From Streptomyces sp. NBC_00224 (GTDB lineage Bacteria; Actinomycetota; Actinomycetes; Streptomycetales; Streptomycetaceae), in assembly GCF_041435195.1 (NCBI RefSeq), contig NZ_CP108106.1, forward strand, positions 1,922,001-1,986,000: a DNA stretch of 64,000 nt, read 5' to 3'. The position numbers were made by a program, and so were the translations under genes. Shown piece by piece: positions 1-64,000 of this stretch. The stretch's first letter is position 1. Every line of letters begins with the position of its first letter. The notes beneath the pieces are model-generated. The model was given only the letters and a program-made list of their open reading frames with translations, had not been told where the DNA came from and searched no databases.

Positions 1-1
1 C

Positions 2-2068
2 GCCGAGGCGGACCGCGGCTGGGCCTGGCAGATCCCGATCCTGGAACTGCCCCAGGCGCAGTTCGTCCTGATGTCGGCCACCCTCGGCGACATGTCGATG
101 TTCGAGAAGGACCTGACCCGGCGCACCGGCCGGGAGACCGCGGTGGTCCGCTCGGCGACCCGCCCGGTCCCGCTCTCGTACGAGTACGTCACCACGCCGA
201 TCACCGAGACGCTGACCGAGCTCCTGGAGACCAGGCAGTCGCCGGTCTACATCGTCCACTTCACCCAGGCGCAGGCGGTCGAGCGGGCACAGTCGCTCAT
301 GTCGATCAACATGTGTACGCGCGAGGAGAAGGACGCGATCGCGGAGCTGATCGGCAACTTCCGCTTCACCACCAAGTTCGGCCAGAACCTCTCCCGTTAT
401 GTACGCCACGGCATCGGCGTGCACCACGCGGGCATGCTGCCCAAGTACCGCCGTCTGGTGGAGAAGCTGGCGCAGGCGGGCCTGTTGAAGGTGATCTGCG
501 GTACGGACACCCTCGGCGTCGGCGTCAACGTCCCCATCCGCACGGTCCTGTTCACCGCACTCACCAAGTACGACGGCACCCGGGTGCGCACCCTGCGCGC
601 CCGCGAGTTCCACCAGATCGCGGGCCGGGCCGGGCGGGCCGGGTTCGACACCGCCGGGTTCGTGGTCGCCCAGGCGCCCGAGCACGTCATCGAGAACGAG
701 AAGGCGCTCGCCAAGGCGGGCGACGACCCGAAGAAGCGCCGCAAGGTGGTCCGCAAGAAGGCCCCCGAGGGCTTCGTCGCCTGGTCGGACTCCACCTTCG
801 AGAAGCTGATCGGCGCCGACCCCGAGCCGCTGACCTCGCGCTTCCGGGTCACCAACATCATGCTGCTCTCGGTGATCGCCCGGCCGGGCAACGCCTTCGA
901 GGCGATGCGCCACCTCTTGGAGGACAACCACGAGCCGCGCAAGGCGCAGCTGCGGCACATCCGCCGCGCCATCGCCATCTACCGCTCGCTGCTCGACGGC
1001 GGTGTGGTGGAGCAGCTGGACACCCCGGACGCCGAGGGCCGCACCATCCGGCTCACCGTCGACCTCCAGCAGGACTTCGCGCTCAACCAGCCGCTGTCCA
1101 CGTTCGCCCTGGCGGCCTTCGACCTGCTCGACCCCGAGTCGCCCTCGTACGCGCTGGACATGGTCTCGGTCGTCGAGTCGACGCTCGACGACCCGCGCCA
1201 GATCCTCGCCGCCATGCAGAACAAGGCGCGCGGCGAGGCCGTCGGCCAGATGAAGGCGGACGGCGTCGAGTACGAGGAGCGCATGGAGCGGCTCCAGGAC
1301 ATCTCGTACCCGAAGCCGCTGGAAGAGCTCCTCTGGCACGCGTACAACGTCTACAAGAAGTCGCACCCGTGGGTGGGCGACCACCCGGTCTCGCCGAAGT
1401 CCGTCATCCGTGACATGTACGAACGGGCGCTCACCTTCACGGAGTTCACCTCCTGGTACGAGCTGGCGCGCACCGAGGGCATCGTCCTGCGCTATCTGGC
1501 GGGCGCGTACAAGGCGCTCGACCACACCATCCCGGACGACCTCAAGACCGAGGACCTTCAGGACCTGATCGCCTGGCTCGGCGAGATGGTCCGCCAGGTC
1601 GACTCCAGCCTGCTCGACGAGTGGGAGCAGCTCGCCAACCCGGAGATCGAGACCGCCGAGCAGGCCCAGGAGAAGGCCGACGAGGTCAAGCCGGTCACCG
1701 CGAACGCCCGCGCCTTCCGCGTGCTGGTCCGCAACGCGATGTTCCGCCGGGTGGAGCTGGCCGCGCTCGACAACATGGCCGAGCTGGGCACGATGGACGC
1801 CGAGTCGGGCTGGGACGCGGACGCCTGGGGCGAGGCGATGGACAAGTACTGGGACGAGTACGAGGACCTGGGCACCGGCCCGGACGCGCGCGGACCCAAG
1901 CTGCTGCAAATCGAGGAGGACCCGGCGCACGGCCTGTGGCGCGTCCGGCAGACCTTCGCCGACCCGAACGGCGACCATGGCTGGGGCATCAGCGCGGAGG
2001 TCGATCTGGCGGCCTCCGACGAAGAGGGTCGCGCGGTGGTGCGCGTCACCGACGTCGGCGAGCTCTGA
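2..2068 (+). CDS. DEAD/DEAH-box helicase, SKI2/HelY type (5' end outside window)
   Basis: The open frame runs in from the left edge, so the N-terminal ATPase motifs are missing. The visible part begins just before the SAT motif (MSATLG, about residue 24 of the visible part) and contains helicase motif VI as HQIAGRAGRAGF near residue 204. The remainder is the long alpha-helical C-terminal region of SKI2/Mtr4-like helicases, with a DSHCT-type end. Such proteins unwind RNA or DNA with ATP in the cytoplasm; actinobacterial members are usually about 900 residues, which fits 688 visible residues plus the missing part. A thioesterase gene follows 28 bases downstream on the same strand. The family is clear; the substrate in this organism is not. 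Confidence 0.88.
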   Translation, partial: AEADRGWAWQIPILELPQAQFVLMSATLGDMSMFEKDLTRRTGRETAVVRSATRPVPLSYEYVTTPITETLTELLETRQSPVYIVHFTQAQAVERAQSLMSINMCTREEKDAIAELIGNFRFTTKFGQNLSRYVRHGIGVHHAGMLPKYRRLVEKLAQAGLLKVICGTDTLGVGVNVPIRTVLFTALTKYDGTRVRTLRAREFHQIAGRAGRAGFDTAGFVVAQAPEHVIENEKALAKAGDDPKKRRKVVRKKAPEGFVAWSDSTFEKLIGADPEPLTSRFRVTNIMLLSVIARPGNAFEAMRHLLEDNHEPRKAQLRHIRRAIAIYRSLLDGGVVEQLDTPDAEGRTIRLTVDLQQDFALNQPLSTFALAAFDLLDPESPSYALDMVSVVESTLDDPRQILAAMQNKARGEAVGQMKADGVEYEERMERLQDISYPKPLEELLWHAYNVYKKSHPWVGDHPVSPKSVIRDMYERALTFTEFTSWYELARTEGIVLRYLAGAYKALDHTIPDDLKTEDLQDLIAWLGEMVRQVDSSLLDEWEQLANPEIETAEQAQEKADEVKPVTANARAFRVLVRNAMFRRVELAALDNMAELGTMDAESGWDADAWGEAMDKYWDEYEDLGTGPDARGPKLLQIEEDPAHGLWRVRQTFADPNGDHGWGISAEVDLAASDEEGRAVVRVTDVGEL

Positions 2069-2096
2069 CCCCCGCCCCCGAGAGGACCGCGACGAC

Positions 2097-2975
2097 ATGA
2101 CCAACCCCGCCGAAAGACTCGTCGATCTGCTCGACCTGGAGCAGATCGAGGTGGACATCTTCCGCGGCCGCAGCCCGCAGGAGTCCCTCCAGCGCGTCTT
2201 CGGCGGCCAGGTGGCCGGCCAGGCGCTGGTGGCGGCCGGGCGCACCACGGACGGTGAGCGCCCGGTGCACTCGCTGCACGCCTACTTCCTGCGCCCGGGC
2301 CGCCCCGGCGTCCCGATCGTCTACCAGGTCGAGCGGGTGCGGGACGGCCGGTCGTTCACCACCCGCCGGGTCACCGCGGTCCAGCAGGGCCGCACGATCT
2401 TCAATCTGACGGCGTCCTTCCACCAGCCGGAGCCGGGCAGCATCGAGCACCAGCTGCCGCCGCGCCTGGACTTCCCGGAGCCGGAGTCGCTGCCGACGGT
2501 CGCGGACGAGATCCGCGAGCACCTGGGCACCCTGCCGGAGGCCCTGGAGCGGATGGCGCGCCGCCAGCCCTTCGACATCCGGTACGTGGACCGGCTGCGC
2601 TGGACGCCGGACGAGATCAAGGACGCGGACCCGCGCAGCGCGGTGTGGATGCGCGCGGTCGGCCCGCTGGGCGACGACCCGCTGGTGCACACCTGCGCGC
2701 TGACGTACGCGTCCGACATGACGCTGCTCGACGCGGTCCGCATCCCGGTGGAGCCGCTGTGGGGTCCCCGGGGCTTCGACATGGCCTCGCTCGACCACGC
2801 GATGTGGTTCCACCGGCCGTTCCGGACCGACGAGTGGTTCCTGTACGACCAGGAGTCCCCCATCGCGACCGGCGGCCGGGGCCTGGCCCGCGGCCGCATC
2901 TACGACCGCGAGGGCCGGCTGCTGGTGTCCGTGGTCCAGGAGGGCCTGTTCCGCCCGCTGCCGGCCCGCGACTGA
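2097..2975 (+). CDS. tesB: Acyl-CoA thioesterase II (TesB family)
   Basis: The 292-residue protein is a double hot-dog thioesterase that hydrolyses acyl-CoA to free acid and CoA in the cytoplasm. Recognisable parts are the N-terminal FGGQVAGQAL segment, the HSLHAYFLRPG strand, and the C-terminal SLDHAMWFHRPFR active-site segment typical of TesB. The length matches the family (about 285-300). The frame is open further upstream, but that stretch overlaps the helicase; the ATG at 2097 lies 28 bases after the helicase stop and starts the usual sequence, so I chose it. Only a weak Shine-Dalgarno (GAGAGGA) is present. It may be co-transcribed with the helicase, and fatty-acid genes lie nearby. Confidence 0.9.
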   Translation: MTNPAERLVDLLDLEQIEVDIFRGRSPQESLQRVFGGQVAGQALVAAGRTTDGERPVHSLHAYFLRPGRPGVPIVYQVERVRDGRSFTTRRVTAVQQGRTIFNLTASFHQPEPGSIEHQLPPRLDFPEPESLPTVADEIREHLGTLPEALERMARRQPFDIRYVDRLRWTPDEIKDADPRSAVWMRAVGPLGDDPLVHTCALTYASDMTLLDAVRIPVEPLWGPRGFDMASLDHAMWFHRPFRTDEWFLYDQESPIATGGRGLARGRIYDREGRLLVSVVQEGLFRPLPARD

Positions 2976-3006
2976 CCGGTCAATCCCTGTTACGAGGAGT
3001 CTGTTG

Positions 3007-3495
<489 letters not shown>

Positions 3496-3514
3496 TCCAC
3501 CGGAGAGACAGCGC

Positions 3515-3545
3515 GGCTCCGTTCCCGCCACACGGGAACGGAGCC
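3515..3545. terminator. Bidirectional hairpin between convergent genes
   Basis: A perfect 13-bp stem (GGCTCCGTTCCCG / CGGGAACGGAGCC) with a 5-base loop sits between the convergent peroxidase and acyl-CoA dehydrogenase genes. An outer inverted repeat (TCCACCGG ... CCGGTGGA, about 3496-3563) encloses it. No T-run follows, as is usual in Streptomyces. Confidence 0.8.
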
Positions 3546-3565
3546 GGTCTCCTGGCCGGTGGAGG

Positions 3566-4795
3566 CTAACGGATCGGCATGCCCGAGAGCGTGCGGGCGA
3601 TCACCAGGCGCTGGATCTCGCTGGTCCCCTCGAAGATCGTGTAGATGGCCGCATCGCGGTGCATGCGCTCCACCGGGTACTCGCGGGTGTAGCCGTTGCC
3701 GCCGAGGATCTGGATCGCCTGCCCGGTGACCTTCTTCGCGGTCTCGCTCGCGAACAGCTTGGACATCGAGCCCTCGGCGGAGGTGAAGGGCCGGCCCGCC
3801 GTGGCCATCCAGGAGGCGCGCCACACCAGCAGCCGGGCCGCGTCGATCTGCGTACGCATGTCGGCGAGCTGGAAAGCGACGCCCTGGTTGTCGATGATCG
3901 GGCGGCCGAACTGCTCGCGGCCCTTGGCGTATTCGAGTGCGTAGTCGTAAGCGGCGCGGGCCGTGCCGACCGCCATGGCGCCGACGGCCGGGCGGGAGGC
4001 CTCGAAGGTGGCCATGGCGGCGTTCTTCACGCGCTCACCGCCGCCCGCCCTCGCCTTCTCGTGGGCCCGGGCGAGCCGCTCGTCGAGCTTCTCCTTGCCG
4101 CCGAGCAGGCAGTGCCCGGGCACGCGGACGTCTTCGAGCACGACCTCGGCGGTGTGCGAGGCGCGGATGCCGTGCTTCTTGAACTTCTGGCCCTGGGACA
4201 GGCCGGGGGTGCCGGGCGGCACGATGAAGGAGGCATGCCCCTTGGAGCCGAGCTCCGGGTCGACGACCGCGACGACGACGTGCACATTGGCGATGCCGCC
4301 GTTGGTGGCCCAGGTCTTGGTGCCGTTGAGGACCCACTCGTCCTTGGCCTCGTCGTACACGGCCCTGGTCCGCATGGAGGCGACGTCGGAGCCCGCGTCC
4401 GGCTCGGAGGAGCAGAAGGCGGCTACCTTCACGTCGTCCACGTCGCCGTACATCTGCGGTATCCAGGTGCCGATCTGCTCCTCGGTGCCGTTGGCGAGGA
4501 CGCCGACGGCGGCGAGGCCGGTCCCGACGATCGACAGGGCGATGCCCGCGTCGCCCCAGAACAGCTCCTCCATGGCGACCGGGATGCCGAGACCGGTCGG
4601 GTCGAAGAACTGTTGGGCGTAGAAGTCCAGGGAGTAGATTCCGACCTTGGCGGCTTCCTGGATCACCGGCCAGGGGGTCTCCTCGCGCTCGTCCCACTCC
4701 GCGGCGGCGGGCCTGATGACGTCCTTCGCAAAGCCGTGCAACCAGTCCCTGACCTGCTTCTGGTCGTCATTGAGTTCCATCGTGAACTCGGCCAT
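3566..4795 (-). CDS. Acyl-CoA dehydrogenase
   Basis: The 409-residue flavoprotein oxidises acyl-CoA thioesters to trans-2-enoyl-CoA. Visible signatures are [13 protein letters not shown] (substrate/FAD loop), [20 protein letters not shown], and the C-terminal [15 protein letters not shown] block. The length and motif order are standard for a full-length enzyme. The ATG at 4795 is preceded on the minus strand by GGAGGGG at good spacing. It is divergent from a TetR-type regulator at 5010 and the shared promoter holds palindromes, so repression by that regulator is likely. The exact chain-length or branched-chain substrate cannot be told from sequence. Confidence 0.93.
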
Positions 4796-4829
4796 GTCCC
4801 CTCCACCACTTCCCGTGCCACAGACAAGC

Positions 4830-4867
4830 GTTACTTGCGGTAACGGCAGTATGTTACTGGCCGGTAG
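4830..4867. promoter_or_regulatory. Candidate TetR operator: GTTAC-N5-GTAAC plus second half-site
   Basis: GTTAC at 4830-4834 and GTAAC at 4840-4844 form a 15-bp palindrome, and a second GTTACT starts at 4853. They lie 35-70 bases upstream of the acyl-CoA dehydrogenase start and in the region shared with the divergent TetR gene. Assignment as the TetR site is inference from position and symmetry. Confidence 0.6.
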
Positions 4868-4913
4868 AGCCTGTCAACCGACCAGCGGCCGATCAGCGCG
4901 GGACCTGGCCGGA

Positions 4914-4971
4914 GTGTTACGTTGCGCAGGCATTCCGGATGGCGGAACACGTCGGCGGAACCGCGTAACAC
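4914..4971. promoter_or_regulatory. Widely spaced inverted repeat upstream of tetR
   Basis: GTGTTACG (4914-4921) and its exact complement CGTAACAC (4964-4971) flank 42 bases in the divergent promoter region and share the GTTAC core with the palindrome at 4830. This could be a second operator or a pair of half-sites allowing loop formation. Confidence 0.45.
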
Positions 4972-5009
4972 GTAAGACGCTGTACGAGTACGGGCGGGGA
5001 GACGAAGCC

Positions 5010-5660
5010 ATGGAGACCACACACCAGGCCGAGCAGCAGCGGACGTCGGCCGAGAGCCGTCGGCGGGAACTGCTGGAGGCGGCGGACCGGGTGGTGCTCC
5101 GGGACGGCCCCAAGGCATCGATGAACGCGATCGCCGCCGAGGCCGGGATCACCAAGCCGATCCTGTACCGGCACTTCGGGGACAAGGGCGGGCTGTACCG
5201 GGCGCTGGCGCAGCGCCACACGGACGCGCTGCTCGCCGCGCTGCGGGCGGCGCTGGACGCTCCCGCGGAGCGCCGCGAGCGCGTCGAGGCCACGCTGGAG
5301 ACGTACCTCGTGGCGATCGAGGCGCGGCCCCAGGTGTACCGCTTCCTGATGCACCCCGCGGAGGAGACCAGCGGCGGCGAGCACGCCGGGTTCGACGTGG
5401 GCCGCCACTCCGCGCCGCTGCTGCGGCGGATGGGCGAGGAGCTGGGCATCGTGATCGCCGAGCGGATCGACCTGGGGCCCGGGAGCGAGGCGCTGGCGCG
5501 GGTGTGGGGCCACGGGATCGTCGGCATGATGCACGCGGCGGGCGACTGGTGGCTGGGCGAACGCCCCTGCTCCCGCACGGAGTTGGTACGCGGCCTGGCG
5601 GACCTGCTGTGGGGCCGCCTGGCAGCGGCGGCGGACCGGGTGGGCGGGCCGGGGTTCTGA
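5010..5660 (+). CDS. TetR family transcriptional regulator
   Basis: The 216-residue protein has a TetR N-terminal helix-turn-helix: AADRVVLRDGPKASMNAIAAEAG followed by the recognition-helix region ITKPILYRHFGDKGGLYRAL (about residues 28-70). The C-terminal half is the ligand-sensing domain with the AETR/YcdC-like region. The ATG at 5010 was chosen because it begins the normal short N-terminal arm; the frame is open upstream but runs through the divergent promoter. It is transcribed away from the acyl-CoA dehydrogenase, and the GTTAC/GTAAC palindromes between them are the likely binding sites. The ligand is probably an acyl-CoA by analogy with such pairs, but this is inference. Confidence 0.88.
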   Translation: METTHQAEQQRTSAESRRRELLEAADRVVLRDGPKASMNAIAAEAGITKPILYRHFGDKGGLYRALAQRHTDALLAALRAALDAPAERRERVEATLETYLVAIEARPQVYRFLMHPAEETSGGEHAGFDVGRHSAPLLRRMGEELGIVIAERIDLGPGSEALARVWGHGIVGMMHAAGDWWLGERPCSRTELVRGLADLLWGRLAAAADRVGGPGF

Positions 5661-5725
5661 CACCGGTTTCGTCTGCGGGCCGGTGGGGGCTGGTCGCGCA
5701 GTTCCCCGCGCCCCTTAGGTAACTC

Positions 5726-5860
5726 CAGCCCCTCCGGCGTGCGAGGAGCGGGGCCCGGGCACATTCAGCCCCTCCGGCGTTTGAGGAGCGGGGTCCGGGG
5801 CGGAGCCCCGAAGCGGGGTGCAGGGGGCGCAGCCCCCGCAACGGGGGTCCGGGGGCAACG
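5726..5860. repeat. Streptomyces-type dispersed intergenic repeat, two tandem cores plus hairpins
   Basis: Two copies of CAGCCCCTCCGGCG(T/TTT)GAGGAGCGGGG-like sequence (about 5726-5757 and 5766-5794) are followed by stacked GC hairpins, including GGGGC-gga-GCCCC (5797-5809) and CAGGGGGCGCAGCCCCC. The same element, slightly diverged, occurs inside the urease operon at 16192-16259. It fills the 240-base space between the convergent tetR and def genes and probably acts as a terminator. Confidence 0.75.
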
Positions 5861-5902
5861 CCCCCCCGAAACCACCTCCACCCCCACCCACCCCCGGAGG
5901 GT

Positions 5903-6472
5903 TTAGGGAAGGGGCGGGGTGGGGCAATCCCCCCGCCCACCCCACGGCGCTCGCCGCACCGCCCTCCCCAGCCGCGCCTTCCGCCACCCCGTCAAGCGAT
6001 CCGGATACACCACCCCCTCCAGGTGGTCCATCTCGTGCTGGAGGCACCGCGCGAAGAACCCCGTGCCGGACACCCGCACCACCGCGCCCGACACCGTCAG
6101 GCCCTCCACCACCGCCTCGTCGTACCGCTCCGTCCCCGCCTCCAGACCCGGCAGGGACAGACAGCCCTCGGGGCCGCGGAGCAGCAGGCCTTCGGCCGAC
6201 ACCAGACGGGGGTTGACGAGGTGTCCGAGGTGGCGGACGTCCTCGTCGTCGGGGCAGTCGTAGACGAACACCCGCAGCCCCACGCCGATCTGATTGGCCG
6301 CGAGCCCCACCCCCCGCGCCGCGTACATCGTCGCGAAGAGGTCCTCGACCAGCCGGCCGAGGGACGGACCGAAGTCGGTGACGGGCTCACAGGGGGCATG
6401 CAGGGCCGGGTCGCCGAGGAGAGACATCTCTCGTACGGAGCCGGAACTGCCGGGAATGGGACGGTGACGCAT
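5903..6472 (-). CDS. def: Peptide deformylase
   Basis: The 189-residue metalloenzyme removes the N-formyl group from nascent proteins. All three motifs are present: GVGLAANQ (54-61), EGCLS (102-106, metal-ligand cysteine 104) and QHEMDH (145-150, the two histidine ligands and catalytic glutamate). The ATG at 6472 gives a usual family length; a start at 6427 (MSLLG) is also possible, while the longer frame to 6574 would run over the murT promoter. The C-terminus carries a basic, proline-rich extension (about residues 160-189). Divergent from murT. Streptomyces carry several deformylases, so this is one paralogue. Confidence 0.93.
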   Translation of the reverse strand: MRHRPIPGSSGSVREMSLLGDPALHAPCEPVTDFGPSLGRLVEDLFATMYAARGVGLAANQIGVGLRVFVYDCPDDEDVRHLGHLVNPRLVSAEGLLLRGPEGCLSLPGLEAGTERYDEAVVEGLTVSGAVVRVSGTGFFARCLQHEMDHLEGVVYPDRLTGWRKARLGRAVRRAPWGGRGDCPTPPLP

Positions 6473-6524
6473 GGCCGTAAGCGTACGGTCCAGGGGGTCC
6501 GTGGCCGCGCCGGTGGTGGCGCGG

Positions 6525-6554
6525 TTCGGGCCGCTGTCCGGATCTCGATAGGCT
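6525..6554 (+). promoter_or_regulatory. Candidate promoter of murT-gatD
   Basis: TTCGGG (6525-6530) and TAGGCT (6549-6554) are separated by 18 bases and lie 35 bases before the murT start. The -10 box fits the housekeeping pattern; the -35 box is poor. Confidence 0.4.
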
Positions 6555-6589
6555 GAGGTCCGACCCAGGCGCAAGGAGGATCAAGGACG

Positions 6590-7828
6590 ATGGCAGGCAA
6601 CGCGGAGCCGCTGTCACCGCGGGCCAAGCTCGCCGTGACGGCGGGCAAGGCCGCTGCGGCGGTGTCGCGCGCAGCGGGGCGGGGCAGTGGATCGGTGATC
6701 GGCGGCCGGGTGGCGCTCAAGCTGGACCCCGATCTGCTGGGGCGGCTGGCGACCCACCTGGACGTGGTCCTGGTCTCGGCGACGAACGGCAAGACGACGA
6801 CGACCCGGCTCATCGCCGAGGCGCTGCGGGCCAGTGGCCCGGTGGTGTCCAACGCGCTGGGCGCCAACATGCCCGCGGGCATCACCTCGGCGCTGGCGGG
6901 CGGCTCGGACGCCCGCTTCGGCGTGATCGAGGTGGACGAGAAGTACCTCTCCGGTGTCGCGCGCGATGTGACGCCCAAGGCGATCGCACTGCTCAACCTG
7001 AGCCGCGACCAGCTCGACCGGGCCGCCGAGACCCGGATGCTCGCCGAGAAGTGGCGCGAGGGGCTTCAGGGCACCAAGGCCGTGGTGATCGCCAACGCCG
7101 ACGACCCGCTGGTCGTGTGGGCCGCCTCCTCCTCCCCCAACGTGGTGTGGGTGGCGGCGGGCCAGGAGTGGAAGGACGACGCCTGGTCGTGCCCCGCCTG
7201 CGGCGGTGTGATGCAGCGCCCGGGCGACGACTGGTTCTGCGGTGAGTGCGGCTTCCGCCGCCCCGCCCCGAGCTGGGTGCTCAGCGGCGACTACGTCCTG
7301 GACCCGCACGGTTCGGCCTGGCCGATCCACCTCCAGCTGCCCGGCCGCGCCAACAAGGCCAACGCCGCCACCTCCGCCGCGGTCGCCGCGGTCTTCGGGG
7401 TGCCGCCGCAGGTCGCCCTGGAGCGGATGTACCAGGTGCAGGCGGTCGCGGGGCGCTACGACGTGGTCTCCTTCCAGGGACGCGAGCTGCGGCTGCTGCT
7501 CGCCAAGAACCCGGCGGGCTGGCTCGAAACGTTTTCCCTCATCGACCCGCCGCCCACGCCGGTGATCCTCGCCGTCAACGCCCGCGGCGCCGACGGCACG
7601 GACACCTCGTGGCTGTGGGACGTCGACTACACCCGGCTCGCCGGTCACCCGATCTTCGTGATCGGCGACCGCAAGCTGGACCTGGCGGTCCGCCTGGAGG
7701 TCGCGAACCTGGACTTCCGGGTCTGCGAGAGCCTGGCGGAGTGCGTACAGCTCGCGCCGCCCGGCCAGATCGAGCTGATCGCCAACTACACCGCCTTCCA
7801 GGACGTGCGCCGCACGGTCGGCAACTGA
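6590..7828 (+). CDS. murT: Lipid II isoglutaminyl synthase (glutamine-hydrolysing), subunit MurT
   Basis: MurT, with GatD, amidates the D-glutamate of the peptidoglycan stem peptide on lipid II. The 412-residue protein has a Mur-ligase core with the ATP loop SATNGKTTTTRL (about residue 62 on) and a zinc ribbon inserted between domains with cysteines 201, 204, 217 and 220 (CPAC ... CGEC). The C-terminal DUF1727 region includes the RYDVVSFQGRELRLLLAKNP stretch. AAGGAGGA (6573-6580) precedes the ATG. gatD follows 23 bases downstream, the standard two-gene operon, and def is divergent. Confidence 0.96.
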   Translation: MAGNAEPLSPRAKLAVTAGKAAAAVSRAAGRGSGSVIGGRVALKLDPDLLGRLATHLDVVLVSATNGKTTTTRLIAEALRASGPVVSNALGANMPAGITSALAGGSDARFGVIEVDEKYLSGVARDVTPKAIALLNLSRDQLDRAAETRMLAEKWREGLQGTKAVVIANADDPLVVWAASSSPNVVWVAAGQEWKDDAWSCPACGGVMQRPGDDWFCGECGFRRPAPSWVLSGDYVLDPHGSAWPIHLQLPGRANKANAATSAAVAAVFGVPPQVALERMYQVQAVAGRYDVVSFQGRELRLLLAKNPAGWLETFSLIDPPPTPVILAVNARGADGTDTSWLWDVDYTRLAGHPIFVIGDRKLDLAVRLEVANLDFRVCESLAECVQLAPPGQIELIANYTAFQDVRRTVGN

Positions 7829-7851
7829 GACCCCCTAAGGAGCAAGCGAGC

Positions 7852-8580
7852 ATGAGCGACAACAGCCTGCGCCTCGTGTGGGTCTACCCCGACCTGCTGA
7901 GCACGTACGGCGACCAGGGCAACGCGCTGGTCGTGGAGCGCCGGGCCCGCCAGCGCGGCCTCGACGTGGCCCGTCTCGACGTCCGCAGCGACCAGCCGGT
8001 GCCGTCGTCGGGCGACATCTATCTGATCGGCGGCGGCGAGGACCGGCCGCAGCGGCTCGCGGCCGAGCGGCTGCGCCGCGACGGCGGCCTGCAGCGCGCC
8101 GCCGCCAACGGCGCGATCATCTTCTCGGTCTGCGCCGGGTACCAGATCCTGGGCCACGAGTTCATCAACGACCTCGGCGAGCGCGAGCCGGGCCTCGGCC
8201 TGCTCGACGTGGTCTCCACCCGGGGCGAGGGCGAGCGCTGCGTCGGCGACGTGCTGGGCGACATCGACGAGCGGCTCGGCCTGCCGCAGTTGACCGGTTT
8301 CGAGAACCACCAGGGCGTCACACACCTGGGCCCCACGGCCCGCCCGTTCGCCCGGGTCCGCCTGGGCCGGGGCAACGGCACCGGCGACGGCACCGAGGGC
8401 GCGTACAACGAGACGGTCTTCGGCACGTACATGCACGGTCCCGTGCTCGCGCGGAACCCGCAGATCGCGGACCTGCTGCTGAAGCTGGCCCTCGATGTGA
8501 ACGCGCTGCCGCCGACCGACGACCGCTGGTACGAGGCGCTGCGCGCCGAGCGCATCGCCTCGGCGACCCAGCCCGCCTGA
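7852..8580 (+). CDS. gatD: Lipid II isoglutaminyl synthase, glutamine amidotransferase subunit GatD
   Basis: GatD releases ammonia from glutamine for MurT. The 242-residue class I amidotransferase shows YPDLLSTYGDQGNALV at the N-terminus, the nucleophile Cys94 in FSVCAGYQILG, and the catalytic His195 in FGTYMHGPVL. These positions match characterised GatD proteins and, as in that group, no separate glutamate of the classical triad is evident. CTAAGGAGC lies before the ATG at 7852. A strong hairpin at 8651-8682 ends the operon. Confidence 0.96.
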   Translation: MSDNSLRLVWVYPDLLSTYGDQGNALVVERRARQRGLDVARLDVRSDQPVPSSGDIYLIGGGEDRPQRLAAERLRRDGGLQRAAANGAIIFSVCAGYQILGHEFINDLGEREPGLGLLDVVSTRGEGERCVGDVLGDIDERLGLPQLTGFENHQGVTHLGPTARPFARVRLGRGNGTGDGTEGAYNETVFGTYMHGPVLARNPQIADLLLKLALDVNALPPTDDRWYEALRAERIASATQPA

Positions 8581-8621
8581 CCCGGGCTCAGCCCCGGAAG
8601 ACGGCGTTCGTACTTTCGTCT

Positions 8622-8642
8622 GACGTCCATCAGTCGGACGTC
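8622..8642. promoter_or_regulatory. Inverted repeat GACGTCC-N7-GGACGTC upstream of pfkA
   Basis: A perfect 7-bp palindrome with a 7-base spacer lies 98-118 bases before pfkA and just before the gatD terminator; CGTCTGA also occurs on both sides. It may be an operator for pfkA or an additional stem of the terminator. Confidence 0.4.
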
Positions 8643-8650
8643 TGATTCGG

Positions 8651-8682
8651 CCCCGCCACCCTGCGCCGGTAGGGTGGCGGGG
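8651..8682 (+). terminator. Strong hairpin downstream of gatD
   Basis: Perfect 12-bp stem CCCCGCCACCCT / AGGGTGGCGGGG with an 8-base loop. It sits 70 bases after gatD and 58 bases before pfkA, so it separates the two transcription units unless pfkA is transcribed from further upstream. Confidence 0.75.
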
Positions 8683-8739
8683 ATCCAACCGGACGACGTG
8701 GTCCGGTCGTCGGCCCACGTTGCAAAGGTTTTCCGGGCA

Positions 8740-9765
8740 ATGCGAATTGGTGTGCTCACCTCCGGCGGCGACTGCCCCGGCCTGAATGCCGTCATCCGTT
8801 CCGTCGTGCACCGCGCGGTGGTCGACCACGGCGACGAGGTCATCGGCTTCCACGACGGCTGGAAGGGTCTCCTGGAGGCCGACTACCGCAAGCTCGACCT
8901 GGACGCGGTCGGCGGCATCCTCGCCCTCGGCGGCACGATCCTCGGCTCCTCCCGCGTTCAGCCCGCGCATCTGCGCGACGGCGTCGAGCGCGCGAAGGGC
9001 CATGTCGCAGAGCTCGGCCTCGACGCGATCATCCCGATCGGCGGCGAGGGCACGCTCAAGGCCGCCCATCTGCTCTCCGAGGCGGGCCTGCCGATCGTCG
9101 GCGTGCCGAAGACCATCGACAACGACATCGCGTCGACCGACGTCACCTTCGGCTTCGACACGGCCGTCGGCGTGGCCACCGAGGCGCTCGACCGCCTCAA
9201 GACGACCGCCGAGTCGCATCAGCGCGTGCTGATCGTCGAGGTCATGGGCCGCCACACCGGCTGGATCGCGCTGCACTCCGGCATGGCCGCCGGCGCCCAC
9301 GCGATCGTCGTGCCGGAGCGCCCCTTCGACATCGACGAGCTGACCGAGCTGGTCGGCCGCCGGTTCTCGGCGGGCAAGAAGTTCGCGATCGTGGTCGTCG
9401 CCGAGGGCGCCAAGCCGCGCGAGGGCTCGATGCGCTTCGACGTGGGCGGCACCGACATCTACGGCCACGAGCGGTTCGCGGGCGTCGCCAGCCAGCTCTC
9501 CGTGGAGCTGGAGCAGCGCCTGGGCAAGGAGGCCCGCGCGGTCATCCTCGGCCACGTCCAGCGCGGCGGCACCCCGACCGCGTACGACCGCGTCCTGGCC
9601 ACCCGGTTCGGCTGGCACGCGGTGGAGGCCGTGCACCGCCGCGAGTTCGGGATGCTGACCGCGCTGCGCGGCACCGACATCACCATGGTCCCGCTCGCCG
9701 AGGCGACGGCGACGCTCAAGACCGTCCCGGCCGAGCGGTACGCCGAGGCGGAGTGCGTCCTGTAA
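8740..9765 (+). CDS. pfkA: 6-phosphofructokinase
   Basis: The 341-residue enzyme phosphorylates fructose 6-phosphate in glycolysis. Visible blocks are RIGVLTSGGDCPGLNAVIR (N-terminal ATP site), PIGGEGTL, the catalytic PKTIDNDI loop, MGRHTGWIALHSG and ILGHVQRGGTPTAYDR. The nucleotide loop reads GGEGT rather than the GGDD of pyrophosphate enzymes, so ATP is the likely donor. The size fits the group III actinobacterial enzymes, which exist as several paralogues in Streptomyces. The ATG at 8740 begins the canonical sequence; there is only a weak AAAGG upstream. Perfect hairpins precede and follow it, so it looks monocistronic. Confidence 0.95.
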   Translation: MRIGVLTSGGDCPGLNAVIRSVVHRAVVDHGDEVIGFHDGWKGLLEADYRKLDLDAVGGILALGGTILGSSRVQPAHLRDGVERAKGHVAELGLDAIIPIGGEGTLKAAHLLSEAGLPIVGVPKTIDNDIASTDVTFGFDTAVGVATEALDRLKTTAESHQRVLIVEVMGRHTGWIALHSGMAAGAHAIVVPERPFDIDELTELVGRRFSAGKKFAIVVVAEGAKPREGSMRFDVGGTDIYGHERFAGVASQLSVELEQRLGKEARAVILGHVQRGGTPTAYDRVLATRFGWHAVEAVHRREFGMLTALRGTDITMVPLAEATATLKTVPAERYAEAECVL

Positions 9766-9790
9766 CGCCCACATCGTTCTGCGCGCAACG

Positions 9791-9826
9791 AGCCGCCCCC
9801 GGTCGCGATCGCGACCGGGGGCGGCT
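9791..9826. terminator. 36-base perfect palindrome after pfkA
   Basis: Positions 9791-9826 are perfectly self-complementary (18-bp arms, from AGCCGCCCCCGG to CCGGGGGCGGCT, centre GCGATCGC). It lies 25 bases after pfkA and works as a terminator or cruciform. Confidence 0.8.
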
Positions 9827-9870
9827 CTACTCTGGGTGCGGACAACCGGTACGAAATCAGGAGTCAGCGG

Positions 9871-10827
9871 ATGGATCACGGCGGGCACGGCATGGGCATG
9901 AACATGGATCTGCCGCCGTTCACGCTGGGGCGCGGCCTGGAGTGGTCCACGGACCCGTTCTTCCTGATCGGCTGTATCGCGGGGCTCGGTCTGTACGGCT
10001 GGGCGGTGCTGCGGCTGCGCAGGCGCGGCGACAGCTGGCCGGTGAGCCGGATGGTCTTCTGGACCCTCGGCGTGCTGAGCATCGCCCTGGTGATGTGCAC
10101 CAAGCTCAACGACTACGGCATGGTCATGTTTAGCGTGCACATGGTCCAGCACATGGTCATCAGCATGCTCTCGCCGATCCTGCTGCTGCTGGGCGCGCCG
10201 GTGACGCTGACGCTGCGGGCGCTGCCGGTCGCCGGGCGCGGCCGCAAGGGGCCGCGCGAGCTGCTGCTCGCCCTGCTGCACAGCCGCTATCTGCGGATCA
10301 TCACGCACCCCGCGTTCACGATCCCGATGTTCATCGCGAGCCTCTACGGGCTCTACTTCTCGCCGCTCTTCGACTTCCTGATGGGTTCGAGGACCGGCCA
10401 CATCGCGATGATGGTCCACTTCCTCGCCGTCGGCCTGATCTTCTTCTGGCCGATCATGGGCGTCGACCCGGGCCCGCACCGCCCCGGCTACATCATGCGG
10501 ATGCTGGAGCTCTTCGCGGGCATGCCGTTCCACGCCTTCTTCGGCATCGCCCTGATGATGGCGACCCAGCCGATGATCGGCACGTACAAGAACCCGCCCT
10601 CCTCGCTCGGCATCGACGCGCTCGCCGACCAGGAGGCGGCCGGCGGCATCGCCTGGGCCTTCAGCGAGATCCCGTCCGTGCTGGTCCTGATCGCGCTGGT
10701 CTTCCAGTGGTACGCGACCGAGAAGCGCGAGGCGAGGCGCCAGGACCGGGCCGCCGACCGCGACGGCGACAAGGAGCTGGCGGCCTACAACGCCTATCTG
10801 GCCTCGCTGAACGCACGCGGGCAGTAA
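9871..10827 (+). CDS. CtaG-like cytochrome c oxidase assembly membrane protein
   Basis: This 318-residue polytopic membrane protein belongs to the Caa3/CtaG family associated with delivering copper to the terminal oxidase. About seven hydrophobic segments are visible from residue 27 onward, with conserved histidines in FSVHMVQHMVISMLSP, MMVHFLAVGL and AGMPFHAFFG. The N-terminus MDHGGHGMGMNMD is rich in methionine and histidine, a plausible copper-binding tail. CAGGAG precedes the ATG at 9871. The C-terminal 30 residues are charged. Copper handling in this protein is inferred from family and tail composition. Confidence 0.88.
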   Translation: MDHGGHGMGMNMDLPPFTLGRGLEWSTDPFFLIGCIAGLGLYGWAVLRLRRRGDSWPVSRMVFWTLGVLSIALVMCTKLNDYGMVMFSVHMVQHMVISMLSPILLLLGAPVTLTLRALPVAGRGRKGPRELLLALLHSRYLRIITHPAFTIPMFIASLYGLYFSPLFDFLMGSRTGHIAMMVHFLAVGLIFFWPIMGVDPGPHRPGYIMRMLELFAGMPFHAFFGIALMMATQPMIGTYKNPPSSLGIDALADQEAAGGIAWAFSEIPSVLVLIALVFQWYATEKREARRQDRAADRDGDKELAAYNAYLASLNARGQ

Positions 10828-10910
10828 CACCCGGTGCGCCGGTCTGGCGCGACGGGCCCTCACGGGGCGACCATGGACTTCACGGCAGCGGCCGGGAGGA
10901 AGGGGACCCC

Positions 10911-11069
10911 ATGCCCGGCACGACGAAGGCGATGGTGGTGCTCACCGTCGTGGCGCTGGTGATGATCACTGCGTACACGGTGGCGCTCGGCAGCAGCGGC
11001 TGGCTCTGGTTCGGCTGGGTGGTCCTCGGCCTGGCGACGGTGGGCATGGCGGCTTCGCGCAGCGCCTGA
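10911..11069 (+). CDS. Small membrane protein, function unknown
   Basis: The 52-residue product has two hydrophobic segments (about 7-25 and 30-45) separated by GSSGWLW, and nothing catalytic. GGGAGGAAGGGG precedes the ATG at 10911, a strong ribosome site that supports the gene. It lies between the CtaG-like gene and plsC on the same strand, 83 and 39 bases from each, so it may belong to one operon. Short two-helix proteins like this are common in Streptomyces. Confidence 0.7.
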   Translation: MPGTTKAMVVLTVVALVMITAYTVALGSSGWLWFGWVVLGLATVGMAASRSA

Positions 11070-11108
11070 GCGTGGCCCGGCGGGCGGGCCTGGTGAGGAG
11101 CTGGTGCG

Positions 11109-11810
11109 TTGCTGTACTACGTGCTCAAGTACGCCCTTCTGGGGCCGTTGCTGAGGCTGCTCTTCCGGCCCAGGATCGAGGGCCTGGAGCACATTCCGGA
11201 CGACGGCGCGGCGATCGTCGCGGGCAACCACCTGTCGTTCTCCGACCACTTCCTGATGCCGGTGATGCTCAAACGGCGTATCACCTTCCTCGCCAAGCAG
11301 GAGTACTTCACCGGGCCCGGCATCAGGGGCCGGCTCACCGCCGCCTTCTTCCGCGCCGTCGGGCAGATCCCGGTGGACCGCTCCGGCAAGGAGGCCGGGA
11401 AGGCGGCGATCCGCGAGGGCCTCGGGGTGCTGAGCAAGAACGAGCTCCTGGGCATCTACCCGGAGGGCACCCGCTCCCACGACGGACGGCTCTACAAGGG
11501 CAAGGTCGGGGTCGCCGTGATGGCGCTGAAGGCGCAGGTGCCGGTGATCCCGTGCGCGATGGTCGGCACCTTCGAGATCCAGCCGCCCGGACAGGTCATG
11601 CCGAAGATCAGGAGGGTCACCATCCGGTTCGGCGCGCCGCTGGACTTCTCCCGCTACACCGGCATGGAGAACGAGAAGGCGGTGCTGCGGGCCGCCACCG
11701 ACGAGCTCATGTACAAGATCCTGGAGCTCTCCGGGCAGGAGTACGTGGACCGGTACGCGGCCGACGTGAAGGCCGAGGAGGCCGGAAAGTTCCCCAAGAT
11801 CCTCGGCTGA
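11109..11810 (+). CDS. 1-acyl-sn-glycerol-3-phosphate acyltransferase (PlsC family)
   Basis: The 233-residue membrane-associated enzyme transfers an acyl chain to lysophosphatidate or a related acceptor in phospholipid synthesis. The catalytic motif NHxxxxD is NHLSFSD (residues 40-46), motif II is the GxxPVDR region QIPVDRSGKEAG, and motif III is YPEGTRSHDG. The start is TTG at 11109: GAGGAG at 11095-11100 stands 8 bases before it and no in-frame ATG or GTG fits. A hydrophobic N-terminus (LLYYVLKYALLGPLLRLLF-like) anchors it to the membrane. Confidence 0.92.
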   Translation: MLYYVLKYALLGPLLRLLFRPRIEGLEHIPDDGAAIVAGNHLSFSDHFLMPVMLKRRITFLAKQEYFTGPGIRGRLTAAFFRAVGQIPVDRSGKEAGKAAIREGLGVLSKNELLGIYPEGTRSHDGRLYKGKVGVAVMALKAQVPVIPCAMVGTFEIQPPGQVMPKIRRVTIRFGAPLDFSRYTGMENEKAVLRAATDELMYKILELSGQEYVDRYAADVKAEEAGKFPKILG

Positions 11811-11874
11811 CAGCGGATCCGCGCACGGCGCAACTCCCTGGCCCCGGTGATCACGTGGTCGTAGCGTCCCCTGC

Positions 11875-12903
11875 ATGGGCAAGGGAACAGCGTTCGTCGT
11901 AGGTGCCACGGGCCAGATCGGGCGGGCCGCCGTGCGCGTGCTCGCCGAGGACGGGTGGGAGGTGCGGGCCGCCTCGCGCGGCGGTGGGAGCGATCCGGGC
12001 TGGCCGGACGGGGTGCGCCCGCTCGCGCTCGACCGGGACGCGGAAGGGGAGCTGGCCGCGGCCCTCGGGGACGGCTGCGACGTCCTGGTGGACATGGCGG
12101 CGTACGACGGCGGGCACGCCCGGCAACTGGCCGCACTCGCGGACCGCGTCGGCTCGGCCGTGGTGATCTCCAGCGGGGCGGTGTACGAGGACGACCGGGG
12201 CCGCAGCTTCGACACCCAGGGGGAGCCGGACGGCTCGCCCCGCTACCCGGTGCCGATCCCCGAGACGCTGGCCACGGTCGCGCCGGGCGAGGAGACGTAC
12301 GGTACGCGCAAGATCCGGCTGGAGCGGGAGCTGCTCGCCTCGGCCCTGCCCTCGACGCTGCTGCGGGCGGGCGCGATCCACGGCCCGCACTGCCGGAGCC
12401 CGCGCGAGCTGTTCTTCGTGAAGCGGGCGCTGGACGGTCGGCCGGTGCGGGTGCTCGCCCACGGCGGGGCGAGCCGCTTCCATCCGGCGCACGTCGCCAA
12501 CATCGCCGAGCTGATCAGGCTGGCCGCGCTGCGGCCCGGCTCGCGGGTGCTCAACGCGGCCGACCCGCAGGCGCCGACCGTGGCCGAGATGAGCGCCGCG
12601 ATCGACGAGGTGATGGGGGTGCGCGGCGAGCTGGTGCTCTTCGATGGGGCGCCCACGACGGGCACGGTGGGCCTCACCCCGTGGAGCGCGTCGCACCCGG
12701 TCGTCTACGACATGTCGGCGGCCGAGCGGGAGCTGGGATACCGGCCGGTGACCGGGTACGTGGAGTCGCTGCCCGCGACGGTCGCGTCGATCGTGGACCG
12801 GCTCGGGGGCGGGGACTGGCGGGAGGCGTTCCCCGGCATGGCCAAGTACCCGGACCTGTTCGACTACGCGGCCGAGGACGCCTGGCTGGCCGGGCGGGGC
12901 TGA
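11875..12903 (+). CDS. NAD-dependent epimerase/dehydratase (extended SDR)
   Basis: The 342-residue Rossmann protein has the GATGQIGR dinucleotide loop near residue 8, a VVISSGAVYEDD strand and the YGTRK active-site YxxxK (about 142-146). This is the family of sugar-nucleotide epimerases and reductases; the substrate is not evident. No Shine-Dalgarno is seen, and TAGCGT (11862-11867) stands 7 bases before the ATG, so the message is probably leaderless. The stop is followed at once by a strong hairpin. It stands alone between plsC and the convergent peptidase gene. Confidence 0.85.
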   Translation: MGKGTAFVVGATGQIGRAAVRVLAEDGWEVRAASRGGGSDPGWPDGVRPLALDRDAEGELAAALGDGCDVLVDMAAYDGGHARQLAALADRVGSAVVISSGAVYEDDRGRSFDTQGEPDGSPRYPVPIPETLATVAPGEETYGTRKIRLERELLASALPSTLLRAGAIHGPHCRSPRELFFVKRALDGRPVRVLAHGGASRFHPAHVANIAELIRLAALRPGSRVLNAADPQAPTVAEMSAAIDEVMGVRGELVLFDGAPTTGTVGLTPWSASHPVVYDMSAAERELGYRPVTGYVESLPATVASIVDRLGGGDWREAFPGMAKYPDLFDYAAEDAWLAGRG

Positions 12904-12910
12904 CGCGCGA

Positions 12911-12940
12911 AGGGGGCGGCCGCAACCGCGGCCGCCCCCT
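12911..12940. terminator. Bidirectional hairpin between convergent genes
   Basis: Perfect 13-bp stem AGGGGGCGGCCGC / GCGGCCGCCCCCT with an AACC loop, between the SDR gene and the convergent aminopeptidase gene, 20 bases from the latter's stop codon. Confidence 0.85.
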
Positions 12941-12960
12941 CCTTCATGCGCGCTCGGCCG

Positions 12961-14538
12961 TTACGGCTTCGGCGTGGCGTGCGGGGCGCACGTCACATCG
13001 GCGCTGTCGACCTTGCCGGAGAGGAGGTAGGCCTCCACGCGGGTGTTGATGCACGGGTTGACCAGACCGGTCACACCGTGCGAACCCGCGTCCTTCTCGG
13101 TGATCAGGCGCGAGCCCTTGAAGCGCTGGTGCAGCGAGACGGCGCCCTCGTACGGCGTGGCCGCGTCCCGGGTGCTCTGGACGATCAGCACCGGCGGCAG
13201 GCCCTTGCCCGTCTTGACCTCGACCGGGGTCTGCTGCCGCGTCTGCCAGGTGGCACACGGCAGGTTCATCCAGGCGTTCGCCCAGGTCATGAACGGGTTG
13301 TCCTTGTTGAGCCGGGTGTTGTCCCGGTCCCACTTCTTCCAGCTGGTGGGCCACTTGGCGTCCGCGCACTCGACGGCGGTGTAGACCGCGTTGCCGTTCT
13401 CGGAGCTGATGTTGCCCTTGGTGTCCGACATGTCGGGAGCGGCCGCGTCGACCAGCGCCTTGGTGTCGCCCGCCACGTACTTGCTCCACGTCTTGGCGGT
13501 GGACGCCCAGGACGAGTCGTAGTACGGGGCGTTCTGGAAGTACGCGATGAGCTCGGCCGGGCCGACCACGCCGCCGAGGGGGCTCTTCTTGGCCTCGGCG
13601 CGCAGCTTCACCCACTGCTGCTCGACCTTGGCCGCCGTGTCGCCGAGGTGGTAGGTGGCGTCGTTCTGGGCGACCCACTTCTCCCAGTCGCTCCAGCGCC
13701 CCTGGAAGGCGACGTCCTGGTTCAGGTTGGCCTGGTACCAGATGTTGTCGCGCGCCGGGTCGACGACGCTGTCCACCAGCATGCGGCGCACGTGCGACGG
13801 GAAGAGCGTGCCGTAGACCGCGCCCAGGTAGGTGCCGTAGGAGACGCCCAGGTAGTTGAGCTTCTTCTCACCGAGCGCGGCGCGGATGACGTCCAGGTCG
13901 CGGGCGGTGTTCGGAGTGGTCATGAACGGCAGCATCCAGCCGCTGCGCTCGGCGCACCCGTCCGCGTACTCGGCGGCGAGCTTGCGCTGGGCGCGCTTGT
14001 CGGCCTCGCTGGACGGCACCGGGTCGGCCTTCGGCGCCTTGACGAACTCCTGCGGGTCGACACAGGAGATCGGCGTCGAGTGGCCCACGCCGCGCGGGTC
14101 GAAGCCCACGAAGTCGTACGCCTTGGAGGTGTTGACCCACAGGGGGTTCTTGCCGGTCACCCGGGTCGGGAAGCGCATGCCGGAGGCACCGGGGCCGCCC
14201 GGGTTGTAGATGAGGGCGCCCTGGCGCTCGGCCGGGGTACCGGTCGAGGCGATGCGGTCCACGGCGAGCTTGATCTGCTGGCCGTACGGGTGGGCGTAGT
14301 CGAGCGGAACGCTGACGTAACCGCACTGGATCGGCTTGGCGAAGCCCCAGTCGGCCGGGCAGTCGGTCCAGTCGATGCCCTTCTTGGCGGCCCGCTCGGC
14401 GGCGAGCTGCACGCCGCGCGCCTCGGACGTGCCGTGGTGGCGGCTTTCGGCGGTGGCCGTCGGTGCCGCGATCGCGCCCGCTATGAGCGTGCCCGCGATC
14501 AGAGTGCCGGCCGAGCCGAGCACTGCGGTGCGTCTCAA
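12961..14538 (-). CDS. tap: Secreted tripeptidyl aminopeptidase (alpha/beta hydrolase, TAP family)
   Basis: The 525-residue exported serine peptidase removes tripeptides from protein N-termini outside the cell. A signal peptide is visible (MRRTAVLGSAG, a hydrophobic stretch, then PTATA and cleavage near residue 30). The fold shows YNPGGPGASG (oxyanion region), the nucleophile serine in GVSYGTYLGAVYG, the acid in VQSTRDAATP and the histidine in DAGSHGVTG, with the C-terminal TAP-like domain last. Length matches Streptomyces Tap enzymes (about 530). The start is TTG at 14538, backed by GGGGAGGAACC just upstream. It lies just downstream of the urease operon but is separated from it by a hairpin. 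Confidence 0.92.
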   Translation of the reverse strand: MRRTAVLGSAGTLIAGTLIAGAIAAPTATAESRHHGTSEARGVQLAAERAAKKGIDWTDCPADWGFAKPIQCGYVSVPLDYAHPYGQQIKLAVDRIASTGTPAERQGALIYNPGGPGASGMRFPTRVTGKNPLWVNTSKAYDFVGFDPRGVGHSTPISCVDPQEFVKAPKADPVPSSEADKRAQRKLAAEYADGCAERSGWMLPFMTTPNTARDLDVIRAALGEKKLNYLGVSYGTYLGAVYGTLFPSHVRRMLVDSVVDPARDNIWYQANLNQDVAFQGRWSDWEKWVAQNDATYHLGDTAAKVEQQWVKLRAEAKKSPLGGVVGPAELIAYFQNAPYYDSSWASTAKTWSKYVAGDTKALVDAAAPDMSDTKGNISSENGNAVYTAVECADAKWPTSWKKWDRDNTRLNKDNPFMTWANAWMNLPCATWQTRQQTPVEVKTGKGLPPVLIVQSTRDAATPYEGAVSLHQRFKGSRLITEKDAGSHGVTGLVNPCINTRVEAYLLSGKVDSADVTCAPHATPKP

Positions 14539-14561
14539 GTGGTTCCTCCCCCTGCTGAAGT

Positions 14562-14580
14562 GCGCCGCTCGGAGCGGCGC
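14562..14580 (-). terminator. Hairpin after ureD
   Basis: GCGCCGCT-cgg-AGCGGCGC, an 8-bp perfect stem, lies 67 bases after the ureD stop and 24 bases before the tap start on the minus strand, dividing the urease operon from tap. Confidence 0.6.
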
Positions 14581-14646
14581 GTTCCATGGTCTCGGGGGAT
14601 CCTCGCGCCTCGATGGCCGTCGAGAACAGGTCGTACTGGTGTTTCT

Positions 14647-15429
14647 TTACCGAACCGATAGGCGGGACGCTGAGTCCCGCTGAGCGGTGTGGACTTCGTC
14701 GAGCACGCGCCGCAGCAGCCGGGCGTCCGGCGCGAGGGCGGTCACCAGGAAAGCGGGCCCTGCCAGCGGTGTCAGCACCGCGCTCTCGCCGAGCATCCGC
14801 GCCCGCACGGGTTTCTCGGCCAACTCCGGGTCTACGACGAGGAGTTGCCCCACCGCCCGGTGTCCGCCCAGGACCGCCGAACCGTTCCAGCCACCGGGTG
14901 CGCCGGGACCGTACGCCAGCGCCTGGTCGAGGAGCGGGCGGCCCGCGCGGTGCACGGTGAGCCGGGTGGCGAGCGTACCGGGCTCCTCGCCGTGGCGCCC
15001 GAGGATCTGCTCCTCGCGCAGAACGAGCCGCGCGTCCGCCGCGAGCTCCACGTGGGTGCGCATGCGCAGATCGCTGCCGCGCGCCGAGATGAGCTGCTCG
15101 GGCAGCCAGTGCAGCTCGCCGCCGGGGCCGACGCCCAGACGCACGTCGTAGTGCGCGGGCTCACCGGTCCGCCCGGGCAGGGCGATGGTGGCGGCGGCCG
15201 AGTCCACGGTGAGCCGGGCGCCGCCCCGCACCTCGGCCTCGACGGCGATGCGGTCGCCGCCGAGCGGGGCGCTCATCGCCCCGACGACGGTGACCCGGTG
15301 GCGCCCGCCGGTGGCCCGGGTGCGGCGCAGCGCCAGCGGGCCCTCGCCCGCCAGGACGGGCAGGCCCTCGGGGGTGGCGACGATCCGGGCGGTGGCGCGC
15401 ACCCCCGCGCCGAGGGTCAGCCCGTCCAT
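14647..15429 (-). CDS. ureD: Urease accessory protein UreD
   Basis: The 260-residue UreD binds apo-urease and, with UreF and UreG, helps insert the two nickel ions and carbamylate the active-site lysine. The family pattern is visible: [44 protein letters not shown] and the [11 protein letters not shown] segment. The ATG at 15429 overlaps the end of ureG by 13 bases, which indicates translational coupling; an extended start at 15453 would add only eight residues and is less likely. It is the last gene of the operon, followed by a hairpin. Confidence 0.93.
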
Positions 15430-16094
15430 GCGGCGAGCCGCTCCCGCACCCACTCGGCGACCGCGTCCACGCCGTCCTCGGACCTCAACGACTGGAAGAC
15501 GACGGGCAGTTCGGCCCGCTGCTCCTTGGCGTCGCGGGCCATCCGCGCCAGGTCCGAGCCGACGTACGGGGCGAGGTCGGTCTTGTTGACGACGAGCAGG
15601 TCGGCCGTGGTCACTCCGGGCCCGCCCTTGCGAGGGATGTCGTCGCCGCCCGCCACATCGATGACGAAGATCTGGGCGTCGACCAGGCCCTTGGAGAAGG
15701 TGGCGGTGAGGTTGTCGCCACCGGACTCGACGAGGATCAGATCGAGCGGCCCGACCGCCTCCTCCAGGTCCTCGACCGCTTCGAGGTTGGCGGAGATGTC
15801 GTCCCTGATGGCGGTGTGCGGGCAGGCCCCGGTCTCCACGGCCTGGATGCGCTCGGGCGGCAGCACGGCGTTGCGCAGCAGGAACTCGGCGTCCTCACGG
15901 GTGTAGATGTCGTTGGTGACGACGGCGAGCGAGAACCGCTCCCGCAGGGCCTGGCAGAGCGCGGCCACGGTGGCGGTCTTCCCGGACCCGACGGGCCCCC
16001 CGAGCCCGATGCGCAGGGCCCGCCGGGTCCCGTCGGGCCGATGGGCGTCGGCGCTGATGGCGGCGGGGCCGCCGTGGGAGTGGTCGAGGTGCAT
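15417..16094 (-). CDS. ureG: Urease accessory GTPase UreG
   Basis: UreG is the SIMIBI GTPase that powers nickel delivery to urease. The 225-residue protein has the P-loop GPVGSGKT (about residues 33-40), the [12 protein letters not shown] segment, the nickel-binding CPH motif in [17 protein letters not shown] and the guanine-specifying NKTD. The N-terminus MHLDHSHGG holds three histidines in eight residues, which may help nickel handling because no ureE is present in the cluster. It is separated from ureF by 185 bases filled with a dispersed repeat. Confidence 0.96.
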
Positions 16095-16191
16095 GGTCAG
16101 GGCTCCTTGTCAGGCGGTTGATCCAGCCCGGTCGGGCGGATCTTTCTGGCCCGTGCAGGCCGCTCGGGCCCGCCCGGGCGGGCGGATCTTT

Positions 16192-16259
16192 CAGCCCGTC
16201 CGGCGCTTGAGGACGAGCCCGTTCAGGGCGATCGGGGGGCTGGGGGCGGAGCCCCCAGC
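16192..16259. repeat. Dispersed intergenic repeat inside the urease operon
   Basis: The core CAGCCCGTCCGGCGCTTGAG plus GACGAG (16192-16217) matches the paired elements at 5726-5794, and a following perfect hairpin GCTGGGGGC-gga-GCCCCCAGC (16239-16259) matches the GGGGC-gga-GCCCC module there. It occupies the ureF-ureG gap, so it lies inside a transcribed operon and may attenuate or process the message. Confidence 0.75.
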
Positions 16260-16279
16260 GGGCACCGCAAGGGGGTCCC

Positions 16280-16954
16280 CTACGAGGCGAACAGCCGCAC
16301 CGGCCACGCCGCGTGCGCTTCGGCCATGACGTCGAGCAACGGCGCCGACGCGGCGGGCAGCGCGTCGAGCCCCTCGGCCGAGGCGACGCCGGCGGCCCGC
16401 GCCGCCGCCGCGGCCACCGAGTCCAGTTCCGGCCCCAGGCGTGCCAGCACGCCCGTCGCGTCGAACGGATCGAGGCTGAGCAGCCGGACCGCCGCCGTCG
16501 CGGGCCCGCTGACCGTCTCGTACACGACGCAGTGCGCCGCGTCCGGCGCGGACAGCCCGCCCGCGCGCGCCGCGAGCCCCAGCACGACCGGCTGGTGCGC
16601 CCCGCGCGGCCGGGCCGCCGCCAGCGCGGCCAGCTCCTCACTCGGCCAGGCGGCCCGCGCCGCCCGCATCATCTGACGGCCCAGCTTGCGCGCGGTGGCC
16701 CGCAGCGCCGGGGACGGGGTGCGCGCGTCGGCGGCCTCGTCGAGCGCGAGCGGGTCGAGACCGAGGACGGCCGCCGCGGCGAGCGAGGCCGACACCAGGC
16801 CCGCCGTGTGCAGCCGCCCCCGGCAGAACTCCGCCAGGGAGGCCGCGTCATGGACCCGGCCCGCCTTGACGGCCGGTTCGACGCCGCCCGAGTGGGCGTG
16901 GCCGCCGGCCGGGAACCGGCCGTCGGCGAGGACGAGCAGGGCAGCTCGGGTCAT
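16280..16954 (-). CDS. ureF: Urease accessory protein UreF
   Basis: The 224-residue all-helical UreF bridges UreD and UreG in the urease activation complex. The diagnostic N-terminus LLVLADGRFPAGGHAHSGG is intact, followed by the expected helical repeats and the C-terminal DPFDATGVLARLGPELD region. The ATG at 16954 starts 19 bases after the ureC stop codon. Codon use matches its neighbours. Confidence 0.94.
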   Translation of the reverse strand: MTRAALLVLADGRFPAGGHAHSGGVEPAVKAGRVHDAASLAEFCRGRLHTAGLVSASLAAAAVLGLDPLALDEAADARTPSPALRATARKLGRQMMRAARAAWPSEELAALAAARPRGAHQPVVLGLAARAGGLSAPDAAHCVVYETVSGPATAAVRLLSLDPFDATGVLARLGPELDSVAAAAARAAGVASAEGLDALPAASAPLLDVMAEAHAAWPVRLFAS

Positions 16955-16973
16955 CAGAGTCGACTCCGCCCGC

Positions 16974-18695
16974 TCAGAAGAGGAAGTAACGCTGGGCCAT
17001 GGGCAGTTCGGCGGCGGGCGCGGGCTCGACCGCCTCGCCGTCGATGGTCACCGTGAAGGTGTCCGGGTCGACCCTGACGTCCGGCAGTGCGTCGTTCTCG
17101 CGCATGTCCGCCTTGCCCACCCGGCGGGTGTTCTTGATGGCGGTGAACTTCTTGTCCAGGCCCAGTCGTTCGGGCAGCCCGTCGTCGAGGGCGGCCTGCG
17201 CCACGAAGTTGAGCGAATTGGCCGCCGGGGCCTTTCCGTGCGCGCCGAACATCGGACGGGGCAGCACCGGCTGGGGCGTGGGGATGGACGCGTTGGCGTC
17301 GCCCATCTGCGCGTACGCGATCTGGCCGCCCTTGATGACGAGCTGCGGCTTGACGCCGAAGAACGCGGGCTCCCACAGCACCAGGTCCGCGAGCTTGCCC
17401 GGTTCGACCGAGCCGATCTCGCCGTCGAGGCCCTGGGCGACCGCCGGGTTGATCGTGTACTTGGCGACGTAGCGGCGCGCCCGGTGGTTGTCGGCCCGCC
17501 CGTCGCCCGCGAGCGCTCCCCGGCGCACCTTCATCACGTGCGCGGTCTGCCAGGTACGCAGGATGACCTCGCCGATCCGGCCCATCGCCTGGGAGTCGGA
17601 GGAGAGGATCGAAATGGCGCCCAGGTCGTGCAGGATGTCCTCGGCTGCGATGGTCGAGGGCCGGATACGGGACTCGGCGAACGCCAGGTCCTCCGGCACG
17701 GCCGGGTTGAGATGGTGACAGACCATCAGCATGTCGAGGTGTTCCTCGATGGTGTTGACGGTGTGCGGCCGGGTCGGGTTGGTGGAGCTGGGCAGTACGT
17801 ACGGCTCGGAGACCACGGTGATGATGTCCGGGGCGTGCCCGCCGCCCGCACCCTCGGTGTGGTACGCGTGGATGGAGCGGCCCGCAATGGCGGCGAGGGT
17901 GTCACCGACGAAGCCCGCCTCGTTCAACGTGTCGGTGTGGATGGCGAGTTGGGCGCCGGTCTCGTCGCAGACGCCCAGGCAGGCGTCGATGACGGCCGGG
18001 GTCGCGCCCCAGTCCTCGTGGATCTTGAATCCGAGGGCGCCGCCGCGCAGCTGGGAGTGCATGGCCTCGCGCGACGTGGTGTTGCCCTTGCCGAGCAGGC
18101 CGATGTTGACGGGCGCGTTCTCCAGGGCCGCGAACATCCGGGCCAGATGCCAGGGGCCGGGGGTGACGGTGGTGGCCTTGGTGCCCTCGGCGGGGCCGGT
18201 GCCGCCGCCGACGAGGGTGGTGATGCCCGAGGAGAGCGCCTGGTCGACGAGGGTGGGCGAGATGAAGTGGACATGGGTGTCCACCGCGCCCGCCGTGAGG
18301 ATCTTCCCGTTGCCCGCGATGATCTCGGTCTCGGGGCCGATGACGAGGTCCGGGTGGACGCCGTCCATGGTGTCGGGGTTGCCCGCCTTGCCGAGCGCGG
18401 CGATCCGGCCGTCCCGGATGCCGAGGTCCGCCTTGACGATGCCCCAGTGGTCGAGGACGACGACTCCGGTGATCACGGTGTCGGGCGCGCCTTCGGCACG
18501 GGTGGTGCGGGCCTGACCCATCGACTCGCGGATCACCTTGCCGCCGCCGAACACCGCCTCGTCGCCCGCGCGTCCGGGTCCGCCGCAGCGGTCCTCCTCG
18601 ATCTCGACGAGCAGATCGGTGTCGGCGAGCCGAATGCGGTCGCCGGTGGTGGGGCCGAACAGGTCGGCGTACACGGCACGGTGGAGCTCAGCCAT
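16974..18695 (-). CDS. ureC: Urease alpha subunit UreC
   Basis: UreC is the catalytic subunit that hydrolyses urea to ammonia and carbamate. The 573-residue protein carries HVHF near residue 137 (nickel-binding histidines), the carbamylated lysine in FKIHEDWG (about residue 222), [23 protein letters not shown], and the mobile flap MVCHHLNP with its cysteine and catalytic histidine. Every active-site residue I can check is present. Its ATG overlaps the ureB stop by eight bases (ATGGCTGA), so B and C are translationally coupled. Confidence 0.98.
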
Positions 18696-18999
18696 CGAGG
18701 GGACCTCCGGTCTCGCCGCGCAGCCCGCTGACGATCCGGCGGCCGGCCAGCGGCACGAGCTCGACGTCGACGGGGATGCCCGGCTCGAAGCGCACGGCGG
18801 TGCCCGCGGCGATGTTCAGCCGCAGCCCGCGGGCGGCGGCGCGGTCGAAGTCCAGGCCGGGGTTGGCCTCGGCGAAGTGGTAGTGCGAGCCGACCTGGAC
18901 GGGCCGGTCGGCGGCGTTGAGGACGGTCATCGTGGTGGTCTCGCGGCCCTCGTTGAGGGCGACGGGCTCGTCCGCGAACAGGATCTCTCCGGGAATCAT
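18688..18999 (-). CDS. ureB: Urease beta subunit UreB
   Basis: The 103-residue beta subunit packs against UreC in the urease trimer. It begins [19 protein letters not shown] and contains [18 protein letters not shown] and [10 protein letters not shown], all standard. The gene starts 15 bases after ureA and overlaps ureC by eight bases. Separate A, B and C genes are the usual bacterial arrangement. Confidence 0.97.
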
Positions 19000-19014
19000 G
19001 GCGGCGCTCCCCCG

Positions 19015-19317
19015 TCAGACGATGGGCTCGTGGACGGTGACGAGCTTGGTGCCGTCCGGGAAGGTCGCCTCGACCTGTACGTCGTGGATCATCTCCGGGA
19101 TGCCCGTCATGACGTCGTCGCGGGAGAGCACCTTGCGTCCGGACTCCATGAGTTCGGCGACGGTGCGGCCGTCGCGGGCGCCTTCGAGGATGTGCGAGGT
19201 GATGAGCGCGACGGCTTCGGGGTGATTGAGTCTCACCCCGCGGGCGCGGCGCTTGTCCGCGACGTCCGCGGCCACATGGATGAGCAGTCTCTCCTGCTCG
19301 TGCGGCGTCAGTTGCAC
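19015..19317 (-). CDS. ureA: Urease gamma subunit UreA
   Basis: The 100-residue gamma subunit shows the invariant [18 protein letters not shown] start and the [20 protein letters not shown] and [18 protein letters not shown] blocks. I chose the GTG at 19317, giving MQLTPHE as in other UreA proteins, because GAGGTGG stands 5-12 bases upstream; a GTG at 19326 would cover that ribosome site. It is the first gene of ureABC-FGD. Confidence 0.95.
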
Positions 19318-19387
19318 GCTTCCCACCTCACAGTCGTGCCCGGAACGGGGGAATCCCGCCTCGACGCTGCGGGACCCCAGCCAAGTT

Positions 19388-19467
19388 CAACACTCTGTTG
19401 ACCTGCGGTTCACGGCTCCGCAACCAGGCATTGCACGTTACGGCGGAAGTTTTTCCGGCTCGTTAAC
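19388..19467 (-). promoter_or_regulatory. Urease promoter region with repeats; possible GlnR-type half-sites
   Basis: The 210 bases before ureA hold no gene. On the minus strand TTAAC-N6-GAAAA (within 19451-19466) resembles the gTnAC-N6-GaAAc half-sites of the nitrogen regulator GlnR, which is known to control urease in Streptomyces, and GTAAC follows. Closer to the gene a small palindrome CAACA-CTC-TGTTG lies at 19388-19400. The GlnR match is imperfect in spacing. Confidence 0.4.
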
Positions 19468-19527
19468 TGACGCTTTGCATATCCATGGCCAATGCATCCA
19501 TCACCGGCTCGGGCGATCCGGAGCCCG

Positions 19528-19809
19528 TCAGTCACCCGCCGGCGGCTGACGGTGCTCGGCGGCGATGCCGAACCGGCGCCGTTCGCCGGGAGCGGACGCG
19601 CCGTGGCGCACCGACGACACCGAGCTGATCACCTGCTCCTCGGCCGGCTCCGCCGCGCTTTCGAGTCGTTCCAGGTCAGCGGCGGACACCAGGGCGACGA
19701 GGGGCTTGCCGTGCCGGGTCACGACGACGCGCTCCCCGCCGTACACCACGCGGTTGATCAGCTCGGCGAGCTCAGCTCGGGCTTGCGTCACCGGAATCTC
19801 ATAGGCCAT
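19528..19809 (-). CDS. Phd/YefM-family antitoxin, no toxin gene adjacent
   Basis: The 93-residue protein is a typical Phd/YefM fold: [21 protein letters not shown], then [27 protein letters not shown]. Such proteins repress their own promoter and neutralise a Doc, RelE or YoeB toxin through a disordered C-terminus, here the last 40 residues. Starts at 19818 or 19821 (MMGS- or MGS-extended) are also possible. No toxin-like ORF lies downstream (the urease promoter follows) or upstream (clpP is divergent), so it is orphaned or acts in trans. Direct and inverted repeats in the shared promoter are its probable operator. Confidence 0.88.
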
Positions 19810-19826
19810 GCTCCCCATCATAACGG

Positions 19827-19853
19827 CCTGTACGTCCTGTACATTTTTTACAG
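19827..19853. promoter_or_regulatory. Operator-like repeats in the antitoxin/clpP divergent promoter
   Basis: CCTGTAC is repeated at 19827-19833 and 19836-19842 (9-base period), and CTGTA (19837-19841) forms an inverted repeat with TACAG (19849-19853). The block lies 18-44 bases from the antitoxin start and 30-56 bases before clpP, where a Phd-type autorepressor would control both directions. Confidence 0.6.
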
Positions 19854-19882
19854 AGACATCGGCACGAGAGAAGAGGTACGTC

Positions 19883-20515
19883 ATGCACGGCCCGTCCGCC
19901 CGCCACGTCCTGCCCGAATTCTCCGAGCGCACCTCGACCGGGGTCCGCACCCTCGATCCGTACTCCAAGCTCCTGGAGGAGCGGATCATCTTCCTCGGCA
20001 CCCCCGTCGACGACACCGCGGCCAACGACGTAATGGCCCAGTTCATGCACCTGGAGCACGCCGACCCGGACCGCGACATCTCGCTGTACATCAACTCCCC
20101 CGGCGGCTCGCTCACCGCGATGGCGGCGATCTACGACACCATGCGGTTCGTCACCTGCGACGTGGAGACGGTGTGCATGGGCCAGGCCGCCTCGGCCGCG
20201 GCCGTGCTGCTGGCCGCGGGCGCCCCGGGCAAGCGGCTCGCACTGCCCGGCGCGCGGGTCCTGATCCATCAGCCCTCGGTCGCCGAGCCGATCCAGGGAC
20301 AGCCGTCCGACCTGGAGATCTACGCCAATGAACTCCAGCGCGGACGCGAGCTGTTGACGGAGCTGCTGGCCCGGCACACCGGGCGGTCCGTCGAGCGGAT
20401 CAGCGCCGACATCGAGCGGGACACCATCCTCGACGCCACCGCGGCCGCCGAGTACGGGCTGGTCGACCACGTCGTCACCAGCCGCAAGAACTCGGCCCCG
20501 GCGCAAGGGAGGTAG
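19883..20515 (+). CDS. clpP: ATP-dependent Clp protease proteolytic subunit (solitary ClpP paralogue)
   Basis: The 210-residue serine protease subunit forms barrels that degrade proteins fed by Clp ATPases. The triad is complete: serine in [11 protein letters not shown] (canonical form GQAASMGA), histidine in RVLIHQPS, and aspartate in [11 protein letters not shown]. The N-terminal hydrophobic-pocket loop is present around [10 protein letters not shown]. Instead of the usual tandem clpP pair, one gene is followed four bases later by a small unrelated ORF. AGAAGAGG precedes the ATG at 19883. It is divergent from an orphan antitoxin; Clp proteases are known to degrade antitoxins, which makes the pairing notable. 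Confidence 0.93.
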
Positions 20516-20519
20516 AGCC

Positions 20520-20828
20520 GTGCTGCCGGAACTTCCGCCGCTGCCCGCGCTGACGCGTGCCGAGGGCGAGTTCATCGACGCGTACCTCGACGCGCTCGAC
20601 AGGCTGGGCCGGATCAACCCCGCCCGGCACCGCGACACCTACGGCGCGCTACGGGCCGCGCAGGCGCTCGTCGGGCAGGCCGTGGCGCTGCGGGACGCGC
20701 TGACGACCATGCATCGGCGCGGCGAGTCGGAGCTGCACTCCGAGACGCTGGCGCGGGCCCTTCGGCTGCTCGACGGGGAGCGCCGGGCGGGCCGTCTGAC
20801 GGTGCCGCCGCCGTCATCCGCGAGTTGA
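20520..20828 (+). CDS. Small helical protein in operon with clpP, function unknown
   Basis: The 102-residue product is not a family I recognise. It begins with a proline-rich MLPELPPLPALTRAEG and continues as predicted helices rich in A, L and R with no cysteine or catalytic motif. The GTG start at 20520 is backed by GGGAGG (20508-20513) inside the end of clpP, and only four bases separate the genes, so the two are co-translated. A role as an adaptor, chaperone or regulator of this ClpP is a reasonable guess from context only. Confidence 0.72.
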   Translation: MLPELPPLPALTRAEGEFIDAYLDALDRLGRINPARHRDTYGALRAAQALVGQAVALRDALTTMHRRGESELHSETLARALRLLDGERRAGRLTVPPPSSAS

Positions 20829-21139
20829 CGCTCCGGTGTCCGTGCACCCCCGCGCGGGTACGAGTCGGCCTCCCCCGTTCGCACCATCCGATGGTCCGAA
20901 CGACGTACCGCAGGTGTTGCTCCGAATGCGCAGACACCGAACGGAATGAATCGTTCCAGCGCCGGTGCGACGCAGGTCGGACAGCCCGTCAGGAGCGTTG
21001 AAACATAGATGTACACCTGAATGGGTCAGTCGTGAGGAGCCTCACAAAACGCCGTTTCGGCTCGGAAATCCGACACTTCGTGGGTCAAGATCCCTTCCGA
21101 CGACAAGCCCCCGCCACCGCGGCGGGGCGGTCCGGGCGG
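20829..21139. other. Gene-free region upstream of the riboswitch
   Basis: No convincing gene is seen. It contains a 13-base palindrome ACCATC-c-GATGGT (20883-20895), a hairpin GTGAGG-ag-CCTCAC (21032-21045) and a 7-bp stem CCCCGCC/GGCGGGG (21109-21127). The transcription start of the NlpC/P60 leader should lie near its right end. Confidence 0.5.
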
Positions 21140-21320
21140 ACGCCGAGTCCTGCCGCCGCACCCGGATGACTGGTCGACTGAGTGGATCGGCAGGAGTGGA
21201 GGACCCAAGCAGTGCGGGCCCACCGGGAGACCGGGAGGCCCTTGGGGTGAAGCCGCGCGAGCGGCCGGGCATCTTCGCCAGTCCGAACCCGACAGGTCAT
21301 CCTTCGCAGGCGGTTTGACG
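21140..21320 (+). ncRNA. Cyclic di-AMP riboswitch (ydaO/yuaA type) candidate
   Basis: The leader of the NlpC/P60 gene carries the conserved blocks of this class in order: GGAGGACCCAA (21199-21209), CTTGGGGTGAAGCC (21241-21254), and near the gene CCGAACCCGACAGGTCATCC followed by TTCGCAGGCGG (21283-21313). In actinobacteria this RNA commonly precedes cell-wall hydrolase genes and turns expression off when c-di-AMP is high. The 5' boundary is approximate; CCTGCCGCC near 21151 could pair with the 3' end. Confidence 0.85.
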
Positions 21321-21331
21321 AAGGGTCGCGC

Positions 21332-21805
21332 ATGACTGCGCAGAATTACGTCCCGTCCCTGTTGAGTCGAGTCGGGGCGGTCTCCGCCCTCACGCTCGCC
21401 GCCGTCGGCGGCACGATGCTGGTGCCAGGAGCCGGCAGTGAGGCGAGCGCCGCGACACTCGCGACGAAGGCGCTCAACGTCGCCGCGTCGAAGAAGGGCG
21501 CGCCTTACAAGTACGGTGCCAGCGGCCCGTACCGGTTCGACTGCTCGGGGCTCACCCTCTACTCGTTCAAGCAGGCGGGCAAGAAGCTGCCCCGCACCAC
21601 CCAGCAGCAGTACAACAGCACCCGGCACATCTCGTCGTCCGCGCGCCAGCGCGGGGACCTGGTGTTCTTCCACTCCGGCTCGAACGTCTACCACGTGGGG
21701 ATCTACGCCGGGAACGGCAAGATATGGCACTCCCCCAAGACCGGGTCCGTAGTGCGGCTGGAGAAGATCTGGTCCAAGGGCGTCTGGTACGGGCGCGTGC
21801 GCTGA
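21332..21805 (+). CDS. Secreted NlpC/P60 family cell-wall peptidase
   Basis: The 157-residue protein has a signal peptide (SLLSRVGAVSALTLAAVGG, cleavage near ASA at about 39-41) and one NlpC/P60 domain that cleaves peptidoglycan stem peptides. The triad is Cys71 in FDCSGLTLYSF, His121 in VYHVGIYAG, and the third polar residue in IWHSPKTG. There is no other binding domain, so it is a minimal hydrolase. AAGGG precedes the ATG at 21332. Expression is probably governed by the upstream c-di-AMP riboswitch. Confidence 0.95.
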   Translation: MTAQNYVPSLLSRVGAVSALTLAAVGGTMLVPGAGSEASAATLATKALNVAASKKGAPYKYGASGPYRFDCSGLTLYSFKQAGKKLPRTTQQQYNSTRHISSSARQRGDLVFFHSGSNVYHVGIYAGNGKIWHSPKTGSVVRLEKIWSKGVWYGRVR

Positions 21806-21836
21806 CGCACGGCACGAGGGCCTGTCCGGTGGTACG

Positions 21837-21876
21837 GCGGGCCGGTGAGCGCCGCCGCTTGCGCTCACCGGCCCGC
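21837..21876. terminator. 16-bp perfect hairpin between convergent genes
   Basis: GCGGGCCGGTGAGCGC and its exact complement flank an 8-base loop between the NlpC/P60 gene and the convergent ATP-binding protein gene. Confidence 0.85.
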
Positions 21877-21906
21877 AGCCGGATCACCCCGCTCCCGGCG
21901 GAGCGC

Positions 21907-22338
21907 TCAGCTCTGGACCGGTACCGTCCACGGCAGCGCGATCCAGACGGTCTTGCCGCCCTCCGGCGTCGGGGTGACCGACAGCCGCCCCCCGCACTCG
22001 GCGGCGAGCCAGCGGATGATCACCATGCCGCGCCCGTTGTCCTGCTGGACGGCGGCGGGAAGACGTTTCGGCCAGCGGGGATGGCTGTCGGTGACACCGA
22101 TGTGGAGCTGCTCGTCGCGCTCCAGGCGCAGCTCCACGGTGAACGTGGGCGACTGGCCGAACGTATGCTGCACGGCGTTGGTCGCGAGCTCGGAGACGAT
22201 CAGGCGGATCGTATCGGCGGTGTCGGCGTCCGACGGAAGACCCCATTCGGTGAGTACGCCGACGACGTGTCTACGGGCGACGGAGACCGAGGCGGGATCG
22301 CTCGGCAGAGTGACGGTTGATTCTTGGTGGTCTGCCAT
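21907..22338 (-). CDS. ATP-binding protein, anti-sigma/SpoIIAB-like kinase fold
   Basis: The 143-residue protein is a single HATPase domain: N-box in RLIVSELATNAVQHT, G1 region in IGVTDSHPRWP, and NGRGMVIIRWLAAECGG as the ATP lid. These small proteins are numerous in Streptomyces and act as anti-sigma factors or partners of neighbouring XRE and DUF397 genes. The ATG at 22338 has AAAGGGA upstream; a longer frame reaches 22443 without a ribosome site. Divergent from the XRE regulator, forming the common three-gene set. Confidence 0.88.
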   Translation of the reverse strand: MADHQESTVTLPSDPASVSVARRHVVGVLTEWGLPSDADTADTIRLIVSELATNAVQHTFGQSPTFTVELRLERDEQLHIGVTDSHPRWPKRLPAAVQQDNGRGMVIIRWLAAECGGRLSVTPTPEGGKTVWIALPWTVPVQS

Positions 22339-22580
22339 GGCGACGCTGTCCCTTTCCCACCCGGGCCGGCCTGCTGGGCTCGTAGCGAGCGGACAAACGC
22401 GAGGACGCCCCGGACTTGTGCTTCGCGCCAGAGTGCCACTCATCGTGCCGCCGGATGCGCCGATCCACCAAGATGTGCATATATCTGTCCCTCAAAGCGG
22501 TGAACTCTGCGACGAAGGACCGTATTTGGGCGCCACACTTGCCCATCGCCCGAATCCCGGCCGGGCGGAAGGAGGCCGAC

Positions 22581-23438
22581 ATGTGGCACGGGCCCGCGGT
22601 ACGCCGCCGCAAACTCGGCGAGGAACTGCGCCGGCTGCGCTGCGCGGCGGCCCTCACGAGCGGCGAGGTCGCCGGGCAGCTGGGCTGGCACCAGTCCAAG
22701 GTGAGCCGGATCGAGACCGGCCGCAGCGGGGTGAAGCCCGCCGACGTGGCCCGGCTCCTTGAGGTGTACGGGGTGGCCGACCCCGAACTGCGGGCGCTGC
22801 TCGAAGCGCTGGCGGGGGCGGCGGACGGGCGCGGTGGCCAGTGGTGGCAGGCCTACCGCGGGCTGCTGCCGCCGCAGTACCGGGACTTCATCAGCCTGGA
22901 GTCACAGGCGTCGGCGGCGCGCACCCTGGAGACGTCCGTGGTGCCGGGGCTGCTCCAGACGCCCGAGTACGCCCGCGCGGTGACCCGGGCGGCCCTGGGC
23001 TGGCCGGACGCGGCGCGGGTGGACTCCCTGGTGGAGGTGCGCCTGGCGCGCCAGGAGGTGCTGCGGGCCGATCCCCCGCTGGAGCTGAGCGCGGTGGTCG
23101 ACGAGGCGGCACTGCACCGCGAGGTGGGCGGGGCGCCCGCGATGCGGCGACAGTTGCGCCATCTCCTGGAGGCGGCTCAGCTGCCGCAAGTCCGGTTGCG
23201 GGTGGTGCCTTTCAGCAGCGGTGGCCATATCGGGCTCACCGGGCCTTTCATTATCTTCTCCTTTCCGAACATTTCCGATCTGGACGTTGTGGTTATCGAC
23301 CACTTGACGAGTAGCCTCTATCTCGAACGGAGAGAAGACCTTGAGGCGTACAGCGCCGCGTTCCACATGGCCGAGGCGCAGGCCCTCTCGTTCAAGGAAT
23401 CATTGAATCTCATCGCCGGGATGGCTGACGGCGTGTAA
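22581..23438 (+). CDS. XRE-family regulator with DUF5753 domain
   Basis: The 285-residue protein has an N-terminal helix-turn-helix (LTSGEVAGQLGWHQSKVSRIETGRSG, about residues 22-48) and a DUF5753 ligand domain with TSVVPGLLQTPEYARAV. Proteins of this class control morphological development or antibiotic production in Streptomyces and usually neighbour a DUF397 gene, as here. GGAAGGAGG stands before the ATG at 22581. The end of the gene is less GC-rich than its surroundings (23240-23330), hinting at a different history. Confidence 0.92.
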   Translation: MWHGPAVRRRKLGEELRRLRCAAALTSGEVAGQLGWHQSKVSRIETGRSGVKPADVARLLEVYGVADPELRALLEALAGAADGRGGQWWQAYRGLLPPQYRDFISLESQASAARTLETSVVPGLLQTPEYARAVTRAALGWPDAARVDSLVEVRLARQEVLRADPPLELSAVVDEAALHREVGGAPAMRRQLRHLLEAAQLPQVRLRVVPFSSGGHIGLTGPFIIFSFPNISDLDVVVIDHLTSSLYLERREDLEAYSAAFHMAEAQALSFKESLNLIAGMADGV

Positions 23439-23448
23439 GGGAGGCATG

Positions 23449-23694
23449 ATGCCCGCACCCCTCGCGCATGTACCTTCCAGCACTTCTCTGAACGGTGCGC
23501 AGTGGCGGCGCAGCAGCCGTAGTACAGGAATGAACAATTGCGTCGAGGCCGCATTCCTCGACGCCGGACTGCTCGCCGTCCGTGATTCCAAGCGGACCGC
23601 CGGACCCGCGCTGCTCTTCGGAGCGCGGGCCTGGCACAGCTTCCTTTCCGGCCTGCCGGTCGAGCTCAACGAGGCGCCCGACAGCAGGAGTTGA
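23449..23694 (+). CDS. DUF397 domain protein
   Basis: This 81-residue protein shows the DUF397 pattern: [32 protein letters not shown] and the ending [13 protein letters not shown]. Its role is as a small partner of the upstream XRE protein; biochemical function is unknown. It starts 10 bases after the XRE stop. ATG at 23449 gives better spacing from GGGAGG (23439-23444) than the ATG at 23446. Confidence 0.88.
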
Positions 23695-23710
23695 GAATGC
23701 GAACGGGGGA

Positions 23711-24853
23711 CTAGGCGGTGGGCCCGGTCCGCAGGATCGTGTCCACCGCCCACTGGATCTGAGACTCGCTCAGATCGGCCCGGGCGGTCAGCCGCAGCCG
23801 GGAGATGCCGTCCGGCACCGACGGCGGCCGGAAGCACCCCACCGCCAGACCCGCGCCCCGGCAGTCGGCCGCCCAGGCCACCGCCCGCTCCGGCGACGGC
23901 GCCCGCACCGAGACCACGGCCGCGTCCGGGCGCGCCGCCTCCAGGCCCGCCGCCGTCAGCCGTTCGTACAGTTCGGCGGCCACGGCCCGGGCCCGCCCCG
24001 CCCGCTCCGGCTCGGCCTCCAGGAGCCGCAGCGCCGCGAGCGCGCCGCCCACCGCCGCGGGTGCGAGCCCGGTGTCGAAGATGAACGTACGGGCGGCGTT
24101 GACCAGGTGCCGGATGACCCGGGCGGGGCCCAGGACCGCGCCGCCCTGACTGCCGAGCGACTTCGACAGGGTGAGGGTGGCCACCACGTCGTCCGCGCCC
24201 GCCAGCCCGGCGGCGTGCAGCCCGCCCCGCCCGCCCTCGCCCAGGACTCCCAGGCCGTGGGCGTCGTCCACCACGAGCGCCGCGCCGAACTCCCGGCAGG
24301 CGGCGGCGAGTCCGGGCAGCGGTGCGGCGTCGCCGTCCACCGAGAAGACCGAGTCGCTCACCACGAGCGCGGGCCCGCCGTGGGCGTCCAGGGCCTTGCG
24401 TACGGCCTCGGGGTCGGCGTGCGGGACCACCTCGGTCTCCGCGCGCGACAGCCGGCAGCCGTCGACGATCGAGGCGTGGTTGCCCGCGTCGGAGACGATC
24501 AGCGCGTCCCGCTCGCCGAGGGCGGTCAGCGCGGCGAGGTTGGCCGCGTACCCGGAGGAGAACACGAGCGCCGCCTCGAACCCGCAGAACCGGGCGAGCG
24601 CGTCCTCCAGCTCGGTGTGGAGCGCGGTGGTGCCGGTGACCAGGCGCGATCCAGTGGATCCGGCGCCCCAGCGCAGCGCCGCGTCGGCGGCGCCCCGGGT
24701 GACCGCCGGGTGCCGGGTGAGCCCCAGGTAGTCGTTGCTCGCCAGATCCAGGAGGTCCTGGTCGGCGGCGCGCGGCCGCAGCACCCGTACGAGACCGGCG
24801 CGCTCGCGCCGCTCGGTCGCTCCGTCGATCCAGTCGAATGGCGCTCGGGGCAT
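23711..24853 (-). CDS. bioF: 8-amino-7-oxononanoate synthase
   Basis: BioF joins pimeloyl thioester and alanine in the first ring-forming step of biotin synthesis, using PLP. The 380-residue protein has [41 protein letters not shown] and the PLP lysine in [11 protein letters not shown]. The ATG at 24853 gives the standard length. It is divergent from bioBAD and ends close to the DUF397 gene, with which it converges 16 bases apart. Confidence 0.96.
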
Positions 24854-24911
24854 GGTGGAGATCCCTTTTGTAGGCAGCGGACAGACCCTATTCCTGGACG
24901 GGCGAGGTCAG

Positions 24912-24931
24912 GGTGTGGCAATACACACACC
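24912..24931. promoter_or_regulatory. Inverted repeat in the bioF/bioB divergent promoter
   Basis: GGTGTG-N8-CACACC (24912-24931), with a nested GTGTG-N6-CACAC, sits between the divergent biotin genes. Symmetry and position suggest an operator for a biotin repressor; it does not match the BirA or BioQ sites I know. Confidence 0.45.
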
Positions 24932-24997
24932 TTCCGGGAGCGCAGTTGTACGATCCCTCCTTGGCTGGGGCGGGGGTTTTCGGCAAGGATCGGCGCC

Positions 24998-26191
24998 ATG
25001 GACCTGCTGAACACGCTGGTGGACAAGGGGCTGCGGCGCGAGCTGCCGAGCCGTGAAGAGGCGCTCGCCGTACTGGCGACCTCCGACGAGGAACTGCTCG
25101 ACGTGGTGGCCGCGGCCGGCAAGGTGCGCCGTCAGTGGTTCGGGCGCCGGGTGAAGCTGAACTACCTGGTGAACCTGAAGTCCGGACTGTGCCCCGAGGA
25201 CTGCTCGTACTGCTCGCAGCGGCTGGGCTCCAAGGCCGAGATCCTCAAGTACACCTGGCTGAAGCCGGACGAGGCGTCCAAGGCGGCCGCCGCCGGTGTC
25301 GCGGGCGGCGCCAAGCGGGTCTGCCTGGTGGCCTCGGGCCGCGGCCCGACCGACCGCGACGTGGACCGCGTCTCGCAGACCATCGAGGCGATCAAGGAGC
25401 AGAACGAGGGCGTCGAGGTGTGCGCCTGCCTCGGTCTGCTCTCCGACGGCCAGGCCGAGCGGCTGCGCGCGGCGGGCGCCGACGCGTACAACCACAACCT
25501 CAACACGTCCGAGGGGACGTACGGGGACATCACGACCACCCACACCTACGCCGACCGCGTCGACACTGTGCAGAAGGCGCACTCCGCCGGGCTCTCCGCC
25601 TGCTCCGGTCTGATCGCGGGCATGGGCGAGACGGACGAGGACCTGGTCGACGTCGTCTTCGCGCTGCGCGAGCTCGACCCGGACTCGGTGCCGGTCAACT
25701 TCCTCATCCCGTTCGAGGGCACCCCGCTCGGCAAGGAGTGGAACCTCACCCCGCAGCGGTGTCTGCGCATCCTCGCGATGGTCCGGTTCGTCTGCCCGGA
25801 CGTCGAGGTACGGCTCGCGGGCGGCCGCGAGGTGCATCTGCGCTCGATGCAGCCGCTCGCCCTCAACCTGGTCAACTCGATCTTCCTCGGCGACTACCTC
25901 ACCAGTGAGGGCCAGGAGGGCAAGGCCGACCTGGAGATGATCGCGGACGCCGGCTTCGAGGTGGAGGGCACGGGCACGACCACGCTGCCCGGGCACCGCG
26001 CCGACGCGATGGCCGGCGCGGGCTGCGGCTCGCACGCGCAGAGCGGCTGCGGCTCGCACGAGGGCGGCGCCTGCGGCCCGTGCGGCTCCGAGAGCACTCC
26101 GGCCGCCGTGGCCGAGGTCTCCGAGGCGCGTACGGACCTGGTGGCGGTGCGCCGCCGCGGCGCGGGCACGGACCTGGCCCCCAATGCCTGA
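24998..26191 (+). CDS. bioB: Biotin synthase (radical SAM) with cysteine-rich tail
   Basis: BioB inserts sulfur into dethiobiotin. The radical-SAM cluster motif is CPEDCSYC (Cys65, 69, 72), followed by [30 protein letters not shown] and [13 protein letters not shown]. At 397 residues it is longer than many BioB proteins because of a C-terminal tail after residue 335 that includes a segment with six cysteines and two histidines ([13 protein letters not shown], then GACGPCG). The tail could bind metal. The ATG at 24998 starts the conserved sequence. The gene overlaps bioA by eight bases. Confidence 0.96.
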
Positions 26192-27500
26192 CCCGACGAC
26201 ACCCGGTTACGACGTCGCCGAGCTGCGGGCCCTGGACCGCCAGCACGTCTGGCACCCCTACGGCCCGATGCCGGGCCGCCAGGAACCGCTGGTCGTGGAG
26301 TCCGCGTCCGGGGTGCGGCTGCGGCTCGCCGAGGAGGCGCACGGACAGCGCGAGCTGGTCGACGGCATGGCGTCCTGGTGGTCGGCGCTGCACGGCTACC
26401 GCCACCCGGTCCTGGACGAGGCCGTGCGCGGCCAGCTGGACCGGATGAGCCATGTGATGTTCGGCGGGCTCACCCACGAGCCCGCCGTGCGCCTCAGCAC
26501 CAAGCTCGTCGAGATCACCCCCGAGCCGCTCCAGCACGTCTTCCTCAGCGACTCCGGCTCGGTGTCGGTCGAGGTCGCCATCAAGATGTGCCTGCAGTAC
26601 TGGAAGTCGGTCGGGCAGCCGCGCAAGCAGCGCCTGCTGACCTGGCGCGGCGGCTACCACGGCGACACCTGGCAGCCGATGTCGGTGTGCGACCCGGAGG
26701 GCGGCATGCACTCCCTGTGGTCCGGCCGGCTGCCGGAGCAGGTCTTCGCGGACGCGCCCCCCACCGGGTACGACGCGGAGCCGGACGAGGCCTACGTACG
26801 CCATCTGCGGGAGCTGATCGCGCGCCACGCGGACGAGGTGGCGGCGGTGATCGTCGAGCCGGTGGTGCAGAACGCGGGCGGGATGCGGTTCCACTCCCCC
26901 GCCTATCTGCGGGTGCTGCGCGAGGCGTGCGACGAGCACGGCGTGCTGCTGGTGTTCGACGAGATCGCCACCGGCTTCGGCCGCACCGGCACACTGTTCG
27001 CGTCCGAGCACGCCGCCGTGTCGCCCGATGTGCTGTGCGTGGGCAAGGCGATGACCGGCGGCTACCTCTCGATGGCCGCGACACTCTGCACCACCCGGGT
27101 GGCCGAGGGCATCTCCTCGGGCGAGGTCCCGGTCCTGGCGCACGGCCCGACGTACATGGGCAACCCGCTGGCCGCCTCCGTCGCCTGCGCCTCGATCGAC
27201 CTGCTGCTCTCCCAGGACTGGCAGGGCGAGATCAAGCGCCTGGGGACGGGGATGCGCGACGGTCTGGGCGAGCTCGCCGGGGCGCCCGGGGTCAAGGACG
27301 TCCGCGTCCTCGGCGCCATCGGCGTCGTCCAGCTCGACCACGAGGTGGACATGGCGGCGGCGACCCGGGCTGCGATCCGCGAGGGCGTGTGGCTGCGCCC
27401 GTTCCGCGACCTGATCTACACGATGCCGCCCTATGTGACGAACGACGAGGACCTGGCGCGCATCTGCCGTGCCGTGGGCGCCGCGGCTCGGGAGGGCTGA
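26184..27500 (+). CDS. bioA: Adenosylmethionine-8-amino-7-oxononanoate aminotransferase
   Basis: BioA converts KAPA to DAPA with S-adenosylmethionine as amino donor. The 438-residue class III aminotransferase has HVWHPYGPM (substrate recognition), [45 protein letters not shown] and the PLP lysine in [12 protein letters not shown]. The ATG overlaps the bioB stop (ATGCCTGA) and the TGA stop overlaps the bioD start, so the three genes are translationally coupled. Confidence 0.97.
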
Positions 27501-28192
27501 TGACGGTTCTGGTAGTGAGCGGCACGGGGACGGAGATCGGCAAGACGGTCGTCACGGCTGCCGTCGCCGCGCTGGCACGAGCCGCCGGACGCACGGTCGC
27601 CGTCCTCAAGCCGGCCCAGACCGGGGTCGCACCCGGCGAGCACGGCGACGTGGCGGAGGTGCTGCGCCTGGCGGGCGACGACATCACCGGCGCCGAACTC
27701 GCCCGCTTCCCCGAGCCGCTGGCCCCCAACACGGCCGCACGGCGGGCCGGGATGGCGGCCGTGCGCCCCGAGGAGGTCGCCGAGGCGGCCGAGAAGCTGG
27801 CCACCGAGCACGACCTGGTCCTCGTGGAGGGCGCGGGCGGGCTCCTGGTCCGCCTCGACGACGAGGGCGGCACGCTCGCGGACGTGGCCCGGCTGCTTGC
27901 CGCGCCCGTCCTGGTCGTCACCCCGGCCGGCCTCGGCACGCTTAACATGGCGGCGCTGACCGGCGAGGCACTGCGGGCCCGGGGCATTCGGTGTGCGGGC
28001 GTGGTCGTGGGCAGCTGGCCCGCCGAGCCGGACCTGGCGTCCCGCTGCAATCTGGCGGACCTGCCGGAGTCCGCAGGCTCGCCCCTGGTCGGGCTGGTGC
28101 CGGAAGGGGCCGGGCAGCTCTCCGGCGCCGACTTCCGTGCGGCGGCGCCCGGCTGGCTCGGTCCGGAGCTCGGCGGCGGCTGGAGCCTGTGA
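27500..28192 (+). CDS. bioD: Dethiobiotin synthetase
   Basis: BioD closes the ureido ring of dethiobiotin with ATP and carbon dioxide. The 230-residue protein has the P-loop [10 protein letters not shown] at the N-terminus, [19 protein letters not shown] and a [10 protein letters not shown] segment, as expected. Its ATG shares bases with the bioA stop (TGATG) and its own stop overlaps the next gene in the same way. Confidence 0.96.
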
Positions 28193-28545
28193 TGGCGGTC
28201 TTACGGGCACGGCTGAACCAGATCGTCGTCGACTGCGCCGCGCCGGACCGCCTGGCGCGGTTCTGGGCGGCGCTGCTCGGCGGCGCCCCGGTGATCCGCG
28301 ACGCGGGCTGGGCGTACCTCGACGCGCCCGGCACACCGCGGCTCGCCTTCCAGCGGGTGCCGGAGGCGAAGGCGGGCAAGAACCGGCTCCACCTCGACCT
28401 CGTGGTGGAGGACGTCGCCCGGGCCCGCGCCGCCGCGGTGCGCCTCGGCGCGCGGTCGGTGGGCGCGATCGTGACGGACGCCCAGGGCGCGTTCCAGGTG
28501 ATGCGCGACCCCGAGGGGAACGAGTTCTGCTTCGTGAGCGGCTGA
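28192..28545 (+). CDS. VOC-family (glyoxalase-like) protein with a TTA codon
   Basis: The 117-residue single VOC domain begins QIVVDCAAPDRLARFWAALLG, has LHLDLVVEDVARA in the middle and ends MRDPEGNEFCFVSG, a common Streptomyces form related to glyoxalase/bleomycin-resistance proteins. Metal ligands are not all evident, so an enzymatic role is uncertain. It overlaps the bioD stop by one base and so ends the bioBAD operon. Codon 4 is TTA (28201-28203), very rare in these genomes and readable only by the bldA tRNA, so its translation is probably linked to development. Confidence 0.88.
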   Translation: MAVLRARLNQIVVDCAAPDRLARFWAALLGGAPVIRDAGWAYLDAPGTPRLAFQRVPEAKAGKNRLHLDLVVEDVARARAAAVRLGARSVGAIVTDAQGAFQVMRDPEGNEFCFVSG

Positions 28546-28599
28546 CGGCCGTCGCAGGAGGGGGGCAGGGACGGGACCGCGTACGGGTGACGTGGGGCC

Positions 28600-28628
28600 G
28601 GGGCGGGGACAATCACTGTGTCCGCCCC
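28600..28628. promoter_or_regulatory. 29-base near-palindrome before the methyltransferase gene
   Basis: GGGGCGGGGACA ... TGTGTCCGCCCC around a short centre (28600-28628) is almost self-complementary. It lies 55 bases after the VOC gene and 36 before the methyltransferase; it is either the terminator of the biotin operon or an operator of the next gene. Confidence 0.5.
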
Positions 28629-28663
28629 GCCCGTTTCTCCCGCCCGTCGTTGGAGGGTCCCCC

Positions 28664-29335
28664 ATGGCGAAGCGCGCCAAGATCGCCCCGGACGCCGTGC
28701 ACCATCCCCTGTTCGCCCGCTTCTACGGCCGGTACAGCGAGGCGGCCGACCTGCGGGCGGGCGTCGCCGCACACCGCCGCGAGCTGCTGGCCGGGCTCTC
28801 CGGCCGGGTCATCGAGATCGGCGCGGGCAACGGCCTGAACTTCCCGCACTATCCGGGCGGCGTGTCCGAAGTGGTCGCCATCGAGCCCGAGCGCGGGCTG
28901 CGCGCGCTGGCCGTCCGGGCGGCGCTGCGCGCGGAGGTGCCGGTCGACGTGGTGCCCGGGGCGGCCGAGGCGCTGCCGGTCAAGAGCGAGGCGTTCGACG
29001 CGGCCGTGGTCTCGCTGGTGCTGTGTTCCGTACGCGATGTGGACCGCTCGCTCGCCGAGATCCGCCGGGTCCTGCGCCCCGGCGGCGAGCTGCGGTTCTA
29101 CGAGCACGTGCGGGCCGAGAGCCGGGCCCTCGCGGCCGTCCAGCGCGCAGCGGACCGGACGCTGTGGCCGCTGCTCCTCGGCGGGTGCCACACCTCGCGC
29201 GATCCGCTCGCGGCGATCGAGGCGGCGGGCTTCGAACTGGTCGCGTGCCGCCGGCTGCGGGTGCCCGAGAGGGGGCCGCGGCACCCGGCGTCGCCCCATG
29301 TGCTCGGCACGGCACGGCGCCCGGATCCCGGCTGA
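28664..29335 (+). CDS. Class I SAM-dependent methyltransferase
   Basis: The 223-residue protein has motif I VIEIGAGNGLNFPHY (about residues 48-62), the acidic residue that binds ribose in AIEPER, and RRVLRPGGELRFYEHV. The layout resembles UbiE/phospholipid-type methyltransferases (Methyltransf_11), and the C-terminal GGCHTSRDPLAAIEAAGF also fits that group. GGAGGG precedes the ATG at 28664. Substrate unknown. Confidence 0.88.
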   Translation: MAKRAKIAPDAVHHPLFARFYGRYSEAADLRAGVAAHRRELLAGLSGRVIEIGAGNGLNFPHYPGGVSEVVAIEPERGLRALAVRAALRAEVPVDVVPGAAEALPVKSEAFDAAVVSLVLCSVRDVDRSLAEIRRVLRPGGELRFYEHVRAESRALAAVQRAADRTLWPLLLGGCHTSRDPLAAIEAAGFELVACRRLRVPERGPRHPASPHVLGTARRPDPG

Positions 29336-29451
29336 TCCCTTCCCGGCGGATCTCCTGCTTCCGCCGGATGGCCCGGGCCGGTCCGCGCCTCTACTCTCGT
29401 ATGCCGTACGGGAGTCGGTCCAGCCATGACGCAACGACCCGGGAGGCGGCC

Positions 29452-30276
29452 TTGTCCACACCCGCAGCGGCCACAGCGGCAACGGAAGGGGTCGCCGCGC
29501 GGGCCCGGGCGCTGACCAAGGCGTACGGCACGGGCGAGACGGCGGTCCTGGCACTCGACTCGGTCGACGTGGACATCGCGCGCGGCCGGTTCACCGCGGT
29601 CATGGGCCCGTCGGGCTCGGGCAAGTCCACCCTGATGCACTGCCTGGCCGGGCTCGACTCGGTCTCGGCGGGCCAGGTGTGGCTCGGCGACACCGAGATC
29701 ACCGGGCTCAAGGAGCGCGAGCTGACGCGGCTGCGGCGGGACCGGATCGGCTTTATGTTCCAGGCGTTCAATCTCCTGCCGACGCTCACCGCCGCCGAGA
29801 ACATCACGCTGCCGATGGACATCGCCGGGCGCAAACCCGACCGGGAGTGGCTGGAACAGGTCATCGACACGCTCGGGCTGCGCGACCGGCTGCGGCACCG
29901 GCCCGCCCAGCTCTCCGGCGGCCAGCAGCAGCGGGTGGCGTGCGCGCGGGCGCTGGCGTCCCGCCCTGAGCTGATCTTCGCGGACGAGCCGACCGGCAAC
30001 CTCGACTCGCGGGCCGGGGCCGAGGTGCTCACCTTCCTGCGGGAGGCCGTGGACCGGCTGGGACAGACGGTGGTCATGGTCACCCACGACCCGGTCGCGG
30101 CGGGCCGGTCCGACCTGGTGCTGTTCCTGGCCGACGGGCGGATCGTCGACGAGATGCCCCGGCCGACCGCGGAGGCGGTCCTGGACCGGCTGCGGCTCTT
30201 CTCCGGCGGGCCGGGTACGGACACGGCCACCGCCGAGGACGGCAACCCCGGCTTCGACCCGCTGCGGAAGGGCTGA
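29452..30276 (+). CDS. ABC transporter ATP-binding protein (MacB/LolD type)
   Basis: The 274-residue ATPase has Walker A GPSGSGKST, Q-loop FMFQAFNLLPTLTAAEN, signature LSGGQQQR, Walker B LIFADEPT and the H-loop VTHDP. Its closest type is the LolD/MacB group that works with FtsX-fold permeases, and one follows seven bases downstream. I chose the TTG at 29452 because GGGAGG (29441-29446) precedes it; an ATG at 29401 would add 17 residues without a ribosome site. Confidence 0.93.
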   Translation: MSTPAAATAATEGVAARARALTKAYGTGETAVLALDSVDVDIARGRFTAVMGPSGSGKSTLMHCLAGLDSVSAGQVWLGDTEITGLKERELTRLRRDRIGFMFQAFNLLPTLTAAENITLPMDIAGRKPDREWLEQVIDTLGLRDRLRHRPAQLSGGQQQRVACARALASRPELIFADEPTGNLDSRAGAEVLTFLREAVDRLGQTVVMVTHDPVAAGRSDLVLFLADGRIVDEMPRPTAEAVLDRLRLFSGGPGTDTATAEDGNPGFDPLRKG

Positions 30277-30282
30277 GCGGCC

Positions 30283-32847
30283 GTGCTGAAGGCGACCCTG
30301 CGCAGTTTCCTCGCCCACAAGGGACGGCTGCTGCTGTCCGCGCTCGCGGTGATCCTCTCGGTGGCGTTCGTCGCCGGTTCGCTGATCTTCTCGGACACCG
30401 TGGCCCGTACCTTCGACCGGCTCTTCGCCTCGACGTCCGCGGACGTCACGGTCGGGCCGCCCAAGGGCCTCGACGAACGCGTGCCGTCCGGGGTGACCCG
30501 TACGGTCCCCGCCTCGCTCGCGGCGAAGCTCGCGGGTGTCGACGGCGTGGCCGCCACGCACGTCGACGCGGCCGTCGAGAACATCACCGTCGTCGACCGC
30601 GCCAACGACTCGGTCGGGCCGACCACCGGCGCCCCCACCATCGCCACCAACTGGTACGTCACCGAACGCAGCCCGGTGAAGCTGACCAGCGGCCACGAGC
30701 CGCACGGCCCGGGCGAAGCGCTGCTCGACAAGGACACCGCCGACAAGAAGCACGTCCGCGTCGGGGACCCGCTCACCGTGCTGGCCCAGCCCGGCTCCTT
30801 CAAGGTCGAGGTCGTCGGCATCGCCACCTTCACCACCACCAACCCCGGTGCGGCGCTGGTGTTCCTGGACACCCCGACCGCGCAGACCCGGCTCCTGGGC
30901 AAGGCGGACGCGGCCACCGCCATCTCGGTGGACGCGGCCGCCGGGGTGTCCGACGAGGTGCTCAAGCAGCGCGTCACGGCGGCCGTCGGCGGCTCGTACG
31001 AGATCAAGACGGCCGCCCAGCAGGCCAAGTCGGCCGCCGACGAGCTGGGCGGATTCCTCGACGTCATCAAATACGTGATGTTGGGCTTCGCCGGTGTGGC
31101 CACGCTCGTGGGCATCTTCCTGATCGTCAACACCTTCTCGATGCTGATCGCCCAACGCACCCGTGAGCTGGGCCTGTTGCGGGCGCTCGGCGCCGACCGG
31201 CGGCAGGTGCGCCGGTCGGTGCTGCTCGAAGCGCTGCTGCTCGGCCTGGTCGGCTCCACCCTCGGCCTCGGCGCGGGGATCGGTCTTGCCGCCGGTCTGA
31301 TGGCGCTGATGGGCGCGTTCGGGATGAAGCTCAGCACCGCCGAGATGGTGATCGGCTGGGGGACGCCGGTGGCGGCGTACGCGGTGGGCGTCGGCGTGAC
31401 GTTCGTGGCCGCCTATCTGCCCGCCCGCCGGGCCGCCAGGGTCTCCCCCATGGCGGCGCTCGCGGACGCCGAAGTCTCCGGCATCGGGCGGCCGTTGAAG
31501 GTGCGGGCCGTGGTGGGATCCGTGCTCACGCTCGCGGGTGCGGCCGCGCTCACGGGGTGCGCCACCTCCACCAGGACCGCCACCTCGTCCTCGCTGCTCG
31601 GGCTCGGCGTGGTGCTCACGCTGATCGCGACCGTGGTGGCCGGGCCGCTCCTGGTCCGGCCGGTGATCCGGGTGCTCGGCGCCGCGTTCCCCCGGCTGTA
31701 CGGTCCGGTGGGCCGGATGAGCCAGCGCAACGCGCTGCGCAACCCGCGCCGCACGGGCGCGACCGCGTCCGCCCTGATGGTGGGCATCGCCCTGGTGGCC
31801 GGGCTCTCGGTGGCCAGTGCCTCCATGACCAAGTCGTTCGACCAGCAGATCGACAAGACGCTGGGCGCCGACTTCGTCGTACAGAACGGCAATTTTCAGC
31901 CGTTCCCGCAGGAGATCACCGACAAGGTGCGCACGGTGAAGGGCACGGAGACCGTCGTCCGCCAGCGGTTCGCGCCCCTGCGGCTGACGCTGCCCGACGG
32001 GAAGACGCCCGAGACGACGGCGTCCGGCTACGACCCCCAGCTCGACGACGTCGCCCACATCACCTATACGGCGGGCGGTTCGGCGGAGGCGCTCGCCCCC
32101 GGCAACCTCGCGATGGACCGCACCTACGCGCGCGACCACCGCGTCCGCCTCGGCGACACCCTCCCCGTCACCTTCGCCACCGGCGGCAGGGCACGGCTGC
32201 GGGTCGCCGCCCTGACCGACATGGACACCTCGGGCGGCTTCGGCGTGGAGGGCGGGGTGTTCATGGGCCTGGCCACCGTGGAGCGCTACCTTCCGGGCGG
32301 CCAGGACGCGGCGGTGTACGTCAACGCGAGCGGCGGCACCGGTGCGGACGAGCTGCGGGCCGCGCTGGACAAGACCCTGGACCCGTATCCGCAGGTGCAG
32401 GTGAGGGACCAGGCGGACTACAAGAAGCTGATCCGCGACCAGATCGCGGTAATGCTCTACCTGGTGTACGCGCTGCTCGGCCTGGCGATCGTCATCGCGG
32501 TGCTCGGCGTGGTCAACACCCTGGCCCTGTCGGTGGTGGAGCGCACCCGCGAGATCGGGCTGCTGCGCGCCATCGGGCTCTCGCGGGTCCAGCTGCGGCG
32601 CATGATCCGGCTGGAGTCGGTGGTGATCGCGGTGTTCGGGGCGCTCCTCGGACTCGTCCTCGGCATGGTGTGGGGCGTGGGAATCCAGCAGGTGCTCGCA
32701 CTCCAGGGCCTCAAGGCGTTCGCCGTGCCCTGGTCCACGGTGATCGCGGTCGCGGTGGGCGCGGCGGCCGTGGGCCTCCTCGCGGCGCTGCTCCCGGCGC
32801 TGCGCGCGTCGCGGATGAACGTGCTGGCGGCGATCGCGCACGAGTAG
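30283..32847 (+). CDS. ABC transporter permease with two FtsX domains
   Basis: The 854-residue protein has an N-terminal helix (about 18-38), a large extracellular part, then FtsX repeats: first around residues 260-410 (MLIAQRTRELGLLRALGADR), second near the C-terminus (LALSVVERTREIGLLRAIGL). Such mechanotransmission permeases with their ATPase act on peptides, lipoproteins or cell-wall enzymes at the outer face rather than pumping across the membrane. The GTG start at 30283 follows GGAAGG. No regulator is adjacent. Confidence 0.93.
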   Translation: MLKATLRSFLAHKGRLLLSALAVILSVAFVAGSLIFSDTVARTFDRLFASTSADVTVGPPKGLDERVPSGVTRTVPASLAAKLAGVDGVAATHVDAAVENITVVDRANDSVGPTTGAPTIATNWYVTERSPVKLTSGHEPHGPGEALLDKDTADKKHVRVGDPLTVLAQPGSFKVEVVGIATFTTTNPGAALVFLDTPTAQTRLLGKADAATAISVDAAAGVSDEVLKQRVTAAVGGSYEIKTAAQQAKSAADELGGFLDVIKYVMLGFAGVATLVGIFLIVNTFSMLIAQRTRELGLLRALGADRRQVRRSVLLEALLLGLVGSTLGLGAGIGLAAGLMALMGAFGMKLSTAEMVIGWGTPVAAYAVGVGVTFVAAYLPARRAARVSPMAALADAEVSGIGRPLKVRAVVGSVLTLAGAAALTGCATSTRTATSSSLLGLGVVLTLIATVVAGPLLVRPVIRVLGAAFPRLYGPVGRMSQRNALRNPRRTGATASALMVGIALVAGLSVASASMTKSFDQQIDKTLGADFVVQNGNFQPFPQEITDKVRTVKGTETVVRQRFAPLRLTLPDGKTPETTASGYDPQLDDVAHITYTAGGSAEALAPGNLAMDRTYARDHRVRLGDTLPVTFATGGRARLRVAALTDMDTSGGFGVEGGVFMGLATVERYLPGGQDAAVYVNASGGTGADELRAALDKTLDPYPQVQVRDQADYKKLIRDQIAVMLYLVYALLGLAIVIAVLGVVNTLALSVVERTREIGLLRAIGLSRVQLRRMIRLESVVIAVFGALLGLVLGMVWGVGIQQVLALQGLKAFAVPWSTVIAVAVGAAAVGLLAALLPALRASRMNVLAAIAHE

Positions 32848-33019
32848 CGGGCGGCGGGGAGGACGGGCGGAGGCTCGGACGCGGGGGCGGCTTGTGTGCT
32901 GCGGGGTGAGCCCGTGACCTCGGGTCTTCCCGGCCTCCGGAGCCTCCCCGAACTGCCATTTTGCCAGTGCTTTACCATGGGTGGACCTACCCACGACTGA
33001 AAGGTGTGAGCGTCCGCCC

Positions 33020-33115
33020 ATGGGCGAGCCTCCCAGTACCCGTCCCCGTACCGGTACGCGACATCGCGCGATCCTCCTGGCCCTGCCCGATCATGGGACG
33101 GAGGTGAACCGATGA
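33020..33115 (+). CDS. Possible leader peptide coupled to the CNNM gene
   Basis: An ATG at 33020 opens 31 codons (MGEPPSTRPRTGTRHRAILL and 11 more) whose TGA overlaps the ATG of the next gene (ATGA at 33112-33115). The nearest ribosome-like GAAAGG is 15 bases away, and a GTG at 32981 would make it 44 residues. The N-terminus is rich in proline with an acidic residue, as in Mg2+-sensing leader peptides. Overlapping palindromes (GCCCATGGGC, GTACCGGTAC) lie in it. Coding is uncertain. Confidence 0.35.
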   Translation: MGEPPSTRPRTGTRHRAILLALPDHGTEVNR

Positions 33116-34677
33116 CCGAAGTGCTTCTGCTCGTGGTGGCCGTGCTGCTGTCGCTGGCCTGCGGGGCCTTCGTGGCGGCCGAATTCTCCCTCACCACCGT
33201 GGAGCGCAGCGAGCTGGAGCGGGCCGTCGAGAGCGGCGAGCGCGGCGCGAGCAGCGCCCTCAAGGCCGTCCGCAGCCTCACCTTCCAGCTTTCCGGCGCG
33301 CAGCTCGGCATCACCGTCACCAACCTGGTGATCGGCATGCTCGCCGAGCCGTCGATCGCCAAGCTGATCAGCGGCCCGCTGGGCTCTCTGGGGCTGTCAG
33401 ACGCCGTTTCCCACTCGGCGGCGCTGGTCCTCGGCACCGCCCTGTCGACCGTCTTCCTGATGGTCGTCGGCGAGCTCGTCCCCAAGAACTGGGCCATCTC
33501 CTCGCCGCTGGCGGTGGCGAAGGTCGTCGCCACGCCGCAGCGCGCCTTCAGCGCGGCCTTCCGCCCCTTCATCAGCCACCTCAACAACACCGCCAACCAC
33601 ATGGTGCGCCGTCTGGGCCTGGAGCCCGCCGAGGAGCTGGCCTCCGCCCGCACCCCGCAGGAGCTGGTCGCACTCGCCCGCCACTCTGCCAAGGAGGGCG
33701 CCCTCGAAGAGGACACCGCCGAGCTCTTCGTCCGTACGCTCAATCTGGCGGAACTCGACGCCGAGAACGTGATGACGCCCCGTGTGCAGGTCACCGCGCT
33801 GGAGGTGCACGCCACCGCCGAGGACGTAGCGAACGCCACGCGCGCGACGGGGCTCTCCCGCTTCCCCGTCTACCGGGGCAGCCTCGACACGGTCGTCGGC
33901 ATCGCCCACATCAAGGACGTCCTCGCCATCCCCGCCGAACAGCGCCCCCGCCACCCGGTCACCGAGCTGCTGCGCGAGCCGCTGCTCGTACCGGAGACGC
34001 TGACCGTGGACCGGCTGCTCGACCAGCTGTACGGACGGCGGACCATGGCCGTGGTCATCGACGAGTACGGCGGTACGGCCGGGGTCGTCACCCTGGAGGA
34101 CATCGTCGAGGAGGTCGTCGGCGAGGTGCGGGACGAGCACGACCCGCACGAGACGTCCGACCTGGCCCGGGCCGGCGAGGACGCCGACGGGCGCGCGCTC
34201 TACTCGGCCGACGGCGCCGCGCGCACCGACCAGCTGGAGGCCATCGGGCTGCGCGTCCCGGAGGGCCCGTACGAGACGCTGGCGGGCCTGATCGCCACCG
34301 GGCTGGGCCGGATCCCGGCCCTCGGCGACAGCGTGGAGCTGGCCGGCTGGCGGCTCGACGTCGTCGACGCGTCCGGCCGACGCGCCGCGCGCGTCCTGCT
34401 GCACGCGCCGCTGCCCGGCGACGGGGACGGCGAGGACGAGGAGGATGGCTCCCGCCGCCGCAGGGAGCACCGGGGCGCGGGGCGCCGCGGGCAGGACGGG
34501 CACCGGAGGCACGGGGGTGCTCGGCGCGGCAGGGGTGCGCGGCGCGACGGCCGCGACGGTTCCGGTGACCGCGAGGGGCCTGAGGGTTCCGAGGGGCCTG
34601 AGGGCTCCGTCGGGCCTGAGGGCTCCGTCGGGCCTGAGGGCTCCGAGGCTCCGGGCGACGAGGGGGCCGGCCGATGA
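33112..34677 (+). CDS. CNNM-domain/CBS membrane protein (HlyC/CorC family), repeat-rich tail
   Basis: The 521-residue protein has a CNNM transmembrane domain with about four segments (residues 1-150; FVAAEFSLTTVERSELE, GELVPKNWAIS), a CBS pair (about 200-340; VMTPRVQVTAL, FPVYRGSLDTVVGI, YGGTAGVVTLEDIVEEVVGE) and a CorC_HlyC domain. Family members are implicated in Mg2+ or Co2+ efflux. The C-terminal 75 residues are low-complexity, first R/G/H-rich then GPEGS repeats. GGAGGTGAA precedes the ATG. It overlaps the second CNNM gene by four bases (ATGA). Confidence 0.93.
   Translation: MTEVLLLVVAVLLSLACGAFVAAEFSLTTVERSELERAVESGERGASSALKAVRSLTFQLSGAQLGITVTNLVIGMLAEPSIAKLISGPLGSLGLSDAVSHSAALVLGTALSTVFLMVVGELVPKNWAISSPLAVAKVVATPQRAFSAAFRPFISHLNNTANHMVRRLGLEPAEELASARTPQELVALARHSAKEGALEEDTAELFVRTLNLAELDAENVMTPRVQVTALEVHATAEDVANATRATGLSRFPVYRGSLDTVVGIAHIKDVLAIPAEQRPRHPVTELLREPLLVPETLTVDRLLDQLYGRRTMAVVIDEYGGTAGVVTLEDIVEEVVGEVRDEHDPHETSDLARAGEDADGRALYSADGAARTDQLEAIGLRVPEGPYETLAGLIATGLGRIPALGDSVELAGWRLDVVDASGRRAARVLLHAPLPGDGDGEDEEDGSRRRREHRGAGRRGQDGHRRHGGARRGRGARRDGRDGSGDREGPEGSEGPEGSVGPEGSVGPEGSEAPGDEGAGR
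34577..34648 (+). repeat. Four tandem 18-bp repeats in the 3' end of the CNNM gene
   Basis: Units of GGCCTGAGGG(C/T)TCCG(T/A)(C/G)G run at 34577, 34595, 34613 and 34631 and encode GPEGS-type peptides. The middle two are identical, suggesting recent slippage. Confidence 0.9.
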
Positions 34678-35693
34678 CCGTCATCCAGTTGCTGATCGGT
34701 CTGGCGACGCTGGTCGTCAACGCCTTCTTCGTCGGCGCCGAGTTCGCGCTGATCTCGGTGCGCCGCAGCCAGGTCGAACCGCTCGCCGAGCAGGGCAACC
34801 GCCGTGCGCGCAGCGTGATCTGGGGTCTGGAGCACGTCTCCGCGCTGATGGCGGCGGCGCAGCTGGGCATCACGCTGTGCACCCTGGTGCTCGGCGTGGT
34901 CGCCGAGCCCGCCATCGAGCACCTCCTGGAGCCGGTGTTCCACCTGGTCGGGATGCCCGACGGCGCGGCGCGCCCGGTCTCCTTCTTCATCGCGCTGGCG
35001 CTCGCCACCTATCTCCACATGCTGCTCGGCGAGATGGTGCCGAAGAACATCGCGCTGGCCGAGCCGGCCAGGACCGCGCTGCTGCTCGGCCCACCGCTGG
35101 TGACGCTCGCCCGGGCGCTGCGCCCGGTGATCTTCGCGATCAACGCCTTCGCCAACACCCTGCTCAAGCTGTTGCGGGTGGAGACCAAGAACGAGGTCGC
35201 GGCGACGTTCTCCGACGACGAGCTGGCCCGGATGGTCCGGGACGCGGGCGACGCCGGGCTGCTCGACGACCGGGCCGCCGAGCGGCTGCACGACGCCCTG
35301 GAGCTGGGGCGCCGCCCCGTCCAGGACGTGGTCGTCCCGCTGGAGAAGGTCGTGCACACCCCGGTCGGCACGACCCCGGAGGAGCTGGAGCGGCTCGCCG
35401 CCCTGTCGGGCTTCTCCCGCTTCCCGGTCGTGGACGCGGGCAACCGCATCCTCGGCTATCTGCACGTCAAGGACGCGCTCGACGCGACCCCGCGCGACGT
35501 GCCGTTCCCGGTGACGGCCCTGTGGCCGATCGCCCGGGTCCGGACGTCGACGCCGCTCGACGACGTGCTGACCGCCATGCGCCGCAGCCGTACGCACCTC
35601 GCGGCGGTGCTCGACGAGGACGGACGGCTGTCGGGCCTGGTCACGATGGAGGACGTCCTGCGCGAGCTGGTCGGCAGACCGGACACGGCGTAG
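34674..35693 (+). CDS. Second CNNM-domain/CBS membrane protein
   Basis: The 339-residue paralogue has the same CNNM domain (FFVGAEFALISVRRSQVE, GEMVPKNIALAEP) and CBS pair (VVVPLEKVVHTP, FPVVDAGNRILGYLHVKDAL, LVTMEDVLRELVG) but stops before a CorC_HlyC domain, so it is shorter than its partner. The ATG lies in the stop of the first gene, so a fixed stoichiometry and heteromeric complex are likely. Such tandem pairs are common in actinobacteria. Confidence 0.93.
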   Translation: MTVIQLLIGLATLVVNAFFVGAEFALISVRRSQVEPLAEQGNRRARSVIWGLEHVSALMAAAQLGITLCTLVLGVVAEPAIEHLLEPVFHLVGMPDGAARPVSFFIALALATYLHMLLGEMVPKNIALAEPARTALLLGPPLVTLARALRPVIFAINAFANTLLKLLRVETKNEVAATFSDDELARMVRDAGDAGLLDDRAAERLHDALELGRRPVQDVVVPLEKVVHTPVGTTPEELERLAALSGFSRFPVVDAGNRILGYLHVKDALDATPRDVPFPVTALWPIARVRTSTPLDDVLTAMRRSRTHLAAVLDEDGRLSGLVTMEDVLRELVGRPDTA

Positions 35694-35725
35694 GACGGAC
35701 GCGCTCGGGGGCGGCGGGGCGCCGC

Positions 35726-36013
35726 CTATACAACGGGCTTGGCGGCGCTTTCGGTTCCCGGTGCCTTCGCCGGCTCGGCGGGGGCGTCGGGTCCCGTGGT
35801 CTCGGTGAGGCCCGGGCCCGGCCGCCCCAGGCTCGACGAGCCGACGGCCATCAGCACGGAGAGCAGCGTCGCCAGACCCGCGGTGGCGAGCGCCGCCTTC
35901 CAGTCCACGTCGAACAGGTTGGTCGCCCCGGCCGTCAGGACCGCCGCGAGCGACTGGGCGAACGTCCGGATGGCCCGCTCGGCAGTGGCCTTCCAGAAGG
36001 CTTTGGTGAACAT
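35726..36013 (-). CDS. Holin-like small membrane protein (phage r1t holin type)
   Basis: The 95-residue product starts MFTKAFWKATAERAIRTFAQ and has hydrophobic segments at about 20-32 and 42-60, with NLFDVDWKAALATAG between, the pattern of actinophage r1t-family holins. A proline/alanine/glutamate-rich tail follows. Holins make membrane holes for lysin release, but no lysin, tail or integrase gene is near. The ATG at 36013 is the only good start. It converges with the second CNNM gene, 32 bases apart. Confidence 0.75.
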   Translation of the reverse strand: MFTKAFWKATAERAIRTFAQSLAAVLTAGATNLFDVDWKAALATAGLATLLSVLMAVGSSSLGRPGPGLTETTGPDAPAEPAKAPGTESAAKPVV

Positions 36014-36287
36014 GGAACGCTCGCTCTCTCGTACGTGTTGGTCAGTGCGCGATCAAGTGGTCTGGATACAAAGGGAGTTGAGGGTACGGGATGTGACGTG
36101 AGCGGAGTTCAGGTCAGCGGAGTTGAGGTGTTCCTGGCATACCGCGTAACGCCCCGCGCCGACAGGGCCCGCGCGGCGGGGATCGGCCGAGTTCGCCCAG
36201 GGGACGTGTCATGAGCCGCAGCCGACGCCGTCGGCGGGTACGAGCCCGCCGAGTACAAGCGGCGGGCTGCCGGGTACGAGCGGCGGG
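36014..36287. other. Gene-free region with short repeats
   Basis: No gene is seen. AGTTGAGGGT (36076), AGTTCAGGT (36106) and AGTTGAGGT (36121) are near-direct repeats, the last two within GCGGAGTT(C/G)AGGT, 15 bases apart. Near the right end GGCGGGT-acga-GCCCGCC (36233-36250) and repeated GGGTACGAGC make a hairpin that may end the 36288-37331 gene. Confidence 0.5.
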
Positions 36288-37331
36288 TCAGAGCGACGTC
36301 GCGGCCAGCCACGCGTCGAGCGCCTCGCGCTCGCCCGTGACCGTGAACTCCTCGTCGCCGGGCGCCCGGCGCCCGTACACGAGCAGCAGCAGTTCGCCCG
36401 CCGCGCCCTCGACGGTGACGGTGGCGTCGCCCCCAGAGGCGTCGGACCCGCTCGCGCCGTGTGCGGCGTTCTCCCACCGGAAACCGCTCCCGCCGCCGAG
36501 GACGACCGTCCAGGCGGCACCCGTGTCGGTGGCGCGCAGCCGCAGGAACGCGCCGTCGCGGCCGAGCGCGGCCGCGGGCTCCGCGAGCCGCCCGAGGAAC
36601 GGCAGGTTCTCCAGGAACTCCTCGATGCCGTCGGCCGCCGTACACGCCTCGACGCGCGGCGTGCGCCCCAGCGCCAGCTCGGCGTCGGCGAGGTGCACCA
36701 CGGCCTCGAAGAGCAGCCGCCGGGCGAAGAACCGGACGTGCTGGTCGGCGCCGGGCGACCACATCGGGGTCTCGGGGTCGGCCGAGCGCAGTACCTTCAG
36801 CGACTCCTCGGCCGCGGCCGCCAGCCAGTCCGGACAGTCCTCCTCCTCGTCCGGCAGCTCCAGCGGCACGTCCCGCGACCAGACACGCTCGGTGACCCGA
36901 TGGCGTACGAGATGGGCGATCCAGCGGTGCGTGGTGCCGTGGTGGCGGGTGAGGTCGGCGAAGGTCCAGCCCGGGCAGCCTGGCACCTCGGTCGCGGGAT
37001 CGACGGCCCGCACGGTCTCGACGAACCGCCGCACGTGCGCCTCGACCGCGTCGCAGTACAGCTCGTGCTGGTCCTCGTCGAGCCCGAAGCCGTCGCCGAC
37101 CTTGAGGAGGTCGTCGCGCCAGGGCCCGGCCGGTTCGCGCAGCGCGGCCGCACGGAACAGCGCGGCCAGCCGCCGTCGGTCCGCCGGAGCAAGTCGGTCC
37201 AGGACGTACGCGCTGCCCTCCAGCCACTTCACCGCGGTGTCGGGGTCGAGCACGTCGTCCTCGCAGGTGTCCACCGCGGTGACCAGCCCCGCCAGCGCCT
37301 CCGCCAGCGCCTGTTCGAGCGCCTCGCTCAT
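36288..37331 (-). CDS. Mycothiol-dependent maleylpyruvate isomerase-family protein with extra N-terminal domain
   Basis: The 347-residue protein has an N-terminal helical region of about 90 residues (LAEALAGLVTAVDTCEDDVL, APADRRRLAALFRAAA) followed by an MDMPI_N/DinB-like domain (VRRFVETVRAVDPATEVPGC, GWTFADLTRHHGTTHRWIAH with the metal-type histidines) and an MDMPI_C-like end (GAAWTVVLGGGSGF, EREALDAWLA). The family uses or resembles mycothiol-dependent enzymes. ATG at 37331 has AGGGGGA upstream and is preferred over 37355. The N-terminal domain looks like a fusion. Function unknown. Confidence 0.8.
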   Translation of the reverse strand: MSEALEQALAEALAGLVTAVDTCEDDVLDPDTAVKWLEGSAYVLDRLAPADRRRLAALFRAAALREPAGPWRDDLLKVGDGFGLDEDQHELYCDAVEAHVRRFVETVRAVDPATEVPGCPGWTFADLTRHHGTTHRWIAHLVRHRVTERVWSRDVPLELPDEEEDCPDWLAAAAEESLKVLRSADPETPMWSPGADQHVRFFARRLLFEAVVHLADAELALGRTPRVEACTAADGIEEFLENLPFLGRLAEPAAALGRDGAFLRLRATDTGAAWTVVLGGGSGFRWENAAHGASGSDASGGDATVTVEGAAGELLLLVYGRRAPGDEEFTVTGEREALDAWLAATSL

Positions 37332-37396
37332 CCGCTTCCCCCTTGCCGTCTCCACCCGGACCGCGTGACACTACCGCGCGGTACGATCACTCCGCC

Positions 37397-38224
37397 ATGG
37401 AGATGAATGCCAGCTACACAAGCTTTGTCGCAATCGGCGATTCCTTTACCGAGGGCATGTCCGACCTCCTGCCCGACGGCTCCTACCGCGGCTGGGCGGA
37501 TCTGCTCGCGGCCCGGCTCGCCGCCCGGACGCCCGGCTTCCGTTACGCCAATCTCGCCGTACGCGGAAAGCTCATCGGCCAGATCGTCGACGAGCAGGTC
37601 GAGCCCGCGGCCGCGATGCGGGCGGACGTGGTGACCCTGGTGGGCGGCCTCAACGACGCCCTGCGGCCCAAGTACGACATGGACAGGGTGCGCGGGCACC
37701 TCACCGAGGCCGTCGAGAAACTGGCGCCGTCCTGCGGCCGGCTCGTCCTGATGCGCAGCCCCGGCCGCAACGGCCCGGTGATGGAACGCTTCCGCCCCCG
37801 TATGGAAGAGCTCTTCTCGCACATCGAAGGCCTCGCCGCCAAGCACGGCGCGCTCGTCGTCGACCTGTACGGCGCGGCCGTGCTCGGCGATCCGCGCCTG
37901 TGGGACGTCGACCGCCTCCATCTGACCGGCGAGGGCCACCGCCGGGTGGCCGAGGCGGTCTGGCAGAAGCTCGGGCTCCCGGCCGAGGACGACTGGCTCG
38001 CCCCGCTGCCGCGCGGGCCGCAGCCGCGCTGGGCGACGCGCCGCGTGGCCGACGCGCGGTTCGCCCGGCAGCACCTCGCCCCGTGGATCGGCCGCCGCCT
38101 CACCGGCAGGTCCTCGGGCGACGGCCGCCCGGCGAAGCGCCCGGAGCTCCTGCCGTACGACACGACCCCACAGGCGGACGGGGAGCCGGGGACGGCGTCC
38201 GGCGACGTGACCGCGCTCTCGTAG
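37397..38224 (+). CDS. SGNH/GDSL hydrolase
   Basis: The 275-residue esterase-fold protein has block I GDSFTEGMSD with the nucleophilic serine, block III VTLVGGLNDAL (glycine and asparagine of the oxyanion hole) and block V DRLHLTGEGH with the aspartate-histidine pair. There is no signal peptide, so it is cytoplasmic. The ATG at 37397 has no ribosome site; TACGAT (37382-37387) stands 9 bases before it, so the message is probably leaderless. Divergent from the MDMPI-type gene. Confidence 0.92.
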   Translation: MEMNASYTSFVAIGDSFTEGMSDLLPDGSYRGWADLLAARLAARTPGFRYANLAVRGKLIGQIVDEQVEPAAAMRADVVTLVGGLNDALRPKYDMDRVRGHLTEAVEKLAPSCGRLVLMRSPGRNGPVMERFRPRMEELFSHIEGLAAKHGALVVDLYGAAVLGDPRLWDVDRLHLTGEGHRRVAEAVWQKLGLPAEDDWLAPLPRGPQPRWATRRVADARFARQHLAPWIGRRLTGRSSGDGRPAKRPELLPYDTTPQADGEPGTASGDVTALS

Positions 38225-38269
38225 CAAGCCACAAACCGGGCCGGGGCGCTGGCCTGCAGAAATCGCCAG

Positions 38270-38275
38270 TAGAAT
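38270..38275 (+). promoter_or_regulatory. -10 box of purB, leaderless
   Basis: TAGAAT ends 8 bases before the GTG start of purB, so transcription should begin at the start codon. No clear -35 box is seen. Confidence 0.55.
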
Positions 38276-38283
38276 CTGGTCAC

Positions 38284-39726
38284 GTGACTGCTGTGTCTGC
38301 GAAGCCTCGCATCCCCAATGTCCTGGCCGGCCGCTACGCCTCCACGGAGCTGGCCGTCCTCTGGTCCCCCGAGCAGAAGGTGAAGCTGGAGCGTCAGCTC
38401 TGGCTCGCCGTGCTGCGCGCGCAGAAGGACCTCGGGATCGAGGTGCCGGACGCCGCCCTCACCGACTACGAGCGCGTACTCGACCAGGTCGACCTCGCGT
38501 CGATCGCCGAGCGCGAGAAGGTCACCCGCCACGATGTGAAGGCCCGGATCGAGGAGTTCAACGCCCTCGCCGGACACGAGCAGGTCCACAAGGGCATGAC
38601 CTCCCGCGACCTGACCGAGAACGTCGAGCAGCTCCAGATCCGGCTCTCCCTTGAGCTGATGCGCGACCGGACCGTGGCGGTCCTGGCCCGGCTCGGCAAG
38701 CTCTCCGGCGAGTACGCGGAGCTGGTCATGGCGGGCCGCTCGCACAACGTCGCGGCGCAGGCCACCACCCTGGGCAAGCGCTTCGCCACCGCCGCCGACG
38801 AGCTGCTCGTCGCCTACGGCCGCCTGGAGGAGCTGCTCGCGCGCTACCCGCTGCGCGGCATCAAGGGCCCGGTGGGCACCGCCCAGGACATGCTCGACCT
38901 GCTCGGCGGCGACGCCGCGAAGCTCGCCGAGCTCGAACAGCGCATCGCCGGGCACCTCGGCTTCGCCCACGCCTTCACCTCCGTCGGTCAGGTCTACCCG
39001 CGCTCGCTGGACTACGACGTCGTGACCGCCCTGGTGCAGCTCGCCGCCGCCCCCTCCTCGGTCGCCAAGACGATCCGGCTGATGGCCGGACACGAGCTGG
39101 TCACCGAGGGCTTCAAGCCCGGCCAGGTCGGCTCGTCCGCGATGCCGCACAAGATGAACACCCGCTCCTGCGAGCGCGTCAACGGCCTGATGGTCATCCT
39201 GCGCGGCTACGCCTCGATGACCGGCGAGCTCGCCGGTGACCAGTGGAACGAGGGCGACGTCTCCTGCTCGGTCGTCCGCCGCATCGCGCTGCCCGACGCG
39301 TTCTTCGCCTTCGACGGCCTGCTTGAGACCTTCCTCACCGTGCTCGACGAGTTCGGCGCCTTCCCCGCCGTCGTGGCCCGCGAGCTGGACCGCTACCTTC
39401 CCTTCCTCGCCACCACCAAGGTGCTGATGGCGGCCGTGCGCGCCGGGGTCGGCCGTGAGGCCGCGCACGAGGTCATCAAGGAGCACGCCGTCGCGTCCGC
39501 GCTGGCCATGCGCGAGCAGGGCGCCGAGCGCAATGAACTCCTCGACAAGCTGGCCGCCGACGACCGCATGCCGCTCGACCGCGCCCAGCTCGACGCCCTG
39601 ATGGCCGACAAGCTGTCCTTCACCGGCGCCGCGGGCGACCAGGTCGCCGTTCTGGTCTCCCGTATCGAGGCGATCGTCAAGCAGCACCCGACCGCCGCCG
39701 CGTACACCCCCGGCTCGATCCTCTGA
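38284..39726 (+). CDS. purB: Adenylosuccinate lyase
   Basis: PurB cleaves SAICAR and adenylosuccinate in purine synthesis. The 480-residue protein shows RSHNVAAQATTLGKR, the fumarase-superfamily signature GSSAMPHKMNTRSCER with the catalytic serine loop, and LPDAFFAFDGLLETFL. The N-terminal PNVLAGRYASTELA is typical of the actinobacterial enzyme. Start is GTG at 38284; the nearby GTG at 38293 would be three residues shorter. No Shine-Dalgarno is visible, agreeing with a leaderless transcript. Confidence 0.97.
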   Translation: MTAVSAKPRIPNVLAGRYASTELAVLWSPEQKVKLERQLWLAVLRAQKDLGIEVPDAALTDYERVLDQVDLASIAEREKVTRHDVKARIEEFNALAGHEQVHKGMTSRDLTENVEQLQIRLSLELMRDRTVAVLARLGKLSGEYAELVMAGRSHNVAAQATTLGKRFATAADELLVAYGRLEELLARYPLRGIKGPVGTAQDMLDLLGGDAAKLAELEQRIAGHLGFAHAFTSVGQVYPRSLDYDVVTALVQLAAAPSSVAKTIRLMAGHELVTEGFKPGQVGSSAMPHKMNTRSCERVNGLMVILRGYASMTGELAGDQWNEGDVSCSVVRRIALPDAFFAFDGLLETFLTVLDEFGAFPAVVARELDRYLPFLATTKVLMAAVRAGVGREAAHEVIKEHAVASALAMREQGAERNELLDKLAADDRMPLDRAQLDALMADKLSFTGAAGDQVAVLVSRIEAIVKQHPTAAAYTPGSIL

Positions 39727-39757
39727 CCGGGCCCACCCCCCTTCCACGGGTCTTCCC

Positions 39758-40315
39758 ATGACTCCTGAGGAACTCCAGGCCGCTCGCGACAACGTCATCC
39801 CCGACGTGGCCGCGGGCGGCCTGTCCGTGCTCTTCTGCGGCATCAACCCGAGCCTGATGTCCGGCGCCACCGGCCACCACTTCGCCCGGCCGGGCAACCG
39901 CTTCTGGCCGGTCCTGCACCTCTCGGGCTTCACCCCGCGCCAGCTGAAGCCCTGGGAGCAGAACGAGTTGCTCACCTACGGCCTCGGCATCACCAACGTC
40001 GTCGCCCGGGCCACCGCCCGAGCCGACGAGCTGAGCCCCGAGGAGTTCCGCGAGGGCGGCCGCATCCTCACCGCCAAGGTCGAACAACTCCGCCCGCGCT
40101 ACCTCGCCGTCGTCGGCGTCACCGCCTACCGCACCGCCTTCGACGACCGCAAGGCCCGGATAGGCCCCCAGACCCGCACCATCGGCGAGACCCGCGTCTG
40201 GGCCCTCCCCAACCCCAGCGGTCTGAACGCCCACTGGACGGCCCAGACGATGGCCGAGGAGTACGGCCGACTCCGAGCGGCTGCGGAAGCCGACACAGAC
40301 ACCGCCACCGCCTGA
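39758..40315 (+). CDS. mug: G/U mismatch-specific uracil-DNA glycosylase (Mug type)
   Basis: The 185-residue DNA-repair enzyme removes uracil or thymine from G mismatches. The family 2 motifs are present: VLFCGINPSLMSG (motif with the active-site asparagine), HFARPGNRFWPVLHLSG and LPNPSGLNAHW. The length fits. It starts 31 bases after purB on the same strand and may be co-transcribed. Confidence 0.92.
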   Translation: MTPEELQAARDNVIPDVAAGGLSVLFCGINPSLMSGATGHHFARPGNRFWPVLHLSGFTPRQLKPWEQNELLTYGLGITNVVARATARADELSPEEFREGGRILTAKVEQLRPRYLAVVGVTAYRTAFDDRKARIGPQTRTIGETRVWALPNPSGLNAHWTAQTMAEEYGRLRAAAEADTDTATA

Positions 40316-40333
40316 CCACCGACAGCCCGGCGG

Positions 40334-40354
40334 CCAGCAGCCAGCAGCCAGCAG
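40334..40354. repeat. Three tandem CCAGCAG units
   Basis: A heptamer is repeated exactly three times between the convergent mug gene and the next gene; a short slippage-prone tract. Confidence 0.85.
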
Positions 40355-40381
40355 CCCGGCGTATCGGCACCTTGCCCCGGT

Positions 40382-40996
40382 CTAGAGCGTGCGGCCCCAG
40401 ATCCTGGCCCAGCGCTCGTGGCCCGCCTGCAGCACCACCGGGTCGGGCTCGGCATCACGCGAGTCCAGCGCGACCCCGCACACCCGGCAGAGCTCGTACA
40501 CCTCCCGGCCGTTGAACCACCGCACCACCCCGTTGTTCCCCACACACGCCCGGCACGCCGGGGCTTCCCCAGGGACGAGCGTGGAGCCAAGGACACGCTC
40601 CGCCACTACCGGCAGGGGCTCGGTGGGATGGAATCCAGGGTCGGGACAGTGGACAAGACTCCCGCCGCTCCCCCGTCCGACGTCCCGCCAACTCCCGTCC
40701 GCCCGAGTGTCCCTCCGCCCGGACGCCTTCTCCCTCCGACGCCGCGCCACATACGCCGCCTCGTCCTCCAGCCACAGGACCCGGGCCGTCTGCAACTCCT
40801 CGACCGCCCGCACCAGCGCACCCGGATCGGACTCCAGCCGCGCGGGCACCCCCGCGCTACGGCACAGATGGTGGTAGGTCGCCCGGAACCCGTACGGCGC
40901 GAACATCACCACACACGTCCGCAGGCTCGCGTGCCGCGCACGCGCCGACAGCCGCGTGTCATGCACCCGTTGACGATGTGTCGCGAAACCGCTCAT
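40382..40996 (-). CDS. Unrecognised protein with a CxxC pair (zinc-ribbon-like)
   Basis: The 204-residue protein is not a family I recognise. Near the C-terminus CRACVGNNG (about residues 148-150) and CRVCGV (169-172) place two CxxC pairs 19 residues apart, as in a zinc ribbon. The N-terminal half is basic with CVVMFAPYGFRATYHHLCRSAG. AGATTA on the plus strand (41003-41008; TAATCT on the gene strand) is 6 bases before the ATG, so the mRNA is probably leaderless. First of three unrecognised genes in a row on this strand. Confidence 0.7.
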   Translation of the reverse strand: MSGFATHRQRVHDTRLSARARHASLRTCVVMFAPYGFRATYHHLCRSAGVPARLESDPGALVRAVEELQTARVLWLEDEAAYVARRRREKASGRRDTRADGSWRDVGRGSGGSLVHCPDPGFHPTEPLPVVAERVLGSTLVPGEAPACRACVGNNGVVRWFNGREVYELCRVCGVALDSRDAEPDPVVLQAGHERWARIWGRTL

Positions 40997-41112
40997 CCGG
41001 CGAGATTAGGTCCCGCCCCGATCGAGCCGCATCCGACTTACGTGGCACGGCCACCGAGCCTCCGCCCAACACCGCCGAGCCCCCGAGCACCGCCCCGGCC
41101 CACCCCCTTCCC

Positions 41113-41514
41113 TCACCCCGCTGCTTGCGGCCCCCGCCTCCGCAGGCGGATGTCCGTGTCCATGGCATAGCTCTGCGTCCAGGTGCGGCCCGCGTCCGAC
41201 TTCCAGGTGACGTGCGCCGTCGAGATGGCCCCGTCCACCTTGACGCGGTCCACGGTCATCGACCGGTCGCCGTCCCGTACATCACCGCGCCGCAGGTCCT
41301 GCGCCTTGACCGACACGGGCTCGCTCGGCGCCAGGTTCTCCGCTTCGTCCGCCGCCCGTACCAGCGCCGCTGCCAGCTCCCGGGCCTGTGCGGGGGTGAA
41401 CTCGCCGACCGACGCCTCACCACCGCCCGCGTAGCCGGTCATCTGCACCACGCCGTCCGCCACGACGGACACTTCCGTCGTCCCGCCGCCCAGATCCGCC
41501 ACTGCGTACGTCAT
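41113..41514 (-). CDS. Hypothetical protein
   Basis: The 133-residue product has two parts: an N-terminal MTYAVADLGGGTTEVSVVAD strand-rich region with a helix (FTPAQARELAAALVRAADEA), and a C-terminal strand-rich region (VKAQDLRRGDVRDGDRSMTV, AHVTWKSDAGRTWTQSY). I do not recognise it. The ATG at 41514 has GAGGAG seven bases upstream, better than a start at 41538. It is likely real because of the ribosome site and codon use, but no function can be given. Confidence 0.68.
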   Translation of the reverse strand: MTYAVADLGGGTTEVSVVADGVVQMTGYAGGGEASVGEFTPAQARELAAALVRAADEAENLAPSEPVSVKAQDLRRGDVRDGDRSMTVDRVKVDGAISTAHVTWKSDAGRTWTQSYAMDTDIRLRRRGPQAAG

Positions 41515-41620
41515 CACGATCTCCTCACCCGCCGGCAAGAGACGGCGACGCCCCAGGACGTTACGCCACGTCGGCCCACCGCCCCGTCACCCGGCGGCCC
41601 CGCCGTGGCCTCCTACGGCG

Positions 41621-42058
41621 TCACGGCGGATCGACCTCCGTCACCACCGCCATCAGCTGGAACTCCAGTTCCGTGTCCCACTGCGAGACCCCGACGGCGA
41701 CCCAGTGGCGGTCCGCCCGCCAGAGGTGGAGGTACGGGACGCTGTTGCTCAGCTCGCCCCATGGCTCGGCTATCTCCTCTCCTTCCATGCCCCGGGTCAG
41801 CACGCTCCAGAGGCTGAACATCTGCGCCGCGCCCCACCGCTCGCTCAGCAGCTCGGCCAGGGCCTCGCACTCCGCTTCGTACTGCTCTTCCACTTCGACG
41901 CGTCTGCCGCCGTCGTCGTCCCAGAAGTCCTCGCTGGTGCTGAGCTCCACCAGGTGGTAGCCGGGTCCGCTGGTGATCGCCCCCGACCGGCCGCGCTCCG
42001 CGGGGAAGTCGCGGACGCGCAGCAGATCGATGACTTCGAGATGCCGTGCGGTGGTCAT
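41621..42058 (-). CDS. Hypothetical acidic protein
   Basis: The 145-residue acidic protein (EVIDLLRVRDFPAERGRSGA, EDFWDDDGGRRVEVEEQYEA, EEIAEPWGELSNSVPYLHLW) has no motif I know. Its size and charge recall small immunity or SMI1-like proteins, but that is only an impression. The ATG at 42058 has no clear ribosome site; the frame extends to 42253 over the ABC permease end, which I reject. Last of the three unrecognised genes. Confidence 0.6.
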   Translation of the reverse strand: MTTARHLEVIDLLRVRDFPAERGRSGAITSGPGYHLVELSTSEDFWDDDGGRRVEVEEQYEAECEALAELLSERWGAAQMFSLWSVLTRGMEGEEIAEPWGELSNSVPYLHLWRADRHWVAVGVSQWDTELEFQLMAVVTEVDPP

Positions 42059-42095
42059 GCAGTCAGTAAACCCGCCGCCACTGACAATTGGCCTC

Positions 42096-42842
42096 TCAGG
42101 CGTCCCGCCGCCGCAGCGCCCACCAGCCCGCCACCACGGCCAGCCCGCTCCACCCCACGAGCACCGCCATACCGCTCCAGGCCCCCAACGGTCCTTCCGG
42201 GTGGAGCAGCAGGATCTGCCGGCCGGCCCGGTCCGGCAGGAAGTCCGCGGCACCGCCGCCCTGCGATACGTCCCCGACCACGAAGGGCACGATCAGGAAC
42301 AACGGTACGAGGATGCTCATCGCGCCGGTGACACTGCGCAGCAGGGCCGCGAGGCCCGCGGCCAGCAGGCTGAGCAGGGCGAGGTAGAGGGCGCAGCCGA
42401 CCACCGCCTGTAGCGCTCCAGGATCACCAATGCCCCTGCCGAACCCCTTGTCCATGAGCGCCTGGCCGGACAGGAACGAGGTCAGACTGGTGACGAAGCC
42501 GACGGCGAAGACAAGACCGCCGATCACGGCCAGCTTCGCTCCGTAGAACAGCCCCCGGTTGGGCACGGCGCCGAGCGAGACGCGTATCCCCCCGTTCTTG
42601 TACTCCGCGGCCATCGCTATCGCCCCGAAGGTGAGCGCCGCCATCTGCCCGAAGTTCAGGCCGTAGTAGGAGAACAGGACGGGGTCGAAGTCGGTGCTGT
42701 CGGGCTCCGGGCGGCCCAGCGTGGCGCAGACGAGGATGGTCAGCCCGGCTGTCGTCAGGAACACCGATATCAGCGAGCCGACGAGGGACCGCAGCGAGCG
42801 GACCTTGATCCACTCGGCGTGGAGAACTGCGGGGAACGACAC
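42096..42842 (-). CDS. ABC transporter permease (ABC-2 type)
   Basis: The 248-residue membrane protein has about six hydrophobic segments, with the ABC-2 pattern of HAEWIKVRSLRS at the N-terminus, MAAEYKNGGIRVSLGAVPNR after the second helix and a final GWSGLAVVAGWWALRRRDA. It starts three bases after the ATPase gene. With it and the divergent two-component system it forms the set seen for bacitracin- or lantibiotic-type resistance exporters, so drug or peptide export is likely; the substrate is unknown. Confidence 0.9.
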   Translation of the reverse strand: MSFPAVLHAEWIKVRSLRSLVGSLISVFLTTAGLTILVCATLGRPEPDSTDFDPVLFSYYGLNFGQMAALTFGAIAMAAEYKNGGIRVSLGAVPNRGLFYGAKLAVIGGLVFAVGFVTSLTSFLSGQALMDKGFGRGIGDPGALQAVVGCALYLALLSLLAAGLAALLRSVTGAMSILVPLFLIVPFVVGDVSQGGGAADFLPDRAGRQILLLHPEGPLGAWSGMAVLVGWSGLAVVAGWWALRRRDA

Positions 42843-42845
42843 GGC

Positions 42846-43859
42846 TCATACCTCCTGGTCGGTGGTCGAACGGACAGAACGGTCAGAATGGGCTGACTGG
42901 CGGGGAGGGGCGGAACCGCTGGGAAGGGTGGGACGGCCGGTGCTGCCCGACGAAACGGACGCGAACTCCGCCTCGTCTGCCGTGAGGTCGAGATAGGCCT
43001 GCTCCAGCGTTGCCTCCTCCGTCGCGAGTTCGAGGATCGGGATGCCTTCCGCCGCGGCGATCGGACCCACATCCTCGACCCGGGCACCCTCGACGATCCA
43101 GCGGCCGTCCTCGCCCTGGACAGGTGCGAAGCCCCGTGACGTCAGGAGGGTGCGCAGGCGGCCGCCTTCGGTGGTCCGCAGACGCACTCGCGGCTGAATG
43201 CGCGAGTCGATGAAGTCCTGCATGGGCGTGTCGGCCAGTAGCCGTCCCCGGCCGAGGACGACCAGGTGGTCGGCGAACGAAGCGGTCTCGTTCATCAGAT
43301 GGCTGGAGACCAGGACGGCTCGGCCCTCACGGGCAAGCCCTCGCATCAACTCCCTTATCCAGATGATCCCTTCCGGGTCGAGACCGTTGGAGGGCTCGTC
43401 GAGGATCAGCACCGCGGGGTCTCCGAGCAGCGCCGCGGCGATCCCGAGCCGCTGGCGCATACCGAGGGAGAAGGTCTTGATGCGTCGGCTCGCGACCCGG
43501 GCGATACCCGCCTCTTCCAGCACCTCGTCCACGCGCCGGGCCGGTATTCGGTTGCTGGCGGCCAGAGCCCGCAGATGGTTCCGTGCGGTGCGCGAGCCGT
43601 GCGCGGCCTGGGCGTCGAGCAGTGCGCCGACGTGGCGCAGCGGTTCGCCGTATTCCGCGTACGGGCGCCCGCCGATAGTGGCGGTTCCCGAAGTCGGCCG
43701 GTCCAGGCCCAGGACGAGCCGCATGGTGGTGGACTTGCCGGCGCCGTTGGGGCCGAGGAAGCCGGTGACCTGGCCGGGCTGCACGCTGAATGTCAGGCGG
43801 TCCACGGCACGGGTGGTTCCGTACTCCTTGGTGAGCTCTTGGACGTCGATGCTGGTCAT
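42846..43859 (-). CDS. ABC transporter ATP-binding protein
   Basis: The 337-residue ATPase has Walker A GPNGAGKST, signature FSLGMRQRLGIAAALLGDP, Walker B LILDEPSNGLDPEGI and the switch histidine in VSSHLMNE. The type is that of BcrA/NatA-like resistance ATPases. A C-terminal extension (about residues 300-337) is serine-, threonine- and proline-rich. It is the first gene of the two-gene transporter operon and is divergent from the histidine kinase, with direct repeats in between. Confidence 0.94.
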   Translation of the reverse strand: MTSIDVQELTKEYGTTRAVDRLTFSVQPGQVTGFLGPNGAGKSTTMRLVLGLDRPTSGTATIGGRPYAEYGEPLRHVGALLDAQAAHGSRTARNHLRALAASNRIPARRVDEVLEEAGIARVASRRIKTFSLGMRQRLGIAAALLGDPAVLILDEPSNGLDPEGIIWIRELMRGLAREGRAVLVSSHLMNETASFADHLVVLGRGRLLADTPMQDFIDSRIQPRVRLRTTEGGRLRTLLTSRGFAPVQGEDGRWIVEGARVEDVGPIAAAEGIPILELATEEATLEQAYLDLTADEAEFASVSSGSTGRPTLPSGSAPPRQSAHSDRSVRSTTDQEV

Positions 43860-43893
43860 GTCTCAACATTCGCCGTCGCGGCAGGTCCCGGGC

Positions 43894-43927
43894 CTCCCCC
43901 GTGCGTGGGGATCGTCTCCCCCGTGCG
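43894..43927. promoter_or_regulatory. Direct repeats CTCCCCCGTGCG, 22-base period
   Basis: CTCCCCCGTGCG at 43894-43905 and 43916-43927 is repeated exactly two helical turns apart, each followed by G-rich complement (CCCC...GGGG). It lies 35-68 bases from the ATPase start and 40-73 from the kinase start, the expected place for a NarL-type dimer pair to bind. Confidence 0.65.
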
Positions 43928-43966
43928 GGGGAGCCGCGGTGATCGGGACGCTGGCACGATGGCGAC

Positions 43967-45139
43967 ATGTTCCGCTTTCTCCGCCCGCTGGGTCGCTCCG
44001 TGACGTACACGCGATGGCTGCATCTGTCGATGCCCGTCGCGGTGTACGGCATTTGGCTGTTCATCGATATGGAAAAGCCTTATGTCCCCTTTCTCGCCCT
44101 GCTGTTGATAGGGCTGATACCGGCCGTGCGCCTGGCCGAGGGGATACAGGTCCAGTTGCTCGTCGTGCCGAAGGAGCGGGGCCGGCATGACGCGACCGTC
44201 TCCGCGGCGCCATCGGCCAGTTGGGGCGAGCGCTGGCGGACGGTGATGTGGCTGGAGATACGGCTGGCGCTCGCGTTGGTGACCATGGTGATATCGGTAT
44301 GGCTCCCCATAGTCGCCTACGAGCTGGTCAGCGCCTCCGTGGGCCACGGGACGAGCGACCTTCCCCTCCTGCGCGGCCCGGCACCGCACTGGTGGTGGTC
44401 GGCACTGGCTCCGCTGCCCGTTCTCCTCATGCTCGGCTGTGTCGCGCCCCTCGGAGAGCTGGATGCCGCCATCGCCCGGCGGCTGCTCGGCCCGTCGAAA
44501 GAGGAGCGGCTGACCGCGCTGGAGGAGCGGACCGAGCGGCTGCTCGAACGCAATCGGATCGCCCGCGAGATTCATGACTCGATCGGGCACGCGCTGACCG
44601 TCGCCGTGGTGCAGGCCGGCGCTGCCCGGGCGGCGGGCGACCCGGCGTTCACCGCCCGGGCGCTGGCCGCGATCGAGGAGACGGGCCGGGCGGCGCTGGA
44701 CGACCTGGAGCGCGTACTGCTCGTGCTGCGCGAGAGCGGGGGGCCGGTGGGGCAGCGGCCGACGCTCGACGAGGCCGACCGGCTGCTCGAATCGGCGCGG
44801 GCATCGGGGGCGAAGGTGGAGTCCGAGCTCAGCGGCCCGCTGGCCTTGGTGCCGGGTCCGGTCTCCCGGGAGGGGTACCGGATCCTCCAGGAGGCACTGA
44901 CCAATGTGCTGCGGCACTCGGGACCCGTGCCCGTGCGGGTGCGGATAGCTGTGTTGGGAGAGCGATTGGAGCTCGATGTGACGAATCCGCTGGCGGGTTC
45001 GATGCCCAAGATGCAGGGCGGCAGCGGTCTGCGCGGCATACGCGAACGGGCGGCACTGCTGGGCGGCGAGGCCCGGTCGGGTCCACAGGAGGGGGAATGG
45101 AGGGTGCGCGTCCGGCTACCGCTGGACGGCCTACGCTGA
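43967..45139 (+). CDS. Sensor histidine kinase (NarL/DesK type)
   Basis: The 390-residue kinase has transmembrane segments in the first 165 residues (RWLHLSMPVAVYGIWLFI, FLALLLIGLIPAVRL, LALALVTMVISVWLPIVAY, LAPLPVLLMLGCVAPL), a short linker, the HisKA_3 box RIAREIHDSIGHALT with phosphorylated histidine near 203, and an HATPase with GGSGLRGIRERAALLGGE. The sensor part has almost no extracellular domain, as in membrane-stress or peptide-sensing kinases that work with an ABC transporter. Followed four bases later by its response regulator. Confidence 0.93.
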   Translation: MFRFLRPLGRSVTYTRWLHLSMPVAVYGIWLFIDMEKPYVPFLALLLIGLIPAVRLAEGIQVQLLVVPKERGRHDATVSAAPSASWGERWRTVMWLEIRLALALVTMVISVWLPIVAYELVSASVGHGTSDLPLLRGPAPHWWWSALAPLPVLLMLGCVAPLGELDAAIARRLLGPSKEERLTALEERTERLLERNRIAREIHDSIGHALTVAVVQAGAARAAGDPAFTARALAAIEETGRAALDDLERVLLVLRESGGPVGQRPTLDEADRLLESARASGAKVESELSGPLALVPGPVSREGYRILQEALTNVLRHSGPVPVRVRIAVLGERLELDVTNPLAGSMPKMQGGSGLRGIRERAALLGGEARSGPQEGEWRVRVRLPLDGLR

Positions 45140-45143
45140 CCGG

Positions 45144-45794
45144 ATGCCGGTTACCGTTCTTCTCGTCGACGACGAACCCCTGGTCCGTGCGGGTCTGCGT
45201 GCCGTACTGGAGGCCCAGCCCGACATCGAGGTGGTGGGTGAGGCCGCCGATGGCGCCGCCGTCATCCCGCTGGTGCGCCGGCTGCGCCCCGATGTGGTGG
45301 CGATGGATGTCCGGATGCCGTTGCTCGACGGGATAGAGGCCACTCGGGCGGTGCTGCGCACGGTGCAGGATCCGCCGAAGATCTTGGTGGTCACAACGTT
45401 CGAGAACGACGAGTACGTGTACGAGGCTCTACGGGCCGGTGCCGATGGGTTTCTGCTGAAGCGGGCCCGGCCCGCCGAGATCGTGCACGCGGTGCGGCTC
45501 GTCGCGGAGGGCGAATCGCTGCTGTTCCCGGCGGCGGTCCGTTCGCTCGCGGCCGAGTACGGCAACCGGGACGCACGGGCGGCGCTGGACAAGGCGGCAC
45601 TCACCGAGCGGGAGGCGGCCGTTCTGCGGCTGATGGCGCGCGGGCTCTCCAACGCGGAGATCGCCGCCCGGCTGATCGTCGGCACCGAGACGGTGAAGAC
45701 GCATGTCAGCGCCGTCCTGGCCAAGTTGGGCGCCCGGGACCGGACCCAGGCGGTGATCGCGGCGTACGAGTCGGGATTCGTGGCTCCGAGCTGA
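45144..45794 (+). CDS. Response regulator (NarL/FixJ type)
   Basis: The 216-residue protein has a receiver domain with phosphoacceptor Asp55 (AMDVRMP), acidic DDE near residue 9, T in VVTTFEND and K in LLKRARPAE, and a C-terminal LuxR-type helix-turn-helix (LTEREAAVLRLMARGLSNAE, VGTETVKTHVSAVLAKLG). Partner of the kinase just upstream. Its likely targets are the direct repeats at 43894-43927 and so the divergent ABC transporter. Confidence 0.95.
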   Translation: MPVTVLLVDDEPLVRAGLRAVLEAQPDIEVVGEAADGAAVIPLVRRLRPDVVAMDVRMPLLDGIEATRAVLRTVQDPPKILVVTTFENDEYVYEALRAGADGFLLKRARPAEIVHAVRLVAEGESLLFPAAVRSLAAEYGNRDARAALDKAALTEREAAVLRLMARGLSNAEIAARLIVGTETVKTHVSAVLAKLGARDRTQAVIAAYESGFVAPS

Positions 45795-45882
45795 TGCGTC
45801 TCCGTGACCATCCGCCACTCGCCGTATACCTGACCAGCGAGTACGATCCGGCAGACACGCGTACGAGCTGGGAGGACACACG

Positions 45883-47040
45883 TTGGGGCGGCTGACCGGC
45901 GGGGATCCCTCTCTGCTGCGGCGGATCAATTCCGCGGTGGTTCTCCATGCACTGCGTGGGGCGGAATCTCCCACTCTGACCGATCTGACCCGGATCACCG
46001 GTCTGTCGAGGCCGACGGTCGAGGGTGTGGTCGAGGGGCTCATGGAGGGCGGACTCGTCGTCGAGTCGGCTCCCGAGGAGGGCGAGGCTCGCCGTCAGGG
46101 GCGCCCCGCGCGCCGGTTCAGGTTCCGGGCCGAGGCGGGCCATCTGCTGGGCATCGAGATCGGCCCGCACCGGGTGGCGGCGCTGCTGTCCGGGCTCGAC
46201 GGGCGGATCGTGGGCGCCGGGTCGCGCGAGGTGTCGGAGACGGCCTCCGCCGATGAACGTCTGGAGAAGGTCCGGGCGACGGTGGCCGATCTGCTGCGGC
46301 GGGCCGGGGTGGCGCGCAGTTCGCTCCGTGCGGTCGGTGTCGGCAGCCCCGGCATAGTGGAGGCCGACGGCACCGTTCGGCTCGGGACGGCGCTGCCCGA
46401 ATGGACCGGGCTGGCCCTGGGCGAGCGGCTGCGGCGGTCGTTCCGCTGCCCGGTGCTGGTCGAGAACGACGCCAACGCGGCGGCCGTGGCCGAGCACTGG
46501 AAGGGCGCGGCGACCGACTCCGACGACATCGTCTTCGTCATGGCCGGGCTGAGCCCGGGAGCCGGGTCGCTGATAGGCGGGCGGCTGCACCGGGGGTTCG
46601 GCGGCGCGGCGGGCGAGATCGGGGCGCTGCATCTGCTGGGCCGTGATGTGACGCCGGAGAAGCTGCTGTCGACGACCGGGGAGCCACTGCACCCGCTGGA
46701 CGAGCAGGCGGTCGCCGATGTGTTCGCGCTGGCCAAGCAGGGCGACAGCGGTGCGCAGGAGGCGGTCGAGCGGTTCATCCAGCGGCTGGTCCACGATGTG
46801 GCGGCCCTGGTGCTCGCGCTCGACCCGGAGCTGGTGGTCGTCGGCGGCTGGGCGGCGGGGATCGACGGTGTGCTCGATCCCCTGCGTCAGGAGCTGGCGC
46901 GGTACTGCCTGCGGCCACCGCGCGTGACCCTCTCCCTGCTCGGGGAGGCGGCGGTGGCGACCGGTGCGCTGCGCCTCGCACTCGACCATGTCGAGGAGCA
47001 GTTGTTCGCGGTCGAGGGAACGGTCACGGCTCGCCGCTGA
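45883..47040 (+). CDS. ROK-family protein with N-terminal winged helix
   Basis: The 385-residue protein has an N-terminal HTH (LTDLTRITGLSRPTVEGVVEGL) and a ROK sugar-kinase-like core (GIEIGPHRVAALLSGLDG, VGVGSPGIVEADGTVRLG, VENDANAAAVAEHWKGA). The conserved cysteine-rich zinc motif of ROK proteins is absent: the segment reads GGAAGEIGALHLLG. Start is TTG at 45883 backed by GGGAGG (45870-45875). It is convergent with a GntR/HutC regulator. It likely represses sugar-related genes, but catalytic activity is doubtful without zinc. Confidence 0.88.
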   Translation: MGRLTGGDPSLLRRINSAVVLHALRGAESPTLTDLTRITGLSRPTVEGVVEGLMEGGLVVESAPEEGEARRQGRPARRFRFRAEAGHLLGIEIGPHRVAALLSGLDGRIVGAGSREVSETASADERLEKVRATVADLLRRAGVARSSLRAVGVGSPGIVEADGTVRLGTALPEWTGLALGERLRRSFRCPVLVENDANAAAVAEHWKGAATDSDDIVFVMAGLSPGAGSLIGGRLHRGFGGAAGEIGALHLLGRDVTPEKLLSTTGEPLHPLDEQAVADVFALAKQGDSGAQEAVERFIQRLVHDVAALVLALDPELVVVGGWAAGIDGVLDPLRQELARYCLRPPRVTLSLLGEAAVATGALRLALDHVEEQLFAVEGTVTARR

Positions 47041-47222
47041 GCGGGCCGGGCGTGCGGGGCTGCTACGGCCCGGGAGCACGACAGGGCTGGGTCCCGCCAT
47101 TCCGGGCTATGAGGCAGAGGCGCCCGGGACGCCGGGCCGGACACGCCCCCGGCCTCCGGCCTCGGAAGCGAAAGTCGGCCGGCGCCGACGCCAGTCCGAG
47201 CCCCAGCCCCTCACCCGCCCGG

Positions 47223-47257
47223 TCCCGCCCCGCCCCGCCCCGTCCCGTCCCGTCCCC
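47223..47257. repeat. Imperfect CCCGN pentamer repeats
   Basis: Seven tandem pentamers of CCCGC or CCCGT, a low-complexity tract in the gap between the ROK and GntR genes. Confidence 0.7.
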
Positions 47258-47264
47258 AACGCGA

Positions 47265-47295
47265 ACGGCCCGCCACTCGTAGAGCGGCGGGCCGT
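47265..47295. terminator. Hairpin between ROK and GntR genes
   Basis: ACGGCCCGCC / GGCGGGCCGT, a perfect 10-bp stem (47265-47274 with 47286-47295), with a further CTC/GAG pairing in the loop. It serves the convergent ROK and GntR genes. The rest of the 280-base gap holds no gene. Confidence 0.75.
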
Positions 47296-47319
47296 ATCGA
47301 AAAGCGGGGCGCGCAGGGG

Positions 47320-48081
47320 TCAGGAGGCCTGGCGGTGGCCGTCGTGGCTGATCTGGAGGTCGCCCGAGTCGCCGAACGTGAGGCGGCAGGTGTCGGCGCG
47401 GTAGGTCGCCACCGAGACGGCGACGGTCCGGCCGAGGGAGAAGTAGCGCGTGGTCACGACGAGAACGGGCGCGCCCGGCAGCCGGTCGAGCTCCTTCGCG
47501 TCGTCGGCGCGGGCCGAGCCGAGTTCGACCGCGCGGTCCTGGCCCTCCAGGTCGAGGCGCTGGAGCTCGCGCAGCACGCTGCGCGCGCGTGCCGGTCCGG
47601 ACGGCGCGTCGATCGCGGTGAGGTCCGGCACGGAAGACGCCGGTACATAGAGCAGCTCGGCGGCGACGGGCTGGCCGTGCGTGGTGCGGATCCGGCGGAC
47701 GGTGTGCACCTCTTCGAGCGGCTCGGTGTCGAAGAGCCGGACGACCGCGAGCGGCGGGGTGGCGACGGCGCAGTCGGCGGACTGCCAGGCGTCACCGGCG
47801 GTGCCGGGCCAGTCGTGCTGTTCGGCGCCGACGGAGACGCCCACGCGCGGCGGGGCGACGGTCGTGCCGACGCCGCGGCGGCGCTGCAACCTGCCTTCGA
47901 GTTCGAGCTGCTCCAGAGCCTGGCGGAGCGTGGCGCGCGCGACGCCGAAACGGGCGGCCAGTTCACGCTCGTTGGGCAGGATCTCTCCCACCGCGAAGTC
48001 CGAGTCGAGCGCCTCGCTCAGCACGGTCTTGAGGTGCCAGTACTTCGGCTCCGGCACCGTTTCCAGCTGCGTGGTCCCCAC
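47320..48081 (-). CDS. GntR-family (HutC/DasR-like) transcriptional regulator
   Basis: The 253-residue protein has a GntR winged helix (LPNERELAARFGVARATLRQ, LELEGRLQRRRGVGTTVAPP) and a UTRA effector domain (VHTVRRIRTTHGQPVAAELL, DDAKELDRLPGAPVLVVTTR), the HutC subfamily to which DasR belongs. Start is GTG at 48081 with GGAGGACAG upstream. The promoter has a dre-like palindrome over its -35 box. The effector may be an amino sugar phosphate by analogy with DasR; it is not itself clearly DasR. Confidence 0.92.
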   Translation of the reverse strand: MGTTQLETVPEPKYWHLKTVLSEALDSDFAVGEILPNERELAARFGVARATLRQALEQLELEGRLQRRRGVGTTVAPPRVGVSVGAEQHDWPGTAGDAWQSADCAVATPPLAVVRLFDTEPLEEVHTVRRIRTTHGQPVAAELLYVPASSVPDLTAIDAPSGPARARSVLRELQRLDLEGQDRAVELGSARADDAKELDRLPGAPVLVVTTRYFSLGRTVAVSVATYRADTCRLTFGDSGDLQISHDGHRQAS

Positions 48082-48158
48082 CCTGTCCTCCGCAATCGCC
48101 GTGCCCCGGCGGCTTTTCTGCGCCCTTGTTTATTAAAGGTTCCTGCACTAACTCTGCG

Positions 48159-48187
48159 ACCATAGGGCGGCACACCCCCTTGGTCAA
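48159..48187 (-). promoter_or_regulatory. Promoter of the GntR gene
   Basis: On the minus strand TTGACC (48187-48182) and TATGGT (48164-48159) are separated by exactly 17 bases, a close match to the housekeeping promoter. The start of transcription would be about 70 bases before the GTG. Confidence 0.7.
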
Positions 48188-48193
48188 GACCAA
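48180..48193. promoter_or_regulatory. dre-like palindrome TTGGTCAAGACCAA overlapping the -35 box
   Basis: A perfect 12-bp inverted arm pair (TTGGTC / GACCAA) around AA. It matches the core TGGTCTAGACCA of the DasR-responsive element at 11 of 12 positions and covers the -35 of the GntR promoter, so binding would shut the gene off. Confidence 0.75.
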
Positions 48194-48197
48194 TCCT

Positions 48198-48214
48198 CGT
48201 TCCGTTACGGAACG
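48198..48214. promoter_or_regulatory. 17-base palindrome CGTTCCGT-T-ACGGAACG
   Basis: Perfect 8-bp arms around one base, five bases upstream of the dre-like site. It may be a separate operator for this promoter or for the gene upstream. Confidence 0.6.
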
Positions 48215-48331
48215 AATCCGACCCCTGGCCCAGAGCGTTCACACGACGTTCGCGGTCCCGTGAGCAGGGCGCAGCAAAGTACTCCGTGCCCGGATCCGGG
48301 CACGAAGTGGTGACTATTGGGGCGCGTGGGG

Positions 48332-49240
48332 CTAACAGGGCGACTGGTCCACGCACTCCTCGCGGACGAGTGCGGTCATTTTGTCCGGGTTCCGTACGAC
48401 GTAGACGCAGTGGATGCGGCCGTCGAGGACGTCGAGCTGCAGGACGCTGTCCGGCTTGCCGTCGTAGAGGACCAGCACCGCGGGGCCGCCGTTGATCTCC
48501 GTGATGCGGAAGTCGCCCTCGGGCCCGCCCTCCTGCGACACCGCGTACAGGAAGCGTCCGACCTTGTCGGCGGACTCGATGATCCGCGTCGGGGCCTTGG
48601 ACTTGCCGCCGCTGTCCCCGATGAAACGGACGTCGGGGGCGAGCAGGGAGAGCATGGAGTCCAGGTCACCGCCGCCCGCGGCGGCCATGAACCGCTCGGT
48701 GAGGTCGCGGCGGTGGGCGGGGTCGACGTCATAGCGCGGCTTGCGCTCGTCGACGTGGCGCCGGGCGCGCCCCGCGAGTTGGCGCACGGCGGGCTCCGAG
48801 CGGTCCAGGGCGGCCGCGATCTCCGCGAACGGAAAGCCGAACGCCTCACGCAGGACGAACACCGCCCGCTCCAGCGGCGAGAGCGATTCGAGGACGACCA
48901 GAACGGCGAGCGAGACGGAATCGGCCAGCATGGCCTGTTCGACCGTATCCGGTACGGCGGGCCCGAAATCAGTCGTGATCAGCTCAGGCAGCCAGGGTCC
49001 GATGTACGCCTCACAGCGCGCCTGGATCTGTCTGAGCCGGTCGATGGCGAGCCGGGTGGTGATCCGTACGAGGAACGCCCGCGGGTCGCGCACGCCATTG
49101 CGGTCCTGCGCCGACCAGCGCAGCCATGCCTCCTGCACCACGTCCTCGGCGTCGGCCACGCGGCCCAGCATGCGGTAGGCCACGCCCGTGAGGACGGACC
49201 TGTGGACTTCGAAGATCTCGACGTCGGCGGCGGCAGTCAC
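48332..49240 (-). CDS. ECF41-type RNA polymerase sigma factor (SigJ-like)
   Basis: The 302-residue protein has sigma region 2 (VAYRMLGRVADAEDVVQEAW), region 4 (LSPLERAVFVLREAFGFPFA) and the SnoaL-like C-terminal extension of ECF41 factors. The family linker motif appears as YIGPWLPELI, the DGGGK motif as GDSGGK, and the end as RNPDKM. GTG at 49240 gives the usual length; the frame is open to 49345. Unlike most ECF41 loci no carboxymuconolactone decarboxylase or oxidoreductase is adjacent; the divergent neighbour is an alpha/beta hydrolase. Confidence 0.9.
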   Translation of the reverse strand: MTAAADVEIFEVHRSVLTGVAYRMLGRVADAEDVVQEAWLRWSAQDRNGVRDPRAFLVRITTRLAIDRLRQIQARCEAYIGPWLPELITTDFGPAVPDTVEQAMLADSVSLAVLVVLESLSPLERAVFVLREAFGFPFAEIAAALDRSEPAVRQLAGRARRHVDERKPRYDVDPAHRRDLTERFMAAAGGGDLDSMLSLLAPDVRFIGDSGGKSKAPTRIIESADKVGRFLYAVSQEGGPEGDFRITEINGGPAVLVLYDGKPDSVLQLDVLDGRIHCVYVVRNPDKMTALVREECVDQSPC

Positions 49241-49426
49241 CGCCCCATCCCAGCCGACCGGCAACCGGCTGTCCAGAAGGAGAACCCGTGCTGTTCGATT
49301 CTTCGCCCCTCGCGCGGTGTCCGGGACCCGCCTCTTGAACTCCAAGCTACCGAAGGGTAATTGTTGCTGACAGGGTGTCTACCGTCGCCCGCGCGGCGCC
49401 GTCCGTCCACGACCGGGAGCAGCAGC

Positions 49427-50257
49427 ATGGCCGAAGAGGTCTCCTTCACGATCGGCTCCCCCCGGGGCAGCCGCACCGTCACCGTCTCCTACCGGCGGGC
49501 CGGTTCCGGCGATCCGCTGCTCCTGCTGCACGGCATCGGCCACCACCGCCAGGCATGGGACCCGGTGTTCGACCTCCTGGCCGCCGAGCGCGACGTCATC
49601 GCCGTGGACCTGCCCGGCTTCGGCGAGTCCCCGGCGCTGCCCGAGGGCACCTCGTACGACCTGCGGACGGTCGTGCCGACGCTGGGCGCGCTCTGCGAGG
49701 AGCTGGGCATCGAACGGCCGCATGTGGCAGGCAACTCCCTCGGCGGGCTGCTGGCCCTGGAGCTGGGGCGCGAGAAGCTCGTACGGTCGGTGACGGCCCT
49801 CTCCCCCGCCGGGTTCTGGACCCCGGCGGAGCGCCGCTACGCCTTCGCGACACTGACCGCGATGCGGCGGGGGGCGAGGCTGCTGCCGCTGCCGGTCATC
49901 GAGCGGATGTCCCGGAGCTCGGCCGGGCGTGCGGCGCTCACGAGCACCATCTACGCGCGCCCCGGGCGCCGTTCACCCGAGGCCGTCGTCGCCGAGACGC
50001 TCGCGCTGCGCGACGCCACCGGCTTCGACGAGACCCTGGCCGCCGGCATCGCGGTCCGGTTCACCGACGACGTGACCGGAGTTCCGGTCACCGTCGCCTG
50101 GGGCGCCAAGGACCGGCTGCTGCTGCGCCGTCAGGGGATCCGCGCCAAGCACACCCTCCCCGGCGCCCGGCTGGTGCGGCTGCCCGGCTGCGGCCACGTC
50201 CCGATGAACGACGACCCCGCCCTGGTCGCGCGCGTCATCCTCGACACCAGCCGCTGA
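49427..50257 (+). CDS. Alpha/beta hydrolase
   Basis: The 276-residue protein shows LLLLHGIGHHRQAW (oxyanion loop), the nucleophile serine in VAGNSLGGLLALELG, the acid in AWGAKDRLLL and the histidine in LPGCGHVPMNDDP. It is a general hydrolase or lyase of the haloperoxidase/epoxide-hydrolase-like type; substrate unknown. ATG at 49427 has GGGAGC upstream. Its last 285 bases overlap, antisense, the end of the EamA-like gene. Confidence 0.9.
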   Translation: MAEEVSFTIGSPRGSRTVTVSYRRAGSGDPLLLLHGIGHHRQAWDPVFDLLAAERDVIAVDLPGFGESPALPEGTSYDLRTVVPTLGALCEELGIERPHVAGNSLGGLLALELGREKLVRSVTALSPAGFWTPAERRYAFATLTAMRRGARLLPLPVIERMSRSSAGRAALTSTIYARPGRRSPEAVVAETLALRDATGFDETLAAGIAVRFTDDVTGVPVTVAWGAKDRLLLRRQGIRAKHTLPGARLVRLPGCGHVPMNDDPALVARVILDTSR

Positions 50258-51145
50258 ACCGATGCGCTTCGGGCGCCGGCCCAGCACCCCGGCGCCCAGC
50301 GCGACCCCGGCACCGACCAGCGCACTGCCCGCCGCCTGCGCCGTGCCATACGCTCCGGCGCCGACCAGCGGGGCCGTGAGCGCGGCCGACACCGGGATGA
50401 GGCCGGAGAAGAGCGTCGCCCGTTCGGCACCGATCCGCTGCACGCCCACGTACCAGCAGACGAATCCGACCACGGTGACGACGGAGGCCTGCCAGACCAG
50501 GGCCGCCGTCTCGGTGGCGTCGGGCAGCCGCAGCGCCGCCCAGCCGTCCAGTACGAGGGCGAGCGCGGCGGACTCGACGGCCGCGACGCCGCACACGGCC
50601 GCCGAGAGCAGCTTGGGGCCGAGCGGTCGCAGCACCGGAACCGCGAGCACCGCGAACCCCACCTCGCCCACCAGCGCGCCCACCGACCAGGCGATGCCCA
50701 CGGCGTCGGTACGGCCCCATCCCTGCACGGTGAAGGCTCCGGCCGCCACCAGGAGCGCTCCGTAGAGCACCGGCCGGGTGGGCCGCCGTCCGTCGAGCAG
50801 CGGCACGAGGACCGCCACCACGACTGGCGCACACCCGACGAAGACACCGGGGACGGCGGGCTCGGCTGTGCGTTCGGCGGCCAGCACCGCCAGGTTGAAG
50901 CCCACCATGCCGACGGCGGAGACCAGCGCGAGCCTGCCCCACTGCGCCCCGCCGAGGCCGCGCAGCGGCGCGGTGCCGCCCCGGCCGAGCAGCGGGAGCA
51001 GCAACAGGCAGGCGAGGCCGTAACGGAGGGCCTGGCCGCCCGCGTGCGGATAGTCGCCGAGGACGCTGTTGGCGGTGAAGGATCCGCCGACGAGGAAGCA
51101 GGCGACGGCGGCGAGCGCCGCGCCCCGCAGCTGTGACACGTTCAT
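49973..51145 (-). CDS. EamA-family (DMT) transporter with read-through tail
   Basis: The 390-residue frame has about ten hydrophobic helices in its first 295 residues (ALAAVACFLVGGSFTANSVL, LALVSAVGMVGFNLAVLAAE, AVGIAWSVGALVGEVGFAVL, LIPVSAALTAPLVGAGAYG), the normal length for an EamA exporter. No stop occurs there, and a hydrophilic tail of about 95 residues is read antisense to the hydrolase gene. ATG at 51145 begins the first helix. It is divergent from a MocR regulator, a common pair in actinobacteria, and probably exports a small amine or amino acid. Confidence 0.85.
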   Translation of the reverse strand: MNVSQLRGAALAAVACFLVGGSFTANSVLGDYPHAGGQALRYGLACLLLLPLLGRGGTAPLRGLGGAQWGRLALVSAVGMVGFNLAVLAAERTAEPAVPGVFVGCAPVVVAVLVPLLDGRRPTRPVLYGALLVAAGAFTVQGWGRTDAVGIAWSVGALVGEVGFAVLAVPVLRPLGPKLLSAAVCGVAAVESAALALVLDGWAALRLPDATETAALVWQASVVTVVGFVCWYVGVQRIGAERATLFSGLIPVSAALTAPLVGAGAYGTAQAAGSALVGAGVALGAGVLGRRPKRIGSAAGVEDDARDQGGVVVHRDVAAAGQPHQPGAGEGVLGADPLTAQQQPVLGAPGDGDRNSGHVVGEPDRDAGGQGLVEAGGVAQRERLGDDGLG

Positions 51146-51166
51146 GGGCCCGACGCTAGGCAGCAC

Positions 51167-51188
51167 GGTGGCCTTGTTTAAGGTCCAC
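51167..51188. promoter_or_regulatory. Inverted repeat in the EamA/MocR divergent promoter
   Basis: GGTGGCCTT and AAGGTCCAC (one-base bulge) form an inverted repeat that ends five bases before the MocR start. The whole shared space is only 47 bases, so a factor bound here would cover both promoters. Confidence 0.4.
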
Positions 51189-51192
51189 TTCC

Positions 51193-52734
51193 ATGACGCC
51201 ATCGGGGACCACTTCGCCCTCCGTACCGGAGGGCCGCGACGCGCCGCCGTCGTGGAACGCGGCCTGGGAACTGCTGCTTCCGGCCGCCGCGGCGCCTGCC
51301 CGGCAGCGGGGCAGAATGCTCCAGTCGGCGTTCCGGGAGGCCGTGCGGTCGGGGCGGCTCGCGGCCGGGACGCGGCTGCCGTCGAGCCGTGAGCTCGCCG
51401 CCGACCTCGGGGTTTCGCGCGGCCTTGTCACCGAGGCGTACGAGCAGCTCACCGCCGAGGGCTATCTGCGCAGCGACCGGGGCTCGGGCACCTGGGTGGG
51501 CGGGGCGGCGCGCGCCGCCGACGCGCCACGCGCGCGTGATCTGGCTCCGCGCGATCCGGGCGCCCTCGTCGACTTCCTGCCCGGGACCCCGGACCTGTCG
51601 CTGTTCCCGCGCGCCGCCTGGGCCGCCGCGCACAAGGCCGTCCTGGAGCGGCTGCCGCACCGGGCGCTGGGCTATCCCGACCCACGCGGGCTGCCCGAGC
51701 TGCGGACCGCGCTGGCCGCGCTGCTCGCCCGGCGGCGCGGGGTGGTCGCCGACCCCGAGCGGATCGTGGTGTGCTCCGGGGTGGCCCAGGCGACGACGCT
51801 CCTCGGCTTCGTGCTCGGGGAGCGGGGCGAGCGGACCGTGGGCGTCGAGGACCCCGGCAGCCCCGAACACACCGCGCTGTTCGCGGCCACCGGCGTACGG
51901 ACCCGGCTGCTGCCGCTCGACGAGGAGGGCCTGGCGACGGGCCCGCTGTACGCGAGCGGGGTACGGGTCGCGGTGACGACTCCGGCTCATCAGTTCCCCT
52001 CCGGAATCGCCTACTCCGCGCGTCGGCGGGCCGAACTCCTGGACTGGGCGCGGGCGGTGGACGGGCTCGTCGTCGAGGACGACTACGACGGTGACTTCCG
52101 CTACGACCGGGCTCCGGTCGGGGCTCTCCAGGGACTGGACCCGGAACACGTGGCGTACACCGGGTCGGTGAGCAAGTCGCTCGCCCCCGGGCTGCGGCTC
52201 GGGTGGCTGCTCGCGCCGGAGCGGCTGACGGGCGCGATCGTCGCCCGCAAGCGCACCATGGACCTCGGCAACCCCGCCTTCGACCAGGCGCTGCTCGCGG
52301 ACTTCCTCACCAGCGGCGCGTACGACCGTCAGCTGCGCCGGTGCCAACGCGCCTACCGGGAGCGGCGGGACGCGCTGGTCGGCGCGCTCCGCGAGCACTT
52401 CCCCGGCACCGAGGTGAGCGGCATCGCGGCCGGACTGCACATCATCGCCCGGCTGCCCGCGCGGTACGGCCCGGAGCGCCGCCTCCTCGCACGCGCCGCC
52501 CACGCGCGCGTGGCCGTGCGCCCGCTCTCGTACTACAGCTCGCGCGGGACCGAAAGCTCACGCGGGACCGAGGCGGGAGCGGGCACCGAAGTGGGCGACG
52601 GCGTCGCGCTGGTGCTCGGGTACGCCCATCTGACGCCGTCCGACATCGCGCGCGGGGTGCGGCTCCTCGCCGGTGCCGTACCCGCTATTTCACAGGCGCC
52701 GGGCCGAACCGCTTCAGGAGTCGGGCCGGGCTGA
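51193..52734 (+). CDS. MocR-family regulator (GntR helix-turn-helix fused to aminotransferase-like domain)
   Basis: The 513-residue protein has an N-terminal GntR HTH (LPSSRELAADLGVSRGLVTE, YEQLTAEGYLRSDRGSGTWV) and a class I aminotransferase-like domain: HRALGYPDPRGLPELR, VVEDDYDGDFRYD, and the PLP lysine in YTGSVSKSLAPGLRLGW. MocR proteins sense PLP or amino compounds and regulate the gene facing them, here the EamA exporter. Two tandem 18-bp units at 52537-52572 encode SSRGTE twice in the C-terminal region. It ends two bases from the convergent VOC gene. Confidence 0.93.
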   Translation: MTPSGTTSPSVPEGRDAPPSWNAAWELLLPAAAAPARQRGRMLQSAFREAVRSGRLAAGTRLPSSRELAADLGVSRGLVTEAYEQLTAEGYLRSDRGSGTWVGGAARAADAPRARDLAPRDPGALVDFLPGTPDLSLFPRAAWAAAHKAVLERLPHRALGYPDPRGLPELRTALAALLARRRGVVADPERIVVCSGVAQATTLLGFVLGERGERTVGVEDPGSPEHTALFAATGVRTRLLPLDEEGLATGPLYASGVRVAVTTPAHQFPSGIAYSARRRAELLDWARAVDGLVVEDDYDGDFRYDRAPVGALQGLDPEHVAYTGSVSKSLAPGLRLGWLLAPERLTGAIVARKRTMDLGNPAFDQALLADFLTSGAYDRQLRRCQRAYRERRDALVGALREHFPGTEVSGIAAGLHIIARLPARYGPERRLLARAAHARVAVRPLSYYSSRGTESSRGTEAGAGTEVGDGVALVLGYAHLTPSDIARGVRLLAGAVPAISQAPGRTASGVGPG

Positions 52735-52736
52735 CA

Positions 52737-53150
52737 TCAGGCGTTGGCCCAGCCCCGTATGGAGAGCACCAAGCGGTACCCGTCGGGGTCCTCGATCGTC
52801 ACGCCCCACTCGTTCCAGTACGGGTTGGGCGACTGCACCCGCTTGCCGCCGTATGCCTCCAGGCGGTCCACCAGGTCCTGCGGAACTTCTTCGTCCGCGT
52901 AGATGACCAGCAGGTCCTCCTCGGTCGGCCGGGGCTCGACCGGAGCGGCCGACTCGTGGATCAGCTCCAGATGCCAGTCGGCGTCGGGCCAGCCGACCAT
53001 CAGCAGCGCGTGCTCGCCGGGGGCTGTGCTCTCCGCGTCGTGCCGCCACACCACGTCGAGGCCCAGGCCCTCGACCCAGAAGCGCTCCGCCGCGGCCAGA
53101 TCGCGCGACGGACGGGCGATGCGGATGTGTGAACGGCCTCCGACCGGCAT
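52737..53150 (-). CDS. VOC-family (glyoxalase-like) protein
   Basis: The 137-residue protein has paired VOC modules (GRSHIRIARPSRDLAAAERF, WVEGLGLDVVWRHDAE; then LLVIYADEEVPQDLVDRLEA and WNEWGVTIEDPDGYRLVLS) with histidine and glutamate residues in the places of metal ligands. The ATG at 53150 has GGGGGC upstream; starts at 53174 or 53225 would add a tail without a ribosome site. Function is likely a dioxygenase- or glyoxalase-like enzyme but unknown. Confidence 0.82.
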   Translation of the reverse strand: MPVGGRSHIRIARPSRDLAAAERFWVEGLGLDVVWRHDAESTAPGEHALLMVGWPDADWHLELIHESAAPVEPRPTEEDLLVIYADEEVPQDLVDRLEAYGGKRVQSPNPYWNEWGVTIEDPDGYRLVLSIRGWANA

Positions 53151-53317
53151 GGGAGCCCCCTGTGCTTTCGCCATGGCTGTTGTCCGGGGCCGCCGCGACG
53201 GAGGCCCGTACCGCAAGGTACCCAACGAAGATCACCCGGTCGATCGTTCCCTGGTCCTACGCCGCTCGTCCTGGTCCGGCCGTCCCCGGCCGAGCGCCCC
53301 AGGGCCAACATCCGGTT

Positions 53318-53335
53318 GTTCACCTGGGGTTCGCG
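53318..53335 (+). promoter_or_regulatory. Pho box upstream of phoD
   Basis: GTTCACC (53318-53324) and GTTCGCG (53329-53335) are direct repeats with an 11-base period, the format bound by PhoP in Streptomyces. TAGGCA (53356-53361), a possible -10, follows 20 bases later and phoD starts at 53429. The rest of the 280-base gap holds no gene. Confidence 0.7.
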
Positions 53336-53428
53336 CCCGCGCCGCAGCCGGGCAGTAGGCATGGCACGGATCCGCACGCACCGGACCACACCGCCCTACC
53401 TCACCACGCCGCTCCTGGAGGCGCCTCG

Positions 53429-55012
53429 ATGCCGTACCGCCCTCGGATCCCCTCGCCCAACCGCCGTACCGTACTGAAGGGTTCACTCGCCGCGTCGGCG
53501 GGCCTCGCCCTGCCCGTCGGGCTCGCCACGGCCGCGCCCGCGCTGGCGCTCTCCGGGCGGCCGAGCGCCGACTGGGGTGTGCAGGCCGGTGACATCACCG
53601 CGTCGTCGGGGCTCGTCTGGGCCCGGGCCGACCGGCCGGCCCGGATGGTCGTGGAGACCTCCGCCACCGAATCGTTCCGCCGCCCGCGCAGATGGCAGGG
53701 CCCCCTGCTCGGACCGGGCACCGACTTCACCGGTACGACGCAGCTGCGCGGCCTGCCGGCCGGTGAGCAGATCCATTACCGGGTCACCCTCGCCGACCCC
53801 GACGACCCGCGCCGTACCGGCAAGCCGGTGTACGGCACGTTCCGCACGGCGCCCGCCTCGCGCCACCAGGATGTGCGCTTCCTGTGGTCCGGCGACATCG
53901 CCGGACAGGGCTGGGGCATCAACCCGGACATCGGCGGCTTCCGCGTCTACGACGAGATGCGGCAGCTCAACCCGGACTTCTTCCTGTCCAGCGGAGACAA
54001 CATCTACGCGGACGGGGTGATCCTGCCCAGCGTGACGCTGCCCGACGGCCGGGTCTGGCGGAACATCACGACGGAGGAGAAGTCCAAGGTCGCCGAGACA
54101 CTGGCTGAGTACCGGGGCAACTTCCGCTACAACCTGCTCGACGACAACGTACGGCGGTTCAACGCGCAGGTGCCCTCCATCGTCCAGTGGGACGACCACG
54201 AGGTGCGCAACAACTGGTACCCGGGGCAGATCCTGGACGACGCCCGCTACACCGAGAAGAACGTCGACGTGCTGGCCGCCCGTTCGCTGCGGGCCTTCAG
54301 CGAGTACTTCCCCGTCTCCACGCTGCGGCCGGGCAGCCGGGAGGGGCGCGTGCACCGGGTGGTGCGCCACGGGCCGCTGCTCGACGTGTTCGTGCTCGAC
54401 ATGCGTACGTACCGCAACGCCAACTCCCCCGGGCGGCAGGCCGACGACACCGTGGGCATCCTCGGCGCGGAGCAGCTGGAGTGGCTGAAGCGGGAGCTCG
54501 CGCGCTCCCGGGCGGTGTGGAAGGTGATCGCCGCCGACATGCCGCTCGGGCTGGTCGTCGCCGACGGCCCGGCCGACTTCGAGGCCGTGGCGCAGGGCGA
54601 CCCGGGCGCGCCGCTCGGGCGCGAGCTCCAGATCGCCGAGCTGCTGCGGTTCATCAAGCACCGCCGGATCACCGGCACGCTGTGGCTGACGGCCGATGTG
54701 CACTACACGGCGGCCCAGCACTACGAGCCGTCGCGGGCCGCGTTCAAGGACTTCGCCCCGTTCTGGGAGTTCGTGTCGGGGCCGCTCGCCGCGGGCGGGT
54801 TCCCGGCGAACGCGCTCGACGCGACGTTCGGCCCCGACCGGGTCTTCGTCCACGCGCCGGCGAAGGCCAACGCCTCCCCGATGGAGACCCCGCCGAACTT
54901 CGGCGAGATCGAGATCGACGGCGGCAGCGGCGAACTGACGGTGCGACTGCGCGCCCAGGGCGGTTCGGTACTCTTCACCAAGGTGCTCAGGCCGGGGCTG
55001 GTGGGCCAGTAG
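53429..55012 (+). CDS. phoD: Secreted PhoD-type alkaline phosphatase/phosphodiesterase
   Basis: The 527-residue exported enzyme releases phosphate from organic esters. It has a Tat signal (NRRTVLKG then SLAASAGLALPVGLATAAPA). The metallophosphatase core shows WSGDIAGQGWGI, LSSGDNIYADG, VQWDDHEVRNNW, DMRTYRNAN and LWLTADVHYTAAQHY with the metal-binding D, N and H residues. ATG at 53429 has CTGGAGG upstream; the longer open frame covers the promoter. The Pho box implies induction in phosphate starvation. Confidence 0.95.
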   Translation: MPYRPRIPSPNRRTVLKGSLAASAGLALPVGLATAAPALALSGRPSADWGVQAGDITASSGLVWARADRPARMVVETSATESFRRPRRWQGPLLGPGTDFTGTTQLRGLPAGEQIHYRVTLADPDDPRRTGKPVYGTFRTAPASRHQDVRFLWSGDIAGQGWGINPDIGGFRVYDEMRQLNPDFFLSSGDNIYADGVILPSVTLPDGRVWRNITTEEKSKVAETLAEYRGNFRYNLLDDNVRRFNAQVPSIVQWDDHEVRNNWYPGQILDDARYTEKNVDVLAARSLRAFSEYFPVSTLRPGSREGRVHRVVRHGPLLDVFVLDMRTYRNANSPGRQADDTVGILGAEQLEWLKRELARSRAVWKVIAADMPLGLVVADGPADFEAVAQGDPGAPLGRELQIAELLRFIKHRRITGTLWLTADVHYTAAQHYEPSRAAFKDFAPFWEFVSGPLAAGGFPANALDATFGPDRVFVHAPAKANASPMETPPNFGEIEIDGGSGELTVRLRAQGGSVLFTKVLRPGLVGQ

Positions 55013-55145
55013 CGACGTACGGTCGGCTGCGGGGCAGGCGTCGGTGACGGTGTAGGGCAGTGATGACGTGCACCGGAGACGGCGTACGGACTGCGGCACC
55101 GAGCCGGTCATTCCGCGCCACAAGCCGTAGGAAACGGTCAGAAAA

Positions 55146-55194
55146 CCATCAGAATCACACTTAACCCATCAGTCACAAAGCGTTCGTGATCACG
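55146..55194. promoter_or_regulatory. AT-rich repeats before the ACT-GNAT gene
   Basis: CCATCAG is repeated at 55146 and 55166 (20-base period), each followed by TCAC, and a palindrome CGTGATCACG lies at 55185-55194. The stretch is unusually AT-rich for this genome and sits 27-75 bases before the gene. Confidence 0.5.
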
Positions 55195-55220
55195 CAACAC
55201 CGCTCGGCCACAGTGATGGC

Positions 55221-56690
55221 ATGACTGAGATGCCCGAGTTGAATGCCCGCAAGAGCGCCCGCCGCCACCACTGGCGGCGGGACATGATCGAGCTGGCCGC
55301 GCTGTTCATGGCCGTGGCGGTGGCCGACGGGCTGGCGAACATGGTCGCCCACGGGCCGGACGGACCGTTCCTGCTGATCGCCTCGGCGGTGGCCCTGGTG
55401 GCCACGGCGGCGTTCCACACGTGGTGGGCCAGGCGCCACAGCCACGCACCCCCGGCGGACACACCCGCGGATACGGGCGCGGCGCCCGCGACAGTCGGCG
55501 CCGCGTCCACCGACGGTTCCGCCGAAGCGGAGACGGCGCCCCGCGAGACCTCGCTGTGGCGGATGCGGGCCACCGTGCGCGACGAGCCGGGCAGTCTGGC
55601 CGCCCTGTGCACCGCGCTCGCCCACAGCCGGGTCGACATCCTCACCCTCCAGACGCACCCGCTGGCCGACGGCACGGTCGACGAGTTCCTGCTGCGAGCC
55701 CCCGCCGAGCTGGCCGGGGCCCGGCTCACCCGGGAGATCGTGGCGGCGGGCGGCGGCGACATCTGGCTGGAGCGCGCGGACGCGCACGACCTGGTGGACG
55801 CGCCCACCCGGGTGCTCGGACTCGCCACCCGGACCGCACTCGACGCCGCGGAACTGCCGCTCGCACTGCGGCAGTTGCTGGGAAGGTGCACCATCCACTC
55901 GCTGCCCGCCGTGTCCCTGTCCGGCCGCCCGACCGGTGAGACGGCGCCGGTCGAGGGCGTACTCGAATCGACCACCATGCGGCTGCGCGATCCGAACGGC
56001 GGGGCCATCACCATTGAGCGGCCCTACCTCCCCTTCACCCCGACCGAGTTCGCGCGGGCGCGCGCGCTGGTCGAACTGGACGCACGGCTCGGCCCGCGCA
56101 TCCCGCGCAGCCAGGACGTCCTCACCCTGCCCGAGGGCAACGAGATCACCGTCCGCCGGGCCGGTCAGGACGACGTCGAGGCCGCCAAGGCCATGCACGA
56201 ACGCTGCTCCGACCGCACGCTGAGCCTGCGCTACCACGGCCCCATCGGCGACGCCGACCGCTACCTCAACCACCTGCTCAGCCCCCGCTACGGCCGCACC
56301 CTCACCGCCCAGACCGCCTCCGGGCGGCTCGTCGCCCTCGGCCATCTGCTGTGGGACGGCGACGAGACCGAGGTGGCGCTGCTCGTCGAGGACGACTGGC
56401 AGCGCCGGGGCATCGGCTCCGAGCTCCTGGAGCGCCTGGTGGCGCTGGCGGTCGAGGCGGGCTGCGAGAGCGTGTACGCGGTGACGCAGTCCTCCAACAC
56501 CGGGATGGTGGCGGCGATGCGCGGCCTCGGCCTGCCGCTCGACTACCAGATCGAGGAGGGCACCCTGGTGGTCACCGCCCGGCTGCCGAAGGCTCGCGTA
56601 CCGGCGCGTCCGTCGTCGGAGCGCCCGGCGTTCGAGCGCTCGGAGTTCGAGCGGGCATCGTTCGAGCAGGCGTCGCAGGCGGAGCGCTGA
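55221..56690 (+). CDS. Membrane-anchored ACT-domain GNAT acetyltransferase
   Basis: The 489-residue protein joins three parts: two hydrophobic helices (about residues 24-42 and 50-66), an ACT-like regulatory domain (about 113-180; ATVRDEPGSLAALCTALAHS, VDILTLQTHPL) and a C-terminal GNAT domain (about 310-460; ITVRRAGQDDVEAAKAMHER, EVALLVEDDWQRRGIGSELL with the acetyl-CoA-binding R-x-x-G-x-G/A). ACT-GNAT lysine acetyltransferases regulated by amino acids are known in actinobacteria; the membrane anchor is unusual. A 15-bp unit repeated three times (56631-56675) encodes the FE-rich tail. Its last 119 bases overlap the next gene antisense. Confidence 0.88.
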   Translation: MTEMPELNARKSARRHHWRRDMIELAALFMAVAVADGLANMVAHGPDGPFLLIASAVALVATAAFHTWWARRHSHAPPADTPADTGAAPATVGAASTDGSAEAETAPRETSLWRMRATVRDEPGSLAALCTALAHSRVDILTLQTHPLADGTVDEFLLRAPAELAGARLTREIVAAGGGDIWLERADAHDLVDAPTRVLGLATRTALDAAELPLALRQLLGRCTIHSLPAVSLSGRPTGETAPVEGVLESTTMRLRDPNGGAITIERPYLPFTPTEFARARALVELDARLGPRIPRSQDVLTLPEGNEITVRRAGQDDVEAAKAMHERCSDRTLSLRYHGPIGDADRYLNHLLSPRYGRTLTAQTASGRLVALGHLLWDGDETEVALLVEDDWQRRGIGSELLERLVALAVEAGCESVYAVTQSSNTGMVAAMRGLGLPLDYQIEEGTLVVTARLPKARVPARPSSERPAFERSEFERASFEQASQAER

Positions 56691-57831
56691 GCGCCCGGTT
56701 CAGATCGCTCCACAGGTCCTCCACGTCCTCCAGACCGACCGAGAGCCGCAGCAGGCGCTCGCTCACCCCGGCGGAGCGCCGGTCTCCCTCGGCCACGATG
56801 CGGTGGCTGATGGAGGCCGGGTGCTGGATGAGAGTGTCGACGCTGCCGAGGCTCACGGCCGGGGTGATGAGCCGGACGCCCGCGATGACGCGGTGCGGAT
56901 CGCCGTTCACCTCGAAGGAGACCATCGCCCCGCCCACCTTCGGATAGTGGACGCGGGACACCCGCGGGTCGGCGGCCAGTCTGCGGGCCAGCTCCGCGGC
57001 GCTCCCGGCGGCCGCGCGCATCCGCACCGGAAGCGTCGCCAGGCCCCGCAGCAGCAGATAGCCCGCGAGCGGGTGCAGGACACCGCCGGTGGCGAACCGC
57101 ACCTGGCGCAGCTGCCGGGCGAACGCGTCGTCGCAGGCGACGATCCCGCCCATGACGTCGCCGTGACCGCCCAGGTACTTGGTGGCACTGTGCAGCACGA
57201 TCCGCGCGCCCTGTTCGAGCGGCCGCTGGAGCACGGGCGTGGCGAAGGTGTTGTCGACGAGCAGCGGCACCGAGCCGCAGGCGTGGGCGACGGCCCGGAT
57301 GTCGACCTCGGCGAGCGTCGGGTTGGCCGGGGTCTCCACGATCACCAGGCCGGTGTCGGGCCGCAGGGCGTCGGCGATGCCCGCCGGGTCGACCCAGGTC
57401 ACCTCCGTACCGAGGAGTCCGGCGTCCAGGAGGTGGTCGCTGCAGCCGTACAGCGGCCGGACCGCGACCACGTGCCGCAGGCCCGCCGAGGCCCGGGCGA
57501 GCAGCACGGCGGAGAGGGCGGCCATGCCGCTGGCGAACGCGACGGCGCCCTCGGCCCCTTCCAGCCGTGCGAGCGCTGTCTCGAAACGGCCCACGGTGGG
57601 GTTGTCGAGGCGGGCGTACACCGGGGGCCCTTCGGGCAGCAGTCCGGTGGCCGCGAAGGCGTCGATCCGGGCGGCCTCGGCCGCGCTGTCGTACGAGGGG
57701 TAGGTCGTCGAGAGGTCGATCGGCGGGGCGTGCAGGCCGAGTCCCGCGAGGTCGTCGCGGCCGGCGTGGACGGCTTCGGTGGCCAGGGCACGGGGTGCGG
57801 CCTGGTCGCGGTCCTGCGTGTCGGAGTCCAT
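56572..57831 (-). CDS. Transsulfuration-family PLP enzyme (cystathionine gamma-lyase/synthase type)
   Basis: The 419-residue PLP enzyme has PPIDLSTTYP, YARLDNPTVGRFETALARLE, FASGMAALSAVLL, the PLP aspartate in VIVETPANPTLAEVD, the lysine in LHSATKYLGGHGDVMGG and the C-terminal RLLRLSVGLEDVEDL. It acts in cysteine/methionine interconversion; whether synthase, beta- or gamma-lyase is not decided by sequence. ATG at 57831 fits the family N-terminus. An unusual low-complexity tail (about 385-419) is encoded antisense to the GNAT gene. Divergent Lrp regulator at 57891. Confidence 0.92.
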   Translation of the reverse strand: MDSDTQDRDQAAPRALATEAVHAGRDDLAGLGLHAPPIDLSTTYPSYDSAAEAARIDAFAATGLLPEGPPVYARLDNPTVGRFETALARLEGAEGAVAFASGMAALSAVLLARASAGLRHVVAVRPLYGCSDHLLDAGLLGTEVTWVDPAGIADALRPDTGLVIVETPANPTLAEVDIRAVAHACGSVPLLVDNTFATPVLQRPLEQGARIVLHSATKYLGGHGDVMGGIVACDDAFARQLRQVRFATGGVLHPLAGYLLLRGLATLPVRMRAAAGSAAELARRLAADPRVSRVHYPKVGGAMVSFEVNGDPHRVIAGVRLITPAVSLGSVDTLIQHPASISHRIVAEGDRRSAGVSERLLRLSVGLEDVEDLWSDLNRALSAPPATPARTMPARTPSARTPGAPTTDAPVREPSAAGR

Positions 57832-57890
57832 GGCGGAACTGTGGAGACGTGACCGGAAACGAGCGGTGAGGTCCGTGCTACGTTCGGCCA

Positions 57891-58421
57891 ATGGCCGATT
57901 CTGTCGCACTGGACCCGGTGGATCTGGACATTCTGCGCCTCCTGCAGAACGACGCCCGGACCACCTACCGCGATCTGGCGGCGCAGGTGGGCGTGGCGCC
58001 CTCCACCTGCCTCGACCGGGTGACCAGGCTGCGCCGCTCCGGAGTCATCCTGGGCCACCAGCTCCGTCTCGACCCGGCCAAAATGGGCCGTGGCCTGGAG
58101 GCACTCCTCTCCGTACAGGTGCGACCACATCGGCGTGAACTGATCGGCCCGTTCGTCGAGCGCATCCGGGCGCTGCCGGAGTCCCGCGCCCTGTTCCACC
58201 TCGCCGGCCCGGACGACTACCTGGTCCACGTGGCCGTGACCGGCACCTCCGACCTTCAGCGGCTGGTCATCGACGAGTTCACCTCGCGGCGCGAAGTCGC
58301 CCGGGTGGAGACGCGGTTGATCTTCCAGCAGTGGGAGTGCGGCCCTCTGCTGCCACCTTCGTCGACACCGGTGTCAACTTCCACTTCGGCCCCTCTCTCC
58401 CCTTCCGCCTCAAGTGGCTGA
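57891..58421 (+). CDS. Lrp/AsnC family regulator
   Basis: The 176-residue protein has the AsnC HTH (LDILRLLQNDARTTYRDLAA, VGVAPSTCLDRVTRLRRSGV) and a RAM/ACT-like effector domain (LEALLSVQVRPHRRELIGPF, RALFHLAGPDDYLVHVAVTG). It ends with a serine/proline-rich tail. ATG at 57891 lies 59 bases from the divergent PLP-enzyme start. A sulfur amino acid is the obvious candidate effector, by context. Confidence 0.92.
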   Translation: MADSVALDPVDLDILRLLQNDARTTYRDLAAQVGVAPSTCLDRVTRLRRSGVILGHQLRLDPAKMGRGLEALLSVQVRPHRRELIGPFVERIRALPESRALFHLAGPDDYLVHVAVTGTSDLQRLVIDEFTSRREVARVETRLIFQQWECGPLLPPSSTPVSTSTSAPLSPSASSG

Positions 58422-58471
58422 AGGTCGCCTGTTGGTGACGCGGAGCCTCCGCTCGTACGAGTATGTGGTCC

Positions 58472-60154
58472 ATGCCAGACACTTCCAGCAGCGTGCTGCC
58501 CCGCCAGGTCGCCGACGCCCATGTCGACGCACTCATCGAACTCGACCCCATCACCGGCACCTATCTGGGCGTGCGCAAGAGCGCCCGGCTGCTTCCGGAC
58601 TTCACGCCCGCCGGGCAGACGGCCGTGGCCGACCTGGCCCGCGCGACGCTGGCGCGGCTCGACGAAGCGGAGCGGCTGCCGGGTGCGGACAGCGACTCCG
58701 AGCGGCGCTGCGCCAGACTGCTGCGGGAGCGCCTGACGTCCGAACTCGCCGTCCACGACGCCCAGGAGGGCCTGCGCTGCATCAGCAATCTGCGCTCGCC
58801 CGTCCACTCGGTGCGCCAGGTGTTCACCATGATGCCGGTCGCCGACGAGGCGGACTGGGCGGATGTCGCGGCCCGGCTCACCGTCGTCCCCGCCGCCCTT
58901 GAGGGCTACCGCGCCGCGCTGCGACTGGGGCTCGACCGCAAGCTGTTCGCCGGCCCGCGCGCCACGGCCACCTTCACCGGCCAGCTCACCGAGTGGATCG
59001 GCACGGACCGCAACTGGTTCGAGGAGTTCGTCGCGCCGGGCCCCTCGTCCCTGCGCCCCGAACTGGACGCGGCCGCGCGCGTGGCGGGCGAGGCTCTGGT
59101 CGCTCTGCGCGACTGGCTGCGCGAGGTGTACGCGCCCGCGGTCGCCGGGGCGCCGGACACCGTGGGCCGCGAGCGGTACGCCCGCTGGGTGCGCTACTTC
59201 AACGGGACGACCCTGGACCTCGACGAGGCATACGCGTACGGCTGGTCCGAGTACCACCGCATCCTCGGTGAGATGAAGACCGAGGCCGACAAGATCCTGC
59301 CGGGCGCGGGCCCTTGGGAGGCGCTGGCCCACCTCGACGAGCACGGCGTCCACATCGAGGGCGTGGACGAGGTCCGCGAGTGGCTCCAGGCCCTGATGGA
59401 CGAGGCGATCGAGGCCCTGGACGGCACACACTTCGAACTCGCCGAGCGGGTACGGAAGGTGGAGTCGCACATCGCACCGCCCGGCAGCGCCGCCGCGCCC
59501 TACTACACGGGCCCCTCGGAGGACTTCTCGCGCCCCGGCCGCACCTGGCTGCCGACCATGGGCGAGACCCGCTTCCCGGTGTACGACCTGGTCTCGACCT
59601 GGTACCACGAGGGCGTTCCGGGTCACCATCTGCAGATCGCGCAGTGGCGGCACGTGGCGGACCGGCTCTCGCGCTACCAGGCGACCATCGGCACGGTGAG
59701 CGCCAACGCCGAGGGCTGGGCGCTCTACGCCGAGCGCCTCATGGACGAGCTGGGCTTCCTGCCCGACCCGGAGCGGCGACTGGGGTACCTGGACGCCCAG
59801 ATGATGCGGGCGTGCCGGGTCATCGTCGACATCGGCATGCACCTGGAGCTGGAGATTCCGGACCACTCGCCGTTCCATCCCGGCGAGCGGTGGACGCCGG
59901 AGCTGGCGCAGGAGTTCTTCGGCAGCCACAGCGGGCGTCCGGCGGACTTCGTGGAGAGCGAGCTCACCCGGTATCTGTCCGTGCCCGCCCAGGCGATCGG
60001 CTACAAGCTGGGCGAGCGGGCCTGGCTGATGGGCCGGGAGAACGCGAAGAAGCACCACGGCGACGCGTTCGACGCCCGGGCCTGGCACATGGCGGCGCTC
60101 TCGCAGGGACCGCTGGGCCTCGACGACCTGGTGGACGAGCTGTCCAAGCTCTGA
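58472..60154 (+). CDS. DUF885 family protein (putative metallopeptidase)
   Basis: The 560-residue protein belongs to DUF885. The zinc-site segment is WYHEGVPGHHLQ with an HExxxHH pattern, and AEGWALYAERL supplies the downstream glutamate, as in gluzincin-like carboxypeptidases. The rest is helical. No signal peptide. ATG at 58472 is preferred to 58463; TACGAG ends 10 bases before it, so the message is probably leaderless. It lies 50 bases after the Lrp gene. Confidence 0.88.
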   Translation: MPDTSSSVLPRQVADAHVDALIELDPITGTYLGVRKSARLLPDFTPAGQTAVADLARATLARLDEAERLPGADSDSERRCARLLRERLTSELAVHDAQEGLRCISNLRSPVHSVRQVFTMMPVADEADWADVAARLTVVPAALEGYRAALRLGLDRKLFAGPRATATFTGQLTEWIGTDRNWFEEFVAPGPSSLRPELDAAARVAGEALVALRDWLREVYAPAVAGAPDTVGRERYARWVRYFNGTTLDLDEAYAYGWSEYHRILGEMKTEADKILPGAGPWEALAHLDEHGVHIEGVDEVREWLQALMDEAIEALDGTHFELAERVRKVESHIAPPGSAAAPYYTGPSEDFSRPGRTWLPTMGETRFPVYDLVSTWYHEGVPGHHLQIAQWRHVADRLSRYQATIGTVSANAEGWALYAERLMDELGFLPDPERRLGYLDAQMMRACRVIVDIGMHLELEIPDHSPFHPGERWTPELAQEFFGSHSGRPADFVESELTRYLSVPAQAIGYKLGERAWLMGRENAKKHHGDAFDARAWHMAALSQGPLGLDDLVDELSKL

Positions 60155-60221
60155 CGCGGCGTGGGTGGTGCGCCCCGGCCCACCACCCACGGCCCACCGC
60201 TCACGGCCCGCCGACCGACCT

Positions 60222-60710
60222 TCAGCAGCCGCAGTTCTCCGCGCCGAGGGGCGCGGTCAGCGCGTCGGCCTCGCGCTTCTCGCGGCCCTCCCAGGTCTCG
60301 AACTCGAAGCCCTCGCGCACCCAGTACTCGAAGCCGCCGAGCATCTCCTTGACCTGGTAGCCGAGTTCGGCCAGGGCGAGGGCGGCGCGGGTGGCACCGT
60401 TGCAGCCGGGGCCCCAGCAGTAGGTCACGACCGGCACGGACCTGTCGAGCAGCTGCTCGGCCTGCTCCGCGATGAGCGCGGTCGGCAGGTGCACGGCGCC
60501 GGGCACGTGGCCCTGGTCCCAGGCCTCGGTGGAGCGCGAGTCCAGCACGACGAAGCCGGGCTCGCCGCCCTGGGCCAGCACGGACGCCACGTCGGAGACA
60601 TCCGCGTGGAAGACCAGACTGGCGCGGAAGTACGCGGCGGCGGCGTCGGGCGCGGCCGGGGCGACGCGCAGGACGGGGTTGGCGGCGGTGGCGAGCTGCG
60701 TTGTTGTCAT
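60222..60710 (-). CDS. Rhodanese-like protein
   Basis: The 162-residue single rhodanese domain has VVLDSRSTEAWDQGHVPGAV and an active-site cysteine in VTYCWGPGCNGATRAALALAE. A second cysteine lies four residues on in that loop, and the protein ends ENCGC, adding two more near the C-terminus. Such proteins carry sulfane sulfur. ATG at 60710 is preceded by TAGATT on the gene strand, 7 bases away, so leaderless. Divergent from an Lrp regulator at 60805. Confidence 0.9.
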   Translation of the reverse strand: MTTTQLATAANPVLRVAPAAPDAAAAYFRASLVFHADVSDVASVLAQGGEPGFVVLDSRSTEAWDQGHVPGAVHLPTALIAEQAEQLLDRSVPVVTYCWGPGCNGATRAALALAELGYQVKEMLGGFEYWVREGFEFETWEGREKREADALTAPLGAENCGC

Positions 60711-60717
60711 GGCCAGA

Positions 60718-60773
60718 AATCTACGGCTCTTGATCATTGGCCGGAAGATACGATCCCCGGAACATCTCTTGAT
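60718..60773. promoter_or_regulatory. Direct repeats in the rhodanese/Lrp divergent promoter
   Basis: CTCTTGAT occurs at 60727-60734 and 60766-60773 (39-base period), each followed within ten bases by GCCGG or GGCCGG. The minus-strand -10 TAGATT is at 60723-60718. The repeats are likely Lrp sites. Confidence 0.5.
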
Positions 60774-60804
60774 TCGCCGGGGATTTCACTGTTGTCTGGC
60801 AGCC

Positions 60805-61251
60805 ATGACCGAGTATTCCCCGGACGCCACCGACTGGCGCATCCTGGACGCCCTCCAGCAGGACGGCCGGGCCAGCTTCGCGGAGCTGGCCCGCGCCGTC
60901 GCCATGTCCCCGAGCGCCGTCACGGAACGGGTGCGGCGGCTCGAAGAGGCGGGGGTGATCTCGGGCTATACGGCTGTCGTCGACCAGGAGCGGCTCGGCC
61001 GGGGCATCCTCGCCTTCGTACGGCTGCGGTACCCGAACGGCAACTACAAGCCGTTCCACGATCTCCTTGAGGCGACTCCGGAGATCATGGAGGCACACCA
61101 CGTCACGGGCGACGACTGCTTTGTGATCAAGGTCGGCGCGCGGTCGATGAGCCACCTTGAGGAGATCTCCGGGAAGATCGGCGCACTGGGGTCGGTGACG
61201 ACCAGCGTCGTCTACTCCTCGCCACTGCCCCGGCGCGCAATCGGCCGCTGA
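60805..61251 (+). CDS. Lrp/AsnC family regulator
   Basis: The 148-residue protein has the HTH (WRILDALQQDGRASFAELAR, VAMSPSAVTERVRRLEEAGV) and a complete RAM domain (ILAFVRLRYPNGNYKPFHDL, HHVTGDDCFVIKVGARSMSH). ATG at 60805 starts the conserved N-terminal region; the frame is open upstream across the divergent promoter. By position it controls the rhodanese gene, perhaps sensing cysteine. Confidence 0.93.
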   Translation: MTEYSPDATDWRILDALQQDGRASFAELARAVAMSPSAVTERVRRLEEAGVISGYTAVVDQERLGRGILAFVRLRYPNGNYKPFHDLLEATPEIMEAHHVTGDDCFVIKVGARSMSHLEEISGKIGALGSVTTSVVYSSPLPRRAIGR

Positions 61252-61257
61252 GCGCCG

Positions 61258-61278
61258 ACCCCGGCACACGGCCGGGGT
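61258..61278. terminator. Hairpin between Lrp and sbcC genes
   Basis: ACCCCGGC-acacg-GCCGGGGT, an 8-bp perfect stem in the 29-base space between the convergent genes. Confidence 0.7.
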
Positions 61279-61280
61279 GC

Positions 61281-64000
61281 TCAGTCCCCGGTCCCCGCCG
61301 AGCGGTGGCGCACCTCCGACCCGCCCCGCTCCTTGACGATCTCCAGCTGGGTGGGGATGCGGCGGCGCAGATCCCCGACGTGGCTGACGATGCCGACGCT
61401 GCGGTCGCGCTCGCGCAGCGAGTCCAGTACGTCCAGGACCTCGTCCAGGGCCTGGTCGTCGAGGCTGCCGAAGCCCTCGTCGATGAAGAGCGTGTCGAGC
61501 CGTACGCCCCCGGCCTCGTCGGTGACCACATCGGCCAGGCCCAGCGCCAGTGCGAGCGACGCGAAGAACGTCTCGCCGCCCGAGAGCGTGGCGGTGTCCC
61601 GCTCCCGGCCCGTCCAGGCGTCGACCACGTGCAGCCCCAGACCGGAACGGCCGCGTCCGCCCCGGGCGTCGGAGTGCACCAGTGTGTACCGCCCGCCGGA
61701 CATCCGGCTCAGCCGGGCCGTCGCGGCGGCCGCCACCTGCTCAAGGCGCGCGGCCAGCACGTACGACTCCAGCCGCATCTTGCGCTCGTTGTCGGCGGAG
61801 GTGCCCGCGGTGAGCCCGGCCAGACGGGCCACCCGGTCGTACTCCTCGCGCAGCGGTCCGATCCCGCGCGTCTCCGCGGCGGCCTCGCGCCCCAGCCTGC
61901 CGAGCTCGGCGCAGCGGGCGCGCGCGGCGGCGAGCACCGAGGCGGCCTCCCGCAGCGCGCGTTCCACGCGCGCGTGGGCGGCCTCGGCCTCCTCGGTCCG
62001 CGCGGCCGGGCGCGCGGACGCCGCGACCGTGGCGGGCTCGGCAAGCCGGTCGGCGACGGCCGCCTCCTCGCGCTGCCACTCGTCGAGCCGGTGCTGGAGC
62101 TCGCGCTGCTGCCGGTCGTCGAGGAAGGCCTCCGCCGCCGCCCGAGGGGTGTCGAAACCGGCCCGGAAGGCCGCCTCGGAGAGCCGCCCGTCCGCGTCCT
62201 TGAGCCGCTGGGCGGTCGCCTCGACCTCACGGACGGCCTCGGCGGCCCCAGCGAGCAGACCGGCCCGGTGCTCAAGCAGGGCCGCCTGCTCGGCGACGCT
62301 GCGCGCCTCGCCCCGGGCCACCGCCAACTCCCGCTCCAGGGAGGCCTGTTCCCGGTCGATCTCCTCGCGCCGTGCGGTACGGGCCGACACGCGCTTGTCC
62401 GCCTCGCGCTGCTGCGCCAGGCGTCGCGCGTGCTCGCGCTCCGCGCTCTCGAAGGCCTCCCGGGCGGCGTGCAGCCCGGCGGCGAGCGCACGGCTCTCGC
62501 CGTACTCGGCCCCCCACTCGCGCACTTGGCCGTCGAGCACGGCGAGGGTCTCCGTGCCCGCCTCCGCGCTCGCCGCCGCGAACCGCTCGCGTACGGAGGC
62601 GAGGGCGCGCTCGGCTTCGGCGCGGGCCGCTTCGGCCTGCCGGTACGCCTCGTGGGCGGCCTCCTCCGTCGCACGGTCCACCTGGCCGGTCGTGGCGCGC
62701 GCCGGTGCGGGGTGCTCGGACGAGCCGCAGACGGCGCACGCCTCGCCGTCCCGCAGCCCCGCGGCGAGCTCGGCCGCGATGCCGCGCAACCGCTCCTCGC
62801 GCAGGGCGAGCCAGTGCTCATGGGCGGCGTTGGCCCGCTCCCGGGCGGTGCTCTGCCGCTCCTCGGCCTCGGCCACGCGCGCGTGGAGGGCGTCGCGCTC
62901 GCGGGCCGCCGCCAGTCGGCGCCGGGCCGGTTCGAGCCGTCCCGCCAGCTGTTCGGTGCGGGTGGCGGCCTGGTGGGCGGCGTCGATGCGCTCCTGGTGG
63001 CGCCGGCGGTCGCCCTCCCAGGAGGCGAGCCAGCCGGCCGCGTCGAGGAGCAGCTGCTCGTCGGCCCTGGCCTGGCGGTCGAGCTCGGCGCGCTCGGCGG
63101 TGATCTCGGCGCTGCGGGCCTCGGCCCTGCGGGCGGCGTCGAGCGCGCCCAGCTCCTGGCGCATCTGCCGCTCCAGCGCGCCGAGTTGGTCCGCCCCGGC
63201 CTCGGCCAGATCGGGGGGCAGCAGCGCACGGGAGCGCTCGCGGGCCGTGGCCGCCGTGTGGTGCTCGCGCTCGGTCTCCGCGCGCAGCGCGAGGGCGGGG
63301 GCGACGAGGTCGGCCTTGCGGGCCCGGTCGAGCCGGTCCCGTACGGCGGCGCGGCGGGGCCCGGCGGCGGCAAGCTCGTCGGCGCGGCGGCGGGCGTCCG
63401 CGTACCGGCCCTGCAGCTCGGCGAGGCGGCGCTCGTCGTCGAGCGCGATACGGGCGGCGGCCTGCCGGCTCTCGGCGGCGGTGGCGGCGCACTCCGCGAC
63501 GGCGAGGCGCTCGCGGGCCCCGGCGCGCGCGACAGCGGCCCACTCCAGGACGGCCTCGGCGAGCCCGGGCTCCCCGGGGCGGTGGTCGGGCAGCGGCCAG
63601 TCGCGCGCGTCCGCGCCGTCCCCGGCGGCCTGCGCCATCCGCTGGGCGAGCGCGATCAGTCGCTCGTCACCGGCCCTGACCTGCTGTTCGGCGGCGCGGC
63701 GCAGCTCGGCAAGACGCTCTTCGACGGCGGCGAAGCGGCCGGTGTCGAAGAGCCGCCCGAGCAGCTTGCCGCGCGCCTCGGCGTCGGACCGCAGGAACTT
63801 GGCGAAGTCGCCCTGCGGCAGCAGGACGACCTGGCAGAACTGCTCGCGGCTCATACCGACGAGCTGCCCGATCTCCTCCCCCACCTCCTGGTGGGAGCGG
63901 CTGAGCGCCTGCCAGACGGCGTCCCGCGCGTCGTACTCGCGCAGCCAGGTCTGCGCCTTCTCGGAGGTGAAGCCGGTGCCGCGCTTCTTCGGCCGGTTCT
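61281..64000 (-). CDS. sbcC: Exonuclease SbcCD subunit C (Rad50-like), N-terminus outside window
   Basis: SbcC is the ATPase of the SbcCD nuclease that processes hairpins and DNA ends. About 906 residues are visible. Reading frame continues to the right edge, so Walker A is missing. Features: QFCQVVLLPQGDFAKFLRSD near the start, long coiled-coil arms rich in A/E/R, the zinc-hook CAVC (EACAVCGSSEHPAPA), a second coiled coil, the signature LSGGETFFASLALALGLAD and Walker B TLFIDEGFGSLDDQALDEV. The partner sbcD should lie upstream, beyond 64000. Convergent with the Lrp gene. Confidence 0.95.
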   Translation of the reverse strand, partial: NRPKKRGTGFTSEKAQTWLREYDARDAVWQALSRSHQEVGEEIGQLVGMSREQFCQVVLLPQGDFAKFLRSDAEARGKLLGRLFDTGRFAAVEERLAELRRAAEQQVRAGDERLIALAQRMAQAAGDGADARDWPLPDHRPGEPGLAEAVLEWAAVARAGARERLAVAECAATAAESRQAAARIALDDERRLAELQGRYADARRRADELAAAGPRRAAVRDRLDRARKADLVAPALALRAETEREHHTAATARERSRALLPPDLAEAGADQLGALERQMRQELGALDAARRAEARSAEITAERAELDRQARADEQLLLDAAGWLASWEGDRRRHQERIDAAHQAATRTEQLAGRLEPARRRLAAARERDALHARVAEAEERQSTARERANAAHEHWLALREERLRGIAAELAAGLRDGEACAVCGSSEHPAPARATTGQVDRATEEAAHEAYRQAEAARAEAERALASVRERFAAASAEAGTETLAVLDGQVREWGAEYGESRALAAGLHAAREAFESAEREHARRLAQQREADKRVSARTARREEIDREQASLERELAVARGEARSVAEQAALLEHRAGLLAGAAEAVREVEATAQRLKDADGRLSEAAFRAGFDTPRAAAEAFLDDRQQRELQHRLDEWQREEAAVADRLAEPATVAASARPAARTEEAEAAHARVERALREAASVLAAARARCAELGRLGREAAAETRGIGPLREEYDRVARLAGLTAGTSADNERKMRLESYVLAARLEQVAAAATARLSRMSGGRYTLVHSDARGGRGRSGLGLHVVDAWTGRERDTATLSGGETFFASLALALGLADVVTDEAGGVRLDTLFIDEGFGSLDDQALDEVLDVLDSLRERDRSVGIVSHVGDLRRRIPTQLEIVKERGGSEVRHRSAGTGD

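Follow-up and report, generated by a model that had tools for sequence, protein, structure and literature searches.

A toxin-free Phd-family protein as the probable dedicated regulator of a clpP5-small gene operon in Streptomycetaceae

In the Streptomycetaceae, a chromosomally fixed unit joins a gene for a solitary ClpP, clpP5, and the small gene that follows it to a divergent gene for a Phd/YefM-family protein, phd. It is judged fairly probable that this Phd functions without a toxin, as a dedicated and probably negative regulator of the clpP5-small gene operon that acts through a conserved 22-bp site. The unit was studied in a stretch of 64,000 nucleotides from Streptomyces sp. NBC_00224, hereafter the window, and in its relatives. 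Its features, numbered from the first letter of the window, are the following.

19528..19809, minus strand: phd, encoding a solitary Phd/YefM-family protein of 93 amino acids (MAYEIPV...).
19817..19822, minus strand: -10-like element TATGAT, 7 bases 5' of the phd ATG, of a putative leaderless-type phd promoter.
19830..19851, no strand assigned: conserved 22-bp site GTACGTCCTGTACATTTTTTAC with GTAC, GTAC and TTAC cores at 9-bp spacing; probable operator over the clpP5 promoter, to which Phd would bind.
19883..20515, plus strand: clpP5, encoding a solitary ClpP of 210 amino acids, with S104 (20192-20194), H129 (20267-20269) and D180 (20420-20422).
20507..20512, plus strand: GGGAGG, a ribosome-binding-like sequence for the small gene, identified by eye directly 5' of the clpP5 stop codon.
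20520..20828, plus strand: gene for a small protein of 102 amino acids of an unnamed family, with a GTG start four bases past the clpP5 stop codon.

The divergent arrangement of phd, clpP and the small gene had been proposed in a sequence-only reading of the window, and with its genes and coordinates it proves to be a real unit. The same is true of the 102-residue open reading frame (ORF) just past the clpP stop codon, which has no match among the Pfam families, and of the repeats in the shared promoter region, CCTGTAC at 19827-19833 and 19836-19842 and CTGTA/TACAG at 19837-19841 and 19849-19853. That reading also regarded a solitary clpP as an oddity. It is not odd in itself, because the 9.18-Mb genome possesses, besides the clpP5 of the window, two paired clpP genes at 3.53 Mb, which makes three in all, and clpP5 was already recorded in S. 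lividans (PMC9765437). Among the named relatives with full 6-kb flanks, the unit occupies a fixed chromosomal place, the ure-bio locus, with ureA nearby in 65 of 73, an nlpC-like gene in 71 of 73 and bioF in 69 of 73. The locus was also found in S. violaceoruber (L171), where the site has one mismatch, which should make laboratory relatives suitable for work on it. The order clpP to small gene is the same in all 30 loci that were read, and phd lies within the same stretch in 25 of them. In the remaining five, as well as in the genome G003, phd is found elsewhere in the genome, either at a distance of 0.8-14 kb or on a different contig.

In the available text on S. lividans, clpP5 is described as lying apart from clpP1P2 and clpP3P4, as the single clpP of the window lies apart from the pairs, and it is called monocistronic (PMC9765437). 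This description is doubtful because in 134 of 138 distinct loci the small gene either overlaps the clpP5 stop codon or starts no more than 30 bases from it, a count that, like all distinct-locus counts given here, pools every fetched locus, including some chosen as exceptional and one set ranked by likeness to the small protein, and is not a population frequency. Identical sequences, incomplete or over-long ORFs and loci with too little upstream DNA were dropped from these counts. The portion of the S. lividans account available makes no mention of a Phd-linked site or of the loss of catalytic residues described below (PMC9765437).

Membership of Phd in its family is supported by matches to PF02604 (53.3 bits, cut-off 29.8) and TIGR01552 (59.5 bits, cut-off 20.8). 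Among 127 distinct proteins, residues 1-50 are nearly invariant and residues 51-72 variable, followed by a short conserved tail around R79-F80-G81-I82-A83-A84-E85-H86. The predicted structure has a helix-strand-strand-helix N-terminus and a disordered tail (model pLDDT 62.6). In all 127 distinct phd genes, TANNNT precedes the ATG by 6 or 7 bases, and this layout suggests a leaderless phd transcript.

The window ClpP matches PF00574 with 238.5 bits and shares 64% identity with the ClpP1-type copy in the same genome. In a quick tree with some long branches, for which 22 of the 26 chosen ClpP5 loci were used, these 22 ClpP5 lie on one side of a branch and 25 other sequences on the other (SH-aLRT 92, below the starred level of 95). 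Judged from its sequence, the window ClpP is the known solitary ClpP5 of Streptomyces. The earlier description of this ClpP as catalytically complete holds for the window copy, in which S104, H129 and D180 of the Ser-His-Asp triad are all present, but not as a general trait. The triad is complete in 56 of 145 distinct ClpP5, a set that includes the decayed L215 and two divergent members from other genera (L211, L212), and at least one catalytic residue is missing in the other 89. The residue lost most often is His, with Arg, Gln or Glu in its stead. On a quickly built tree of the small gene and the phd N-terminus, many branches of which are weak, the triad state changes at least 15 times, compared with a shuffled mean of 45.

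Purifying selection acts on each of the three genes. Expressed as medians of pairwise NG86 estimates over non-independent pairs, dN/dS is 0.27 for clpP5 (137 pairs), 0.20 for phd (259 pairs) and 0.14 for the small gene (182 pairs) at nucleotide identities of 0.86-0.97, and 0.33 for pairs of triad-less ClpP5 versus 0.26 for triad-bearing pairs at identities of 0.84-0.97. These values indicate that triad-less ClpP5 are maintained proteins under slightly relaxed constraint.

Non-catalytic Clp subunits, the ClpR proteins, are present in plastids and cyanobacteria (PMC6508832). Like these ClpP homologues, triad-less ClpP5 lack a complete triad and are under purifying selection. Unlike in ClpR, the loss in ClpP5 has happened repeatedly and is scattered across a single orthologue group, the window copy is complete, and membership in a ring is putative. 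A second precedent is ClpP_ADEP of S. hawaiiensis, described in the accessible part of its report as the sixth clpP of one producer, located close to an antibiotic cluster, closest to ClpP1 and working through mixed complexes with ClpP1 and ClpP2 (PMC12607617). ClpP5 is likewise accessory and resembles the ClpP1-type copy of its own genome. It differs from ClpP_ADEP in being family-wide, in residing at the ure-bio locus and in having repeatedly lost triad residues. Given the triad losses under selection and the ClpP_ADEP precedent, a modulating ring subunit, presumed to enter mixed rings, fits ClpP5 better than a free-standing protease. In a separate observation on clpP3P4-type loci (L227, L229, L231, L233, L235), the partner that most resembles ClpP5 carries Gly where the catalytic His would be (SGD) in five of five, so that one half of this pair, too, looks catalytically incomplete.

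The sequence-only reading had offered a feedback switch in which Phd represses clpP5 and ClpP5, together with a Clp ATPase, degrades Phd. The complete triad of the window ClpP5 is compatible with such a loop, and there is a precedent in S. cattleya, where, according to the available text, the half-life of RelB2 was shortened on co-expression with ClpX and four of six ClpPs (PMC4989188). Also in favour of the loop, the FGI motif of the conserved Phd tail is present in 123 of the 132 distinct Phd proteins encoded beside a clpP5 ORF, compared with 1 of 10 from loci that lack a whole clpP5. In this comparison L166 was placed by hand among the whole-clpP5 loci, the ten include partial or decayed clpP5 (L114, L184, L243), and L213, L215, L218 and L221, with decayed phd, were left out. 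The motif was picked after looking, however, and on the tree the association comes down to three well-supported independent pairs and is not significant (median sign-test p 0.25); L251 has a whole clpP5 and yet an altered Phd tail. The link between the FGI tail and clpP5 is thus a lead only. Moreover, the tail is kept in 71 of 78 triad-less loci as in 48 of 50 triad-bearing ones, and therefore does not track ClpP5 catalysis. Since 89 of the 145 ClpP5 are without a catalytic residue, destruction of the antitoxin by its own ClpP5 cannot be general, and the loop is regarded as unlikely.

The 22-bp core is the sole match at up to three mismatches in both the window (mean of 0.00 in 100 shuffles) and the whole genome. 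At up to five mismatches and within 250 bp upstream, it was found in 142 of 157 distinct clpP-bearing loci and 142 of 144 clpP5 loci, and in none of 13 clpP1-P4-type control loci, where the best match had 10 mismatches (range 10-12). The two clpP5 loci outside the 142 are L095 of genome G016, in which a thioesterase-like gene (288 amino acids, L095:8669-9535) stands between the site and clpP5, and L211, which has the site at five mismatches and for which the upstream interval was misplaced (the clpP match starts at residue 26). Core positions 0-3 and 8-12 are conserved at 99% or more, versus 30-56% in the flank just downstream. The GTAC cores are also at least 94% conserved in 18 loci where phd is more than 250 bp away or outside the fetched stretch.

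As in the yefM-yoeB and phd-doc type II operons, a Phd/YefM-family protein is here combined with GTAC-cored operator-like repeats. The YefM operator, in the available description, consists of paired TGTACA palindromes 12 bp apart centre to centre (PMC7730913). This arrangement was not found at the site, whose GTAC cores are 9 bp apart. Further differences from these operons are that no toxin partner was found, that the genes are divergent and separable, and that the site stays at the target rather than at the antitoxin gene. Repression by Phd is suggested by the precedent of the Phd family. No recognizable sigma-70-type promoter was seen in the clpP5 promoter, and therefore Phd could instead be an activator. 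Control by ClgR was considered and rejected: the nearest exact ClgR-like match to the site falls inside phd (19581), and the 84 matches in the window at up to one mismatch, with 71.3 expected, are near chance.

Additional copies of the site were encountered in a few genomes. In G024 and G318, a second copy lies directly before a gene for a 341-amino acid NAD-dependent epimerase-like protein, about 9 kb from clpP5 (L097:16694-16715, L222:5022-5043), and may mark a second target. In G200, a second site precedes a fragment of clpP5 (residues 1-55; L223:4178-4448) in addition to the whole locus. The other locus of G016 (L094:7699-8431) has phd, the site and a 42%-identical small protein, with no clpP5.

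The site and phd are also coupled across genomes. Among 297 genomes of the family, the site was present in 142, phd in 157 and the small protein in 167; 142 had both site and phd, 140 had neither, and none had the site without phd (Fisher p 5.7e-68, a value that ignores relatedness). A reversed pattern of the site, used as a control, occurred in 1 of the 297. In 15 genomes phd was found without the site at up to three mismatches; of the 13 examined further (all but G070 and G137), 11 have it at four or five mismatches and two are without it (G063, G119). The site was not found at the phd-bearing loci L212 and L221. Among 37 genomes of the same genus, 32 encode the small protein and 33 a phd orthologue (at least 71% identity), and the same 33 have the site. 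Neither the site nor the small protein was found in 24 genomes outside the genus. The number of clpP genes is 3 or 5 in the 33 unit-bearing genomes (4 in G001, which is 79% complete) and 2 or 4 in the four same-genus genomes without the unit.

The prospect that relatives keep clpP and the small gene without the antitoxin had been raised as a reason to regard the unit as coincidental. In 13 of the 167 genomes with the small gene phd is absent, and all 13 also lack the site and have no full-length clpP5 in the stretch fetched at those loci (in L214, the contig starts 481 bases before the small gene, so that the upstream side is partly covered). Several of these loci keep remnants of phd and clpP from which the promoter side is missing. 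Since the site and phd are usually adjacent and the remnants are cut on the promoter side, much of their joint loss is attributable to one deletion across the shared promoter. The separated layouts provide an independent argument for the coupling, beyond such a shared deletion. In six genomes with this layout, the site stays at clpP5 while phd keeps its -10 element, and by eye no site is seen in the roughly 160 bp upstream of the separated phd. In L130, from a near named relative, phd lies 4.4 kb from a perfect site, with an XRE-type regulator-like ORF in between (L130:900-5300). Overall, the antitoxin gene, the site, clpP and the small gene belong together, and their coupling is stronger than the first reading of the sequence could know.

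Because the site is always accompanied by phd, in 142 genomes, and stays at clpP5 when phd moves, the Phd protein most likely serves as a dedicated regulator of clpP5 and the small gene that works without a toxin. Another regulator or a promoter element could act at the site instead, with phd as a mere travelling neighbour. Such an explanation could draw on the proximity of the site and phd, which are within 60 bp of each other in 112 of 142 distinct loci, and on the separated phd genes, which have no site of their own; binding of Phd to the site is itself putative. It is nevertheless improbable, given that the site never occurs without phd, even though layouts with a distant phd that keep the site exist, and that the GTAC cores resemble those of YefM operators (PMC7730913, in the part available).

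At E <= 0.001, 1491 homologs of the small protein were found, and no Pfam domain or functional name appears among the 120 matches listed. It has a conserved N-terminal PPLPALT motif and three predicted helices, a fold for which structure searches gave no informative match. The sequence-only reading suggested that it might replace a toxin, and a variant in which it is the toxin, Phd the antitoxin and ClpP5 an accessory would account for the site standing before the small gene even without clpP5 (L110-L113, L145) and for the conservation of the Phd tail, through which members of the family bind their toxins. The small gene, however, is under tighter constraint than the other two and persists in several genomes that have lost phd, which makes a toxin unlikely. 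Besides the 13 phd-less genomes, 8 of 14 loci without phd keep it as an open frame over its length, and the remaining six show divergence, a frameshift or decay; one of the 14, L160 from a named record, was classed as phd-less from its locus. Furthermore, G297 and G010 possess phd, the site and clpP5 without the small protein, and phd may be up to 14 kb away or on another contig, unlike paired toxin-antitoxin genes. The toxin was accordingly rejected as the main reading of the small protein, and the variant is considered very doubtful. The site, phd and the small gene are found without a whole clpP5 in L110-L114, L145 and L243. From these loci, as well as the thioesterase-like gene of L095 and the epimerase-like gene, it follows that clpP5 is not the sole thing under the site. 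It may be that the operon exists chiefly to make the small protein, and that ClpP5 is the more dispensable product.

A cognate toxin, in the operon or elsewhere in this genome, was not found for the families searched. The genome has three PF02604 genes, and its sole ParE/RelE gene adjoins a different Phd from the one linked to clpP5; no spare RelE/ParE or Fic/Doc toxin was detected, the Fic match being below the cut-off. The earlier statement that the antitoxin is without a toxin stands for ParE/RelE and Fic/Doc in this genome, and extends no further than those families; within them, the Doc or RelE toxin elsewhere that had been named as a sign of a coincidental unit was not found. On contig C3, a small gene and an ORF resembling RelE to the eye come after the third Phd gene (L240:1490-2410). 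The missing toxin might make phd a chance remnant of a lost toxin-antitoxin pair, but this is scarcely credible for a gene with a dN/dS of 0.20 that is found in 157 of 297 genomes and encodes near-invariant residues 1-50, and decay of phd was rejected on the strength of its selection and conservation.

In the preferred explanation, Phd as dedicated regulator, Phd would be made from its own leaderless-type promoter and, as dimers of the Phd family do, would bind the GTAC cores, spaced at 9 bp, at the promoter of clpP5, the first gene of its one main target operon. In the adjacent layout, it would also cover the region upstream of its own promoter. Loss of Phd, for which proteolysis is the probable cause, would lead to joint production of ClpP5 and the small protein, and the small helical protein may be a partner of a ClpP5-containing complex. 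A dedicated regulator for an accessory clpP operon has a parallel in Streptomyces. PopR, a ClgR paralogue, is described in the available texts as an activator of clpP3P4 that is removed by ClpP1P2 (PMC12607617, PMC9775585). The regulator proposed here differs in being a Phd-family protein, in being probably a repressor and in having an unrelated site. Searches of the open-licence literature turned up no earlier report of a link between Phd and clpP5.

More tentatively, the unit could be a homeostat. The housekeeping Clp protease, when its activity is high, would degrade Phd and thereby turn on clpP5 and the small gene, and ClpP5 and its small partner would then enter ClpP1P2 rings and damp or redirect them. 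This would explain how ClpP5 can lose catalysis while its gene, the site and the Phd tail persist. If it is true, a toxin-free antitoxin domain would be the sensor of a protease homeostat, as PopR control with its sign reversed, and ClpP5 would be a ClpR of actinobacteria.

In conclusion, the interpretation of this locus should shift from a toxin-antitoxin system, or a switch built on an antitoxin-degrading protease, to a toxin-free Phd regulator of a module of ClpP5 and the small protein. More generally, this would be a family-wide example in which an antitoxin domain, with no toxin to neutralise, does the work of an ordinary regulator. Because ClpP5 in many relatives cannot act as a protease by itself, tests of its role have to be framed differently. 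With a candidate dedicated regulator, an exact candidate binding site and a near-constant partner gene for clpP5, that role becomes testable.
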